From positions 1,831,001 to 1,895,000 of the forward strand of contig OY540813.1 of NCBI GenBank assembly GCA_961205875.1: a stretch of DNA of 64,000 nucleotides, written 5' to 3'. The first letter of the stretch is position 1; each line of letters begins with the position of its first letter. Below, piece by piece: positions 1 to 64,000 of this stretch. The notes under the pieces were generated by a model. It saw only the letters and a program-made list of their open reading frames with translations. It did no database searches and was not told the DNA's origin. This stretch comes from Sialis fuliginosa. Taxonomy: Eukaryota; Arthropoda; Insecta; Megaloptera; Sialidae. The translations under genes were made by a program, and so were the position numbers.

Positions 1-356
1 ATTCAAATGAATTTACGAAATATTTTTAAGCAAAAAAAATCTTACTACATATACCTAATAATAATTATGTTTATTTTCTTAAATTTAACTCGTTAAAAAA
101 AATCAATGAATATTTTCGACATATGTTTTTTTAAGCCGACACTGCACATGTGTATTGACTATGTTTTATCGCAAAACACAGACACAACAAAATAATATGT
201 GGTAAAACTGTTTACACTTGTAAAGAATAACATAAACATAGTTTCTAAAACAAGACGGCGGGCGGCGTTTTATTTTTTAAACTCTTTTGTGGGTGCATTC
301 AAATGTTTAGTAAACATACAAGCTCTGTAATGTCTATGGAATTCTAAACTCAACTA
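1..356. other. AT-rich intergenic DNA
   Basis: No gene or clear repeat is visible. The sequence is AT-rich with stop codons in every frame. A short GC-rich patch lies near 255-270. Confidence 0.5.
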
Positions 357-632
357 AGGTACTGGCACCAGTCTTGGCAAGGACCCCAGTAATAGCAAAT
401 TTTTAATTAAATGTACTGAATTAGAAATATGTGTTGATATTTGATTACTACCATTTCTGAATATTGATCTATATACATTTAATTGTCTTACAGCGTGATT
501 TGATGACAATCGGCCAATAGGTGTCAAAATGGTGGACATTTAAACTAATTATTAGTATAATTTATTTATTAATTATTATATTATCATAGAAAATGCTTTA
601 CATTGTTTCAAATTTGACAATTTGTATTATAG
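357..632 (-). mobile_element. MITE family A, truncated copy 1
   Basis: This is one end of a miniature Tc1/mariner-type element found eight times in the window. The end begins AGGTACTGGCACCAGTC and is preceded by TA, the target dinucleotide seen beside intact copies. It is inverted relative to the full-length copy at 1,587-2,137. Similarity fades near 632, so the other terminal repeat is missing. It encodes nothing. Confidence 0.75.
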
Positions 633-869
633 CATCCAACGCCTACTTACTTACGTATTTTAAATAATTATAATTTTGCACTATTGAAAAAAATTCGCTT
701 ACCGCAAAACTCGTCCGGAAATGATACTTTTTATTACAATAAAGTATATAAAATTACGATCTACATTTTAAATAATAACAAACTTGTTATATTATATCGT
801 TACTATGCAAAGAAAATGGCGTAGAAAATCCCATTTTTATTCAAAAATCATTTTTTTAATACCCAGCTT

Positions 870-1046
870 TGATATTAGGTTACACTGTGGAATTTTTCGG
901 GTTACAAAGTAGCCTATGTTCTTCCTCAGAATGCAAGCTACCTTCCTGTCAAATTTCATCAACATCGGTTCAGCGGTTCATCTGTGAAAAGGTAACGAAC
1001 AGATTTTCGCATTTACAATATTCGTATAGATTTATTAACCTGCAAA
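870..1046 (+). repeat. Retroelement 3' tail, degenerate
   Basis: The stretch contains the dispersed phrase AAATTTCATCAACATCGGTT followed by GTGAAAAGGTAACGAACAG and a final CATTTACAATATTCGTA. Two more copies lie at 27,420-27,605 and 44,162-44,508, where the tail keeps the run of CAGA units. Such tails usually mark the 3' end of non-LTR retrotransposons. No reverse transcriptase coding remains. Confidence 0.55.
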
Positions 1047-1057
1047 TTCGCTTGACG

Positions 1058-1094
1058 CAGTGGTTCCCCCAAGAGTACATTTTGGGAACCACTG
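1058..1094. repeat. 37-bp micro-palindrome with hAT-like ends
   Basis: The left end is CAGTGGTTCCC and the right end is GGGAACCACTG, exact inverted repeats separated by 15 bp. CAGNG is the usual start of hAT terminal inverted repeats. It may be a hAT element deleted down to its termini, but no target duplication is seen. Confidence 0.4.
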
Positions 1095-1586
1095 CTCTAC
1101 GATCATAAACCACGTGGATCAACTTTCTACAATCGTTCCATCAACGTGGATACAATGTATCCAGAATTTTGGTTGCATAATCAAGTTCGAGAAACAGTTG
1201 TTAAATATTTTTAAATAATTTAAAAATGCTTTAAACACGAACGTCACCTGCTTTTACAATCGCATTATTCAAACTATCAGAGGCACACAAACACACACAC
1301 ACCCACCGACGCAATGTGTAGGTGTGAAATGCGCATGCATATCCCAAACAATACACCAGCGGATGTCAAAATGTTGCCATGAAAAAACAGTTTTTAAAAT
1401 TTTTAATTTTTTTTTCGTAATTTCTATGTGTGGACATGGGCAGTGATTTTTATGGGTCACAGTCGTGACCCAACAAGTAATATACAGTAGCACCTCGCAA
1501 TATCGACGTAATTGGGACCGGATCCTCGTCGTTAAGTGAATTAAGGCTTTTTTGTGCCTTATGAGTGCCTGCAAGCAAAACTAATA
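1095..1586. other. Non-coding stretch
   Basis: No gene is visible. There is a short CA microsatellite near 1,290-1,303 and otherwise unremarkable AT-rich DNA. Confidence 0.4.
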
Positions 1587-2137
1587 AGGTAAAGGCGCCA
1601 GTTATGGCCGCTATAAGAGCAAGTTTTCGGGTTTTTTGGCTTGTTTTTTGTAATTATCATGAACTCATGTTACTAATAAAACAACGAACTCTTTATTTAA
1701 TCAATTTAATTACCAAAGTCCACAAATATAGTTTGTTTTTTAAATTATAGTCTTTTATTTTGTTCATTTTTTTTTCTCAAGTAATTGCAAAGGTAAAACC
1801 AGTAATGAAAACGTAGTGATGGACACTTGCTAATGATAAGTACTACGACACAAAAGATATAAAAGAAAGAATCGTCAAATTTGAAACAATGTAAAGCAGT
1901 TTCTATGATAATATAATAATTAATAAATAAATTATACTAATAATTAGTTTAAATGTCCACCATTTTGACACCTATTGGCCGATTGTCATCAAATTACGCT
2001 GTAAGACAGTTAAATGTATATAGATTAATATTCAGAAATGGTAGTAATCAAATATCAACATACATATTTCTAATTCAGTATAATTAATTAAAAATTTGCC
2101 ATTACTGCGGTCCTTGCCATGACTGGTGCCACTACCT
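1587..2137 (+). mobile_element. MITE family A, full-length copy 2 (Tc1/mariner type)
   Basis: This is the reference copy of family A, 551 bp, bounded by TA on both sides (1,585-1,586 and 2,138-2,139). The left end is AGGTAAAGGCGCCAGTTATG. The right end, reverse complemented, is AGGTAGTGGCACCAGTCATG. A TA target with short inverted ends and no coding capacity fits a non-autonomous Tc1/mariner-superfamily element. A sub-motif, CACCTATTGGCCGATTGTCA, is conserved in all copies. Confidence 0.85.
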
Positions 2138-2448
2138 TATACCTATATTAAGTGTGCAATAATACCAACTATAAAAAGGGAATTTTATTGTTTACCTTTA
2201 AATATATATTTAGTACCTACAAGATTTACAACTGAAAAATAAATAGATATAACAAATTTCAAGAGATTGGGCGCCGTTATTGGGAAATGCCGCTAAAAGA
2301 GTGGCCGTTATTACGAAGTGCTACTATAATCAATTTTGATAGTTTTTATAATTTTTAAATTAAATAAAATTGATACATTAATGTTACTCAGCTATTGCGG
2401 GATTTCCCCGACCGTCTGCATTTGACACACTGTGGAAAATTTCATTTA

Positions 2449-2780
2449 TGTCCAGTATTATAAAGGACCTAACAAAATTTGTTAGCTAGCAATTACTTTC
2501 AAATGGGGTATTAATTCTGTACTAGTATCTATGGATTAGTTATGGAATTTAGAGCAGTGACACTTCAACTAATTGTAACACAGTTGGCATCTTTCACCGT
2601 ACAAAATAATTTTCATAACATCACCACTGTTTTAATACCGTTTGTATTTACCTTCAACGCGTGCGCGAAACTTGTCAAAGTCATCAACAAACTCCAACAG
2701 AACTGTCATATAAGTTTGATATCTCAGTTGAAAGTGCTTGCAAGCTAGCTAATTTGTTAGGTCCTTTATGATACCGGACA
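2449..2780 (+). mobile_element. MITE family C, copy 1 (PIF/Harbinger type)
   Basis: A 332-bp element flanked by direct TTA repeats at 2,446-2,448 and 2,781-2,783. The ends are TGTCCAGTATTATAAAGGAC and, reverse complemented, TGTCCGGTATCATAAAGGAC. Three-base TTA or TAA duplications are typical of PIF/Harbinger. A 68-codon open frame at 2,542-2,748 is also open in the copy at 37,232-37,563, but it matches no protein I know. Confidence 0.8.
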
Positions 2781-3300
2781 TTATTCACAGTTTTAATTAA
2801 TAAAATATACTACAACCAAAAAACTGTACATGAATTTACGAAATTTCAGGCAAAACTAGGTGAAAAGAGTTGAAATTAATAACCATATACGAATTTTTCA
2901 TATTCAGTAAGAATTTAGATTTAATTAATTTGCATACGGATAAAAATAATAATTCAAATATCATCGAGGGCCAGACAAATTATCCAGGCGGGCCAGCGTT
3001 TACCCACGCCCGTTTTATATAGCATCATTTGAACAAACAAAAAAATAAGAAATCTTCCTACAGCACATTCATTAATAAAAACAAAACAGAAACTGCTCGA
3101 AGACCCTGACAACTTTTCTATTCCGCCAAAAACTCGCCCCGTTGCTAGCGCTGTGTTTTTTCTATCACACGTACAGACACACAGACACACACATAGACAG
3201 ACTGCACGCGTTTGAACTATACCATGCAACGATGTATTAATATACCCTCCCCCCCCCACTTTAATCTGAATCAAAGAAAATTCATTGATTGTTACATTAA
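2781..3300. other. Non-coding stretch with C run
   Basis: No gene is supported. A CA-rich stretch lies near 3,176-3,195 and a C run near 3,247-3,257. The minus-strand open frame across 2,954-3,274 runs through both simple repeats and looks like chance. Confidence 0.4.
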
Positions 3301-3494
3301 CCCATTAACGCCCAAAAGAAAACTAAAACATGCAGAAGATTTTTTAAAATGAAATTAAGTACACGTTAACAGATTTTGTTTGTTGCACTACTAGCATTTG
3401 ATTTTTAAGGAAATATTGTGAGTTAGTATCCATAGAAAGCAACACAAATTATAAAATGAGGTGTACACAAGTGTGTACGGCGGGCGTTAATGGG
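3301..3494. mobile_element. piggyBac-type MITE, TTAA-flanked
   Basis: A 194-bp element starts CCCATTAACGCC and ends GGCGTTAATGGG, perfect 12-bp inverted ends, between TTAA at 3,297-3,300 and 3,495-3,498. A TTAA target with CCC/GGG ends is the piggyBac signature. Subterminal sequence near the right end (AGGTGTACACAAGTGTGTAC) recurs inverted at 8,311-8,330. It has no coding capacity. Confidence 0.85.
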
Positions 3495-3498
3495 TTAA

Positions 3499-4300
3499 GA
3501 GAAAAAATATGAGTAGACGGTGGAATTTTGGAAATTATTATCTCAAAAACTATTTGTTCGATTTCAAAAAATTCACCCTGAACGTGCTTAAAGATGTATA
3601 ACTTCAAATAAAATAAAAAATTTTATCCAAGTTTCAAAATTTCTTTATTTATTACGTAAAAAAATGGGTGCGACTGTGTCGGGATGCACAGTCGAGGGAT
3701 TTTTGTGAATACGTGGAGTTTTTTGTAATGCCCACCCAGTATTTGGCCTGAAACTCTAGACGCTATTCACGTCAAAATTATTAAAAAAATCATTCAAAAC
3801 CGAGAATTTCCTTTCTCCAGTCTTTTGGATACATCTAGGAAGCAATAATAAATAATATTCGCAACGTTCTCCATATAAAATCACTTAAACATGTTAAATT
3901 GACTCAAATTTCATATACATAAGTCATATATCTAGATACTGTGCTTGGGGGGGGGGGGGGGGGTAAGGGGGTGAATAGAGGGTACTACATTGACGGAGCC
4001 GGTTAAACCAACAACAGCAGAAAGACGACAATAACAACCTCCACGGCGACGTGGAGTCCATCCTCGACAACTGCAGTGGCGTCTCGTTAACAAGAATAAA
4101 CATATAGCTAAAGAGCAGAGTTTACTTATACCAAATACACAAAACCTGGGACTTGAACCTGAACCGTAAACCCGAAAAAACCCGTATTTTTTATTAACCT
4201 GGTCAACTGGATCTTCTCTTTTTTCTGACAGTTCCTTCGTAAACTTCAAACACTGTTAATTTAATTATTATATACTTTTTAGTATTTTTTATGTAGTCGA
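3499..4300. other. Non-coding stretch with 15-16 nt G run
   Basis: No gene is supported. A poly-G run lies near 3,947-3,963. The segment 3,742-3,775 (GGCCTGAAACTCTAGACG) recurs inverted near 21,745-21,762, so part of this is a dispersed repeat. Confidence 0.4.
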
Positions 4301-4309
4301 TTTTTTCTC

Positions 4310-4820
4310 TTTTGAGTGGCTTATCTTTAAAGTCCATGGTCATATTCTGATAAAATTTATATGGGACCACCTAGGGAGTATACTCTCTCAAACAAAACAA
4401 AAATCATCCAAATCGTCGGAGTACGCCCAAAAATACACAAAAAAATAGTAATAATAATAATAGTAATTTTATAATAGCAATTTTAAAATTTATAAGTTTA
4501 AAAATATTGTCTTGTTAGCTTATTTAGTTTTTAATTATGGTAATGTGTCTTATAGATACTGAAGAAGTCTGAAATATGACGAAACGTTTATATTAATAAA
4601 TAAAGTTATAACACATATAACGATTTTATTGACCTAAAACCTCGAAGCAAAACAAAATAAAAAAATATATATATAGCTAAACTGAAACCCCCTCCTTTTT
4701 GCAGTCCGTGGTCAGATTCTAATAATTTTTATATGGGACCACCTTGTGACTATACTCTTTCAAACAACCAAAAAATTTTCCAAATCGATGCATATTTGTC
4801 GGAGATAAAAAAAATATATT
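4310..4820. repeat. Dispersed repeat, two partial copies, with retroelement-like boundary
   Basis: Two related segments near 4,320-4,400 and 4,695-4,760 share TTATATGGGACCACC and then a TATACTCT(T/C)TCAAACAA phrase. Related pieces occur at 60,270-60,330 and 61,250-61,325. Between them, 4,558-4,590 contains CTGAAGAAGTCTG followed by GACGAAACGTTT, a motif like those bordering some retroelements. No protein domain is visible. Confidence 0.5.
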
Positions 4821-5212
4821 AATTGAATTGAGGACCTCCTCTATTTTGAATTTGGTTAAAAATACAAAATAACGCCAAAAAACGACCGTAAAACCTTCGA
4901 AAACTACATTTTTTTATTTCTCATCACATGTCTAATATATAGATTTAATACTATATTTTTATTTAAGTTTAAAAATAAAATAAATAATCTCATAATTTGA
5001 AACTAACTTCAAATAAGATTCTTTTTGTTAGGTACATAATTTATTTTCTATTATTAAACTTTTAACTTCTAGAATTAAAGAAATGATTGAAATCATTTGA
5101 ATCCAATTCAAAAAATCAATGTGATTTAAATCAATGCAACCCTGGTAGAAAAAGGTATTAAAAATTCTGAAAATTTCGGTCATTCACCTTTACACAGGGA
5201 TGCAGGAGTTCT
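4821..5212. other. AT-rich non-coding stretch
   Basis: Nothing beyond short A/T runs and stop codons in all frames is visible. Confidence 0.4.
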
Positions 5213-5337
5213 CAAAATTTTTAAATTTTTGTAAAAAACTTCAGAAATTCTACCCAACCAGAAGTGTTTTATAAAAACCATTTATTGACATAATCACGTT
5301 TATGCCACCTGTGTCTATTAAATGTTGAGAACTCCTG
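5213..5337. mobile_element. Small hAT-like MITE (125 bp)
   Basis: The left end is CAGGAGTTCTCAA and the right end, reverse complemented, is CAGGAGTTCTCAA, a 13-bp perfect terminal inverted repeat. The CAGNG start suggests hAT. No convincing 8-bp duplication is seen, so the assignment is tentative. Confidence 0.6.
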
Positions 5338-5654
5338 GTCTACCATATAGCACGGAATTTAAACTGAATTAGAGAACTCGAGTATTTAAATTGTTCATTT
5401 AATATATGTGATATAGAAGACATGTTGTTGGTAAGTTAACGCATATCTCAGAAAGTACTATGTATTATAAATATGTAACATCACTAGCATGTTAGAAGGA
5501 TAAGCAGTAAAAAAAAATGCAACGCAAGCCGGAAAAAAATTACTAATAATGAATATATGGAATATTAACAATCATTAAGTGGGGTACCAAAAATGTTTAT
5601 CATAACTCTATGCTGCTGTATTACTGTTAAAAAAAAACTATTTGACTAATTTCC

Positions 5655-5920
5655 GTTATTATAAAGGATCTAACTTTGCAAGTTTGCAAATGGGGTATTA
5701 ATTCTGTGTTAATATCTATGGAATGGTTATGGAATTTAGAGCAGTGATACTTTAACTTATTATAACAGAGTTGGCGACTCTAAACGTACAAAAAAATTTT
5801 CGTAATACCACCACTGTTTTAATACCGTTGGTGTTTATTTACCTCGCGTGCGCGAAACTTGTTAAACACTTCATGAAACTTCAAGAGAACTGTATAGGTT
5901 TAAAACCTCATAGATTGAAG
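5655..5920 (+). mobile_element. MITE family C, truncated copy 2
   Basis: The stretch is similar to the PIF/Harbinger-type MITE at 2,449-2,780, from TATTATAAAGGATCTAAC through GGAATTTAGAGCAGTGA to the CGCGTGCGCGAAACTTGT segment. The right terminal repeat is absent, and the internal frame open in the other two copies is broken. The ends are approximate. Confidence 0.7.
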
Positions 5921-7020
5921 AAAAAATGAGTCACATGACATACAACAATTGATATTTGATTAAATAAGGTACATTAAAGGTACAACTAAATATTTTAGTT
6001 ATAAGAACAAAAAAGAAAAAACACAGTTTTATATACAAAAAATTACACTACTTATATTTCTGTCTATCATAATAATTATTACAGACCCATACCCTATTTG
6101 TTCAATTACTAATAATATCTACAGTATTGTCGACCGCCCCCCCCCCCTTGCCCCGCCAGTGCAACACCACTGTACACGCGCGCGATCGGCCAAGGTTGGT
6201 TTGCATACGCGAATGTCCCGTCCCTAGGCCATCATGCATAAGAAACGCATCGTCCAGCCCTGCATTTAGGGGGGGGACCACAAATGTCATGCAAGCCCAG
6301 TGGCGGACCTGACGCCGGAATTTTATTTCAAGATATAAAAATAAGAAGAAAAAAATGCGTATTAGTTGTTTTTTTTTCTTAACCCATTTTTCCTCATAAT
6401 TTTAATACGGAGAAAACAAAATCGCTTCGAGTCAAATTTATGTGAAAATTTTTGAAAATAATCTAACATTTACTTTATTTGATTTTGTAAAAGAATGTAC
6501 ACTGGTACAAATGGGTTAAGGTTTTGTAGAAATCCTATTAATCCGGTCAGAACAAAATTTCTTGTAAACTATGTATATTTATAAGTTAGAAACTTAACTT
6601 TTAACTGGATATGTAAAATTACGAAAAAAATTGAAAAAAAATTCTAGGAGACACAATTGAACTAAAGTTAGGCAAAAAGGCATGTGGATTGACAAAACAA
6701 CGCATTTTCTATGAGAGCGTAGCATTTAACCAAATATGATTTTAAATATAGGGGAGATGTTTGTAAGATGAACATCCTATACTAAAGACTGGACCAAAAA
6801 AATTAAATTAAAATTATTAAAATGTGTACACTTTTTTTGGCTCATCCTTTATTTGTCATTTCAGACGTTTGCAAGACCGGGATGTTTACGGTCGTTTTCA
6901 TAGACTTTAATTGCTTACTCGCAATATCGAAGATACGAGAAGCTTTGTGATCGTTTCAGATTGAGACAAAAAAAATTTTCTCAGATTTCAAAATTTTTAA
7001 TTGATCTTTCCGTTTCACGT
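5921..7020. other. Non-coding stretch with GC-rich island at 6,120-6,320
   Basis: A GC-rich patch near 6,130-6,310 contains a C run (6,137-6,147) and ends with CAGTGGCGGACC, which looks like a hAT terminus. Open frames on both strands here are shadows of its composition. The rest is AT-rich and featureless. Confidence 0.35.
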
Positions 7021-7200
7021 CAAGACAAATACTTTTCGTTCCGTGTCTGTCTGTCTGTCCGTCCGTCTGTCTGTTCCCTGAATACTTGTCACGCATAACT
7101 CATGAATCACTGAACCGATATTGTTGAAACTTGGTCGGATGGTTGGGTCTTATTTTTTCTTGGTCGGATGGTTGGGTCTTATTTTTTCAAGATATCTCAA
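7020..7200 (+). repeat. Dispersed repeat fragment with 29-bp tandem duplication
   Basis: The phrase TTTTCGTTCCGTGTCT with CTGTCTGTC units and CATGAATCACTGAACC also occurs at 18,355-18,430. Inside it, the 29-bp unit starting TTGGTCGGATGGTTGGG is present twice head to tail (7,131-7,159 and 7,160-7,188), an exact recent duplication. Confidence 0.65.
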
Positions 7201-7629
7201 GAACGACACATGTTACGTGAAAATTTTATAGAATATTTTTTGTAGAGCATTAAATTTCCTATAATATGGGTCTAAAACGTTTGTTGTAAAATATTCCCTT
7301 ACAAAGATTAATCTCAATTTATTTTAAAAAATCGTGTTTTGTTTTTCTAAATTGATATTTGCTTGGACATATTAAATGTCATTTTGACGTTTGCTTAAAT
7401 TTAGATTTAGATTGAAATTGTCAAAAAATTAAAAATATACGAAAACATAATCAGGTGCGTTTTAAGAAAAATGTCGAACTGATATCTTTTAGTAAAATTA
7501 TATAAAAATTAAATGGTTAACCAATTTCAGGCAATTTATCTAAACACTATCGGTTTTTATTTAAATTGTTCAATAATTAACTACAATATAGGAGGCGGCA
7601 TTTCAAAATGCACCATTTAAACATGAATA

Positions 7630-7988
7630 CAGTGTATTTCAAACTGATTAAGACATAGGAAATTTAACATGGGGACAATTAGAAGTGTTGTAGTAACCTT
7701 TGGTCAAATTTAACGATGTGTGATTGGTGCATTTTGAAATGCCGCCTCGAAACTAACTGATAAATTTTAAATTAATCAACAGTATTTTGTTTTCAACTCT
7801 AATGAAAGTAAAGATAAAATTATAGTAATATTTTTTGGCAGATATAAATTTAAAAACAAAATACTATTGACTATTTTATTAAATTTTGTGGCGCCATTTC
7901 AAAATGCACCACATCGTTAAATTTGACCAACACTACTAATTGCCCTCATGTTAAATTTCCTATGTTTTAATCAACTTGGAGTACACTG
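7630..7988 (+). mobile_element. MITE family B, copy 1 (Tc1/mariner type)
   Basis: A 359-bp element bounded by TA (7,628-7,629 and 7,989-7,990) with ends CAGTGTATTTCAAACTGATT and, reverse complemented, CAGTGTACTCCAAGTTGATT. The inverted ends extend about 110 bp inward and include GTGCATTTTGAAATG. It has no coding capacity. Three more copies lie at 8,962, 23,262 and 52,823. Confidence 0.85.
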
Positions 7989-8029
7989 TATAATACTTCT
8001 AATTCTCCTAGCTCGATTGGCAGAAAAGG

Positions 8030-8260
8030 CCTGAATTCAACACTGGCCGAGCGACTGCGGCGACTGTTTATGCGGCCCCAGGTTGTGCACACGTGGAGTC
8101 AAGGTGAAACCGTGCGCTTATATAAATGCGCGTGTGTGAGTGTATGCGCGGCAACACTGTCTACAATTACACACACACACACACACACACACAAATAATG
8201 TGCTCTCTGTCATACACACTATACACACGCGCAGACGCTATTGTTATTTAGTGTAAGGTT
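8030..8260 (+). promoter_or_regulatory. Candidate core promoter in GC-rich patch
   Basis: A GC-rich patch contains TATATAAA at 8,119-8,126 flanked by GCGC and GCGCG. A start about 30 bp downstream would fall near GCAACACTGT (8,151-8,160). It is followed by an AC microsatellite. No coding exon can be tied to it, so this rests only on composition and a TATA-like motif. Confidence 0.25.
8169..8193. repeat. AC dinucleotide microsatellite
   Basis: About twelve AC units run without interruption. Confidence 0.95.
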
Positions 8261-8285
8261 TTTCCGGAAATGAAAACAGTATTAA

Positions 8286-8380
8286 CCCATTAACGCCAGC
8301 AGTATACACTTGTGTACACCTCATTTAAAATTCGTGTCGATTTCTATGGATATTAATATGTTATAATTAATAAATTATAG
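8286..8380 (+). mobile_element. piggyBac-type MITE, left half only
   Basis: TTAA at 8,282-8,285 is followed by CCCATTAACGCC and the subterminal GTGTACACCTCATTT, matching the complete element at 3,301-3,494. The matching right end is absent. The remaining sequence is interrupted at 8,389 by another transposon. Confidence 0.7.
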
Positions 8381-8388
8381 ATAATAAC

Positions 8389-8876
8389 TAGAGATTGGAA
8401 AAATAGTTGTTATTTTTAATGAAATAGTTACTATATAGTTGATTTTTTTTCTGTAAAATAGTTGGCAAATAGTTTTTTTTTAATCAAAATAGTTACAAAT
8501 TTTTTTACAATAATAAATTTTTTTTCGATTTAATCAATAATTAGTGACATTAACGTATTAGTAAAAAGTGTCAAATCTGAAATTTTCGAGGAAAACATGT
8601 TATACGATTCTAGATAAATTTGAGAAGCTAAAAAAAAAAGGAAAAACAAATAAATATGTAACAACATAAATATCTATAAAAATATACTAAAACTAGAAAA
8701 TTTTTCACGTTGGATAAAAAAATAGGCAAATAGTTGAAAAGGTAAAATAGTTGCAAATAGTTGATTTCAAATTGGGTTCAATCAAACCAGTTTTCTGAAA
8801 TCAATGGAGATATGTAATAAAAATTACAATAGTTACATTTTTCGCAATAGTTGAAAAACTATTTTTCCAATCTCTA
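8389..8876. mobile_element. hAT-type non-autonomous element (488 bp)
   Basis: The ends are TAGAGATTGGAAAAATAGTT and the same sequence reverse complemented, flanked by a perfect 8-bp direct repeat ATAATAAC (8,381-8,388 and 8,877-8,884). An 8-bp duplication with TAGNG ends is the hAT signature. The interior repeats the short motif ATAGTTG several times on both strands, possible subterminal transposase-binding sites. It encodes nothing. It lies beside the truncated piggyBac-type MITE. Confidence 0.85.
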
Positions 8877-8961
8877 ATAATAACATACACGACATTTTTT
8901 ATCTAAAACATTTTTTTCTTATTTCAAAATTCAAAAATTTACAAGAGTAAACATCCGTTTT

Positions 8962-9345
8962 CAGTTTAAGTTGGTTGAGACATAGGAAATTTAACATGGG
9001 GACAATTAGAAATGTTGTAGTAACCTTTGGTCAAATTTAACGATGTGTGATTGGTGCATTTTGAAATGCCGCCTCGAAACTAACTGATAAATTTTAAATT
9101 AATCAACAGTATTTTGTTTTCAACTTTAATTTCATTAATTTAAGCATCCTAGATAAAATTATAATAATATTTTTTAGCAGATATAAATTTAAAAACAAAA
9201 TACTAATTACAATTTTATTAAATTTTGTGGCGGCATTTCAAAATGCACCAATCACACATCGTTAAATTTGACCAAAGGTTACTACAACACTTCTAATTGC
9301 CCCCATGTTAAATTTCCTATGTCTTAATCAACTTGGAATACACTG
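8962..9345 (+). mobile_element. MITE family B, copy 2
   Basis: The element is like copy 1 at 7,630. The right end (CACTG followed by TA) is intact, but the left terminal bases are degenerate (CAGTTTAAGTTGG). The long inverted arms around the GTGCATTTTGAAATG motif are well conserved. Confidence 0.8.
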
Positions 9346-9524
9346 TATAATGTACAGAATAATACTACCTACATTATTCATTTTATTCTATCTTGTTAGT
9401 TTGTCAGAAATATTTTAATAAAATAAGAATCACGTATACTATTCACTATTAAGATTACGTATAAGAAAGTCCCGTGGTTTCCAAGGCAGATATTTTATTC
9501 ATGTTGGCTTCCAGAGCAATAGTA

Positions 9525-10110
9525 AGCCCCTATTGACATTTAAAATATATTTAGTACTTATACTAAACAGCACACTCCAATTATAAACTATGAAAGTGGA
9601 AAAGTACGTACCTATCCAATTATTTTGTCTTTTTGAGATTTTCTTGAGTAAAAATAAACCCCTATTGACATGTGCATTGTTTTTTATATTTATTGTTATA
9701 TATATTTATTTTAGGTAAGCCCCATTTGACATTTGCATTATTTTTTACTTCTGAATTTGAAGAATACTTGAAAAGCATTTTTATAATTGTGTATTATATT
9801 TATTTTAGGTAAACCCCAATTGACATTTGAATTATTTTGTACACGCGTCTCAATTTGAAGAAGACTTTTTTTTAAATTATGTATCAGGATACTTACATAA
9901 CTAATAAGGAAAAGTAGGGGAAGGGTCCGTATGGTATATTATATTATTTTTATATTTATTTTAGGTAAACCTCAATTGACATTTGCATTATTTTGTACAC
10001 GCGTCTCAATTTGTAGAAGACTTGAATAACTTTTTGTTTAAATTATGTATCAGGATACTTACATAACTAATAAGGAAAAGTAGGGGGAGGGTCCGTATGG
10101 TGTATTACAG
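9525..10110 (+). repeat. Irregular tandem array with repeated acceptor-donor motif
   Basis: Units share CCCCATTTGACATTTGCATT or close variants. Three carry TTTATTTTAGGTAAGCCCC or TTTATTTTAGGTAAACC (near 9,706, 9,803 and 9,957). The last two units also share a long block with GTACACGCGTCTCAATTTG and GGAAAAGTAGGGG, spaced about 155 bp. Each motif joins a splice-acceptor-like and a donor-like sequence with no exon between. No coding frame is present. Confidence 0.7.
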
Positions 10111-10330
10111 CAGGAACTCGTTTATTGTAAGTCTCGTTTATCTGAAATGCCGAGTTTCGTTTATTCTAAATTTTTTCTCCTCCTTCCCCTCCCACCATTC
10201 TCGAGTCATGGCGTAAACGAACATATTTTTGAAATTTTTGTAGAATTAATTAGACACTTATCACCGTCGTCACTCGTCACCTTGCTCATATTCGAAATCA
10301 AAAGTAAAGTAAAATTATTTCACTATCACG
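10109..10330 (+). repeat. Possible pogo/Tigger-like terminus
   Basis: The stretch has repeated CGTTTAT blocks (GAACTCGTTTATTGTAAG, CTCGTTTATCTGAAATG) resembling ends of pogo-like elements. A related piece lies just right of the hAT element ending at 26,765. The 62-codon open frame here has no recognisable protein features. Confidence 0.4.
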
Positions 10331-10386
10331 ATTAACTATTAACGATAAATATTAAATACCAAGGTTTACATACATAGTCTCTATAG

Positions 10387-10803
10387 CTCCTTGACCAATC
10401 AGCGTTGGCGCGGGAATTAAAGTCACCACGTAGACGTATTCAAATGTTATAAATGTATAATAGAATATCAATTACAAAAAAAATCCTTCATTATTCTTGT
10501 TTTCGTATTTTTTGATATTTTTACAACACATACAATCAAAGAAGTTCAAATTCGACATAGTAAAATCATAGAAAGCTGTCAGAATCACATAACGTATTGC
10601 CAACTTAAGAATAGTAAAAATGACACTTCCCGAATAAGACAAAATTGTCTGTGATAGCTTTTTCATGATTTCGCAATGTCGAATTTGTACTTCTTTGATT
10701 GTTGAAAAATACGAAGACAAGAATAAATAAAGGATTTCTTGTAATTGATATTCTATTATACATTTATAACATTTGAATACATCTTCGTGATTGGTCAAGG
10801 ATC
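10387..10803. mobile_element. Foldback element with long inverted arms
   Basis: The ends CTCCTTGACCAATCA and, reverse complemented, GATCCTTGACCAATCA define the element. The arms continue inward through ATAATAGAATATCAATTACA, giving a near-palindrome of about 415 bp. Part of the same family lies at 26,864-27,060. The 108-codon minus-strand open frame here is a by-product of the palindrome. Target duplication is unclear. Confidence 0.7.
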
Positions 10804-11014
10804 CTAACCTAACCCAGTCTCGTCCTGTTTCGTTTTAAACTCTATCCTTGACGTAAGCATATTCTAGAAGAAATTGTGCCTTACATGTAAACTATATACA
10901 AGAATTGTATTTCGTGACTGATAACGTACACTATAAAATTCATAGACTAAACACAACGAAACTGCTAGTTTTGCATTACACACACACACACACACAGAGA
11001 CAGTTAAAGTAATA

Positions 11015-11454
11015 AGGTACTAGCACCAGTTATGGCCACTTTACGAGCAAAATTGACAGGCTTTTTTTCATGAACTCATGTTACTAAAAAAACAAGTAAC
11101 TCTTTATTTAATCAATTTAATTACCATTTATGTTTTTTCTCCAGTAGAGAGCACGCAGTGATGGACACTTGGTAATGATTAGTACTACGACACAAAAGAT
11201 ATAAAAGAAAGAATCGCCAAATTTGAAACAATGTAAAGCAGTTGCTATAATTAATAAATAAATTATACCAATAATTAATTTAAATGTCCACCATTTTGAC
11301 ACCTATTGGCCGATTGTCATCAAATCACGCTGTAAGACAGTTAAATGTATATAGATTAATATTCAGAAATGGTAGTAATCAAATATCAACAAATATTTCT
11401 AATTCAGTACATTTAATTTAAAAATAACCATTACTGGGGTCATTTCCAGTACCT
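11015..11454 (+). mobile_element. MITE family A, copy 3 (internally deleted)
   Basis: A 440-bp copy bounded by TA (11,013-11,014 and 11,455-11,456), with AGGTACTAGCACCAGTTATG on the left and ...CATTTCCAGTACCT on the right. Compared with the full-length copy it lacks roughly 100 bp of interior sequence. Confidence 0.85.
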
Positions 11455-11456
11455 TA

Positions 11457-12744
11457 TATTTCAAAGAACACAAAAACTAGAATTGAATACAAAATTCTGT
11501 ATGCACATAATGACGTATGTATATTAGTTTTTTTTTCTATTGAATATCTTCGTGTCCTTGTGTCTTTTTTTTTGTGAAACAGTACAACAGTGTTGACTAA
11601 TTAAAACTGAATTTATTTGCAATTACAGAGTACCAACATATAAGAACACACAAACTTTAAGTGCCTATTGTGTTTAGGAAACAATAGTTAAAATTATTGA
11701 TATGAAACATAAATAATTAAATACTACTTAGATTTAAATTATGCAAGTTTCGGGTCTTTCGCGGTTATTTCTAGATGCAATTGTTTGTTAAGAGTTTTCT
11801 CTTCAATTTTTTTGTATTGCTATATGACCATTTCTGACAGAGTTATAAAAAAATATATGTATGTCTGTCTGTGCACGATTTTCTCAGTAACTACTGAACG
11901 GATTTTGTTCCGGTTTTCACTAATAGATAGAGTGTTTCACAAGAAAGTTTAAGGTGTTTAATTTGGGGTGTTTTATGTAAATTTCATCAAGTCGGGGAAA
12001 AAACAATCATCGGAAAAGTATATTCGCGTAAAAGGTTTATAACAGATTAAATTTATATCCCCGGATAACACCGGGTCCAATGCTCTAGTAAAATACCTAA
12101 AATGAATTTTTATTTAAAAAATATTAATGCAAAATTTAAAATAGTTAAATACTTTTTTGCTCCCATTTTTTTCGATGGTGTGGCCTGCAAACTATTTTAT
12201 TACTAGACAGAATTTGGTGGCCCGCGTGTTCGTATATGCATTTGACACCACTGGTTTATATATAATAAGCATGATACTAGTAACAAGGTATCACTGAAAT
12301 TATGATTTTAAAATTTAAATAATGAAATAGGTCAAAAAGATTCCAATAAAAGCGAGATTAATATAATTTTTGTTAAAATAAAAACACAAAATACAGCAAT
12401 CCGCCATGTAAACATCATTTTTGTTTCATTAATATCTGCACTGTTTATAAATTATTTTGTGGTTTTAAATTATCAATTTGATCAAGTTTTGTGTCACCAA
12501 AACTAAAACCGAGAAACGTTAGCGATGGAACAAGGATTTATTGTTGTTGATAAGGAGTGTTTACATAGGCGTGACGTCACAAATGCGCCATGACACCTGC
12601 GAGCGTTTTGGCGTCAAATTCAAAATTAGTTTTAAAAAGGTAAATTTTTGCGATTAAACCTTTATTTTCTGCAGAAAACACGTAAGATCATCATAGAATA
12701 GTTTTTTTATAATCAGGCATCATGCCTATTCAAAGACACGTGTG
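11457..12744. other. Non-coding stretch with retroelement-like fragments
   Basis: Near 11,860-12,090 is a degenerate phrase with CTACTGAACGGATTTTGTTCCGG, typical of retrotransposon 3' regions. Near 12,219-12,255, GGTGGCCCGCG...CACCACTGG resembles a hAT terminus. No gene is supported. Confidence 0.4.
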
Positions 12745-12749
12745 GTGAG

Positions 12750-13190
12750 TGCTAAATCCCATGATATAATCATTAACGATTAACATAGAGGGTTATGAAA
12801 ACTGTGTTTTTGGATGAAAACAAAATCATAACGGAATAACAATATGTAAAAATTTATACATTGAAAAATATATATATCGTCGTAAAAAATAAAAATACCT
12901 AATAATTTGTCAGTTTTTTATTCAATAAGTATTTATCATTTGGTCCTTCGAGCCGGATCAAATGATAAATATTAGTGTGTAAAACTAAATACTTATATAA
13001 ATTCGCTGACTATTGAATAAAAAACTGACAAATTATTAGGTATTTTTATTTTTTACGACGATATATATATTTTTCAATGTATAAATCTTTCACATATTGT
13101 TATTCCGTTATGATTTTGTTTCTATCAAAAAAATACACAGTTTTCATAACCAACTATGTTAATCGTTAAATTAAATCATGGGATTTAACA
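12750..13190. mobile_element. Palindromic foldback element with 5-bp duplication
   Basis: The 441-bp element has inverted arms of about 190 bp from TGCTAAATCCCATGAT to its complement, and an inner hairpin built on ATTTATCATTTG. It is flanked by the direct repeat GTGAG at 12,745-12,749 and 13,191-13,195. The centre contains GGTCCTTCGAGCCGGATC. A 5-bp duplication does not point clearly to one DNA-transposon superfamily. It encodes nothing. Confidence 0.75.
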
Positions 13191-13401
13191 GTGAGAACAG
13201 TTTAAGAACCACTGTTCAGCACAGAAACAATTGACTGCCTTTGTACTTGTAGAATAAGAAAGTCATTCATAAACAAACACAAATGTATGCATGTAATATG
13301 TAATACAGTAATTTTGAATCATCATTCTCAACTGACGGGCACGTTTTCATGTACATAAGTCAGCCATTTACTGACAAGGAAACCTTTCCAAGTGGCATAT
13401 T

Positions 13402-13760
13402 CAGTGACGTATTTAGGTTAAGTACCGCCCTGGGTAAAAAATAATTGCTGCTTTGGGAAAAAAAAATTGCCGCCCCTTTACCAAGGGAAAATATAATATA
13501 TTTTTAACAGACAAAATTCCTAACTGAAAAATGAGAATTTTTTTTTACAAATATTGAAAAATACAATGTACATAAAAAAACGAATAACCTTTTTTTTTTT
13601 TTTTAGAGAAATAAAAACTTGAAGACCTTTTTTTTTTAGTCACGCTACTCATTTTTTGTTTCCATATATTTTTTTAAATATGCTATATTAAACTAAAAAA
13701 ATCTACCGCCCCTCTCAGCCTGCCGCCCTAGGCCATGGCCCCATGGTAAATACGCCTCTG
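13402..13760. mobile_element. hAT-type MITE (359 bp)
   Basis: The left end CAGTGACGTATTTA and the right end, reverse complemented, CAGAGGCGTATTTA are flanked by a perfect 8-bp duplication GGCATATT (13,394-13,401 and 13,761-13,768). The interior is AT-rich with CCGCCC-type motifs near both ends. It has no coding capacity. Confidence 0.9.
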
Positions 13761-13768
13761 GGCATATT

Positions 13769-14590
13769 CGGATAGAGTTTATAATTTGTATATACACCTA
13801 TCCCCCGATTTACACCATTATTATCTGGTAATATAGTTTTTTGTATAATCTATTCAATTGAACAAGTTCATAGTTTCATAAAATTAATACTGAATATTTC
13901 AGCTGCTGAAGTCAATCAAAATCTTTCCTGGCTGCAACAATAACAATATATATTCCAATGAACTGATAGTTCATTGGAAAAAAACATCAGTCACTCGGTT
14001 CAAAATATTGACAACAAATAACTACTTTAAGATCATAGGAAATAATTTCTCTGAAAGCTTTTACAAAAACAGTTTTTTTTTTTAATAATTAATATTTTAG
14101 AAAATATAAGTAATATTCCATATTTTTTATTCATGTAGGATTATATGTAATAATTAAGGTAGCTATTATAGGTATATTCTAAAAGCATTGTAATCATATA
14201 TTTTATAGGATAATAAAATGACTTATTTTGGTAAATTGTGTGTTTTATAATTATTAATCACTCAAAAATGGCGCCTGTAGGGGGCTAAAAGCATTGTTTA
14301 CATAAGTACATCTCTGTAACTACTTGATCAAAAAATCTAAAAAAAATTTGGTAACGAGGCTTTGGTGGGACAACAATATAATTTTAAATTTTGGAATTAT
14401 AAGGAGGGGCATCATAGAATGTTTTATTTTGATATCTAGACAAGTGGGGTATCAAAATATAGATCTCAATTAGTAGAACTTGACACTTTTTTATATTTTT
14501 TTCTAACTTAAAAATGTGGTTCTAAACATTCCACGTAGTACGTACTTCGGAACCCTTATGGCATACACTCGTGTATCTCTTGCCCGAATT
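13769..14590. other. AT-rich non-coding stretch
   Basis: A small inverted repeat lies near 13,957-13,980 (CAATGAACTGATAGTTCATTGG). No gene or recognised element is visible. Confidence 0.4.
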
Positions 14591-14649
14591 ATTTTAAATT
14601 GAAAACAAGAAGGCAAAAACAAAGAATAGTTTCCATTCTTTCATACAAA

Positions 14650-15070
14650 GACATAGATACTGTCCGTCCAGTCGTTTGGTCTACAACGCCGCGCTCTACG
14701 TTATCGATCCCGCCGCCGTCACAGGTCACCATCGCCTACACGCGCGCCGCCGTCTGGAGAACGCACACACACCCACCTACCCACCCGCTCACACACTCGC
14801 AAACACACATACACATATACGAATGGCTGTGTGACACGCGCTCGCCCTATTTCTGTGTAGGCGCGGTTTGGGGGGCGTGCGAGCGGTAAGTGGGGGAGGG
14901 GATGGGGGGGGGGGGGTTGCGTCGCCGGAACGCACGCACATTTCCGTGGTATGTGTGAGACCGTGCTTCCGTGTGCGACAGGCGGATGGCATAGCTGTAC
15001 ATTGTCTGTGTTTGCGGTAACGGTTTTAGGCACATTGGCAGTTTATAGGCATTTGCCTAGGGCACGGGTA
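14650..15070 (+). promoter_or_regulatory. GC-rich island with possible first exon (donor at 14,886)
   Basis: A GC- and CpG-rich island contains a consensus plus-strand donor, GAGCG|GTAAGTGGG, with the exon end at 14,885. The several overlapping open frames on both strands are composition artefacts of CA- and C-rich repeats. It could be a promoter and 5' untranslated exon of a plus-strand gene whose next exon is not recognised. No TATA box is seen. Confidence 0.35.
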
Positions 15071-16702
15071 TCATTGTCTAGCGCTTTCCACGCGATATCT
15101 AGTTTTATTTTTTCAGCGAAAACTAAAAATTCAATCTAATATTTTTCGTTTTTATACATACATTATAAATTATGGCGCGCCTGAAAACCAATTGGGGGGG
15201 GGGGGGGGGGGCAGTACGAACCTCTCTAATTTTACTTAGCGTTTCCTATTAATCTCATTTGTCTTTTTCACTCAAAGCTAAATAGCTCATAAACTATATA
15301 AGCTAGAAACTTGAAATATTTACTGAACATGTGAAATGGTGTCCTCTAGTAAAAGATGTACAAATTTTTTTTTCAGGGGTGGGCATAAAGAGCTAAAGCT
15401 GTGTAAAAAAAAAAAATTTATACCAAGGCATACAATAAACAACAATTTTAATAACAGATTAACTTTTTCAATAATCGAAATTGAACCTTATTTAAAAGAA
15501 TTGAACCCATAACCGAACCTTTCAAAAATTCCAAGGATTTCTCAACTCATTGTCAGTCTGAGAAACAACCTATATATATTATTTATAATTATTCATTTTA
15601 CAATTACTAAAAAAAACTACAACAAGTTTTCAAAATGCAACGAAGATAAATCATATTGCATTTTATCTAAGAATCGTTCAACAAAGAAAAATCATTAATA
15701 TGTATAGTTTTTGCATACACACCATGTATTCAACTTTTTGCTGGTGTCTACTTTTTAATCACTTTTATAAATAAACATGTCCTTAATTTTTTTCCAAACT
15801 GCACCAGTTTTTGCCTCAAATGCAGTCATGATTATGGAATTTATGGATTTTTATTTTAATAATTATATTATTAAGTAATTGGTAATTACATTAATATAAT
15901 TATTTTATAATACTTTCAAAACTGATTTAAGATTTCAAAATCACGTGACCCGAAAATTTCACGACCTTCTCATAATAATTAAATATTGAAACCAGTATGC
16001 TCCGCAAAAATGTACTCCGTAATGTCAGCGATGTATCATTCGGATCTTAAATCTTGTTTGAAATTATAAATTTATGAATACTAAATTACCTTTAGTGGTA
16101 ATTCATCAGCAAAGCAAATTCAATTGTAAATTAAGCATAGGTACTATGAATTTTAGGATTTATTTGTCTTTCATATTTCTCAGGAATGGCTAGAGGTATC
16201 AAGTAGAAATTAATATCAAATACTAAGGTCTACATCCTCATTGTCCTGTAAAAAATTCAAGTTTCTAACTCAATTCAATAAAAAGATACGGCCTTTCAAA
16301 GTTTATTTTAATACTGACTGACTTACTATGAATTTTAAAATTATAAAGTTTTGATACTTTGTACACGAACTCTCAGTAAGGTTCGGAATAAGATCCCGAA
16401 AAGTTCCCACCTAAATCGTGGATGAAACATCCCCTTTCACGTAAAAAACTACCCCCCAGTTTTTATCATTTTTCATACGAAACATTGCTCAGAGAAAAAA
16501 ATATAACAGGAATTAAAAATTCTACATGAAATACTGCGTAAAAAATGTCATAAGTTCTATTCGCCTAATTCCCAGCCTACTCTCGCAATCGACGCTAAAA
16601 GTGAAGGGTAGTTTTGCGAACGAAGTGAAAAATCTGCATAACATGATTTTTCACCGTAAATATTTCCATAACAGCAGACTTAACGTAAAAATGAAAATAT
16701 AA
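15071..16702. other. Non-coding stretch, with G run at 15,194-15,211
   Basis: No gene is supported. There is a long G run and AT-rich sequence with retroelement-like phrases near 16,280-16,330 (GATACGGCCTTTCAAAG, also at 58,218-58,234). Confidence 0.4.
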
Positions 16703-16950
16703 AATGTAAAGCAGTCGCTATGATAATATAATAATTAATAAATAGATTACACTAATAATTAGTTTAAATGTCCACCATTTTGACACCTATTGGCCGATTG
16801 TTACCAAATCACGCTGTAAGACAGTTAAATGTATATAGATTAATATTCAGAAATTATAGTTTTCAAATATCAACAAATATTTCTAATTCAGTACATTTAA
16901 TTTAAAAATAGCCATTACTGGGGTCATATCCAAGACTGGTGCTAGTACCT
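16703..16950 (+). mobile_element. MITE family A, truncated copy 4
   Basis: This is the right half of the family A element, from GTAAAGCAGTCGCTATGATA to the terminal CTGGTGCTAGTACCT. The left half is absent. The bases after the terminal repeat are TC instead of TA, so the flank has mutated. Confidence 0.75.
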
Positions 16951-18279
16951 TCTTATATACAATACAATGCAGAACGCAGTAACATAGAACCATGTGATGT
17001 TAGACTAGACTAGACTAGACACACGTGGGGGCAAACAGTTGTTTTGAAAGTGATCACGAAGTTGCAGCAACAAGCGTTTTTTTTTATTGTCTGTTTTTTG
17101 TTACCCTTGTTAAAAATAATTGATGCACTTTTCAAGGGCGAATTACACGGAAATAAACCAATGTTTTTAAGTAATTTTTTATGTTATTGTAATGTAATTT
17201 CATTTAATTGTACTATAAATTTTAGTCTGCGTTTTTCTGTGATGACAGTAATGAGGAAATCAAAAAAAATCAAATACTGTTAAAAAAAAACTGGAAATTA
17301 TTTTTCAGTAATTTATTTCAGAAGATTTTTTACTTTCTTATACCTTGATTTTTTTCGAAATCCGGATTTTGATGGAATTATCCATTTTGACCTTCCCTGA
17401 ATCCATTCTAACTATTTTCGCCATGATGTCTGTGTGTCTGTCTGTCTGTCTGTAAGCGCTGTAACTCAAATACGACAAATCGTAGAAGGCTGATATTTTA
17501 TATTTAAGATTAATTTTTGTCTGGGAAGAAAACGTCCTATTTTTGAAAACGATCTTTCAACCGGATACGGATGTATACCTACGTCGATTTTTGAATTTTT
17601 TTAATTACTCTGAAACAGTGCGAAATAGAGAAAAATGGTCAAGTTAAAAATTAATTGTAGGTAATTTCATTATCTATAATTTATGTTGTATTCATTTTTT
17701 CGTAAAAACGAATTTAAAAAAAAATGTATTATAATTCAAATGGTTCATAACAGAGGAGAAATATCTGCCATGAGTGCCATGGGACTTTCTTATACGTATT
17801 ACAGAGATTGAACAGTGTGTGTGTTTGCCATAGGTACCATGAGACTTTCTTATACTATATCGGTTCCATACTTATAATTTGTGGATATTTTGCTTAGATT
17901 TCATTAAATCAGAAAAAAAATCAATTCACAGTGAACCGTGTGTTGGGTGGATACGTTGGGTGGGCATGTTGAATATTTTAGGTTGCTATGATTTTTTTGG
18001 TATTAATCCGGGTCCTATACTTTATAAAAAAAAATTCCGAAAAATTTTCAAACGAGAACGAGTTATGTGCACGAAACGATACCGAGACGAGACTTACCCG
18101 AGTTAATCTCGTGTTCAGCTCAATGAATTCGTAAAAAAAAAAAAAAATTCGTACGCCACTGTTAATTTATGAACACGAATACGTTTTAATAATGCATACT
18201 GCGGATTCACCGAAGAATCAGTATTCTGTGCATTAGAAACAAATAGCTTGCATGTGTCACATACACACATTGTATTATA
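16951..18279. other. Non-coding stretch with repeat fragments
   Basis: The stretch includes a short TAGAC microsatellite near 17,003-17,021 and a degenerate retroelement-like passage near 17,400-17,560 (GTCTGTCTGTC units followed by AACTCAAATACGACAAATCG). The phrase ATGAGACTTTCTTATAC recurs near 17,787 and 17,839. No gene is supported. Confidence 0.4.
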
Positions 18280-18926
18280 CAGGATGTTCCATTTATAAAG
18301 CGGATCGTCAAATATTTCAAAATTTTAACTTGATATTTCCGTTTCAAGACAAACACTTTTCGTTCCGTGTCTATCTGTCTGTCCGTCCCCTGAATGCTTG
18401 TCAGACGCAACTCATGAACTACTGAACCTATAATAATAACTCTTGTTGGGTCTGGCTTGAGGAAGATCCCATTTCAAAATCATTAAAATCGTGTGTAACA
18501 TTAAAAAAGCTGGATTTATTAGAAAGTCATTTAAAGTTTTGAATACCCCACAAACCCGAGAAAAAAATTCAGATCTGAAGTGATCAAATCAGATCTTGTT
18601 AGATCTGCATTTTGAGACAACATTATATTTTTTCACTGGTTTTTGATCAGTGGAGATCTACAAAGATCTACAACGACCGAAATGCCGAAGATTTCTAAAA
18701 ATCGTTGAAAATAGTGATAGAGATTTAAACGTTTAAAATTCATGAAATTTCAACATTGCAACGATCTTCAGAGATCTTTGTAGATCTTTGCAGGCCTCCA
18801 CGATGTTGTCTCAAAATGCAGATCTATCAAGATCCGATTTGATCACTTCAGATCTGAAATTTTTTCGCGGGAACTTTTATCTGAAAGATTTTTTTTAAAT
18901 AGTACATTTAAAAAAGGGACACCCCG
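18280..18926. mobile_element. mariner-like element, TA-flanked, with nested palindrome
   Basis: The left end CAGGATGTTCCATTTATAAA and the right end, reverse complemented, CGGGGTGTCCCTTTTTTAAA have TA next to them (18,278-18,279 and 18,927-18,928). The YRGGRTGTYCC form resembles mariner termini. The left part contains the dispersed phrase also found at 7,020-7,140. No transposase frame survives. A second palindromic unit lies inside at 18,558-18,870. Confidence 0.65.
18558..18870. mobile_element. GATC-rich foldback MITE nested in the mariner-like element
   Basis: The inverted ends are CCCGAGAAAAAAATTCAGAT and, reverse complemented, CCCGCGAAAAAATTTCAGAT, with arms extending through CTGAAGTGATCAAATC. 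AGATCT or GATC occurs more than ten times within about 310 bp, in both arms. The target duplication is unclear because the flanks are A-rich. It encodes nothing. Confidence 0.7.
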
Positions 18927-18949
18927 TATATGGGCATATCACAGCAGCA

Positions 18950-19230
18950 TGTGATAATTTGAATACAGTTGGTACTACTGCTCGACACCGTATCAGTGTT
19001 GCCAATGTTGGCGCGTTTTCAAGTGCCGTTGACCGCAAATTACAATATTTTTTGGAGGGAATTTTCGCTATAAGATATTCTTCACTATTTCCATCGATAA
19101 AATATGCTCTTAAATTACGGATCTTGACTTCTGGGTGTAATCTGCGTCGGTTTGGTCGTGTTATCGGCCAACGTTTCGCCAGACATTGCAGTGGACATCT
19201 TCAGGGCTCTCTCACTCTTTAGAAGAGCCC
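18950..19230 (-). repeat. GC-richer retroelement-like fragment
   Basis: Read on the minus strand, the segment holds CCCTGAAGATGTCCACTGC followed by GGCGAAACGTTGGCC, a motif like the one at 4,558-4,590 and often found near retroelement ends. It is less AT-rich than its surroundings. The 87-codon plus-strand frame across it has no recognisable domain, so I treat it as repeat sequence. Confidence 0.4.
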
Positions 19231-20183
19231 ATGCTTTTAAATTATTACAAAAATTACGATTTTAGACATTTTTTATGACATTACCAATCAGACAATTTTT
19301 TTATATTATATCTACATTAAGTACTTATGACGATGAAATCATTTATTTTGATAAATGATTAATGTTTTGCAGGTCATAAATCCACGTAAAAAGAACCCAA
19401 ATATTTTTAATTTTCTTTGTAACATAAAAGCAGTTATTGTGGCTTAAATATAAAAGTTAGACATATAGTATCACGGACTTTATTATAGATCTTTTGATTC
19501 TACACAATTATTTACTACATTATTTTGTTCTATATTGAACGGTTTAAGTAGCATATTGCAAAAGAGCGCGCCGGCGGCAAACTTTTTTCCGACTTGATTT
19601 ACTATTATCGTCACTGCTTAGTTGTTATGTTACCTAACGTAACAAAATATAGCCTATAATCTGACCAGAGAACGTACAGTCTCCTGCATTAATGGTCTTG
19701 CAGTTTGTATTCATTTTCGTTTATCACAAACTTAGTAGGCTCCTCCCATTTGTGAAATTATAATATTTAAATCATTTCTCCATGTATCAAACAAAGACAG
19801 ATATTTTGAAATTTATTTGCTAGATAAAGAACTACTCTTCGTTTATAATAGGTACTCATAAATATTTGTGCAATTAAATTATTATGTAATCTATTGAAAA
19901 TTGTATACGTAAATTTTATGGCAATAAATATTTGATATTCCGAATTTTAGTATTTAAATATATTAAACTTGATAGAAAAAGATAACCGATGATGTTTGTC
20001 TTTAAATTTGGAATCTGTTGTAAGCAATTCTAGCCTTTAGAGTTCCAGACGAGTTCTGCAGGCGACTGTACCTATGAATTAAAAAAGAAACCACGTAAAT
20101 CGGATAAGTGGTTCTCGAGTGATAAGCGCACTAACGGACAGACAGAAAGAGAGACGCTGAGCTTTACAGAATTTATTGTAATT
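19231..20183. other. Non-coding stretch upstream of satellite
   Basis: A 31-bp segment at 19,695-19,725 is identical to 62,520-62,550, the sequence bordering the second satellite. No gene is visible. Confidence 0.4.
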
Positions 20184-20897
20184 GTTTTTCAATAACGCCA
20201 AAGAAGTATAACTTCTTGTTCCCTATATAGTGTTATAATTGGGCGTACTTCTAATACACAATGAAAACATCAGACAGATCGGTTCAGTAATGTTTTAATT
20301 TAATGAACACTTACATGTTTCCATAGAGCGTTTTTCAATAACGCCAAAGAAGTATAACTTCTTGTCCACTATATAGTGTTATAATTGGACGTACTTCTAA
20401 TATACAATGAAAACACCAGACAGATCGGTTCAGTAATGTTTGAATTGAACACTTACATGTTTCCATAGAGCGTTTTTCAATAACGCCAAAGAAGTATAAC
20501 TTCTTGTCCACTATATAGTGTTATAATTGGGCGTACTTCTAATACACAATGAAAACATCAGACAGATCGGTTCAGTAATGTTTTAATTTAATGAACACTT
20601 ACATGTTTCCATAGAGCGTTTTTCAATAACGCCAAAGAAGTATAACTTCTTGTCCACTATATAGTGTTATAATTGGACGTACTTCTAATATACAATGAAA
20701 ACACCAGACAGATCGGTTCAGTAATGTTTGAATTGAACACTTACATGTTTCCATAGAGCGTTTTTCAATAACGCCAAAGAAGTATAACTTCTTGTTCCCT
20801 ATATAGTGTTATAATTGGGCGTACTTCTAATAAACAATGAAAACATCAGACAGATCGGTTCAGTAATGTTTGAACACTTACATGTTTCCATAGAGCG
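20184..20897. repeat. Satellite of five 138-146 bp units, dimeric, containing a splice donor
   Basis: Units start at 20,184, 20,330, 20,472, 20,618 and 20,760, with lengths 146, 142, 146, 142 and 138. Alternate units share variants (ACATCAG versus ACACCAG, GGGCG versus GGACG), so the true unit is a dimer of 288 bp. Each unit ends with CTTACATGTTTCCATAGAGCG, which on the minus strand is the last 16 bases of the adjoining exon plus its GTAAG donor. The array therefore probably arose by tandem duplication from the exon edge into the intron. Units also carry the inverted motif AAGAAGTATAACTTCTT and ACTATATAGT. Confidence 0.9.
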
Positions 20898-21176
20898 GGC
20901 ATGAGTGGGCGGCATGAGCGACGGAGGTGGCCTGAGTACGTCATACGAGAGCAGGCGGTCGGGCAGCGCGGACTCGGTCGCGTTGTTCTCGTCCTCGAGC
21001 CCGGGGGTGGCCGCCACCAGCGCCGCCGACAGCGCCACCAGCGCTACTGACGCAGATCTCACCTGCGCGGACGCAACCACGACGCGCTCATCTTTTCTCC
21101 TCGCTCCACGTGCCGATGCTATCGGTCACGGGGTTCTCGACACAAATCTGGGTGAGTCTCCGATATACTCAAGAGC
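20882..21176 (-). CDS. Exon of unrecognised secreted-protein gene (signal-peptide exon)
   Basis: A GC-rich island on the minus strand has a near-ideal acceptor (pyrimidine tract ending TTTTCCAG before 21,176) and a consensus donor (AAACAT|GTAAGTG, exon end at 20,882). One frame, open from 21,125 down to the donor, has strong G/C in third codon positions. It encodes a hydrophobic segment VALVALSAALVAATPG followed by an acidic, N-glycosylatable stretch (ENNATESALPDR) and LRPPPSLMPP. This looks like a signal peptide and the start of a secreted precursor or ectodomain. The only suitable ATG (21,091-21,089) opens a different frame, MSASWLRPR, and meets a stop at 21,061. One extra base between 21,066 and 21,061 would join it to the hydrophobic frame. 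Either the assembly lacks a base, or the allele is broken, or translation starts elsewhere. I do not recognise the family. Later exons should lie below 20,184 or outside the window. Confidence 0.6.
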
Positions 21177-21239
21177 CTGGAAAATTAAAAAAAGGAAAAA
21201 TTGGTACTGCTGTAATGTATTTGCAGGACACACTTGACT

Positions 21240-22014
21240 TTGACTGTAATGACCGTAATATATCTTTTCCTATGTGTAAAAATCTATATATCTATCTATT
21301 CTAAATCATTACACAATAGCTCAAAAGACGAGGGTTGACATCTAAATTGTTTATTACTATTTTGTAACAAGTATAATATTTAAACCCATTTATTTTTAAC
21401 ACACTTGTACATTTAGGGTCTTCGTCATAATTTTATTACTAGAGGCATGATTTTGTGAAAGAAACAACCATCTACCCTATGTACAAGACAAGGTACAATA
21501 CATATTGCATATACATATATAAGGTTAACTTAGAAAATACTAGATCATTATGAAGATACAAACATGAAGATACGGACATTATAAACAACTTGTAAATAAA
21601 TAAATATATTTAAATCAGCAATTAAATTGTTTTCTTGTGGATTATTTCACGACACGATTACAACAAATATTACAAATTTGGTGTCAGCAGAAGTTGGGAC
21701 CAAAATCATTACACTGCTGCTATTATAGTTTTATCGTGAATAACGTCTAGAGTTTCAGGCCTGGGTAGATACCTTATTAAATTAGCACACTTTGATAAAA
21801 GAAGAGTACTGGTAAACGTCTTTTTGCGCCGGTTCGATTTACGCCGGCGTGGGATTCCCCGGTTCGGACGACAGTAGGCGCCGCGATTCTAATAGCAGAC
21901 ACACTTTTACACGTTGTTTTATTGTATTACCGTGTACGCGAGCAGCCTATTGTGTGTATGAAATTGTTTCCGAGTTAGTTTTCGTTTTGTTTTTAAGAAA
22001 AATAATCTTGAGGG
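21240..22014. other. Non-coding stretch with dispersed repeat pieces
   Basis: The phrases GGAAAAATTGGTACTGCTG (21,192-21,210) and CTGCTGCTATTATAGTTTTA (21,715-21,734) recur together at 22,453-22,487. A GC-richer patch lies at 21,828-21,890. No gene is supported. Confidence 0.4.
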
Positions 22015-22235
22015 TGTTTCTCACCCCTTCAATGGCTGTTTAGGTACGTACAAATAATAAATGTCCCTTAGGTTCAATTGAACTACAAACGTACCAAGTC
22101 TTATCAAAATTAGTGAGATAATACTCGCAACGTTCACTTTTTAGACGAAAAAAGTTACATAATTTCGAATATTTCCAAAACCCCGAATCCGATTAGCATT
22201 AAAATCAATAGATCTGGAGTACTCACTGAGACAAA
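22015..22235 (+). repeat. Left arm of a 1.95-kb inverted repeat
   Basis: The segment pairs with 23,745-23,965 in inverse orientation. Shared pieces include AAAGTGAACATTGCGAGTAT (right-arm form) and TTCAATTGAACCTAAG. The arms are about 220 bp long and roughly 90 per cent alike by eye. Two MITEs lie in the 1.5-kb loop. This may be the terminal repeat of a larger element, but its exact ends are not clear. Confidence 0.65.
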
Positions 22236-22494
22236 CGTTTTCCCCAAAAATAATTCAGATCGGTGCATTTTTACAGTAGTTATCGTGAACGAAAGAAAAT
22301 TCTACATTCAGACACACGCACAGCCGCCATGCGGAAATTAACTTTTCTTTACGTTTTGAAGTTAGTACAATCAGAATTTGTCATTTTCTCGGACACGTTT
22401 TTTCGATGGTATTACAATAGGTACTTCCATTTCCTTCGGAACATGGAAGTAAAAGGAAAAATTGGTACTGCTGCTATTATAGTTTTGTCCAAAA

Positions 22495-22969
22495 AAATAT
22501 GATAAAATTTCTTTGATCAAAGAAAAATGACAGTGTAATAAGTCAACTTTTATAATATTTACCTTCATAATATTTATATGATCATAGTTAATGACAGTCT
22601 CTTATATTTGATCAAAGTTTTTTGACGTCAAAAACAAAATGGCGACTACCAAATTATCACTGACAGTTACAATTACATAATTATTAATATGTATATGAAT
22701 ATCAACAAAATCCAGTATTATATGATAACCTTCTTATTGATTATAAAAACCACAATACACGGTTGTAAATTGAAACCTCGATCGCGTCAATTGACGAACA
22801 TCCACGCACTGATATTCAAAATGCACCAAAGAAGAAGAAAATATCCCTAGATAATATTGAGAAAATATTATCAAATATTTTATGTAGTGTAATAAAACAA
22901 AATCTCTTATTTTATCAAAGAAATATGATCAAATCTTTGGCATATTTATTTGATAGTGTAATAGCCGCC
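22495..22969 (-). mobile_element. MITE family D, 5'-truncated copy (PIF/Harbinger type)
   Basis: The stretch is homologous to 24,606-25,101. It ends TGATAGTGTAATAGCCGCC followed by TAA. The other end lacks about 23 terminal bases (the GGCGGCTATTACACTATC block). The interior holds AAACAAAATGGCGACTACC and two inverted arms rich in TTTGATCA. The 65-codon minus-strand frame at its edge is not a gene. Confidence 0.75.
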
Positions 22970-23261
22970 TAATTCAGTTTTCTCGTTCTCGATCTCGGCC
23001 ACGTGTACTTCAATTTCCCAAGGCCTCGTACAGTTACTCACAACAGTGGCAATGACCCTTGATGGACATCAAAAAATTACCACCTACACAATCTACAATC
23101 TATACATAACATACACTATAATAATATATCAATTCATTCAAATATTTCCAAACTAAATAAACATCGAGTCCATTCATTCATTGATCCGAACTTGAAACAA
23201 TTCGCTGATGATGATAAAACAAATAACTTAAACAGGAAAAGAAATCACACATAAATATATA

Positions 23262-23649
23262 CAGTGTATTCCAAGTTGATTAATCCATAGGAAATTTAAC
23301 ATGGGGGCAATTAGAAATGTTGTAGTAACCTTTGGTTTAATTTAACGATGTGTGATTGGTGCATTTTGAAATGCCGCCTCGAAACTAACTGATAAATTTT
23401 AAATTAATCAACAGTATTTTGTTTTCAACTGTAATTTCATTAATTTAAGCATCCTAGATAAAATTATAATAATATTTTTTGGCAGATATAAATTTGAAAA
23501 CAAAATACTAATGACTATTTTATTAAATTTTGGGCGGTATTTCAAAATGTACCAATCACACATCGTTAAATTAGACCAAAGGTTACTACAACACTTCTAA
23601 TTGTTCCCAAGTTAAATTTCCTATGTCTTAATCAACTTGGATTACACTG
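23262..23649 (+). mobile_element. MITE family B, copy 3
   Basis: A 388-bp copy bounded by TA on each side (23,260-23,261 and 23,650-23,651), with ends CAGTGTATTCCAAGTTGATT and its near-perfect complement. It sits within the loop between the inverted arms 22,015-22,235 and 23,745-23,965. Confidence 0.85.
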
Positions 23650-23744
23650 TATATGTAACAAGGAAGCTGCGAAATATTCTCTACGTAACAGGACAGTAGG
23701 GGGGGGGGTATACAAATTAAGGATAATCCATAAAATTCGTTGTT

Positions 23745-23965
23745 TATCTCAGTGAGTACTCCAGACCTATTCATTTTGGTGCTAATCGGATTAGAGGTTT
23801 TGGAAATATTCGAAATTTTGTAACTTTTTTCGTCTAAAAAGTGAACATTGCGAGTATTATCTCACTAATTTTGATAAGACTTGGTACATTTGTAGTTCAA
23901 TTGAACCTAAGTGACATTTATTATTTGTACGTGTCTAAACAGCCATTTAAGGGATGAAAAACACA
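23745..23965 (-). repeat. Right arm of the 1.95-kb inverted repeat
   Basis: This is the complement of 22,015-22,235. A G run (23,700-23,709) lies just before it. No coding capacity is visible. Confidence 0.65.
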
Positions 23966-24605
23966 CTTAAAATTTGAATTTTAAATACTAATTAATACGT
24001 CATTAATTCATGTTGCCTTGGAAACAAATGCAACTAAATTCAAATTGTCAAATTAGTTGTTCTACGAATGTGTATTATGTTTTTGACATTAGGACATTAG
24101 ATTATATTTATATACAAATGGTAATAACTGCTGTAACCGTCGTTATATATACATATATATATATTTTGTAAACGGACATTTTTACACAAAGTCGCTCGCT
24201 GTATCTATCTGTCTGTACACCATTTTTTTTTTTTTTAATATTTTTCATCAATAATTTTTTTTTTCCTCACAATTCAGTTCTGTATGTGTATATTTTTTTT
24301 TATGAAACTTGTTGCTAAATATGCAAGTGACGTGTTGTGAAAATTTCAAATTTTTCTCGATGCTTAAACCATGTGTTTTATTGGACTTTAACCGTAAATA
24401 CACCATTCTGCTATAAGAGCCCATGTTGAAACTATGTTGTAAAACCTTTTGAAATTTTGTGTGGGTATTTAATATTTATAAAGGAGTAACTTCTCCAAAT
24501 TTCAACTATTTCTCGTTGAAATTAGATACCTGCCATCCATCCTTAAATTTCCTTCTTGAAAAACTTCATTGCGATTATTTTTATCAAAGTTATTTGCACA
24601 TTTAA
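23966..24605. other. AT-rich non-coding stretch
   Basis: The stretch has alternating TA tracts (24,144-24,165) and T runs (24,223-24,236). The GTCGCTCGCTGTATC and CTGTCTGTAC phrases near 24,190-24,220 look like retroelement debris. Confidence 0.4.
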
Positions 24606-25101
24606 GGCGGCTATTACACTATCAAATAAATATGTCAAACATCTTTGACAAAGATTTGATCATATTTCTTTGATAAAATACGAGATTTTGATCTATTACA
24701 CTACATAAAATATTTGATAATATTTTCTTAGTATTATCTAGGGATATTTTCTTCTTTTTTGGTGCATTTTGATAATCAATGTGTGAAGGTTCGTCAGTTG
24801 ACGCGATCAAGGTTTGAATTTACAACGGTGTATTGCAGTTTTTATAATCAATAAGAAGATTATCATATAATACTGGATTATGTTGATATTCATATATTAA
24901 CTGTAACTGTCAGTGATAACTTGGTAGTCGCCATTTTGTTTTTGACGTCAAAAAACATTTGATCAAATATAAGAGACTGTCATTAACTATGATCATAGAA
25001 ATATTATTAAGGTAAATATTATAAAAGTTGATTTATTACACTGTCATATTTCTTTGATCAAAGAAATTTTATCATATTTATTTGATAGTGTAATAGCCGC
25101 C
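24606..25101 (+). mobile_element. MITE family D, full-length copy (PIF/Harbinger type)
   Basis: A 496-bp element bounded by TAA direct repeats (24,603-24,605 and 25,102-25,104). The ends are GGCGGCTATTACACTATCAA and its perfect complement, and the inverted identity runs at least 29 bp. A 3-bp TAA duplication fits PIF/Harbinger. The minus-strand 62-codon frame is incidental. Confidence 0.85.
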
Positions 25102-25149
25102 TAAAAAGGAGTTAAAAGTGAAAAATTGCCTACTGGGCCTAATAGGAAG

Positions 25150-25440
25150 TCCGCTCTCTATGTCTGTGTGTGTGTATGTTTCTGCTAGAGAGCCAACCTT
25201 GGTGCGCAGAGTGATTAGTGTAATCACGAGTAAAGAGTGTACGGAACGCGGAGCGGCGCGGCGACCAGACGCGGCTGCCGATCGATTCACTCACGTCTGG
25301 GCGGTGTCTGCAGCTCGAAACTCTCTCTCACACACACACACGCACGCACACACACCCACCCGTCCGTCTGTTACAAGCGCAAACGTCGCGGCATTTTCCT
25401 TCACAATTTTGCACAAACTGTTTAGTGAAATTTACAAAAA
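25150..25440 (-). promoter_or_regulatory. GC-rich island with candidate first exon on the minus strand
   Basis: On the minus strand a strong donor CCAGAC|GTGAGTG ends a possible exon at 25,295. Upstream are a CA/GT microsatellite (25,328-25,355) and a GC-rich patch. The next minus-strand acceptor I can recognise is that of the secreted-protein exon at 21,176, so this may be a 5' untranslated exon of that gene. The overlapping open frames are composition artefacts. Confidence 0.35.
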
Positions 25441-25577
25441 ATAATAAGTCTGGGCGTCAATTGAGGTTTTTGCAATATCTACCGAAAAAAAAAACGTGTC
25501 TGGATTTTTTTTGTGGAAAATATAATACTTATGTCTGATAGAAACAAGTGAATGGAAATTATAGGTGGTACCGTGTA

Positions 25578-25675
25578 AACCAGCGGTCTTCAAAACTTTG
25601 TCGGCTCACGGAACTCTTAGAATCTCTTCCCATGCTAAGAAAAAGATATGTATATATGCCCGTTTGTTAATATTG
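25578..25675 (+). repeat. Partial hAT-like terminus
   Basis: CAGCGGTCTTCAAAACTTTG followed by GGCTCACGGAACTCTTAG resembles the end of a common class of hAT elements. No partner end is found before the next element begins at 25,684. Confidence 0.45.
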
Positions 25676-25683
25676 CAGTTAGA

Positions 25684-26765
25684 CAGTGGCGATGCGTCCA
25701 GAAGCAGGGGAAGCAGTGCTTCCCTTACTTTATGGGCAAATTAATACAAATATGTGTTTTCAGTTAATAAATAATTTTAAAATATTATTAGAATATTCAT
25801 CTTTATGCGCAACTCAAACATTTTAAACAAAATTAGACTCTCAATTATAAAACTATAATACCTCTACGTCTTATTTTTTTGTATTTTAGTCGATATTTGT
25901 ATGACGAATTGATGTTCACTGCAGGGAATTTCACTAAAAATTTTTGAATTTTTGATTTCGTTAAAAGTATGTTTATTGTATAGAAAATGACGTGAAAAGT
26001 TGTTTGTTTCAAACCGCAGGTCTGTATCTCAAACCGTTCTCGAGATATAGCCTCTCAAAGTTTTAGTTTTTTCAAATTTTTGGAGAAAAAAGGTCATAAC
26101 TTTTGAACGGGTGGTCGGAATTGATTTTAGTTGACGGATTTGGAATCAGCGTGTCAAAATCTTTATAATGACATGTATAATACTTTAAAATCCGACAAAA
26201 AAAATTTGGTCAAAAATTGACATTTTTTTAAGGTATACCCCTTTGAATTTTTTCGATTTTTCGCGAAATTTTTTTTTTCTAGTTTTAAGGTATTATACAT
26301 GTCATTATATAGATTTTGACACGCTGATTCCAAATCCGTCAACTAAAATCAATTCCGACCACCCGTTCAAAAGTTATGGCCTTTTTTCTCCAAAAATTTG
26401 AAAAAACTAAAACTTTGAGAGGCTATATCTCGAGAACGGTTTGAGATACAGACCTGCGGTTTGAAACACACAACTTTTCACGTCATTTTCTATACAATAA
26501 ACATACTTTTAACGAAATCAAAAATTTGAAATTTTTTAGTGAAATTTCCTTACAACTCGTCATACAAATATCGACTAAAATACAAGAAAATAAGACGTAG
26601 AATTATTTAGTTACTATATAAATATTAAATATATAAGAATTTATTTAAAAAAGTAAATGCTTGAACTTAAGGTGTTTCATAACAAGTTTTTTTTTTTTTG
26701 TTAATAGGAGGGGGAGGATTGACAAAATATGCTTCTCTTATTAAAAACTTCACGCCTCGCCACTG
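25684..26765. mobile_element. Foldback hAT element, copy 1 (1,082 bp)
   Basis: The termini CAGTGGCGATGCGTCC and, reverse complemented, CAGTGGCGAGGCGTGA are flanked by near-identical 8-bp repeats CAGTTAGA (25,676-25,683) and CAGTTATA (26,766-26,773). Both the CAGNG start and the 8-bp target are typical of hAT. The interior is nearly one palindrome: from about 25,860 the sequence folds back on itself around a centre near 26,240, with arms of roughly 350 bp. An inner hairpin, GGGAAGCAGTGCTTCCC, lies near the left end. There is no transposase. A second copy lies at 46,796. Confidence 0.9.
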
Positions 26766-26863
26766 CAGTTATAGTCTCGTTTATTCGAAGCCTTCTGAAT
26801 CGTTTTGAATTGAGGAAGTCGCGTTTTTCGAAGTCGAGAGGGGCTCCCACCAAGTAATGTACA
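26766..26863 (+). repeat. pogo/Tigger-like terminus fragment
   Basis: CGTTTATTCGAAGCC and GTCGCGTTTTTCGAAGTCG resemble the piece at 10,109-10,170. The foldback hAT element appears to have inserted at its edge. Confidence 0.35.
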
Positions 26864-27060
26864 GATCCTTGACCAATCAGCGTTGGCGCGGGATTTGACG
26901 TCATCACGAATACGTATTCAAATGTTATAAATGTATAATAGAATATCAATTACAAGAAATCCTTTATTTATTCTTGCCTTCGTATTTTTTGATATTTTAA
27001 CTATCATTTTTACTATTCTTAAGTTGGCAATAGGTTCTGTGATTTTGACAGCTTTCTATT
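26864..27060 (+). mobile_element. Foldback family at 10,387, partial copy
   Basis: The stretch begins GATCCTTGACCAATCAGCG and runs through ATAATAGAATATCAATTACA to CAGCTTTCTATTATAG. It matches the left arm of 10,387-10,803, which is also its complement on the right. The second arm is missing, so the palindrome is broken. Confidence 0.65.
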
Positions 27061-27419
27061 ATAGAGATAGCTTGACTCGATTTTCAAATTATAGTTACAC
27101 AGTTCATTTTGTGACAGCTATTAAGTTTACCCCCCCCCCCCCCCCCCCCTGCAATAGTTTTATCTTTTATTAATTTACACTCTCTTTCAGTCATACAATG
27201 ACTGCTGAATGCTAGTACATTTTATTTTACAAACTCGACTACTTAATTTTTTTTCGCCAGACAATATAAAAGTTTACATTTTCCTAAATAGCGGATTATA
27301 ATCTTTTTATAGATGAATAAAAATAAAATTTTCAATTGTTCATTTTAAGAGCTTCATAACGAGACAGACTAGCTTAAATTTTGGCGAGACGATACGATAT
27401 CAAGTTAATTAATAACTTA
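27061..27419. other. Non-coding stretch with 20-nt C run
   Basis: A poly-C run lies at about 27,130-27,149. No gene is supported. Confidence 0.4.
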
Positions 27420-27605
27420 CTAGCTATTGCTGTTACCCGCGGCTTCACCCGCGTGAAATTAGTATTTTTTTTATATCAATTTTCGAGATACAAATTAGCC
27501 TATGTTCTTCCTCAGAATGCAAGCTATCTCCCTGCCTAATTTCATCAAAATCGGTTTAGCCGTGAAAAGGTAACAAACAGACAGACACACTTTTGCATTT
27601 AATAA
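27420..27605 (+). repeat. Non-LTR retroelement 3' tail
   Basis: The tail starts with GCTGTTACCCGCGGCTTC, passes through CCTGCCTAATTTCATCAAAA and ends with GTGAAAAGGTAACAAACAG, CAGACAGACACAC and TTTGCATTTAATAAAC. The same layout is found at 44,162-44,508 and, degenerate, at 870-1,046. It is the 3' end only. Confidence 0.65.
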
Positions 27606-28943
27606 ACTATATTTAAGAATCAGTAGCGTACCGAAGGGAGGGGGGGGGGGGGTGAAGGGGGCATCAAAATTACTAGAACGACACAAAATTGTGGATTCGC
27701 AGCGGAAAATTCGAAAAAAAGGGTCTTCAATTTTCATATTTAGCATAAAGTGAAGAGGGGGCGGCAAATTTTCTTTCTGCCTCGAGCGGCAGAAATCTAC
27801 GGTAACGGTATGCCACTGTTAAGCATACAGAAAAATCGAATATTTTTATGTAAAACTAAATATTAAAATTAGAAAGAGGTCATTTGTTATAAAAGCCAAG
27901 ATAAGACGAATCAAAAATTACCTACATCTCATCTCATGGAAAGCGGTAATAAATTTTAACCAATAAAAATATGTGGACCGATTTTTTGGCATGTACCAAT
28001 CTAATTTTTTAATAATTTTTTTGAAAACATGATTTCTAGACAGACAGTTATATTATGTTTACGATTATCAAAAGATACATATTTATTACCCCCCCCCCCC
28101 CCCCCCACCTATTTTGCTTAAATTTGCATATCCACTGAACTACTCAATTTTCGAGGTACCTACATAATATTTTTATTTCAACATAAAAAGTAAGTTTCGT
28201 GAAATTAATTATTTTAAATTAGTACACGAGCCGTTTCGTAACTTGCATACATTATTTTACAGATAAAACAAAAGAAAAGCGTGTCTGTAAAAATGCAAGC
28301 GAAGAAAAACCGGTCGTCACTCTTCATTATTACAATATGTTGCAAAAAAAACAACAATGCATACTGTACGAAAAAAAGGTACATTGCAATAGTAGCAAAA
28401 AATCTACATCGATTTAAAAAATCGAGTAAATTCATGGTAATATTATTTTTAATACTGCAAGTAACTCTGTGTCTGTCTGTTACCTTTTCACAACTAAATA
28501 GCTGAAATTGTAAATTTCCTTAATACAGACCTGTTTAAATCAATTATCATGTAGTGAAAGTCTTATCAAAATCGGTTCAGTAAACTGACAGACACATATT
28601 CTAGATAGACTAAAAAAAATTACATTGCAGACAGCAGTTTTGAATCTAATTCATTGAATTCTACCCCCCCCCCCCCCCCCCTTCCAGCTGGATAAAATAT
28701 TTTATCGCATATCTAGTATAGACATAAAAAAATGTATAGAAAATTTTCCCTTTCACCCCGAAGTTTTAATTTTTTTTCACCGGAGTAAACTCTCGATATT
28801 CGATATTGATAGACAGATTTATATATAATATTTAATTAGGGTCACAAGACTTTCGAGTAGTGAAAGTACCATCAAAATCAGTTCAGTAGTTTTTGAATTA
28901 CCATACATACCAAAATTCTTTAGTGTATGTAAAACGTCAAAAA
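27606..28943. other. Non-coding stretch with several G and C runs
   Basis: G and C runs lie near 27,639-27,652, 28,089-28,107 and 28,664-28,681. Short retroelement phrases (AAAATCGGTTCAGTA at 28,568-28,582; AAAATCAGTTCAGTAG at 28,874-28,889) mark decayed copies. No gene is supported; the open frames at 28,214-28,505 lie in this debris. Confidence 0.4.
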
Positions 28944-28944
28944 A

Positions 28945-29255
28945 TAGACATGGACTTTTGGGACCCTATATTTATATAAAAATTACTCTATGTGCAATCG
29001 AGTCATTTGAAATTCAACCTGTAAAAAAGACAAGGACTTTCTGGACACTATACATAAAAAAAAACCATACGTAAGACATCGCTACACAAAATACGATTCA
29101 TTGTAAAAAGACAGGGACACCTATATTTATATAGAAATTACTCTATATACAATCGAGTCGTTTGTATTCAACCTGCAAAGAAAAAGACAAGGACTTTCTG
29201 GACACCTGTACATATAAAAACCATAAGAAAGATATCGCTACACAAAATACGATTT
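28945..29255 (+). repeat. Two-copy tandem duplication, about 150 bp
   Basis: Two successive segments share GACAAGGACTTTCTGGACAC, ATATTTATATA[A/G]AAATTACTCTAT and CGCTACACAAAATACGATT. The second copy starts near 29,108. They differ by several substitutions and short indels. The open frames at 29,162-29,368 sit in this duplication. Confidence 0.7.
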
Positions 29256-29820
29256 GTATAATAATTTATTGCAAAAACGGCCTTGTATCGTACATTAACC
29301 CTTACTCCACAGTACAAGCGCCCTTGGGAAAAGTGCAAAACGAGATATTCCCCTAAACATGCATGCATAATAATTATTTACAGTAGAAAATACTGATATC
29401 CATAACGTATCTACATTATACATACCCTCTCCCCCCCTCTTCGCAATAAAATAAACAAATGCATTCACACATACTGATACATTGCATACATGACAAAGAT
29501 GGAACGATAATAAATAAAATAAATCATTTCACTCTTTCAATTCAAAAGAAATGAATTAAAATTGACATAACTAAAATATATTATATTCTGTTGGCTAGGT
29601 ATTTTATTTGTATATACCTAGTTTATTTTTAATTCAAAATATTTAAGATCATTAATAATGTTTGTGTTATTAAAATTCTAAATATAAATTCTAGGTAATT
29701 TGTAACAATCTCCCATTCATAATTTGTCGACAAACATTATTGTCAAAAAAAAAATGGACGTAGGTTATAAAAGCATGATAAATACACATAATTCTTATAT
29801 ACCTTCAGCTGGTAGCGTCG
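29256..29820. other. AT-rich non-coding stretch
   Basis: No gene or recognisable element is visible. A C-rich patch (CTCTCCCCCCCTC) lies at 29,427-29,440. Confidence 0.4.
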
Positions 29821-30115
29821 AAAGTGATATTATACGGCACTAAACAGATCAATAATGCTTTTCATACATTGTCACATGTTCTATCCACTGTACCAGGTTT
29901 GGCACATGTACTATCCCGGGCCAGAACAAAATTAGAACTTAATGTCGGCGCTCAGTCGAAAACAAAACGTACAATAACACTCCTATACTTATTACCGCAC
30001 GGTATTGCAGCGTACCTACAAAGACATACCAATATCTACAAAGTAAACCACTATCACATGTGCTGCTACAGGTGCGATATGCATTTACGTGTAACTAACC
30101 GCGAAACGGACTTAC

Positions 30116-30232
30116 CGAATGCTAAACACATACTGTTATCGGAGGAAGGCGGTGGCCGGGCACACGCCGAACATTGCCGAACGCAACACGAACAGCACGA
30201 CGACGACGCGAGCGCGCTCTCACGGTAGATTC
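30116..30232 (-). promoter_or_regulatory. Candidate minus-strand first exon (donor at 30,116)
   Basis: A GC-rich patch on the minus strand ends in a consensus donor, CATTCG|GTAAGTCC. The region has CGA and CGT repeats. The 134-codon plus-strand frame from 29,824 to 30,228 crosses this patch but shows no domain, and its GC content rises only at the end, so I do not call it a gene. A minus-strand 5' exon is the better reading. Confidence 0.35.
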
Positions 30233-30880
30233 AGGAACTAGTATCGCTGAATACTCCGTTTTAGCGGATAATTTGAATTTAATTCTATTGAATATGTATT
30301 CAATACATACTCAATTAATTATGTATGTGGGATTCAAATAAAACTACATGCATTATATAATTAGATATGCAAATTTAATTGTTTGTATTTATGTATGCAT
30401 TTATAAAATGCAGCGTATCTCCGAATCTGACATAAGATTAATGTAAGTTGACCATGGAAAATTAGAATGTATATGAATACACTTATATACATTGTTGCAA
30501 TATGTTGTTCTTTGACCTCTCTCTGAATAGAATATAGATACCTGATATTATTGTGCTGAAAATAATTACATTAAAAAACATGTTCATCACATCTATATAT
30601 ATTTTTTTAATTTAAACAAATAATAAAAATATTTATACTTATAATGAATACAACTTATTAAGTATTTTTCCTAGTGATAATTCAATTAAATAAATAAATA
30701 CATTTTTAATGCCTGATAAACTGCAGACTGTCTGTAAATGAGGTTATTTTTTAAAACATAAAGATTAAAAAGTAATAAAAAACAATGCCACTGATATAAA
30801 ATGCAATTTATACTGAAATAAAAATGTTTATTGTGCACCCAAATAATTAAATCAACATTTTTACCTTTTACTAATTTTTT
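30233..30880. other. AT-rich non-coding stretch
   Basis: No features beyond A/T runs and short direct repeats are visible. Confidence 0.4.
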
Positions 30881-30887
30881 TTACAAT

Positions 30888-31330
30888 GATTTGAAAACAA
30901 TAATCGAGTTAACCCTGACCAATCAGATTTCTTCTTTCATAACATAACCATGGCCCACTAGATGAGTCATATTTCAAAAAAGTGAAGTGTCGAATCACGA
31001 AATTAAAAATTTAACCATCAAAATTTGAAATTATATAACTTAAAACCATGGCCAACTAGGTGTCTAATTTTCAAAATATCAAATATTTTACAGACCAAAT
31101 AGTAGATTTCGATCAGGTATCTTGCAAAATACAATTGGATTTTTTGTGGACGTTATTGAAAACAACTAATAATTAAAAACATATTTTACCATAAATTCAA
31201 TTTAACAATCAAAAGTCAAATTTGTAACTGTCATAATCTGAAAACAACAATCAAATTAACTCTGACCAATCAGAGCCCAGCTTTCGCAACACAAACATGG
31301 CCGAATAGATAGGTCTCATTTCCAAAAACG
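30888..31330 (+). repeat. Diverged duplicated block with CCAAT motifs
   Basis: GTTAACCCTGACCAATCAGA and ATTAACTCTGACCAATCAGA, each followed by a CATGGCC phrase, occur about 340 bp apart. A third CCATGGCC phrase lies at 31,047. This appears to be an old duplication near a candidate promoter. Its role is unknown. Confidence 0.5.
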
Positions 31331-31405
31331 ATACAAAACAAAACACGACTCGGTTTTGTGATTTTATTTTGTCGTTGTTGCAGCAGACATATTCTTATTT
31401 CTTAC

Positions 31406-31550
31406 CGCCGTTTCAGTACCACTGCACCCTGTACGTATTGCTGGAGGAGAGACACGACGGGCGTATATGTCTAGACGCTACGTCATTTTACCCGCCGCCG
31501 TATTCTATCTCTCTCTGATGTCTCTCACACTGTGTATACTTATTGTCGCG
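31406..31550 (-). other. Candidate 5' untranslated exon, minus strand
   Basis: The exon would begin about 25-30 bp below the TATA box at 31,572-31,580 and end at the donor ACGGCG|GTAAGAAAT (31,406). The stretch is GC-rich compared with its surroundings and has no clear coding frame. With the candidates at 30,116 and 25,295 it could be an alternative start for the gene containing exon 20,882-21,176. Confidence 0.4.
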
Positions 31551-31571
31551 ACTCTTTACCGCGTTCTACGG

Positions 31572-31580
31572 TTTTTTATA
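31572..31580 (-). promoter_or_regulatory. TATA box, minus strand
   Basis: On the minus strand the sequence reads GCGTATAAAAAACCG, a good TATA element flanked by GC. It lies immediately upstream of a GC-rich stretch with a splice donor, the layout expected of a core promoter and first exon. Confidence 0.45.
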
Positions 31581-31639
31581 CGCTGTGACTGGTTTACATT
31601 TCGTTTTACGATTTCATAGTAGCCGTGGTGTTAGCTTAA

Positions 31640-32970
31640 CTTGAATTTATTATTATTATTCTGTAGGTACTCGTTAATCTAAAAAATAGTCTGTTGCTTT
31701 TTCTATGTATTTAGAAGTAAAAGATTTTGGCGGTTTTTTTCAAACCACTTACATAGTTGATTGTTGGAAATTTATATAATTAAAAGTTCGCCTAAAAAAG
31801 GCCTTTATTTAAGAATCAAGAAATATCACTTACAAAAAACTAGCTGGATGTCGGGATATCACCTTGCCTAACAATAATTATTTTTTTGTCAGTTTATTAC
31901 AATTACATGTAACTGTATGCAGTGCCGACTTTATGGGGGGGGAGGGGTAAACCAGGACGACCGAAGCCAGGTGGGGCGGTGCACAATGGGGCATAAGTGA
32001 CTTTTTTGGTTCAAATCAGTGTAATTTTTGAGTAAACTTTTTTTTAATCTTTAAATTTTTTGTCGATTAAGCAAAAATATAGCTAAATATAAACAATGTT
32101 AATTTAAAAAAAGGGCGCCAGACTTGCTAAGGATATTGTTTCTATCACCTATCAGCTCTTCGTTGGTGATAGCCAACACAAAATTGGTAAATGAGAGGTC
32201 GCCCACGTTATATATTAAAAAAAAGTATGTAGCAAATTATCTATTAATTTAGCCAAGCCTACAATAGACTGCGCAACATTTATGTTCATTGCTCAGCTCC
32301 CCGCTATGATAGCGTATATTACTTCTAGGATTTCGATGAATCTCTAGTGAAAGTTTCATCAAAATCAGTTCAGTGATTTTTGAGATTGAGGAAAAACAAT
32401 ATTTATAAATTTTTGTAATATAATAAAAAATATATATTTGGATTATTTTTCTACGATAATCATCTCAAATTTAAAATAAAAACTAATACCTTCCCATAAA
32501 ACGTAAATTCAAGGTAAAATCATCCAGGATAATGAATATTATTTTTTATAATAAAATGAATAATATAGTGTAAATAAATTTTCATAAATTATCTTTATCA
32601 GTTGTAAAAACAGCCAAAATTTGTTTTAGAATTACTGGTTTAGGCCACTGCAATGGACTACTTAAATTTTTAACAGTGGTGTAATCTTTTTTTTAGCAAA
32701 ATTATTTATTTTGAAATACTTGTTGTTTTAAACGTGATTTTGTTTCGTAAATGTTCAGGTATAAAACAATCAAAAGTAATGTTTAGTAAGATTAAATTAC
32801 CTTTTCACAATAAAGCAAGTTGATTGATTTATTTTTTAATTACTCAAATTTAAAAAAATATTTCTGTATTTGTTGATAAAAAATAAAAACTGAATTAAAA
32901 AAATAATTAATATTGTACATAATTATAGATATGACTGTTTAAATTAAAATTTATTTACAAGAATTATTGT
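31640..32970. other. Non-coding stretch with retroelement debris
   Basis: GTGCCGACTTTATGGGGGGG (31,923-31,942) and a following G-rich patch look like the end of a hAT-type element. Near 32,340-32,395 is a decayed retroelement phrase (GAAAGTTTCATCAAAATCAG). No gene is supported. Confidence 0.4.
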
Positions 32971-32974
32971 AATT

Positions 32975-33320
32975 TATTATGTATAAATATGACTATAGTA
33001 GTTTAAAATGGCGGTAAAAATGAATTTTAATTGTTGAATGCAAATCAATAACAAATACATATATTTTAACAAACACTTCAATGTTTTTCACGATCAAAAC
33101 GTGCCTTCTGAAAAAGATTATAGTATAATATATTAATTTATTATGAATAAACATGAGTATAGTAGTTTAAAATGGCGATAAAATTAAAATTTTAATTGTT
33201 GAATGAAAATCAATGTGTCAGATTATATTTATTTTTATAATAAATCATAGAAATATTTACAAACACTCCAAAGTTTATTTACAATCAAAACGGAAGTCTA
33301 ATTCCGGAACAGTACCGGAT
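32975..33320 (+). repeat. Two-copy tandem duplication upstream of the SDR gene
   Basis: Two units about 175 bp long share TATAGTAGTTTAAAATGGCG, TTTTAATTGTTGAATG and the CGATCAAAACG / CAATCAAAACG phrase. The second unit begins near 33,145. It lies about 300 bp before the SDR start codon. Confidence 0.65.
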
Positions 33321-33623
33321 AAACATATATTTCAATTTCAAATTTTCATTGTTGTTAAAAAAAACACGTCACATATTCAAAATGTAAACAACAAAATTAA
33401 CACCTTCATACAAATGAAGTGACATCTAATTATAACTAATTAAATACGCTCTGTTAATTGAATGAATAATTATATTAGGTTAATTTAAGCCGACCCTGGT
33501 TATTTATCAACACATATCGCGAAATGAATCATATATGACTTCGAAAGCCGGTGTTTTTGTGGTTTTCCCTGGGTGGTGCAATCGATTTATTTTTTAATTT
33601 ATTGAAATACTCGTTAATCGAAA

Positions 33624-36600
33624 ATGGAAAACTCTCACAAAAATAACTCGAACAAACCAAATTATTTGATATTAGGAGGTAAGGTTACGTTCTATAAAAT
33701 TAGGTTATGTTAAACTATTTTACGTTTTACGAATAATTTTTTTTCTTGAATAACATTTATAAAACAATGAATGAAAATTTTAATTCATTAAATATTTATA
33801 GGCTGTGGATTTATTGGAAGAAACCTAATACATCACCTTGTAAGCGAAGATGCTGCAAATAAAATACGAGTTGTGGACAAAGTGCCTCCGCAAGTAGCAT
33901 GGCTCAACAACAGGCACACGAAAACCTTTTCAAACCCTATCGTAGAGTTCAAAAGTGCTAACCTCATCAACGAAACATCGTGCGCTTCTGCGTTTGCACC
34001 CAACGAAGATGATATATGCTGGGATTATGCAATTAACTGCGCTGCCGAGACTAAGGTAGGCCAAACGGATCCCGTGTACCAGGAAGGGATACTGAAGTTG
34101 AGTTTAAACTGTGCTAACGAGGCCGTTAAGCGAAATGTGAAGCATTACGTTGAAATGTCGTCAGGGAATATGTATTCTTCGGAAAAGGTTAGTAACAAGG
34201 AAGAATCTGTAGTGATGGTGTTTTTTATTTATTTAAATATCACAGAATCCGCATAAAGAAGATGGGATGTTGGAACCCTGGACGTTTATAGCTAAATGGA
34301 AATGCCAAGTAGAAAAAGAACTTCAAAATATTCAAAATCTTAGATATACCGTGTTGAGGCTACCTAGGGTCTACGGTTTCGGAGACAGATCAGGCTTAAG
34401 TAAGTCACATTACTTATACTGTTAATTCAATTGATTTCAACACATTTTTAATTTTTTTTTATTGCAATCATATTTTATTTTCAGAATAGAAAAGCTATGA
34501 AATAAGTAAAAACACAGATTCGGTAAAAATTTTGTTATTTTCTAAACAAAAAAAAACCACGGTGTATTTAACAAAATTTATTAACATTTTGTATATAAAA
34601 AAAAGTCTCCTGTTTAATGGCAAATAACTTTAAAACTAGAAAACACACAAACTTCATAACAGTCTTAAAATGTGCGCTATTTAATCTAGTTTTATGTATT
34701 TAAATTTCAAACCATTCTGATTAATTGTTTACTAGTTACAGCTCTTTAATTAAGTCAAGTACTATCACATGCAAAAGTAACTGACAGCCTCCTATTTTTT
34801 ATACTCAAAAACTGATACTTTACTTAAAAAGCTGTAACTATTAAATGATTCATCGAAATAATTAGAAATTTTAATACATTAAACTAGACTATATAACGTA
34901 CATTTTAAAACCATCCTGAAGTTTGTGCGATTTATAGTTCCAGAGTACTATGTCGTCAAACATGAGACGTTCTTTTAATCTACTTTCTTTAGATAATAAA
35001 ATAAAATTACTAAATTTGGGATTTTATTTATATATATTATTTAACTTTCATTTATGTTGTATTTAATTAACATGTTGACTGCCATAATATATTTTAATAT
35101 CTGTCTCTAACTCTCGATTAAGATAGTTATGTCGCATTCAATCATTTGCCATAACTACCTTAAGAATGTATAAAAAAAAAACAACCTAAAAAAAATTACT
35201 TTAAACTTTCACCGATCAAATATACTAATTTTAATACCAACCTTACAGCACCACGGTTAATATTTGGTGCCATATACAAACAGCTCAATGAAACAATGAA
35301 ACTGCTTTGGACTGCGAACCTAAAACTCAACACTGTGCATGTAAGCGACGTATGTCGGGCTGCGTTGTTTGTTTGCGGCCGTAATGACACCGTAGGAAAG
35401 GTCTATAATGTGGTAGACACGGCCAATTCTACGCAGGGGACGGTAACCGAGATTGTTGCCGATATATTTGGTATCCAATATGATTATTTAGGGTTTATTA
35501 TGTCTACAATAGCTAAGGTTAGTGTATATTTTAATAGGGAATGTTTTTATTGTCAAAAATAATTTAGGGGTAAGATAGACCCTTTTAAAAAATATGAGTA
35601 TTTTTTGTTCATTATATGTGTATTTTATAAAAAAAGCTTATAGATAGTGCACTCTCAATTTTTAATTTTAGGGGTAAGATATACCCTTTTAAAAAATATG
35701 AGTATTTTTTGTTCATTATATGTGTATTTTATAAAAAAAGCTTATAGATAGTGCACTCTCAATTTTTAATTTTAGGGGTAAGATATACCCTTTTAAAAAT
35801 ATGAGTATATTTTGTTCATTATAGGTATGTGTATTTTATAAAAAATAGATAGTGCACCCTCAATTTTTAATTTTAGGGGTAAGTACACCCTAATGAAAAT
35901 AATTTAGGGGTAAGATATACCTTTTTAAAAATATGAGTATATTTTGTTCATTATATGTGTATTTTATAAAAAAATGCTTATAGATAGTGCACCCTTAATT
36001 TTAGGAGTAAGTACACCCTAATGAAAATAATTTAGGGGAAAGATATACCCTTTTAAAAATATGAGTATATTTTGTTCATTATATGTGTATTTTATAAAAA
36101 ATAGATAGTGCACCCTCAATTTTTAATTTTAGGAGTAAGTACACCCTAATAAAAATAATTTAGGGGTAAGATATACCCTTTTAAAAATATGAGTATATTT
36201 TATTCATTATATGTGTATTTTATAAAAAATAGATAGTGCACCCTCAATTTTTAATTTAAGGGGTAAGTACACCCTAATGAAAATAATTTAGGGGTAAGAT
36301 ATAGGTACACTTTTAAAAATATGAATTGTCTAATATACATATATGTATTTTGTTAAAAAATTGCTTACAGTTAGTATACCCTCAATTTTTAATTAAAGGG
36401 GTATATACACCCTTATAATAAAAATAATTTAGGGGTAAATAAATCCTTTTAAAAATACGAATATAGAATTCAGTATTGAGTATATATATAGTACAGCCTT
36501 AATTTTTAATTTAAGAGCTTTGTTTACCCTTATAATAAAAATAAGGTAATACACCCTCAGTTTTTGATTTAAAGAATAATAAATAATAAAAAAAATTATT

Positions 36601-38562
36601 AAGGGGTTTTATTTTTTAATGATTTAATATGAGTATAGTATTGAGTGTATAGTACAGCTTTAATTTTTAATTTAAGGGGTATGCACACCCTTATAATAAA
36701 AATAATTTATGGATCAAATAGATCCTTTTAATAATATATTGATATGTTGTTTACTGTATAAAAAATTGCTTTTAGGTAATATACTCTCAATTTTTAATAT
36801 AAGGGGTACGTACACCCTAATAAAAAATAATAATCGGGCTTGAATAAACTTTTAAATATGAGTTTAATTGTATTCAGTATTGAATTATTGGTACAGCTTT
36901 AATTTTTAACTTAAGGGATAAATATATGCAATTTTAAGGTTATAAAAATATGATTTTCAGACTGACTTAGCGAGCGTTATGGAAGAGATAAACGACAAAC
37001 ACATGGCCCCTTGGGCAGAGGCGTGCAGACAAAGTGGGATAGAGAATACTCCACTCAGTCCGTACATGAGTGAGGAGTCTCTTCACGATAAACATCTGCA
37101 TTTAGACGGCTCCAGATTAGTGCAGTTGGGGTTCAGCATTAGTGTTCCTAGCCCTAATAAACAGTTACTTAAAGAGGTATATTTATTTACCTGCTTGAAC
37201 GATTGAAATATTTATCAAATACAAATTGTAATGCCCGGTATTATAAAGGACCTAACAAAATTTGTTAGCTAGCAATTACATTCATATGGGGTATTAATAC
37301 TGTACTAGTATCTATGGATTAGTTATGGAATTTAGAGCAGTGACACTTCAATTAATTGTAACACAGTTGGCATCTTTGACCGTACAAAATAATTTTCATA
37401 ACATCACCACTGTTTTAATACCGTTTGTATTTACCTTCAACGCGTGCGCGAAACTTGTCAAAGTCATCAACAAACTCCAAAAGAACTGTCATATATGTTT
37501 GATACCTCAGTTGAAAGTGTTTGTTAGCTAACAAATTTGTTAGGTCCTTTATGATACCGGACATAAGAGTTTAGCTTAGATTAGGAAAGACTATGGATAC
37601 ATAACAACCAATGCTAGTCCGTGTATGAAAGTGTTACCAAAATTTGTGGGCGGCCATCTTTTTTTAGTTGTCAAAACCGCATATTATCTCAGAGGCATCA
37701 GTTTTATAAATTTATAATATGCAAATATGCTTTAAATTACAATTGAATTTAGTATGATAGTTCCAAATAGACGTTTCTCTGTTAATCAATTATCACTGAA
37801 ATACTTTTAAAGACAATTTAAAACATTTATTATTAATTCATTTTATAATTCAAAACAATTGATATTTATTTTAAAATCTAAATGATACGCCAATGACTCG
37901 TGGTGCGATATGGTAACAACACTAGGTAATGTGTTATTTGTCCTTTATCTTTCCTTGTCTAAGGAGTTTAGACTTACACGTGTTTCAAAAACAGTGTCTT
38001 TAGGACTCTGATGATGATAGCATTGGTATTGAAACATTTGTAAGTCTAAACTTTTACAGTTTTTATGGCATAGTTTTTGTCTGCCGTTTGTTATAAAATC
38101 AGGGTGTCCACTGGTTTTTGAAAATTAAATTCCCTGACTTTCCCTGACCACAAATTCTAAATTCCCTGACTTTCCCTGACCACAGATTCTAAATTCCTTG
38201 ACCACTAGAGGCTCGGGGGTCCCGAGGCAAGAAGAACAATTTTTTTTGCTCATCAACTTAAAATACACTTTTTTCTTCTTTAAATGAATAATAATTGTAA
38301 AATTGAAGTTGAGAAGCAAAAAAAAGGTAATTAAAATCTAAATTAGTTATAAGTATAACTGCCCTGGAAAAATACCTGACTTTTTAATATTTTTTTTATA
38401 AATTCCCTGACTTTTCAGAATTTTAAATAAATTCCCTGACTAATTTAGGCTTCCCTGATTTTCCAGAAAGTGGACACCCTGGAAATATATATATTTTGAT
38501 TTGTTTTACAGATACTCGACGATTACATCGAAATGAAAATATTTCCAAAATCTATTCACTAA
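33624..38562 (+). CDS. Extended SDR / NAD-dependent epimerase-like protein
   Basis: There are six coding exons: 33,624-33,678; 33,802-34,187; 34,246-34,399; 35,249-35,517; 36,961-37,176; 38,512-38,562. All have GT-AG borders and join in frame to 376 residues. The start has a good context (CGAAAATGG). Near the N-terminus LILGGCGFIGRN holds the glycine-rich dinucleotide-binding motif (G18, G21, G24). RVVDKVPP supplies the acidic residue after the second strand, and NCAAETKVGQTDP matches the NAA-type motif. The serine region is MSSGNMYSS (137-145). The usual catalytic YxxxK is absent: the aligned stretch FIAKWK (161-166) has Ile162 where Tyr is expected, with Lys166 kept. It may still bind NAD(H) without normal catalysis, or use another residue. 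TVHVSDVCRAALFV is the typical C-terminal substrate-lobe motif. It is probably a soluble cytosolic protein. The substrate is unknown. Introns 4 and 5 carry repeats. Confidence 0.9.
35566..36935 (+). repeat. Intronic tandem array with AG|GGGTAAG motif (SDR intron 4)
   Basis: About a dozen diverging units of 100-150 bp occur. The first three are nearly identical, with period 104 bp (starts near 35,566, 35,670 and 35,774). Each holds TTTTTAATTTTAGGGGTAAG or a close form, then TACCCTTTTAAAAA and ATGAGTAT. Units decay towards exon 5. The repeated motif places an acceptor-like AG directly before a donor-like GTAAG. It has no coding potential and forms most of the 1.4-kb intron. Confidence 0.85.
37232..37563 (+). 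mobile_element. MITE family C, copy 3, in SDR intron 5
   Basis: A 332-bp PIF/Harbinger-type element flanked by TAA (37,229-37,231 and 37,564-37,566). The ends are TGCCCGGTATTATAAAGGAC and, reverse complemented, TGTCCGGTATCATAAAGGAC. It is about 95 per cent alike to the copy at 2,449-2,780, including an open frame of the same length (68 codons, 37,325-37,531). It begins only 55 bp after the exon 5 donor. Confidence 0.85.
38100..38481. mobile_element. Non-autonomous DNA element beside the last SDR exon
   Basis: The left end CAGGGTGTCCACTGG and the right end, reverse complemented, CAGGGTGTCCACTTTCTGG form inverted termini. Subterminal TTCCCTGACTTTCCCTGACC repeats occur in direct and degenerate form. 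Target duplication is unclear. It ends 30 bp before the exon 6 acceptor, so the branch point region of that intron is transposon-derived or squeezed into the remaining 30 bp. Confidence 0.75.
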
Positions 38563-38762
38563 GACTGACGAAATAGTGAAAAAAGCAATATTTAAAAAAA
38601 AATTATATTTTTATCGGAAAGCTTCGAAAGCACTTTAGTATTAAAATATATCAATTTGTGCACTCAAAAGTGTAAATATTTGTTGCAAAATATTTTATAT
38701 ATCTTAAAAAAAGTGATATCCTATTTTTAAATAATTTTAATATTGTATATTTTGTCGTGCAT

Positions 38763-38768
38763 AATAAA
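38763..38768 (+). terminator. Poly(A) signal of the SDR gene
   Basis: AATAAA lies 200 bp after the stop codon in AT-rich sequence and is followed by T-rich DNA. It is the only canonical hexamer in the first 250 bp of the 3' region. Confidence 0.6.
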
Positions 38769-38822
38769 TGAATTATTTTGATTTTATTGACTTCATTTAT
38801 CATTATTTGCAGCACAATATTC

Positions 38823-38842
38823 CTGAAATCCCCCCCCCCCCC
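38823..38842. repeat. C-rich run
   Basis: A poly-C tract of about 14 with CCCACCCCC after it, of the kind seen at many places in the window. Confidence 0.8.
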
Positions 38843-38884
38843 CCACCCCCAACAACGAAATCGGCGTCGTCGAAAAATTACAAA

Positions 38885-39212
38885 AATCAGTTTTTGTCAA
38901 TTTCTCACTTTTATTTTAACTTTACAGCAAAAATAGTTATATATTAAATGAAAGCCAATTAAATTCTCTACAATAAAGGTTCCATACATTTTTTTTTTAA
39001 TATGTATTTCATCGATTAACGACCGTTTGAATTTACTGTTATGCCGTTTCATCAATTTCCGACGGTCATTATTCAGTAAAGTACAAATCTGAGAAAAAAA
39101 TGTGGAGAACCTTTCTTATAGAAAATTTAATTACCTTTACTTTTATATATAACTATTTTTGCTGTAAAATTGAATGAAAGCTGAAAAATCAAGAAAAACA
39201 GATTTTTTACCC
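38885..39212. repeat. Imperfect palindrome, about 330 bp
   Basis: Arms of about 130 bp share TTTACAGCAAAAATAGTTAT and TAAAGGTTC / GAAAGGTTC pieces in inverse orientation around a centre near 39,030. It resembles a foldback MITE, but terminal duplications are not evident. Confidence 0.6.
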
Positions 39213-40764
39213 TTTTCCCTATTTAAACAAGTATGAGGTACTTTTAAAAGTAAATATATTAACTTCTTTTAAATTGAATTATATTTATTTTCAAAACAGC
39301 ATAAATAAAATTATTCAACAGCATTTTTTTGTTTGTTAATTAATTAATTATTAGGTACTTCAAAACCCAGTCAAAAACTGTTTCTATATATTTTTTTTAA
39401 TAAATATCAACAACACTTATAATTAATTATTAAATTAAATAAAATAATTAAGAAACAGTTTCAGCCTGAACTTTATTTTTTATTTAATTCACAACAACTC
39501 TATTTTTTTTTATTAGTTATATAAAATACTTTTTTTTCTTAAATTTATTTTACTTACAAAAATAATATACCATGCAATAAAATTTACAAAGAACACAGTA
39601 AAACTTATGGCCCTTTAATTAAATAACTATTTATTTGCACAAAATTAGTTTTAAAGCAATTTTTTTCTTATTTTCGACCCCCCTTCCTCTTTAACAACGT
39701 TTTTATTCGCAATTCTTCATTTAAGAAAGAATGGGAGTACCTATTATCAAAATATTACCAAATGCATGAAAATTGGTGAGAATCATAGACATGTCTATGT
39801 TGAGAATGTTCTCATTAGCATTCTAAGGCAATAAACAAAATACTAAATTGATTTACCGAGCCGTTTAAGAAATATATTGATTTCAATTTAGTATGTATTC
39901 TTACAGAAAACTGATCTTTTTCGACATTCTTTAGGTAAAACAAATTGATTAAAAAATACTCTAATTTTTTGGATGGGAGTATAGTATTTGATTAGTTGAA
40001 CTTTTATGCAAAATATCGTTAGGATTCACCGAACCGTTTCTGAGAAAGTAATTATAATACAATGAAAATTTTAAATTTCCCGCTCCGCGAATATTTTTGC
40101 GTATATTTGGTAACAATGTATTTTTTTGCAAATCAATTATGAAAGATCTTTGTTTTTTTATAATTAGGTTATATTTTATGTTTCTTATAGAAAATTTGGG
40201 AGAAGTTTAGTACACAATGCAGTTAAATGTATATAAATAATAGAATATCATGATTATTCTATTATTGTTTGACAGCTGTAATTACCAACTTGAAAATTAA
40301 TTATATAAATTATATTTATTAATCAGCAGAAATAAATAACGTAAATAATATTATAAATATATATTTTTTAAGTTGAATCTGCCGTATAGTCAGTGTCAAA
40401 AAATACATTATATTAAAATCTTTATAAATTTTATCAAAATAGTCATAAGGGAGGAAAAATTAGCTTCAAATAGGTAAGTAAACGACTCTAGCTATAATTT
40501 GCGTCATTTGTAACTTCTATTACAAAATTTACAGCGCAGATATTTGAGAATTTTAAAATTTAGCTACTTTTGTCTCTGATTGTATCTCCCATTCCTCCTT
40601 AAAGAATGCAATCAAGTAAAATGTAATGTGATGTCACATATTAACTGACCCCCTTCCCCTCATTTGAAATATAAACAAAAAGCATTATTTTAAAATTATT
40701 AAATTAACTTTCTATTAGTTTACTATATTTTATTTAAAATTATGGTACTTGTCCATTATATTCC
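39213..40764. other. AT-rich non-coding stretch between SDR and BTBD17-like genes
   Basis: Homopolymer A/T runs are frequent. No gene, RNA or recognised element is visible. Confidence 0.4.
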
Positions 40765-41021
40765 CAGAGGTTTGAAAAACTAAAATCACTAGGAAGAGAA
40801 AATAACCAGTTTTACAGATAGGCAACTGTCATTAGATGATAACATCAACAGCAATGGGAGTAAAATGTGTACCATGTGTACATTTATTTAAAAATATTGA
40901 AATTAATAGTACAAACTTTACTCACATTGGCGCTGATGTTATCATTTAATACATGACAGTTGCCTATCTGTAGGACTGGATATTTTATGTTCCTAGTGAT
41001 TTTTTTTTGTTCAAACCACTG
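40765..41021. mobile_element. Foldback hAT-like MITE downstream of BTBD17-like gene
   Basis: The inverted arms of about 100 bp start CAGAGGTTTGAA and, reverse complemented, CAGTGGTTTGAA. They share AAAATCACTAGGAA and ACAGATAGGCAACTGTCAT. CAGNG ends suggest hAT, though no 8-bp duplication is seen. The 69-codon minus-strand frame over it is incidental. Confidence 0.7.
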
Positions 41022-41295
41022 GGGATAAAATACAGAAGTACCTAAATTATTATACTTTGATAAGTGAATGCTTTCAGTTTCTGAATGGCTCAAATAAGAC
41101 TAGTTATATTTACTTAACGTGTACTTACTTCAACATTTTTAGAACACCACGCATTTGGTGTTGATTGCAGTCGAAATTTGTTTAAATTATAAGAAGAATC
41201 TATAACTAGAAAATATCGCATCAAAATTCTGCACTAACCTCATCAAGTTAAAGATCTAACCGAATGCAGTGCGCTAAAGTGAACTTATTCTGCTG

Positions 41296-43795
41296 TCATT
41301 CGTCTTCAGTTATCCTACAACATATGTCGCTAATAGGGGATATAACTATGTGCATTTTTAATGTATCACGTTGTGAGCCGACTAAATGTGACGTCACAGT
41401 GTCGTCTACGACCCTAGACATCATTTCAGCAGCCGGCGGGTTGAGTTCTTCAAATGGTATTAAATCGTCGATGTTCATTACTTTGTCTTCTATACTAAAA
41501 TGATGGACCTTTTCTTTGACTGTCATTATGTGCTCGACGCCACCTTGACACCCACTTATTAGAATTCCAACCTAAGATAGTTAAAATTAAGTTAGGTTAG
41601 TTTTTTTTTTTTTTTAATGATATTTTTACCTTAACTCTCATCCTTGGGATACAAACGTTATAATTTGAATTACGGATTGGTACAGGAGGGTCTTTGCAGG
41701 TAATAGCTAAGCGTACAGTGTGCAGTACTCTCTCTGGCACTTCTACAGTTCCGTGGTAAACAATTAATAAAAATTTCTTGAACCAAATTCCTTTTGGAAA
41801 TAAATCTACAACCCATTCACATAAACGGTCACCTGAAAATTATATAATTGGTTATATTTTAATAAACAATTAGAATTTTCTTATAACTGCCATTTTGTAA
41901 ACTTTTTATTCAAATAATACACATTCCTAAATCTCATTAATCACTATTCCCAATTTTTTATTATACTTCATTAAAAATTTAAACTTTCATTGTTGCAAAT
42001 TTTTTATTCAAATAAAATATAACCTCAAATATCAACTGTCACTATCACCAATTTTATATAAATATTTTTATTTTCATTGTTGCAAATATAACCTCAAATT
42101 AAAACTAATACAAATAAATATTATGATAAATTTTCACTAACCTCCATGTTCAGCTAAAGTGGAATGACTTGAAAACACAAAAGTGCATGTATGATAACTG
42201 GGCAGTGACGAAAAATTCTCTACAGTTAACAACGTGCTCCACGAATCACTCGTGTAAAGCCGCGGCTGGAACAACAACTTCCCTGAGTCTAAGGTACGTA
42301 TTGCTTCTTCAATCCTGTCTTGCTGGTTCGAATGGAAGCTCATTCCAAGTGCAAAACGATCAACAAAAAATTCTTTATATTTTATTGTCAAAGGATTCAG
42401 TAAAAGTTCCGCAAGCTGTCTTGGAGACATCATCGGGAATCTGACGTAAGACATAACGGAATATACGATATTCTGTATAATATTTTCAGCATTTTCGCAA
42501 GAATTTTCTTCTATTATGCGGGTGAACTGCGATTGTAACCACTGTGATACACAACTATTAAACAAAATAAATATCATTTGAATAATATGAATTGAATTGT
42601 TATTATACAAATAATACATAATTCTAACTGTCAATATTGTTAATATAACCTCAAATTTCAACTGTTGTACATTTTATTTAAACAAAAGATAACCTCAAAT
42701 CTCAACTGTCAACTTTTATAAAATCTTTATTTTCATTGTTGCACATATAACCTCAAATTACAACCGTGATTTTTGAATAATATGATAAGTTTACGTACTT
42801 GTATAACGATAATTCATCATAGACTACTATATCATCCTGCTGCAAGAGTTGTATAAGCAAATCGTGATCTATATTATCGAAATCGTTCGTTAGTGCGACA
42901 ATTTCCAAGTTCCATTTAATAAAGTTATGGCATTCCTACAAAAAAAACATTTTTATTAATAGTAAATGAATCAGAAAATCCTCGTAAACGTCTTTACCTG
43001 AGCTATGTTATGGTGACCCGTAGCACTAGTGTATTGTAACCAAGACACTAAATGGTTATGTGTAGCTGCTTGCGCAATGTGATTAATCATATATTTTACA
43101 CAGACACTATCTAAGCTCTGGAATTAAATACAGTATTATATTTCTTACATTAATTTATTTTAACCTTGAACTTACCGTAACATTATATTTATCAGCAAGA
43201 GCTAGTAAATGAACAACTGTAGCTATCGTAATTACTATCTGCCCCGTGTAAAAGTACTTCAGGAAATCTGCAAACACAGCCGCACATTCTGGAGATTCTT
43301 GCAGAACCACACAGCTTTCTCTACATTCGCTCCATTCTGGTTTGGTAAGCATCACCTAAACAATATTGTAAATTTATAAAAAATCGTAAGAAATATTATT
43401 GTTTGGATTACCTGGAAGACATCGCTTGTAGCGCAAAGAATAAGGCGATGTGCCGGGTATTGTTTACCTCCGACAACCAGAGAGACATCTGTCATCAACT
43501 GTTCAGAGAGTAACCTCCGTATTCGGTCCAAAACCGTTTGTGAATCATCTATCTGTTAAATAAGTAATACGTTTTTTATTTTTCAAGGATAAATACAAAA
43601 TTTACAAACCTGTAGTGCAGAAGTATCATCAGCATTCCCTTCGGTTTGCTCAGTTTTAGTTGTACTGTTCTGACTAGCATTACTCGTCCTTCCAGTTGCC
43701 CCAAACATTCTAATTCAAACATAATTATAGGTAATCCATTATTATATAAGCAAGTAAAATGTTAAATAATACCTTTTGAGAACACTCTCAAACAT
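41296..43795 (-). CDS. BTBD17: BTB/POZ domain protein, BTBD17-like
   Basis: Nine minus-strand exons (43,795-43,773; 43,709-43,610; 43,552-43,412; 43,355-43,176; 43,117-42,998; 42,935-42,799; 42,554-42,142; 41,832-41,630; 41,571-41,296) join in frame to 530 residues ending at a TGA. Residues 45-148 form a BTB domain with MTDVSLVVGGKQYPAHRLIL and FLKYFYTGQI. Residues 150-265 form a BACK-type domain with VVYDELSLYNCVSQWL. The C-terminal half (about 300-530) resembles the TRAF-like region of BTBD17. Such proteins often act as adaptors for cullin-3 ubiquitin ligases or in signalling; that role is inferred from the family. The vertebrate protein has a signal peptide, but none is visible here. The first exon encodes only MFESVLKR. 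An alternative start exists at the next Met (43,708). Introns 5-7 contain repeated ATAACCTCAAAT motifs. Confidence 0.85.
41850..42790. repeat. Repeated intronic motif in the BTBD17-like gene
   Basis: TTCATTGTTGCAAATATAAC and ATAACCTCAAAT with nearby CAACTGTCA recur in introns 5 and 6-7 (for example 42,004-42,099 and 42,646-42,765). The spread suggests old duplication between introns. Exon 6 lies between them and is unaffected. Confidence 0.5.
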
Positions 43796-44161
43796 TATTT
43801 CATTGTTATTTCATAATGTTCTTTACAATTATGGCATCTTACTGATTCTATTCGACGAATTAGATGTATATCTCACGTTATCATCGTATATTTTTGATAA
43901 TAAAAAGCAATGGGTTTCATTATGATCAACAATAGTAACAAACGTCAAATTTGTGAGGTTATATTTTTGATATAACTTAATTTGATCAGTGGCTGTCAAT
44001 AAACGTACTACTGATCGTAAAATATATTATATGTTCACATTTTGGTAATTTCTAGGGATATTAACGTTCACCAGCTGTTATTTTTACAACATGACCACAC
44101 AAAATTACTGTTTTGTTAATTTGACGTGATTTGGATGATGATATTAAGTTAATTATTAATC

Positions 44162-44508
44162 ACTAGCTGTTACCCGCAACTTCGTTCGCGTCATTTATAT
44201 AATAAGATGTATATAGTTTGCGTAGAATTTAGGTTAGGTAATAAGCTGTCACCAGCGAAGAAGAATAAGTAGAAGATTAGGTAATACAGATTCCTGTTAT
44301 AGTCGATAAAACAGGTCGCACGTACATTCAAAAGTCACACATATTTAATAATTTTTTTGAGATAGAATTTTCAGAAACAAAGTAGCCCATGTCTTTCAGT
44401 ATGCAAGTTATCTCCCTGCCAAATTTCATCAAGATCGGTTAAGCGGTTTAGTCGTGAAAAGGTAACAGACAGACAGACACACTTTCGCATTTATAATATC
44501 AAGTATGG
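44162..44508 (+). repeat. Non-LTR retroelement 3' tail between USB1 and BTBD17-like genes
   Basis: The tail contains AGCTGTTACCCGCAACTTC, CCTGCCAAATTTCATCAAGA, GTGAAAAGGTAACAGACAG, the CAGACAGACACAC run and a final TTTCGCATTTATAATATC. It is the best preserved of three copies. It has no reverse transcriptase and is only the 3' end of the element. Confidence 0.7.
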
Positions 44509-44590
44509 ATTTATGAAATTTGTTAAGGTTTTGTTATTCTACATATGACTATAAGAAGCTAAAAATACAACTAATTTACATATAAAATGA

Positions 44591-44600
44591 TTTATTTATT
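44591..44600 (-). terminator. Poly(A) signals of USB1
   Basis: On the minus strand two overlapping AATAAA hexamers lie about 25-30 bp after the USB1 stop codon (44,623). This makes a very short 3' untranslated region. Confidence 0.65.
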
Positions 44601-44622
44601 TACAACAAAACAAAAATAAATT

Positions 44623-45587
44623 TTATCTAACTCCAAATTCAAATTCCTTATTCCCTATTTTACAAAATACTTTATTTACATCAATAGATAAAATATCTTC
44701 AGAATTTTTTACGGCTTCGATAAGGCACTGATTCATATTACTTACATATTTATTTAACACTTTTGTTTCATCGCCTACACACCAAGCTATGCTCATATGA
44801 AATTTTCGATCCTAAAAAATATATATAATTTAAAATTAAAATTAAATGTACCATTCGTACTTTTACCTTATAGAAAGTTGGTAATTGGTATTCAGTAAGA
44901 CACGAGTCTAATATATTAACCATTTGACATAGATTCTCATGCCCATATTCGACTGCAAAGCTTAAAAAAGTTCTTGTCCGTTCTTCATTACAAAATACTT
45001 TTATATTGTTGAACATAACTATGAATTCTTTTAAAGATGCAATACTTCTTTTAATTGTATTAACAAAGGAATTAATCCAGTGATATTTTAATATGACCGT
45101 CCGAGTTAGACTGATATGAAAATGGTCGACTAAGAATAAATCTACATCTGGTTTACACATTTGAATTAATTCATTTACTAGAGATATCAGATCTTCATTT
45201 GTATCATCTAAAAATATGATGATTACGTATTATATTTCATCGGAATTGAAACTGGTTAATTTACGTACATTTTATGAAAGCGTAAGTAGCCCAATTTCCT
45301 CTCTGATGGGGAAAACTCCTTATTTTCCCTTGATGTTGATTTGGATCATTTTCAATTTCTTCTGTTTTTGTTGTAAACTTATCTAAAGAAGGCACAGGTA
45401 ACCTATAATGATTTTACTGAATGCATTTTTGAGGTTATGATTTATACGTGAACTAATACCTTTTTGTCTCATTGATGTTTTCTATTTTTAACGTTTCATT
45501 TTTACTTTTATTTTGATCAACATCTTCATCTGAGTCGTCAGTGGAAGAATAATACTTTAATTTTTGAAGAGCATTTAAAGATGACAT
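44623..45587 (-). CDS. USB1: USB1, U6 snRNA 3'-end phosphodiesterase
   Basis: Four minus-strand exons (45,587-45,460; 45,402-45,269; 45,207-44,867; 44,811-44,623) join in frame to 263 residues, close to the usual length of about 265. The family is a 2H phosphodiesterase that trims uridines from the U6 snRNA 3' end and leaves a phosphate that stabilises it, acting in the nucleus. The two HxS motifs are present: HISLTRT (His118, Ser120) and HMSIAW (His206, Ser208). The Ser/Asp-rich N-terminus (SSTDDSDEDVDQ) is typical, and FPHQRGNWATYAFIK is the conserved first strand of the fold. All introns are short with GT-AG borders. The start is the first ATG after an AT-rich leader. It is unusual only in that its 5' side is crowded by transposon remnants from 45,686. 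Confidence 0.95.
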
Positions 45588-45685
45588 TTTAACATTTTTT
45601 GACAGAATAGATACCGCTGTTACCGATATTGTATATTCTTATAATACACCAGTAGTTGTCAATATTTTTTTAGATAAAATTTTGA

Positions 45686-45880
45686 AAAAAATAAAACTTA
45701 AGGCCATATCTCAAGAACGGTTCGAGATACGGATCTCCGGTATCAAAATTAAAATTTATCACGTCATTTACTATATAATTAACCAAATTCCATGGTCCAA
45801 ATTAAAATTTTTCATAGAAATATCGATTAAAATACATTATCAATTAGTGTTTTATTTATTACTCTACAATGATTAGCTAT
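45686..45880 (-). mobile_element. Decayed half of the foldback hAT element
   Basis: The stretch resembles about 200 bp of one arm of 46,796-47,830: GGCCATATCTCAAGAACGGTTCGAGATAC, TTTATCACGTCATTTACTAT and ATATCGATTAAAATACA all match with many substitutions. It lacks termini. It lies directly against the inverted segment starting near 45,880. Confidence 0.65.
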
Positions 45881-46015
45881 TATAGCGTACTTCAAATCGG
45901 AATTATAATTCCAGCTGACGTTATTCTCGTATGTGTAAACAGCACCACTTGAAATGGTTGAACTACATCGGTTATAGTAAAACTGGAACAACAGTGTTAT
46001 GTAAACGTACTCACA
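45880..46015 (-). repeat. Inverted copy of part of the element at 48,461
   Basis: TCGGAATTATAATTCCAGCT and CGTATGTGTAAACAGCACCA here are the complement of 48,625-48,700. Further on, TACATCGGTTATAG and GTGTTATGTAAACGTACT match 49,075-49,110 in direct orientation, so it pairs with both ends of that element. It is an older, partial relative. Confidence 0.6.
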
Positions 46016-46402
46016 ATCAGTTACCTACTTTTTATGATAATTTCTTCACGTACGCAATAAACGCTTGTTTGACAACCACTGGTGTTAATCTACCCCCTAT
46101 CTAAATAGTGGCTTTGTGTGTGCATTGGATGATAGAAACAGGCAATTGTTTATATAAGAGTGAAATCTAAACACACTAGGATCAAAGGTGTGTCGAATGT
46201 CCATGCTGTTGTCAATGAATACAATTAACATTATTGATTTCTAGAATAGGGATAGTATAGCTATAATAGGTGTTCCAAACTGTTTATATTCAAAGAATAT
46301 TTTTATGTAAAAATATTTTTTTTTTTTTAAATTAAAATTAAACTTATGTAAGTTTATATGAGTTCATAAAAAATTGATTATTTACATACCTTTGTGCAGC
46401 TG
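46016..46402. other. Non-coding stretch
   Basis: No gene or element is recognised. T-rich tracts lie near 46,315-46,330. Confidence 0.4.
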
Positions 46403-46525
46403 CAGGGCTTTTTTTTGTAACGCGGTGGAACGGCGTTCCGGCACCTTTTCTTCATGGCATAGGAAAAGTTTTCTTTAATAAAAAGCTTAGAGTTTCGGTA
46501 CCTCTGTTCTATGAAAAAAGCCCTG
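46403..46525. mobile_element. Small hAT-like MITE (123 bp)
   Basis: The left end CAGGGCTTTTTTTTG and the right end, reverse complemented, CAGGGCTTTTTTCATAG have good inverted matching. The interior begins with GGTGGAACGGCGTTCCGGC. CAGNG suggests hAT. No exact 8-bp duplication was found, so the boundaries are approximate. Confidence 0.6.
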
Positions 46526-46795
46526 GCTTTATGCAACTAAATAATTAAATTAAAATATAGATTTATAAATGTATTAATTAAATTAGATAATAATAAAATG
46601 TATATACATATGTATAATGGATTTCGATTAATTATTTGGATTGTAAAATTTTATATGAGAACGGGAGAAGGGGGGGGGGGGCGGGGCTATGAATAATAAA
46701 TGTATATATAATATACTATACACTATATAAAAATCTATAAATATATATAACATAATGACCAATTTCATAAAATAGTCAAGAATATTAATCTAAGG
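46526..46795. other. AT-rich stretch with G run at 46,671-46,681
   Basis: TA-rich DNA with a poly-G tract. Its last eight bases (ATCTAAGG, 46,788-46,795) are the target duplication of the next element. Confidence 0.5.
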
Positions 46796-47830
46796 TAGTG
46801 GTGAAGCGTCCATGGAAGCAGGGGAAGCAGTGCTTCCCTTTCTTTATGAGTAAATTAATACAAATCTGTGTTTTCAGTTAACCAAAAGTCAAAAATAGCA
46901 TTTAATATTAATTTACACGCTCAGTTATAAAACTATAATACCTCTACGTCTTATTTTCTTGTATTTTAGTCGATATTTGTATGACGAGTTGAAGTTCATT
47001 GCAGGAAATTTCACTAAAAAATTTAGAATTTTTGATTTCGTTAAAAGTATGTTTATTGTATAGAAAATGACGTGAAAAGTTGTTTGTTTCAAACCGCAGG
47101 TCTGTATCTCAAACCGTTCTCGAGATATAGCCTCTCAAAGTTTTAGTTTTTTCAAATTTTTGGAGAAAAATGGCCCTAACTTTTGAACACGTGGTCGGAA
47201 TTGATTTTAGTTGACGGATTTGGAATCAGCGTGTCAAAATCTATATAATGACATGTATAATACCTTAAAACCCGAAAAAAAAAATTTCGCGAAAAATCGA
47301 AAAAATTCAAAGGGGTATACCTTAAAAAAATGTCGATTTTTGACCAAAATTTTTTTGTTGGATTTTAAAGTATTATACATGTCATTATATAGATTTTGAC
47401 ATGCTGATTTCAAATCCGTCAACTAAAATCAATTCCGACTACACGTTCAAAAGTTATGGCCTTTTTTCTCCAAAAATTTGAAAAAACTAAAACTTTGAGA
47501 GGCTATATCTCGAGAACGGTTTGAGATACAGACCTGCGGTTTGAAACAAACAACTTTTCACGTCATTTTCTATACAATAAACATACTTTTAACGAAATCA
47601 AAAATTCAAAATTTTTTAGTGAAATTTCCTGCAGTGAACTTCAACTCGTCATACAAATATCGACTAAAATACAAGAAAATAAGACGTAGAATCATTTAGT
47701 TACTATATAAATATATAAGAATTTATTTTAAAAAGTAAAAGCTTGAACTAAAGCTGTTTTTTTTTGTTAATAGGAGGAGGAGGATTGACAAAATATGCTT
47801 CCCTTTTAAAAATTTCACGCCTCGCCACTT
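46796..47830. mobile_element. Foldback hAT element, copy 2 (1,035 bp)
   Basis: The termini TAGTGGTGAAGCGTCC and, reverse complemented, AAGTGGCGAGGCGTGA lie between perfect 8-bp repeats ATCTAAGG (46,788-46,795 and 47,831-47,838). The body folds back on itself: both strands carry the same short frame, MTDLESACQNLYNDMYNTLK against MTDLKSACQNLYNDMYNTLK, centred near 47,315. It matches copy 1 closely, including the central loop, which is inverted relative to copy 1. No transposase is encoded. Confidence 0.92.
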
Positions 47831-47838
47831 ATCTAAGG

Positions 47839-48452
47839 ATATTAAAAAAATAAAATATATTTTAGTCGTTTTGGCTCTTGAACAGCTACACAGAAGCAAA
47901 ATTACTTAATTTGAATTTTATTTTAATTTATAAAATTATTTTTGAATTTTGATTTAAATAAATATTTATATAAATTAACATTCATTTAAAAAAAATAATT
48001 TGGATTTTTATACAATCCTGTAATGTACCCCTCTCCCTTTGAAAATAAGAACGCCGATTAATTTTACCACACAACGTCTCCCCTAAACCAGACAAAACAA
48101 CTGAAAAATCTCCCCCTTTTTAATTCGATAAATATTCAAATTAAATACATTTGCATTGGCATAAAATAACATTTCCCCTTTTTTTGTATATCACATTTTC
48201 TGCCTCAACGAATTTTATTTAATTTTTATATTTAATTTAACATCGTTTTTTTAAATTAAAACAAAACAAACGTACCTTCCTACCCCCACGGCAATTTTAC
48301 GAGTTTTTTCAACTTGTATATACATTTTACAGTTTTAATAATAAATTTAAGACTTCGACATCACGTACTGTATTTTACTTCTTATTCTTTTTGTCCCTTC
48401 TTTGTTACAACTCGACAGGGACACTCATTATTCTCCACCTTACCCTATATGC
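47839..48452. other. AT-rich non-coding stretch
   Basis: No gene is visible; short C- and T-rich patches occur between 48,020 and 48,200. Confidence 0.4.
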
Positions 48453-48460
48453 ATTCATAC

Positions 48461-49198
48461 CATAGAGATAATATAACATAGAGAAAGTGAGGTTACTGAA
48501 AACGGTAACTGTCGGTAGAAAGAGAAAGAAGAAATTGTGGACCTCTATCTATCTTTGTCAAACGTCAGTATTTACAATTTTAATTAACTATGTCCTATTA
48601 TAAATTTATTTTAACCGATGTAGTTAAACCGTTTCAAGTGGTGCTGTTTACACATACGAGAATAAGTGACGTCAGCTGGAATTATAATTCCGATTTGAAA
48701 TACGCTATAAGTTCGATGGTGTACCAACAAGAAATCTCAAAAATATTTCGTCTCTTTTACGTCCCACGAATCACGTTTCTTTTGTTTTCCATCTCTTCGT
48801 CTCAGATATTTTAACCATATTTTAACTGACGACGCTTTTTCAAATGTTAATGCGAAGTGCATTACGATGAAATCCCTATACTCCGTAGATACTTATATTT
48901 TTTGAGGTTGACTAAATAGGTATAACTATGTCCATTCAGTTTACACACATTTTTATTCCTGATCTATTCCGGTTTACTTATGCTATCCCTGTAGAGCAAG
49001 ATGAATAGCATAACTAAACCCGATTAGTTATGTCGGTTATAAAGCGCCATCTACACGGACTTTTACACCCGGTTTTATTACATCGGTTATAGTTAAACCG
49101 AAATAAAAGCGCTGTGTAAACGTACTTATTATTCTGCACCTCCACCATCTTACATAAAATGTCATCCCTCACTTTCTCTATGATATATTATCTCTATG
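48461..49198. mobile_element. 738-bp non-autonomous element with 8-bp duplication
   Basis: The ends are CATAGAGATAATATAACATA and, reverse complemented, CATAGAGATAATATATCATA, continuing to GAGAAAGTGAGG, a 32-bp inverted repeat with one mismatch. The direct flanks are ATTCATAC (48,453-48,460 and 49,199-49,206), identical. The terminal repeat itself contains CATAGAGA twice. The 8-bp duplication allows hAT or P; the ends do not start with CAGNG. The interior has inverted TACATCGGTTATAG-type segments. The 74-codon frame at 48,590 lies inside and is not a gene. Confidence 0.85.
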
Positions 49199-49206
49199 AT
49201 TCATAC

Positions 49207-50660
49207 AAATATACCACTCACCAGTGGTCCAGCAACAGTGGTTTGTAGACTCCTTCTCTTTAAAAAAATCTGTCTAATTTTTATATTACAGATGAATTAA
49301 TAAAAGTTCCTTTTGTTCGGTGACATACAACTCTGGAACTATAAATCGTAGAAACTTCAGTATGGTGTTAAAATGTTCCTTATATAATCTAGTTTTACGT
49401 ATTAAAATTTCAAATTAATCCGATTATTACTTTATTAATTATAACCTTTTAAGTATTAAGTGTATAAAAAGTGGGTTAATTATATTTTTTTAATTAAAAA
49501 GCTGTAACTATTAAACGATTAATGAAAATGATTTCAAAATTTAAAACGTAAACATGGATTATATAACGAACATTTTAAGACTAATTTGAAGCTTGTGTGA
49601 TTTGTAATTCCAAAGTTGTATACCTTCAAACAGAATCAATAAATTATTTCAATAGGGAATGATTTGACTCTCTAAAAAAACTTTTAACATTAAGGATGTA
49701 CTTTGTTTTACCCACAAAGGCAAATTTATAAAATAAAGTGACATTTTTACATCATTCCCCATTCTACCCCTGAGTATATTGTAAAGTGTTTGCTAGAAGA
49801 GAAAGGTTAAAAGACAACAAAATAAAAAATAATAAAACAAGGGTGAAAATACTTCATACACTTCAAGAGTTCTTGTTAAAATAAAAAATAGAAGAACACT
49901 TCCCCACTTCTTTTAAAAACAAATAAAAACAACTCATACCAACCTCATAAAAATATGTTTGAAGACAAAAAAAAAAAAACTGTTTTCTTTTATTTTCATT
50001 TTTATTTTTTGTTTTTTTGACACATTACACTTTTCCAATACAAGATGAATTGTATTTAATCTATTTGACAATAATAATTATTACAAATGCAAAAACACGT
50101 CAATTATATTATCAGCAGCGACCATTTTATCAATAATAGACATAGTATTCATTCAGTATTCGTAATATTCGGATTTCTGGTGTTTAATAATAATATATGT
50201 TAAGACCTTATAACTTATTTAGTACATATATAAATAGAAATACGATGTTATACAATATATAATAATAATAATAGGTAATAATAATAACTATAGCTACTTA
50301 ACAATCTACCATTTCACTTCAAAAAGTTTTAGTTGAGTGACACTTCACACAACTGCCACCTTAAGAAAGTTAAAAATGTGTTATAGCTAAAGCTAGTTAT
50401 ATTTTTGGTATTTTTTTCATTGAGATTTTTGGTTTAACTTGATTGCATAGAGAACAACTATACGTGAAATTGCAATATTTAGTATACTGATTATACATTT
50501 TCGATGTATCGCAATTTCAACGTAATAATTATATATTCAAATTGCTAGAAACTATGCTAAAAGCGCGTTTTTTCATATCCATAGATAAAGAAATAACAGT
50601 AGATTGTGATAAGATACTTGTTGAGTTACGATTTTTCTTTTCATTTATTTATAACTTCAC
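49207..50660. other. AT-rich non-coding stretch
   Basis: Segments near 49,310-49,620 repeat phrases seen in SDR intron 3 (34,600-34,930), such as AAAAAGCTGTAACTATTAAA, so this is a diverged dispersed repeat. No gene is visible. A TAATAA run lies near 50,258-50,286. Confidence 0.45.
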
Positions 50661-50670
50661 AGCGGTGTAA

Positions 50671-50850
50671 CCGCCGTTTTTGATGTTTATTTGTTTTTTT
50701 TTAGTATATTTTGTTTATAACTCGATAAATTCATGTAAGAACATGTACCTATCGAGTTTAGCGCGGATTCAAACCAATCTGAGAACGGTTTGAAACCGCG
50801 ATTGTCATAGTTTGGTTTAATTGACACCTTCAGGTGTCATTTTTTTTAAA
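50671..50850 (+). ncRNA. Cluster of hairpins ending in a T run, possible non-coding RNA
   Basis: Three strong hairpins follow each other: 50,719-50,758 (AACTCGATA pairs with TATCGAGTT, with an inner CATGT/ACATG), 50,762-50,800 (CGCGG and TTCAAACC pair with GGTTTGAA and CCGCG, one A-A mismatch) and 50,822-50,839 (TGACACCT-TC-AGGTGTCA) followed by eight T. A weaker GCGG/CCGC stem lies at 50,673-50,685. Such a compact layout in AT-rich DNA could be an RNA gene with a Pol III-like stop, or part of a promoter region. I know of no matching family. Confidence 0.3.
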
Positions 50851-50905
50851 TTTTCATTCGTTTAATCTGCTCTTCAGCATTCGATTAACCGTTAAGGCAG
50901 GCGCG

Positions 50906-50915
50906 TATAAAAAGG
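50906..50915 (+). promoter_or_regulatory. TATA box, plus strand
   Basis: GCGCGTATAAAAAGGAATG is a strong TATA element. A start about 30 bp downstream would lie near 50,937-50,945, and a donor-like CCCGTAG|GTAAAC follows at 50,961. It could start a plus-strand gene. No coding exon is recognised further on. Confidence 0.4.
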
Positions 50916-50960
50916 AATGAAGCGGAAAGAAACACCGTCTCTATCTGCGCAGGCCCGTAG

Positions 50961-51778
50961 GTAAACTTTTTTAAGTAACATCCGAATTACACAAATCGAA
51001 AAAAAAAATTGTTTTTTTTTGATTCATGCACTCGATCATTAAGGTCATTACCAGGGTTGTTCTGAATTTAATAGTAATATCTGTTTGTGATAAAATGGCG
51101 CAACTGTCTTATTTTTAAAAATACATACATTTTTATTTATTTATATAATAATTAATTAAGTGTAATAACATTTTAAATGTGTGAGAAGTGATTTTTTTTT
51201 CAGCATGGAAAAGTTTAAAATATAGCCCTGTTATTTTGGGCCCAGTAACACATTTATCCTGATTTTTACGGTTAAATTAATATTAAAAAAAAAATCCAAA
51301 TAAAAAACGATTCGAGTTATATTTTTTTTTGTTTAATGTCTTTGGTATTCGTTGAAACTAAGAATCGTTTTCGATTTGGATGCTTTTTTTAAACTTGTTT
51401 TTTTTTTTTAAGTAAGTAACTTATTTATTAGCAAATTTAAGCGAGAACTTATAAATTATATAAACATAAATAATAAATTAATAACATTTGATAGTAAGTG
51501 ATATTTACAAATATATTAAAAGCAGATAGACGATTAAAATGAATATAATATAGTTTATAAAAATTTGTGAATCAATGTACCTATGTTTGAGTGTCATATG
51601 ATTAAATATAAAATGCATGTAATATTATACTTTAATTTCTTATAAATTTCAACAATATTAACAAGGAGCTTCATCGTTGCTAGATATTGTCCATCTTCTT
51701 TCTCTCTGATGTATATGGGTTTTCTTGATAATTCTGCAAGAAATTATTTCGTATTGAGAACAAAAATTTTCGCCGACT
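50961..51778. other. AT-rich non-coding stretch
   Basis: Numerous A and T homopolymers are present, and no gene. The region would be intron sequence if the promoter at 50,906 is real. Confidence 0.35.
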
Positions 51779-52022
51779 TTTCTTCAAATTTTCGTTTTTT
51801 TCAGAATAACTTTGAACTAAATACTAAAATTCGCGTTTAAAGGTAAATACTGCCCCTGAATATATTTCAAACAAAATTATGGAGCGGGGGGGAAGTGTAC
51901 GATAATTTTTTTCTTCAAATTTTCGTATTTTCAGAATAACTTTGAACTAACTACTAAAATTCGCGTTTAAGGGTAAATACTGCTCCTGAATATATAAATT
52001 ATGGAGCGAGGGGGGGGGGAGG
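51779..52022 (+). repeat. Two-copy tandem duplication, about 125 bp
   Basis: CAGAATAACTTTGAACTAA, AAAATTCGCGTTTAA and AATTATGGAGCG are each present twice at the same spacing. Both copies end in a G run. Confidence 0.8.
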
Positions 52023-52822
52023 TGTAACTATTATATGTTTATAACATATGTAAAATATACGTGGTATGTCACAACACATGGTTCACCGCGAATTGTTTTT
52101 TCTAGCTTCATAAAATTTACACAAATTATACACCTAAACTTAACCTATCCATTAGTGAAAACCGGAATAAAATCCGTTTAGTAGTATTGAAAAAATCGCG
52201 TAAAATTATATTTTCAAACTCCCAGGAAATACCAGGTCTTGTCTTAGAATTTGTATGAAAATCAAAAATAAATAAATAAGTAGGTTAGCAATAATCATAA
52301 TAACTAATTTTTATATTTTACCTTTCTTGGAAAATTTCTTTATATTTTAACTAGTTGATATTTTTAACCCCCAAGGAATATATATACCAAATTTCAAGGT
52401 TCTCCAATGAGTGGAAATGGTCAAAAAAATGATTATCAGTCAGTGAGTGAGGACACTTCGTTATATATAGTAGATTTTCAATTAAAATATTTAATTATTA
52501 GCATGTGTCAAAAAGCATCTAATTATTCGACAAAATATTTGAAAGAGACCTAAATTAATAAAATACTGAAACCGTAAATTATAGAATTCTTTATTCCATG
52601 GCTACTGTGTTTTTATATAAATTACAGTTGTATGCTCTGACATCATGGAAACAAAAGACGTTGTGCAAAAGATTCTTTTTAATCTTTTGATGTTAAATTT
52701 TAGATTTTCATAAAATATTATTAGCCACGATACTGCTCAGAAAAATTATCTAACTATTGGTGAAAACCGCATTGAAATCGGTTCAGTAATTCCAGAGTCT
52801 ATAAGTCACATATTTTTATATA
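52023..52822. other. Non-coding stretch with decayed retroelement phrases
   Basis: Phrases such as GTGAAAACCGGAATAAAATC (52,157) and GTGAAAACCGCATTGAAATC (52,761) are typical of old retrotransposon 3' regions. No gene is supported. Confidence 0.4.
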
Positions 52823-53197
52823 CAGTGTATTCCAAGTTGATAAGACTTAGGAAATTTAACATGGGGGCAATTAGAAATGTTGTAGTAGCCTTTGGTCAAA
52901 TTTAACGATAATTTGAAATGCCGCCTCGAAACTAACTGATAAATTTTAAATGAATCAACAGTAATTTGTTTTCAATTTTAATTTCATTAATTTAAGCATC
53001 CTAGATAAAATTATAATAATATTTTTTGACAGATAAAAATTTGAAAACAAAATACTAACTACTTTTTTATTAAATTTTGTGGCGGCATTTCAAAATGCAC
53101 CAATCACACATGGTTAAATTTGACCAAAGGTTACTACAACATTTCTAATTGCCCCCATGTTAAATTTCCTATGTCTTATTCAACTTGGAATACACTG
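52823..53197 (+). mobile_element. MITE family B, copy 4
   Basis: A 375-bp copy bounded by TA (52,821-52,822 and 53,198-53,199), with CAGTGTATTCCAAGTTGATA on the left and its near complement on the right. It lacks about a dozen bases in the left arm, where GTGTGATTGGTGCATT is shortened. Confidence 0.85.
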
Positions 53198-53605
53198 TAT
53201 ATATATAGATAATATACTATGTGACAGGTGGCTTGCTATGTATTCATTAACTTCCATTATTAAGCATATTTTATGCATAAAAAAGAATTATGAATAATTC
53301 CGTTTTTGGAAAATAAAACCATAAAATAATTCTGCGAATGACAGATATACATAAAAGCTTTTTAAAACCGGACGACTTTGAGTTCATCAACAATTCAAAA
53401 CGTTTTAGTCAGCGAGTGCGTTGTTGACAGATAAATATTTAATAAACGCTGAAATCTCTACACTCAGGTGCGTGTGCCCCTATTTAATATGAATTATCTA
53501 GTTTTGACACATTTTACATTATAATTTATACAGATCGTACCTACAAGTGCTGGACCATATGTGTTTACTCTCTCGCAAAGAAATTTGAATATGTTTAAAA
53601 AATAT
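53198..53605. other. Non-coding stretch
   Basis: No gene or recognised element is visible. Confidence 0.4.
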
Positions 53606-54200
53606 TAAGTGCTGGTACCAGTCTTGGACAATACTCCAGTTTTGGACACTTGTTTAATTAAATGGGGAGGTTAGTTCCAAAACTCGTTCAAAAATTGATA
53701 TGTAGGTGGATTTTGAAAGAATTTTTGGCATTCTTTCATAGTGAAAATTCTTTCAACATCTCGATTTTTTTAAAATGGACGAAGAAGTTTTGGAACTCAC
53801 TTCCTTAAATGTACTAAATTAGAAATATTTGTTGATATTTGAATACAACCATTACTGAATCATAATCTATAGACACTTAACTGTAAAGTATCTTAATTTC
53901 ATGACAATCGGCCAATAGGTGTCAAAATGGTGGACATTTAAACTAATTTAAACTATTTATTAATTATTATATTATCATAGCATCTATATTTTATATTTAT
54001 TTTTGTGTCGTATTTTGTAATCATTAGCAAGTGTCCATTATTGGTTTTACTTTGTCTATTACTGAAGAAAAAAAACATAAACAAAATAAGATACTTTAAT
54101 TAAAAAAAAAAACTATATTTGCGTACTTTGGTAATTAAATTGATTTAATAATGAGGTACTTGTTTTATTAGTTAAAGCGGCCAAGATTGGCGCCAGTACT
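53606..54200 (-). mobile_element. MITE family A, copy 5, with nested insertion
   Basis: A near-complete copy in inverse orientation to 1,587-2,137, from GTGCTGGTACCAGTC to CCAAGATTGGCGCCAGTACT. Both ends are mutated, so the TA flanks are no longer clear. A 140-bp element sits inside at 53,665-53,804. Confidence 0.8.
53665..53804. mobile_element. Small MITE nested in family A copy 5
   Basis: The left end GGGAGGTTAGTTCCAAAACT and the right end, reverse complemented, GGAAGTGAGTTCCAAAACTT are inverted repeats. The host sequence TTAAATG is present on both sides (53,658-53,664 and 53,805-53,811), once only in uninterrupted family A copies. That gives a 7-bp duplication. Confidence 0.8.
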
Positions 54201-55260
<1,060 letters not shown>

Positions 55261-55261
55261 C

Positions 55262-55480
55262 TTTTTACTCTTTAATATAGGCTACGATTTTTGTTGTTTT
55301 AAATATTTTCGTCAAAAAAATTAATGAGATTTTTTTACTTTTTAATATAAGCTATGATTTTTGTTGTTTTAAATACTTCCTTAAAAAAATTAATGGGATT
55401 TTTTTACTCTTTAATATAGGCTATGATTTTTGTTGTTATAAATATTTTCGGTCAAAAAAATTAATGGATTTTTTTTCTAT
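55262..55480 (+). repeat. Three-copy tandem repeat, about 70 bp
   Basis: CTTTTTACTCTTTAATATAG, GATTTTTGTTGTTTTAAATA and AAAAAAATTAATG recur at 55,262, 55,332 and 55,401. Confidence 0.8.
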
Positions 55481-56030
55481 GGAAGACATATTTTTGTTAA
55501 AAATTGTTGTAGAACGAACATTAAATAAAATAGGCACGCATATGATAGGGTTCCGTAGCCATTGTCTCTACGATTTATAAAAAAAGAGTTATTTCAAAAT
55601 TTTTTATAAACTATTTTTACTACAGTGTTTGTTATAATTTTTAGTGAAAATACTAATTAAAAGCAACATTCTGGATTTTTTTCAGATTTTTAAAATTGAT
55701 TGGTTAGAAAATAGAAAGGGGTGACGCTCTGATAACGACTTTGACCTATCTAAAGATACCCCACTCAATGAGATAAGTGAAAAAAATTTGAATTTACTTT
55801 TCAGTCTATGAAAAGTGGGTACAAATTTTTTTTTTATAAATGGTCATAAAATCATTCGATTCTTAATACCTCAAAAAGTTAATAGGGCGGGACTTTGTGG
55901 TCACCTGTATGCCTATAATATGTCTAAAAGTTATATATATATATTTTTTTAAAACATAACTGTTATAATCCCAAAATTAACAATGTTGTTAATACCGTCA
56001 AATTTTTTTTTTAAAACAAGATTATTATAA
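55481..56030. other. AT-rich non-coding stretch
   Basis: No gene is visible. ATACCCCACTCAATGAGAT near 55,756 is reminiscent of phrases around 14,440 but too short to call. Confidence 0.4.
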
Positions 56031-56034
56031 TAAT

Positions 56035-56350
56035 AACAAAACTAACAATTTTTCTTAACAATGTCGAATTAGCTCCACATTCCCCTACACAATTAAAAAC
56101 TTTAATAACGTTTAGACTAAAAAGTTTTTTTAAAAACAAAATTACTTTTAACGAAACTATTTCTTTAACAATGTCAGATTAGCTCCACATTCCCCTACAC
56201 AATTAAAAACTTTAATAACGTTTAGAGTAAAAAGTTTAAAAAAAAAACAAAATTACTATTAACAAAACTATTTCCTTAACAATAATGTCAAATTAGCTCC
56301 ACTTTCCCCTACACAATTAAAAACTTGAATAACGTTTAGAGTAAAATCAA
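56035..56350 (+). repeat. Three-copy tandem repeat, about 110 bp
   Basis: TTAGCTCCACATTCCCCTAC, ACAATTAAAAACTTTAATAA and CGTTTAGAGTAAAA recur three times from about 56,058, 56,165 and 56,277, with small indels in the A- and T-rich parts. Confidence 0.8.
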
Positions 56351-56682
56351 AACTACATACAAATGACAAAGTTTACGTCCCCGAGATGAAATCCCGCGGA
56401 AACCGGCGGTTACCAAACTCTACCATAATTAATCAAACTCCGGGTATGGGGCGGTAAATAAATTACGAATTAACCTCGCAGTAATTATAATTTATATTCA
56501 TTTGTTTATTATGCACAATTTATCTCTCTGTGTGTGTGTGTGTGTCTGTCTGTCTGCAGGGCCGGTCTGAATTATCATTTAAAGATGTTATAAATTTAAT
56601 ATTTTAGCGTTTTTATTTGTAGCAGAATATAATTGTTACGGTGTTTATCAGAATTTTTTTACCACTTAAACTTTTTATTTAA

Positions 56683-57294
56683 GGTAGTTCTCGTGCAAAC
56701 GTCATTTCGATAGAATTTAAAAAAAAAATCAGGGCATAAAAAGAATAATGATATCTATCCAAACGTGAATTTTTAAAAAGATCGACCGTTTTAAACTCGA
56801 GATAATTGTCATCAAAGTTGCCACTTTTGTACGTATCCACTATATCAAGTTCGTATTATGTCCATTCTCATGACTAAAAACTTCGACAGATTTTGATAAA
56901 AAACTATCAAATAGTAAAGGTTTATTATTCTGATATGTGATAAAAAATTCCAAATGATTGACCTTGTATTTCAAAAACAAAATGATTGACCGTATCGTAT
57001 TTGAAATTTAATTATATTTCAAAAACAAAACGGTCAAACATTTTTAATTTTTTATCACATATCAGAATAATAACCTTTTAATGTTTGGTAGTTTTTTATC
57101 AAAATCTGTCGAAGCGTTTAGTCATAAAATAAAGAAAATATATTCATAGTATGATTGTGTTTATAATAATCTGTATAGACGGCTTTGGGTATAGACTTGA
57201 TCAAAAATTCTCTGTAGCAACACAATTGTTTTCGATATTTTACTACGGTATTATGAGCGTAACTTTTTGATAGTACTGTAGCACGAGAACTACG
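56683..57294. mobile_element. TTAA-flanked element with internal palindrome (612 bp)
   Basis: TTAA flanks both ends (56,679-56,682 and 57,295-57,298). The ends GGTAGTTCTCGTGC and, reverse complemented, CGTAGTTCTCGTGC match except for the first base. Inside, 56,890-57,115 is a palindrome (GACAGATTTTGATAAAAAAC pairs with its complement near 57,110). A TTAA target suggests piggyBac, but the ends differ from the CCC-ended MITE at 3,301, so it is another family. It encodes nothing. Confidence 0.75.
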
Positions 57295-57298
57295 TTAA

Positions 57299-58315
57299 AT
57301 AAATAAACTGCCCTGATCGGCACGAGACTTTTTTAATACATCATGATACAGTAGAAATTACATAAGTTAACACTTTCTTATATTACGTAAGTACATATTT
57401 CTATACATCTATTTAATTGACAGTTGTAAGAATTCATACGTATTATTCAAATTATTTTTAAATGAAAACTAAAATTATTATTTTTTGGTCAATTCATAAG
57501 AGATAGAAAAAAAGAATAATAGATAAATTATAGAAAATAACTTTCTCTACAACTTTTATTGTAAACATTTTTTTCTGTTATGAACCCACTAAAATAAAAT
57601 TTAAAAAAATGATTATTTCTTTGCACATTTTTTTTTTTGAAATATGATTATAACAAAAATTATAGATAATAATATTCTCTATAACTTGTATCTAAAACTT
57701 TTTTTTCTAATACGTACCGTTTAAAAAATAATACAAAAAATTCAACAATTCAAGAAAATCGATTATTTTCCAAAAAAAATTGTATATGTATAAAAAAGTA
57801 AAAATAATAATTTAATCAAACAAAAAAATTATCAAAAAAAAATTGAAACGAGAACATCTTCCTTTTTTTAATTCGGTAAAAGAGATAGATAGGTATTTTA
57901 ACAAATTTAAAATTTTTCAACGTCCTTTATAAATATCTACGGTACCCTCCCCCACTGTTTGACAATCACTGCTATGAAAGCAACAAAAAAATCGAAATCG
58001 TTTCGAGAATATTGAAAAAATAAATAAAAAAGGAAAATTATTAAATTATTTAAAAAATTCAAGACTACCAGAAATATCCTATATGACTGTTATCGAAGTC
58101 AAAACCTTTAAATTTTTATATTTTATTTAAAAATAACAACTTTAAATTTTCCTTAATACGGATCTGCCATAAATCAATTATCATAAAGCTTAAACTAATT
58201 CTGGGGTCTTAGGTTTAGATACGGCCTTTCAAAGCGTATTTTGATTCTAACTGACAGACTGACTGACTGATCATTAAGGCCCATTTTCCATACACTGGAT
58301 AAAACCAGTGTCGGT
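57299..58315. other. AT-rich non-coding stretch
   Basis: Poly-A and poly-T runs dominate. A retroelement phrase (GATACGGCCTTTCAAAGCG) lies at 58,218-58,236. No gene is visible. Confidence 0.4.
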
Positions 58316-58664
58316 AATTATTATATTATATTATCAAAGCAACTGCTTTACATTGTTTCAAATTTGACAATTCTTTCTTTTACATCTTTTGTGTCGTAGT
58401 ACTTATCATTAGCAAGTGTCCATCACTGCGTGCTCATTACTGGTTTTACTTTATCCACTACTGGAGAAAAAATATAAACAAAATAAAAGGCTATAATTTA
58501 AAAAACAAACTATATTTGCGGACTTTGGTAATTAAATTGATTAAATAAAGAGTTACTTGTTTTATTAGTAACATGAGTTCATGAAAATTACAAAAAACAA
58601 GCCCATTAATTAAAAAAAACACGAAAACTTGCTGTTATAGCGGCCATTACTGGTGCCTTTACCT
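58316..58664 (-). mobile_element. MITE family A, truncated copy 6
   Basis: About 350 bp in inverse orientation, ending CATTACTGGTGCCTTTACCT followed by TA (58,665-58,666). The other end is missing, and the sequence begins within the AATTATTATATTAT portion. Confidence 0.75.
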
Positions 58665-58666
58665 TA

Positions 58667-59157
58667 TGGAATTATTTTAATTCCAAAATGTTTACATTAA
58701 ACTTATACCTGTCAAAACCCACCCTGTTAATGGATTATTAAAATTAAAATTTGCTTGTAATTGCTAATTTTTATCTTGTGTATGTATAAAAATAACATAC
58801 ACGTAGGATAAAAAATTTCGCTTACAAAAATACGTAAAAAAAATGTGTAGCCTGCAAATAAAAATACTCGTAAAAAAAACAGATTAAAATTCTAAGCATA
58901 AACAACAAAATATTTTTTTAAATAACTAACAAACAGAATTTTTTATAACGTTGGTACGTCATGCTCTTTGAAATTTTCTTATTTACATAATAGCTTTCAA
59001 ACATAGTGTCAGTACCTTTAATTTTTATAATAAATTATAATTTTCATAAAATAATATTTATATATAATATAATATACATATGTATATATTATATAATATT
59101 ATTTGGGCTTCTTGTTTGTTTTAGTGTTTTTATTAAACGATATTTCACATACCTATA
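58667..59157. other. Non-coding stretch
   Basis: AT-rich DNA with TATA-repeat tracts near 59,055-59,100. No gene is visible. Confidence 0.4.
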
Positions 59158-59709
59158 AGGTAAAGGCACCAGTTATGGCCGCTATAAGAGCAAGTTTTCG
59201 TTTTTTTGGATTAATGGGCTTATTTTTTTGTAATTCTCATGTTACTAATAAAACAAGTAACTCTTTATTTAATCAATTTAGTTACCAAAGTCCGCAAATA
59301 TAGTTTGTTTTTTAAATTATAACCTTTTATTTTGTTCATGTTTTTTCTTGAGTAGAATGGCAAATGTAAAACCAGTAATGAGCACGCAGTGATGGACACT
59401 TGCTAATGATAAGTACTACGACACAAAAAATATAAAAGAAAGAATCGTTAAATTGAAACAATGTAAATCAGTTGCTATGATAATATAATTATTAATAAAT
59501 AAATTATACTAATAATTAGTTTAAATGTCCACCATTTTGACACCTATTGGCCGATTGTCATCAAATCACGCAGTAAGACAGTTAAATGTATATAGATTAA
59601 TATTCAGAAATGGTATAGTTATCACATATCAACACATATTTCCAATTCAGTACATTTAATTAAAAATTTGCCATTACTGAGGTCGTTGTCAAGACTGGTG
59701 CCACTACCT
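59158..59709 (+). mobile_element. MITE family A, full-length copy 7
   Basis: A 552-bp copy closely matching 1,587-2,137, with TA on each side (59,156-59,157 and 59,710-59,711). The ends are AGGTAAAGGCACCAGTTATG and, reverse complemented, AGGTAGTGGCACCAGTCTTG. The 66-codon frame over its left end is chance. Confidence 0.88.
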
Positions 59710-59711
59710 TA

Positions 59712-60544
59712 TTTGCATTTAACAGACCCTCTCTCGTACTTTTTCTGTATTTCGTTTTAAAATTATTAAAATAATGTATTGACAATACAATAACAGTTTG
59801 ATGACCTCTGGTTGAAAATTGTAAACACATTTACAAATATTTGACACAAAATTGAAATAGCTAATCATTGAAAACAAACAATTTTGATTAACTTTTGTTT
59901 ACTATTACTTATTACATAATATATTGACATACAAATAATTAACATTTTGATCATTTGCCACGCCATAATTAAAAAATTTAAGTGGTATAAAATTTTAAGC
60001 ATCATTCGATTTTACATAAATATTTAACAAAAAAATAACCTAAAAAAATTATAAAATTGTAAAAATTATTATATATTAAGTGTTGCCCCGTATATATGGT
60101 CACTATTGAAAAACTATATAAGCTAAAAATGTAAAATTACGACTCCTAGACATTAAAAAAGGTGTGCCATAATTTTTAACAGGCTTCAAAATTCGACAAT
60201 GTATATTTTTTCGGACATAACTCCGACAAAAATTCACCGATTTTGATGATTTTTTGTTTATTTGAAAGAGGATACTCTCGTGGTGGTCTTATATAAATTT
60301 TATCAGAATCTGACTATGGACTTAGAAGATACGATACTCAAAATGGAAAAATAAAAATAAAACTTTTTTTAAATAAAATCCTAAAAACACTGCAAATTAA
60401 ATTTAAAGGATTTTTTAAGCTTGTGCCAAGTCAAAAAATTACTTTTTACGAAAGAAAAAAGGAAAACCGACTTCTAAATATTATATACATATATACTTTT
60501 CAGTGTTTTTAGTTTTTTTTTTAAATCGGATTTATTTTTTTCAT
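59712..60544. other. Non-coding stretch with dispersed repeat
   Basis: Positions 60,230-60,335 carry the family also seen at 4,310-4,760 (TTATATAAATTTTATCAGAATCTGACTATGG type). No gene is visible. Confidence 0.45.
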
Positions 60545-60812
60545 AAAAAGTTTTTTTATTTAGCTCTACCTTCTCTAATTTCATATATTTCAGATAATTT
60601 TATTACTACCAGAGAGATAAAATGTGAGATTCTACCCCCTCCCTTTCCCCTTCTAAGTAACGGCACTGGTTGTTTTTTTTATATAAAAAGTTGCTTTTAT
60701 TTAGCTATCTTCTGTAATTTCAGATATTTCAGATAATTTTATTACTACTAGAGAGATAAAATGTGAGATTCCACCCCCTCCCTCACCCCTTCTAAGTAAC
60801 GGCACTGGTTCA
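60545..60812 (+). repeat. Two-copy tandem duplication, about 133 bp
   Basis: ATTTCAGATAATTTTATTAC, GAGAGATAAAATGTGAGATT and TTCTAAGTAACGGCACTGGT each occur twice at equal spacing. Confidence 0.8.
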
Positions 60813-60859
60813 CGGTTCATTTAATAAAATACAAGTCGATATAATTAATACAGGCTGTC

Positions 60860-61340
60860 GTATTTAATGTTGTCCGAAGCAGCAAGGAGTGTAGACACAT
60901 TTTATATCGTATTGATTTACCCCCAACCCCTCCCTATTTGCCAACCCCATGTATAAATGGCTACAGTAACGTGTCAGCCAAGGGCGTACTTAAATACGCT
61001 TATACAGTAAAGCATAGCGAAAACGAAACTTTGAAACAAATATATTTTTCACCGACTACAAAAAAGGACGAAGTTCTTAATTTGGCAATACTTATATATT
61101 TTTTGTGTGTGCGGGCATAATTCAGTTTTTTTTTCAGCGACTTCAGAAAAAACTAACAACACGGAAAAGAATATAGTAATTAAATTTAACAGTTTTTGAA
61201 GTCGGTTTTGTTTTTTTCTTAAAAAGTTTTTTATTTTTTTATTTTTAGTGTCGTATCTTTAAAGTCCATAATCAGATTCTGGTAAAATTTATATGGGATT
61301 ATCTCGAGATTATACTCTTTCCAAAAATACAAAAAAAGAT
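60860..61340 (+). repeat. Dispersed retroelement-like repeat
   Basis: Contains TTTTTCACCGACTACAAAAA followed by AGGACGAAGTTCTTAATTTG, and on the other side GAAGTCGGTTTTG; phrases of this kind are common in lepidopteran repeats as I recall them. It also carries AAAGTCCATAATCAGATTCTGG related to 4,335. The 60-codon frame at 60,938 lies in this repeat and is not called. Confidence 0.5.
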
Positions 61341-62550
61341 ATATTTTCGAATTGAGAATCTCTTACTTTCGGTTAAAAAAATGTAGATAATTGGAGGAAG
61401 TTACCCCTGATGTTTTTTTACTGCAGACGCATATGATATAACTTCTTTAGGAAATCCAGATTTTGTGGGAATTAAGTAAAAGCTTTAGTTTTTAATAATG
61501 ACCCTACACCATAATCCTTAGGATAAAAGCAAGGACAAAATTAGGATAATTAGTTTGGTATCATTGTTGAACAGTTCTGTACAGTAAAATATAATATAAT
61601 AACCCTTTTTTTGCTCATTAAGATGAACATTTTATAAGTGAATATTTTCTGTACTTCATCAAATTTTTTTTGTTTTTAATTTCTTGTATTATATGTTGTC
61701 AAGTGCGAGTCATGTCTTACGTATTAGTGTCCCGTACCGTATAATTGTTTATTTATTCAAATTAAGCCAAATAAAGAAACATTTATGTATATTTAATAGT
61801 TCGTGTATTAACAAATTAGCTCCAAATATATTTTTTAAACAATTTTGAATTATTATTTTTGAAAAAATACGTGAGTGCGGTGAGTGTTGATAATTTTTTT
61901 TGATCTCGGTATCATTAGGTTTACATTTTCACGATTTTTTTCAAATTTTTCTCACTATTTATTTCGAAAATATGTGCAGAAGAAAAAATGTCAATCGAAG
62001 ATTTTTACTAATATAATAATTATGTATAAAAAAACTATAATTTTGCCACATCTCTATTGGTAAAACGGTTCAGTAGCTAGAAGGCTATGGCAGACAGATA
62101 GACGGATCCAGTGTTTTATCCCCCCCCCCTTTCGCCCCATCCCAAAAACCACATCAATTTCACGAAACTTCGACATCGCAAAGAAATATTTTACACATGA
62201 ATAAAGAAAAACTAAAAATAAGATGTGAAAATCACATCTGAAACATCTTTTTCATACATCTTTTATGCTACAGTACATTTTCAGAATGGGGGAAACGCCC
62301 CCATAATCTCTGAATATGTAAATTTGTGGTTGGCAATTGTATAAAATTTTTATCAATATCTTCGCTTCGAATTTCTCATAATGACACAAATCATTATGTG
62401 ATCAAGAAACGAACATTTGGTAGGTATATTGATTTACCCATTCCTGCAGAGGTGGCTTAATAATATTGACAAAGGGCCGAATTAAACCATTTAGACACGA
62501 TGTCCCTGTATGAGGTACAGTCTTGCAGTTTGTATTCATTTTCGTTTATC
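61341..62550. other. Non-coding stretch before the second satellite
   Basis: AT-rich DNA with a C run at 62,120-62,128 and a retroelement phrase near 62,055-62,085. Positions 62,520-62,550 are identical to 19,695-19,725. No gene is visible. Confidence 0.45.
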
Positions 62551-63522
62551 GAAGGTCTTCGGGCATTAGATAGTCTTAAAGATAATGGCGTAAGCTATAT
62601 TTAAAAAAAAAACTGGAGTCTCCTCGATCGCGCCAAGCTGACATATTAACTATTCAACTTATATGTTAAATTTTCAATTTAAATTTCTTAATAATAGCCG
62701 AAGGCGCACTCGAAGGTTTCGGGCATTAGATAGTCTTAAAGATAATGGTGTAAGCTATATTTAAAAAAAAACTGGAGTCTCTTCGATCGCGCCAAGCTGA
62801 CATATTAACTATTCAACTTATTTGTTAAATTTTCAATTTAAATTTCTAAAATAATAGCCGAAGGCGCACTCGAAGGTCTTCGGACATTAGATAGTCTTAA
62901 AGATAATGGTGTAAGCTATATTTAAAAAAAAAACTGGAGTCTCCTCGATCGCGCCAAGCGGACATATTAACTATTCAACTTATTTGTTAAATTTTCAATT
63001 TAAAATTCTTAATAATAGCCGAATAATAGCACTCGAAGGTCTTCGGGCATTAGATAGTCTTAAAGATAATGGTGTAAGCTATATTTAAAAAAAAACTGGA
63101 GTCTCTTCGATCGCGCCAAGCTGACATATTAACTATTCAACTTATTTGTTAAATTTTCAATTTAAATTTCTTAATAATAGCCGAAGGCGCACTCGAAGGT
63201 CTTCGGACATTAGATAGTCTTAAAGATAATGGTGTAAGCTATATTTAAAAAAAAAAACTGGAGTCTCCTCGATCGCGCCAAGCGGACATATTAACTATTC
63301 AACTTATTTGTTAAATTTTCAATTTAAAATTCTTAATAATAGCCGAATAATAGCACTCGAAGGTCTTCGGGCATTAGATAGTCTTAAAGATAATGGTGTA
63401 AGCTATATTTAAAAAAAAACTGGAGTCTCTTCGATCGCGCCAAGCTGACATATTAACTATTCAACTTATTTGTTAAATTTTCAATTTAAATTTCTTAATA
63501 ATAACCGAAGGCGCACTCGAAG
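62551..63522 (+). repeat. Satellite of six units, about 160-164 bp, dimeric
   Basis: Six units share GGCATTAGATAGTCTTAAAG, CTGGAGTCTC, CGATCGCGCCAAGC, TGACATATTAACTATTCAAC and ATAGCCGAAGGCGCACTCGA. Unit starts (the CATTAG site) fall at about 62,564, 62,724, 62,885, 63,048, 63,208 and 63,372. Units 3 and 5 share variants (GGACATT, AGCGGAC, CCGAATAATAGC) that units 2, 4 and 6 lack. So a dimer of about 324 bp has been amplified. The array stops directly against a family A MITE. Confidence 0.9.
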
Positions 63523-63824
63523 GTGATGGATACTTTTTAATGATAAGTACTACGACACAAAAGATATAAAAGAAAATTTGTAACAATGTAAAGCAGTTGC
63601 TATGATAATATAATAATTAATAAATAAATTATACTAATAATTAGTTTAAATGTCCACCATTTTGACACCTATTGGTCTCATGTCATCAAATCACTCTGTA
63701 AGACAGTTAAATGTATATAGATTAATATGGTAGTAATCAAATATCAACACATATTTCTAATTCAGTACATTTAATTAAAACTTTGCCATTACTGGGGTCC
63801 CAGCCAAGACTGGAGTCACTACCT
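63523..63824 (+). mobile_element. MITE family A, truncated copy 8
   Basis: The right half of the element, from GATGGATACTTTTTAATGAT to GACTGGAGTCACTACCT, followed by TA. The satellite replaces its left half, so the satellite boundary lies inside the MITE. Confidence 0.8.
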
Positions 63825-64000
63825 TATAGAGAATTCATTGGTGCAGCTAAGAAGTGTGGCAACGTCGCATATCTTCGATGTATATATGTGTTAAGTTTTT
63901 TATGTAAAAAAATATACCCGAAATGAATTTTGATATCTCATACCATCGACAATAAGTTTAAAATGAAATTTTGTCCGGATATGGGCCAACGCCTGGTTGA
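63825..64000. other. Non-coding end of window
   Basis: A short AT-rich stretch with no visible gene, cut by the window edge. Confidence 0.4.

Follow-up and report, generated by a model that had tools for sequence, protein, structure and literature searches.

Tandem copies of an exon end and its splice donor: a probable in-place duplication of a predicted exon/intron border

Introduction

The processes closest to the one considered here are the growth of minisatellites inside genes and the tandem genomic duplication of splice sites. The unit of a classic minisatellite is about 10–100 nt long. The locus described in this study resembles intragenic minisatellites and other variable-number tandem repeats (VNTRs) in its head-to-tail copies within a (predicted) gene and in a recent higher-order duplication of a dimer, but its units (137–146 nt) exceed the classic range and the array enters an exon by 16 nt.

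Tandem genomic duplication of splice sites is reported as a route of intron gain, in which the copying of an exonic AGGT gives rise to a new intron (PMC3443670, PMC2891723, PMC4974935). Tandem duplication has copied splice-site sequence in the present case as well, but here the intron was already in place and the five copies lie within it; as, moreover, the copied exon tail (CGCTCTATGGAAACAT) contains no AGGT, the locus does not represent intron gain. Several donors at the end of one exon are also found in GYNGYN tandem donors, which are reported to be overlapping motifs causing subtle protein changes (PMC1779574), whereas the donors analysed here lie 137–146 nt apart, come from the growth of an array, and would truncate the protein. 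None of the titles retrieved from the literature on arrays, donors and exon borders concerned the repetition of an exon/intron border in tandem.

Results

Structure of the array

The window, i.e. the whole stretch of 64,000 nucleotides that was analysed (C5:1831001–1895000 of a 392-Mb genome in 20 contigs), has a GC content of approximately 30%, shows no CpG depletion (1.11) and appears to be of insect origin. Tandem Repeats Finder (TRF) detected an array at window positions 20184–20897 (5.0 copies of a 142-nt period, 93% matches; an alternative reading gives a period of 288), which was also recovered by repeat finding and by the cutting of units. Read on the minus strand, it has 16 nt inside a predicted exon, designated A (20882–21176, minus strand, 295 nt, phase-1 donor). 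When the minus strand was cut at CGCTCTATGG, five complete head-to-tail units were obtained (20897–20185), measuring 137, 142, 146, 142 and 146 nt in order of distance from the exon. Each unit opens with CGCTCTATGGAAACAT followed directly by GTAAGTGTTC, and closes with TTGAAAAA.

The exon-proximal unit U1 (20761–20897, 137 nt) opens with exon A's own last 16 nt (20882–20897) and its own donor GTAAGT (20876–20881). Exact copies of these 16 nt are present at 20745–20760, 20603–20618, 20457–20472 and 20315–20330, and the corresponding copies of the donor at 20744–20739, 20602–20597, 20456–20451 and 20314–20309, so that five identical donors, exon A's own and four copies, follow one another. The first 26 columns of the unit alignment (exon tail plus GTAAGTGTTC) are invariant in all five units. 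The recurrence of an exact 16-nt match at the period of the unit indicates tandem duplication, not chance. The tandem repetition of the exon-end/donor segment is thus real, and the first-pass annotation, which had described five identical exon-end/donor sites in a row, is correct on this point. It had also placed the last 16 bases of the exon and the GTAAG donor in every unit, which was borne out, but at the wrong end: in the direction of the gene the units begin, and do not end, with the exon tail.

The remaining units, all on the minus strand, are U2 (20619–20760, 142 nt), U3 (20473–20618, 146 nt), U4 (20331–20472, 142 nt) and U5 (20185–20330, 146 nt), the last of which forms the far edge of the array. 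U2 is identical to U4, and U3 differs from U5 at only two sites, which points to a recent duplication of a 288-nt dimer (U2+U3 / U4+U5) within an array that was already older. The five copies are therefore not independent of one another. U1 differs from the other units by 1 to 5 substitutions and by 5 or 9 gap positions. Substitutions occur at 5 alignment columns, none of them inside the donor block. However, five randomly scattered substitutions would miss this block 33% of the time, so its invariance does not require selection, of which no sign was detected in the block.

All four internal junctions are alike (TTGAAAAAC joined to GCTCTATGG), i.e. intron sequence is fused to exon sequence. 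In the native flanks, GCTCTATGG is preceded by GCCC on the exon side, and TTGAAAAAC is followed by AATTAC on the far side. The overlap at the junctions amounts to at most one shared base (C).

Origin of the repeat unit

When the genome was searched for a 145-nt unit, with 40 of 60 candidates scored, at least 45 matches were obtained, 6 within the array and at least 39 elsewhere. The similarity of those elsewhere is restricted to the final ~33 nt of the unit. A similar piece closes every unit; in U5 it was located by alignment at 20184–20216 (33 nt, minus strand). When the 110-nt unit body (without the tail) was used as a query against the 392-Mb genome, five matches were obtained with E values up to 10, all five in the array; very common words are passed over in this search, which scored a single candidate, so that the rarity of the body is likely rather than proven, further copies not being strictly excluded.

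Two alternative identities were considered and rejected. The unit does not appear to be a satellite, as the first-pass annotation had called it, given that its body was matched solely at the array (5/5, very common words skipped). Nor does it appear to be a transposable element or an array of one, since the 39 of 45 matches located elsewhere are confined to the tail (~33 nt). With the body restricted to the array and the tail alone dispersed, the unit is best described as sequence private to this locus, part of which belongs to an old element. These results, together with the uniform junctions sharing one base at most, also favour the earlier proposal that the array originated at the exon edge.

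Inspection of 25 of the 39 dispersed matches with their flanks revealed a short element, alike over ~105–115 nt and containing two palindromes, one similar to GTGTACTTATGTACAC and the other AGAAGTTATACTTCT. Beyond the far edge of the array, after the shared C, 11 of 14 bases are alike to this element in fixed register, and the element may therefore continue past the array, although the far flank taken alone is not significant (441 of 2000 shuffles scored as high). Among the 25 inspected loci the element was present in one other array (L030), which is too few to credit it with driving the formation of arrays. The array at L030 is unrelated and comprises 3.3 copies of a 275-nt unit (L030:827–1743, on C3). 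Literature searches for the sequence of the element retrieved no paper, and a scan of viral contigs with an exact 22-nt pattern was likewise negative. Within the window, no Rfam family reached the gathering score and ARAGORN found no tRNA.

The predicted gene

Exon A contains a signal-peptide-like reading frame that is open from 21062 to 20882. With approximate matrices, its acceptor is outscored by 8 of 2826 AGs, and the five donors, which score equally, by 21 of 3554 GTs on the strand. Candidate exons were scored over 100 kb on the downstream side of the window and 30 kb on the upstream side, and three further predicted minus-strand exons, 34–57 kb downstream, join exon A in phase: (i) exon B (C5:1817806–1817667), (ii) exon C (C5:1796930–1796654), and (iii) exon D (C5:1795293 to a TGA at 1795078–1795076). 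All three were picked by visual inspection of scored lists in which doubtful candidates also figured.

When exon A is spliced from its own donor (donor 1), the joined frame, taken from the V at 21062, is 271 residues long. It opens with a signal-peptide-like segment, continues with a short ectodomain and a single strong membrane segment (LLLVLCVVVLSVALGVF; mean hydropathy 3.17 over 17 residues), and closes with a proline-rich tail. The predicted gene would accordingly encode a single-pass membrane protein. The exon had originally been taken for that of a secreted protein; according to the prediction it probably supplies the signal-peptide-like start of a membrane-anchored one. No Pfam family was assigned to the joined protein (a single match at E = 4.9 was disregarded), and a search of PDB with a shorter, 199-residue version yielded no relative.

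Discussion

We consider it likely, to judge from the sequence, that the array arose by a local and fairly recent in-place tandem duplication of the exon/intron border, which was then expanded, most probably neutrally. As local duplication of a border predicts, the copies begin inside exon A and their junctions are identical. In the simplest history, ~140 nt were duplicated in place: the terminal 16 nt of exon A, ~80–95 nt of the beginning of the intron, and ~33 nt belonging to an old element, dispersed in the genome, that lies in this intron. The duplication would have had one boundary in exon A, 16 nt from its end, and its other boundary within the element or at its margin. We infer this first event, while the make-up of the units and their junctions can be read directly. 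Because the copied segment began inside exon A, every copy carries an exon end and a donor. Later rounds, probably of unequal exchange or slippage, would have produced the five units, the identities between units suggesting that the 288-nt dimer was duplicated in the last of them.

The predicted intron that contains the copies spans ~34 kb and belongs to a region of the chromosome rich in arrays; the copies themselves are most probably neutral. Splicing would be expected to proceed from exon A's own donor, since the others give a truncated protein. In 194 kb around the locus (C5:1731001–1925000) we identified 23 arrays with a period of 60 or more, occupying 15,614 bases (8%), and 14 of the 23 have units of 131–169 nt; this abundance makes a neutral by-product the likeliest reading. 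Arrays were scarce in the other DNA compared, and the argument from abundance is consequently limited to the 194-kb region: a 60-kb block of another contig (C3:15000001–15060000) contained no array of period 60 or more, and 25 loci totalling 75.8 kb contained one. As the C3 block also has only one predicted exon, gene content and chromosome position are confounded in this comparison. If the neutral reading holds, the locus provides a clean natural case of a donor copied four extra times with the original unharmed, and a ready test of donor choice among identical competitors.

The alternative that survives best is that arrays arise or persist preferentially at exon borders, so that the array at exon A is an example and not an accident. 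Three of the seven exon edges of the predicted gene are located within 15 nt of the edge of an array. When the donor of exon A was set aside, two of the other six edges lay within 20 nt of an array edge, compared with a mean of 0.057 in 5000 circular shifts, of which 10 reached two. Arrays lie on either side of exon C, one of 6.7 copies of a 142-nt unit 12 nt before its acceptor and one of 64/100-nt period 5 nt after its donor. Another array (C5:1759444–1759686, 1.9 copies of a 131-nt unit) stops 5 nt short of a predicted plus-strand exon (1759691–1759836), whose motif may be CBM14-like, and the T-rich tract ahead of the acceptor of this exon is present in both copies.

Considered after the fact, the position of both edges of exon C within 12 nt of arrays would be unlikely under a plain neutral placement. 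The test itself, however, is also post hoc: at 10 nt a single edge remains (reached by 146 of 5000 shifts), and at 50 nt there are two (47 of 5000). For the 28 exons predicted automatically (threshold 25; the exon at 1759691 scored below this value and is hence outside the set), two edges were observed against 0.56 expected, with 219 of 2000 shifts as high, and one of these two edges belongs to a wrong-strand call over exon C. When the hypothesis was fixed beforehand and applied to the fresh C3 block, the absence of arrays and the single predicted exon left too few data. We therefore regard a preference for exon borders as improbable, also in the fuller form in which splice-site arrays would nucleate or persist at the borders and grow outward, with the four extra donors of exon A leading to one soluble form. 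If such a preference did exist in the genome, it would constitute a new bias in the origin or survival of tandem repeats.

It has also been proposed that the donors compete for, or buffer, splicing; in this reading the five sites would jointly bind U1 and set the efficiency or variability of the splicing of exon A. Five identical good donors in a row would be suited to such a role, and a precedent exists in human DOK7, where SRSF1 and hnRNP A1 are reported to shift the choice between competing donors: of two such sites in human cells, the intron-proximal one is favoured by SRSF1 and the intron-distal one by hnRNP A1 (PMC5585400). The consequences for the reading frame, however, point the other way. 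Use of donors 2, 3, 4 and 5 would lengthen exon A by 137, 279, 425 and 567 nt, respectively, and all four predicted transcripts would run into the same TAG in U1 (20799–20801, minus strand). Only donor 1 preserves the long frame and none of the four copies keeps a usable one, so the copies are not spare versions of the correct donor. Furthermore, the intron-proximal donors are precisely the truncating ones, and wherever intron-proximal sites are favoured these would win; competition would then amount to a cost or a switch rather than provide a buffer. As the donor block also bears no mark of selection, the proposal is not supported, and we judge this function of the array to be distinctly improbable.

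A reading of much the same low probability is that exon A, or its end, has been misread, in which case the overlap between array and exon would be meaningless for splicing. The hydrophobic frame of exon A lacks an internal ATG and meets a stop on its upstream side, while the sole ATG ahead of it (21089–21091, minus strand) is one frame off and encodes MSASWLRPRR followed by a stop, i.e. it terminates after ten codons. The start may possibly reside in another exon, or the problem may be due to a slip in the assembly or to a true lesion. GC-rich DNA readily stays open, and the predicted protein, as noted, has no Pfam or PDB relative. On the other hand, exon A is bordered by a strong acceptor and a strong donor, and it joins in consistent phase to three predicted exons that end in a stop. 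Exon A is therefore probably real, as far as these predictions go.

It is very unlikely, in our opinion, that the array acts as a switch between an anchored and a regulated soluble form of the protein. The uniformity of the products gives this idea some appeal, as donors 2–5 (4/4) would all lead, through the TAG at 20801–20799, to the same 87-residue stretch, cut ahead of the membrane segment. The tail following exon A does not, however, resemble a designed end. The TAG is followed after 54 nt by the unit-2 junction, and with the stop at least 54 nt before the next junction, decay of the message would be likely; in addition, the start codon of exon A is itself doubtful. Least probable of all, to the point of being hardly credible, is the production of poison exons that lower expression, in which an acceptor-like TTATTAG or TATTAG, present in every unit, would pair with the donor of the next unit to give four possible 82-nt pseudo-exons (the first at 20745–20826, minus strand), each with a TAA at its join straight after exon A, because these acceptors are weak, being outscored by 270, 434, 436 and 434 of the 2826 AGs on the strand. 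A neutral duplication of the exon/intron border remains the preferred explanation.

Other arrays and exons are present in the same window. An array of 104/128-nt units (35563–36465) is situated ~45 nt after the exon end of an epimerase-like gene (the neighbouring ORF, 33792–34256, matches Epimerase) and contains ten GTAAG on the plus strand; a donor-like GTAAG within an array is thus not special as such. The longest array of the window is found at 62549–63524 (6.1 copies of a 162-nt unit), and minus-strand exons at 41296–42673 and 44768–45229 match the BTBD17 TRAF domain (PF23651) and the HVSL family (PF09749), respectively.
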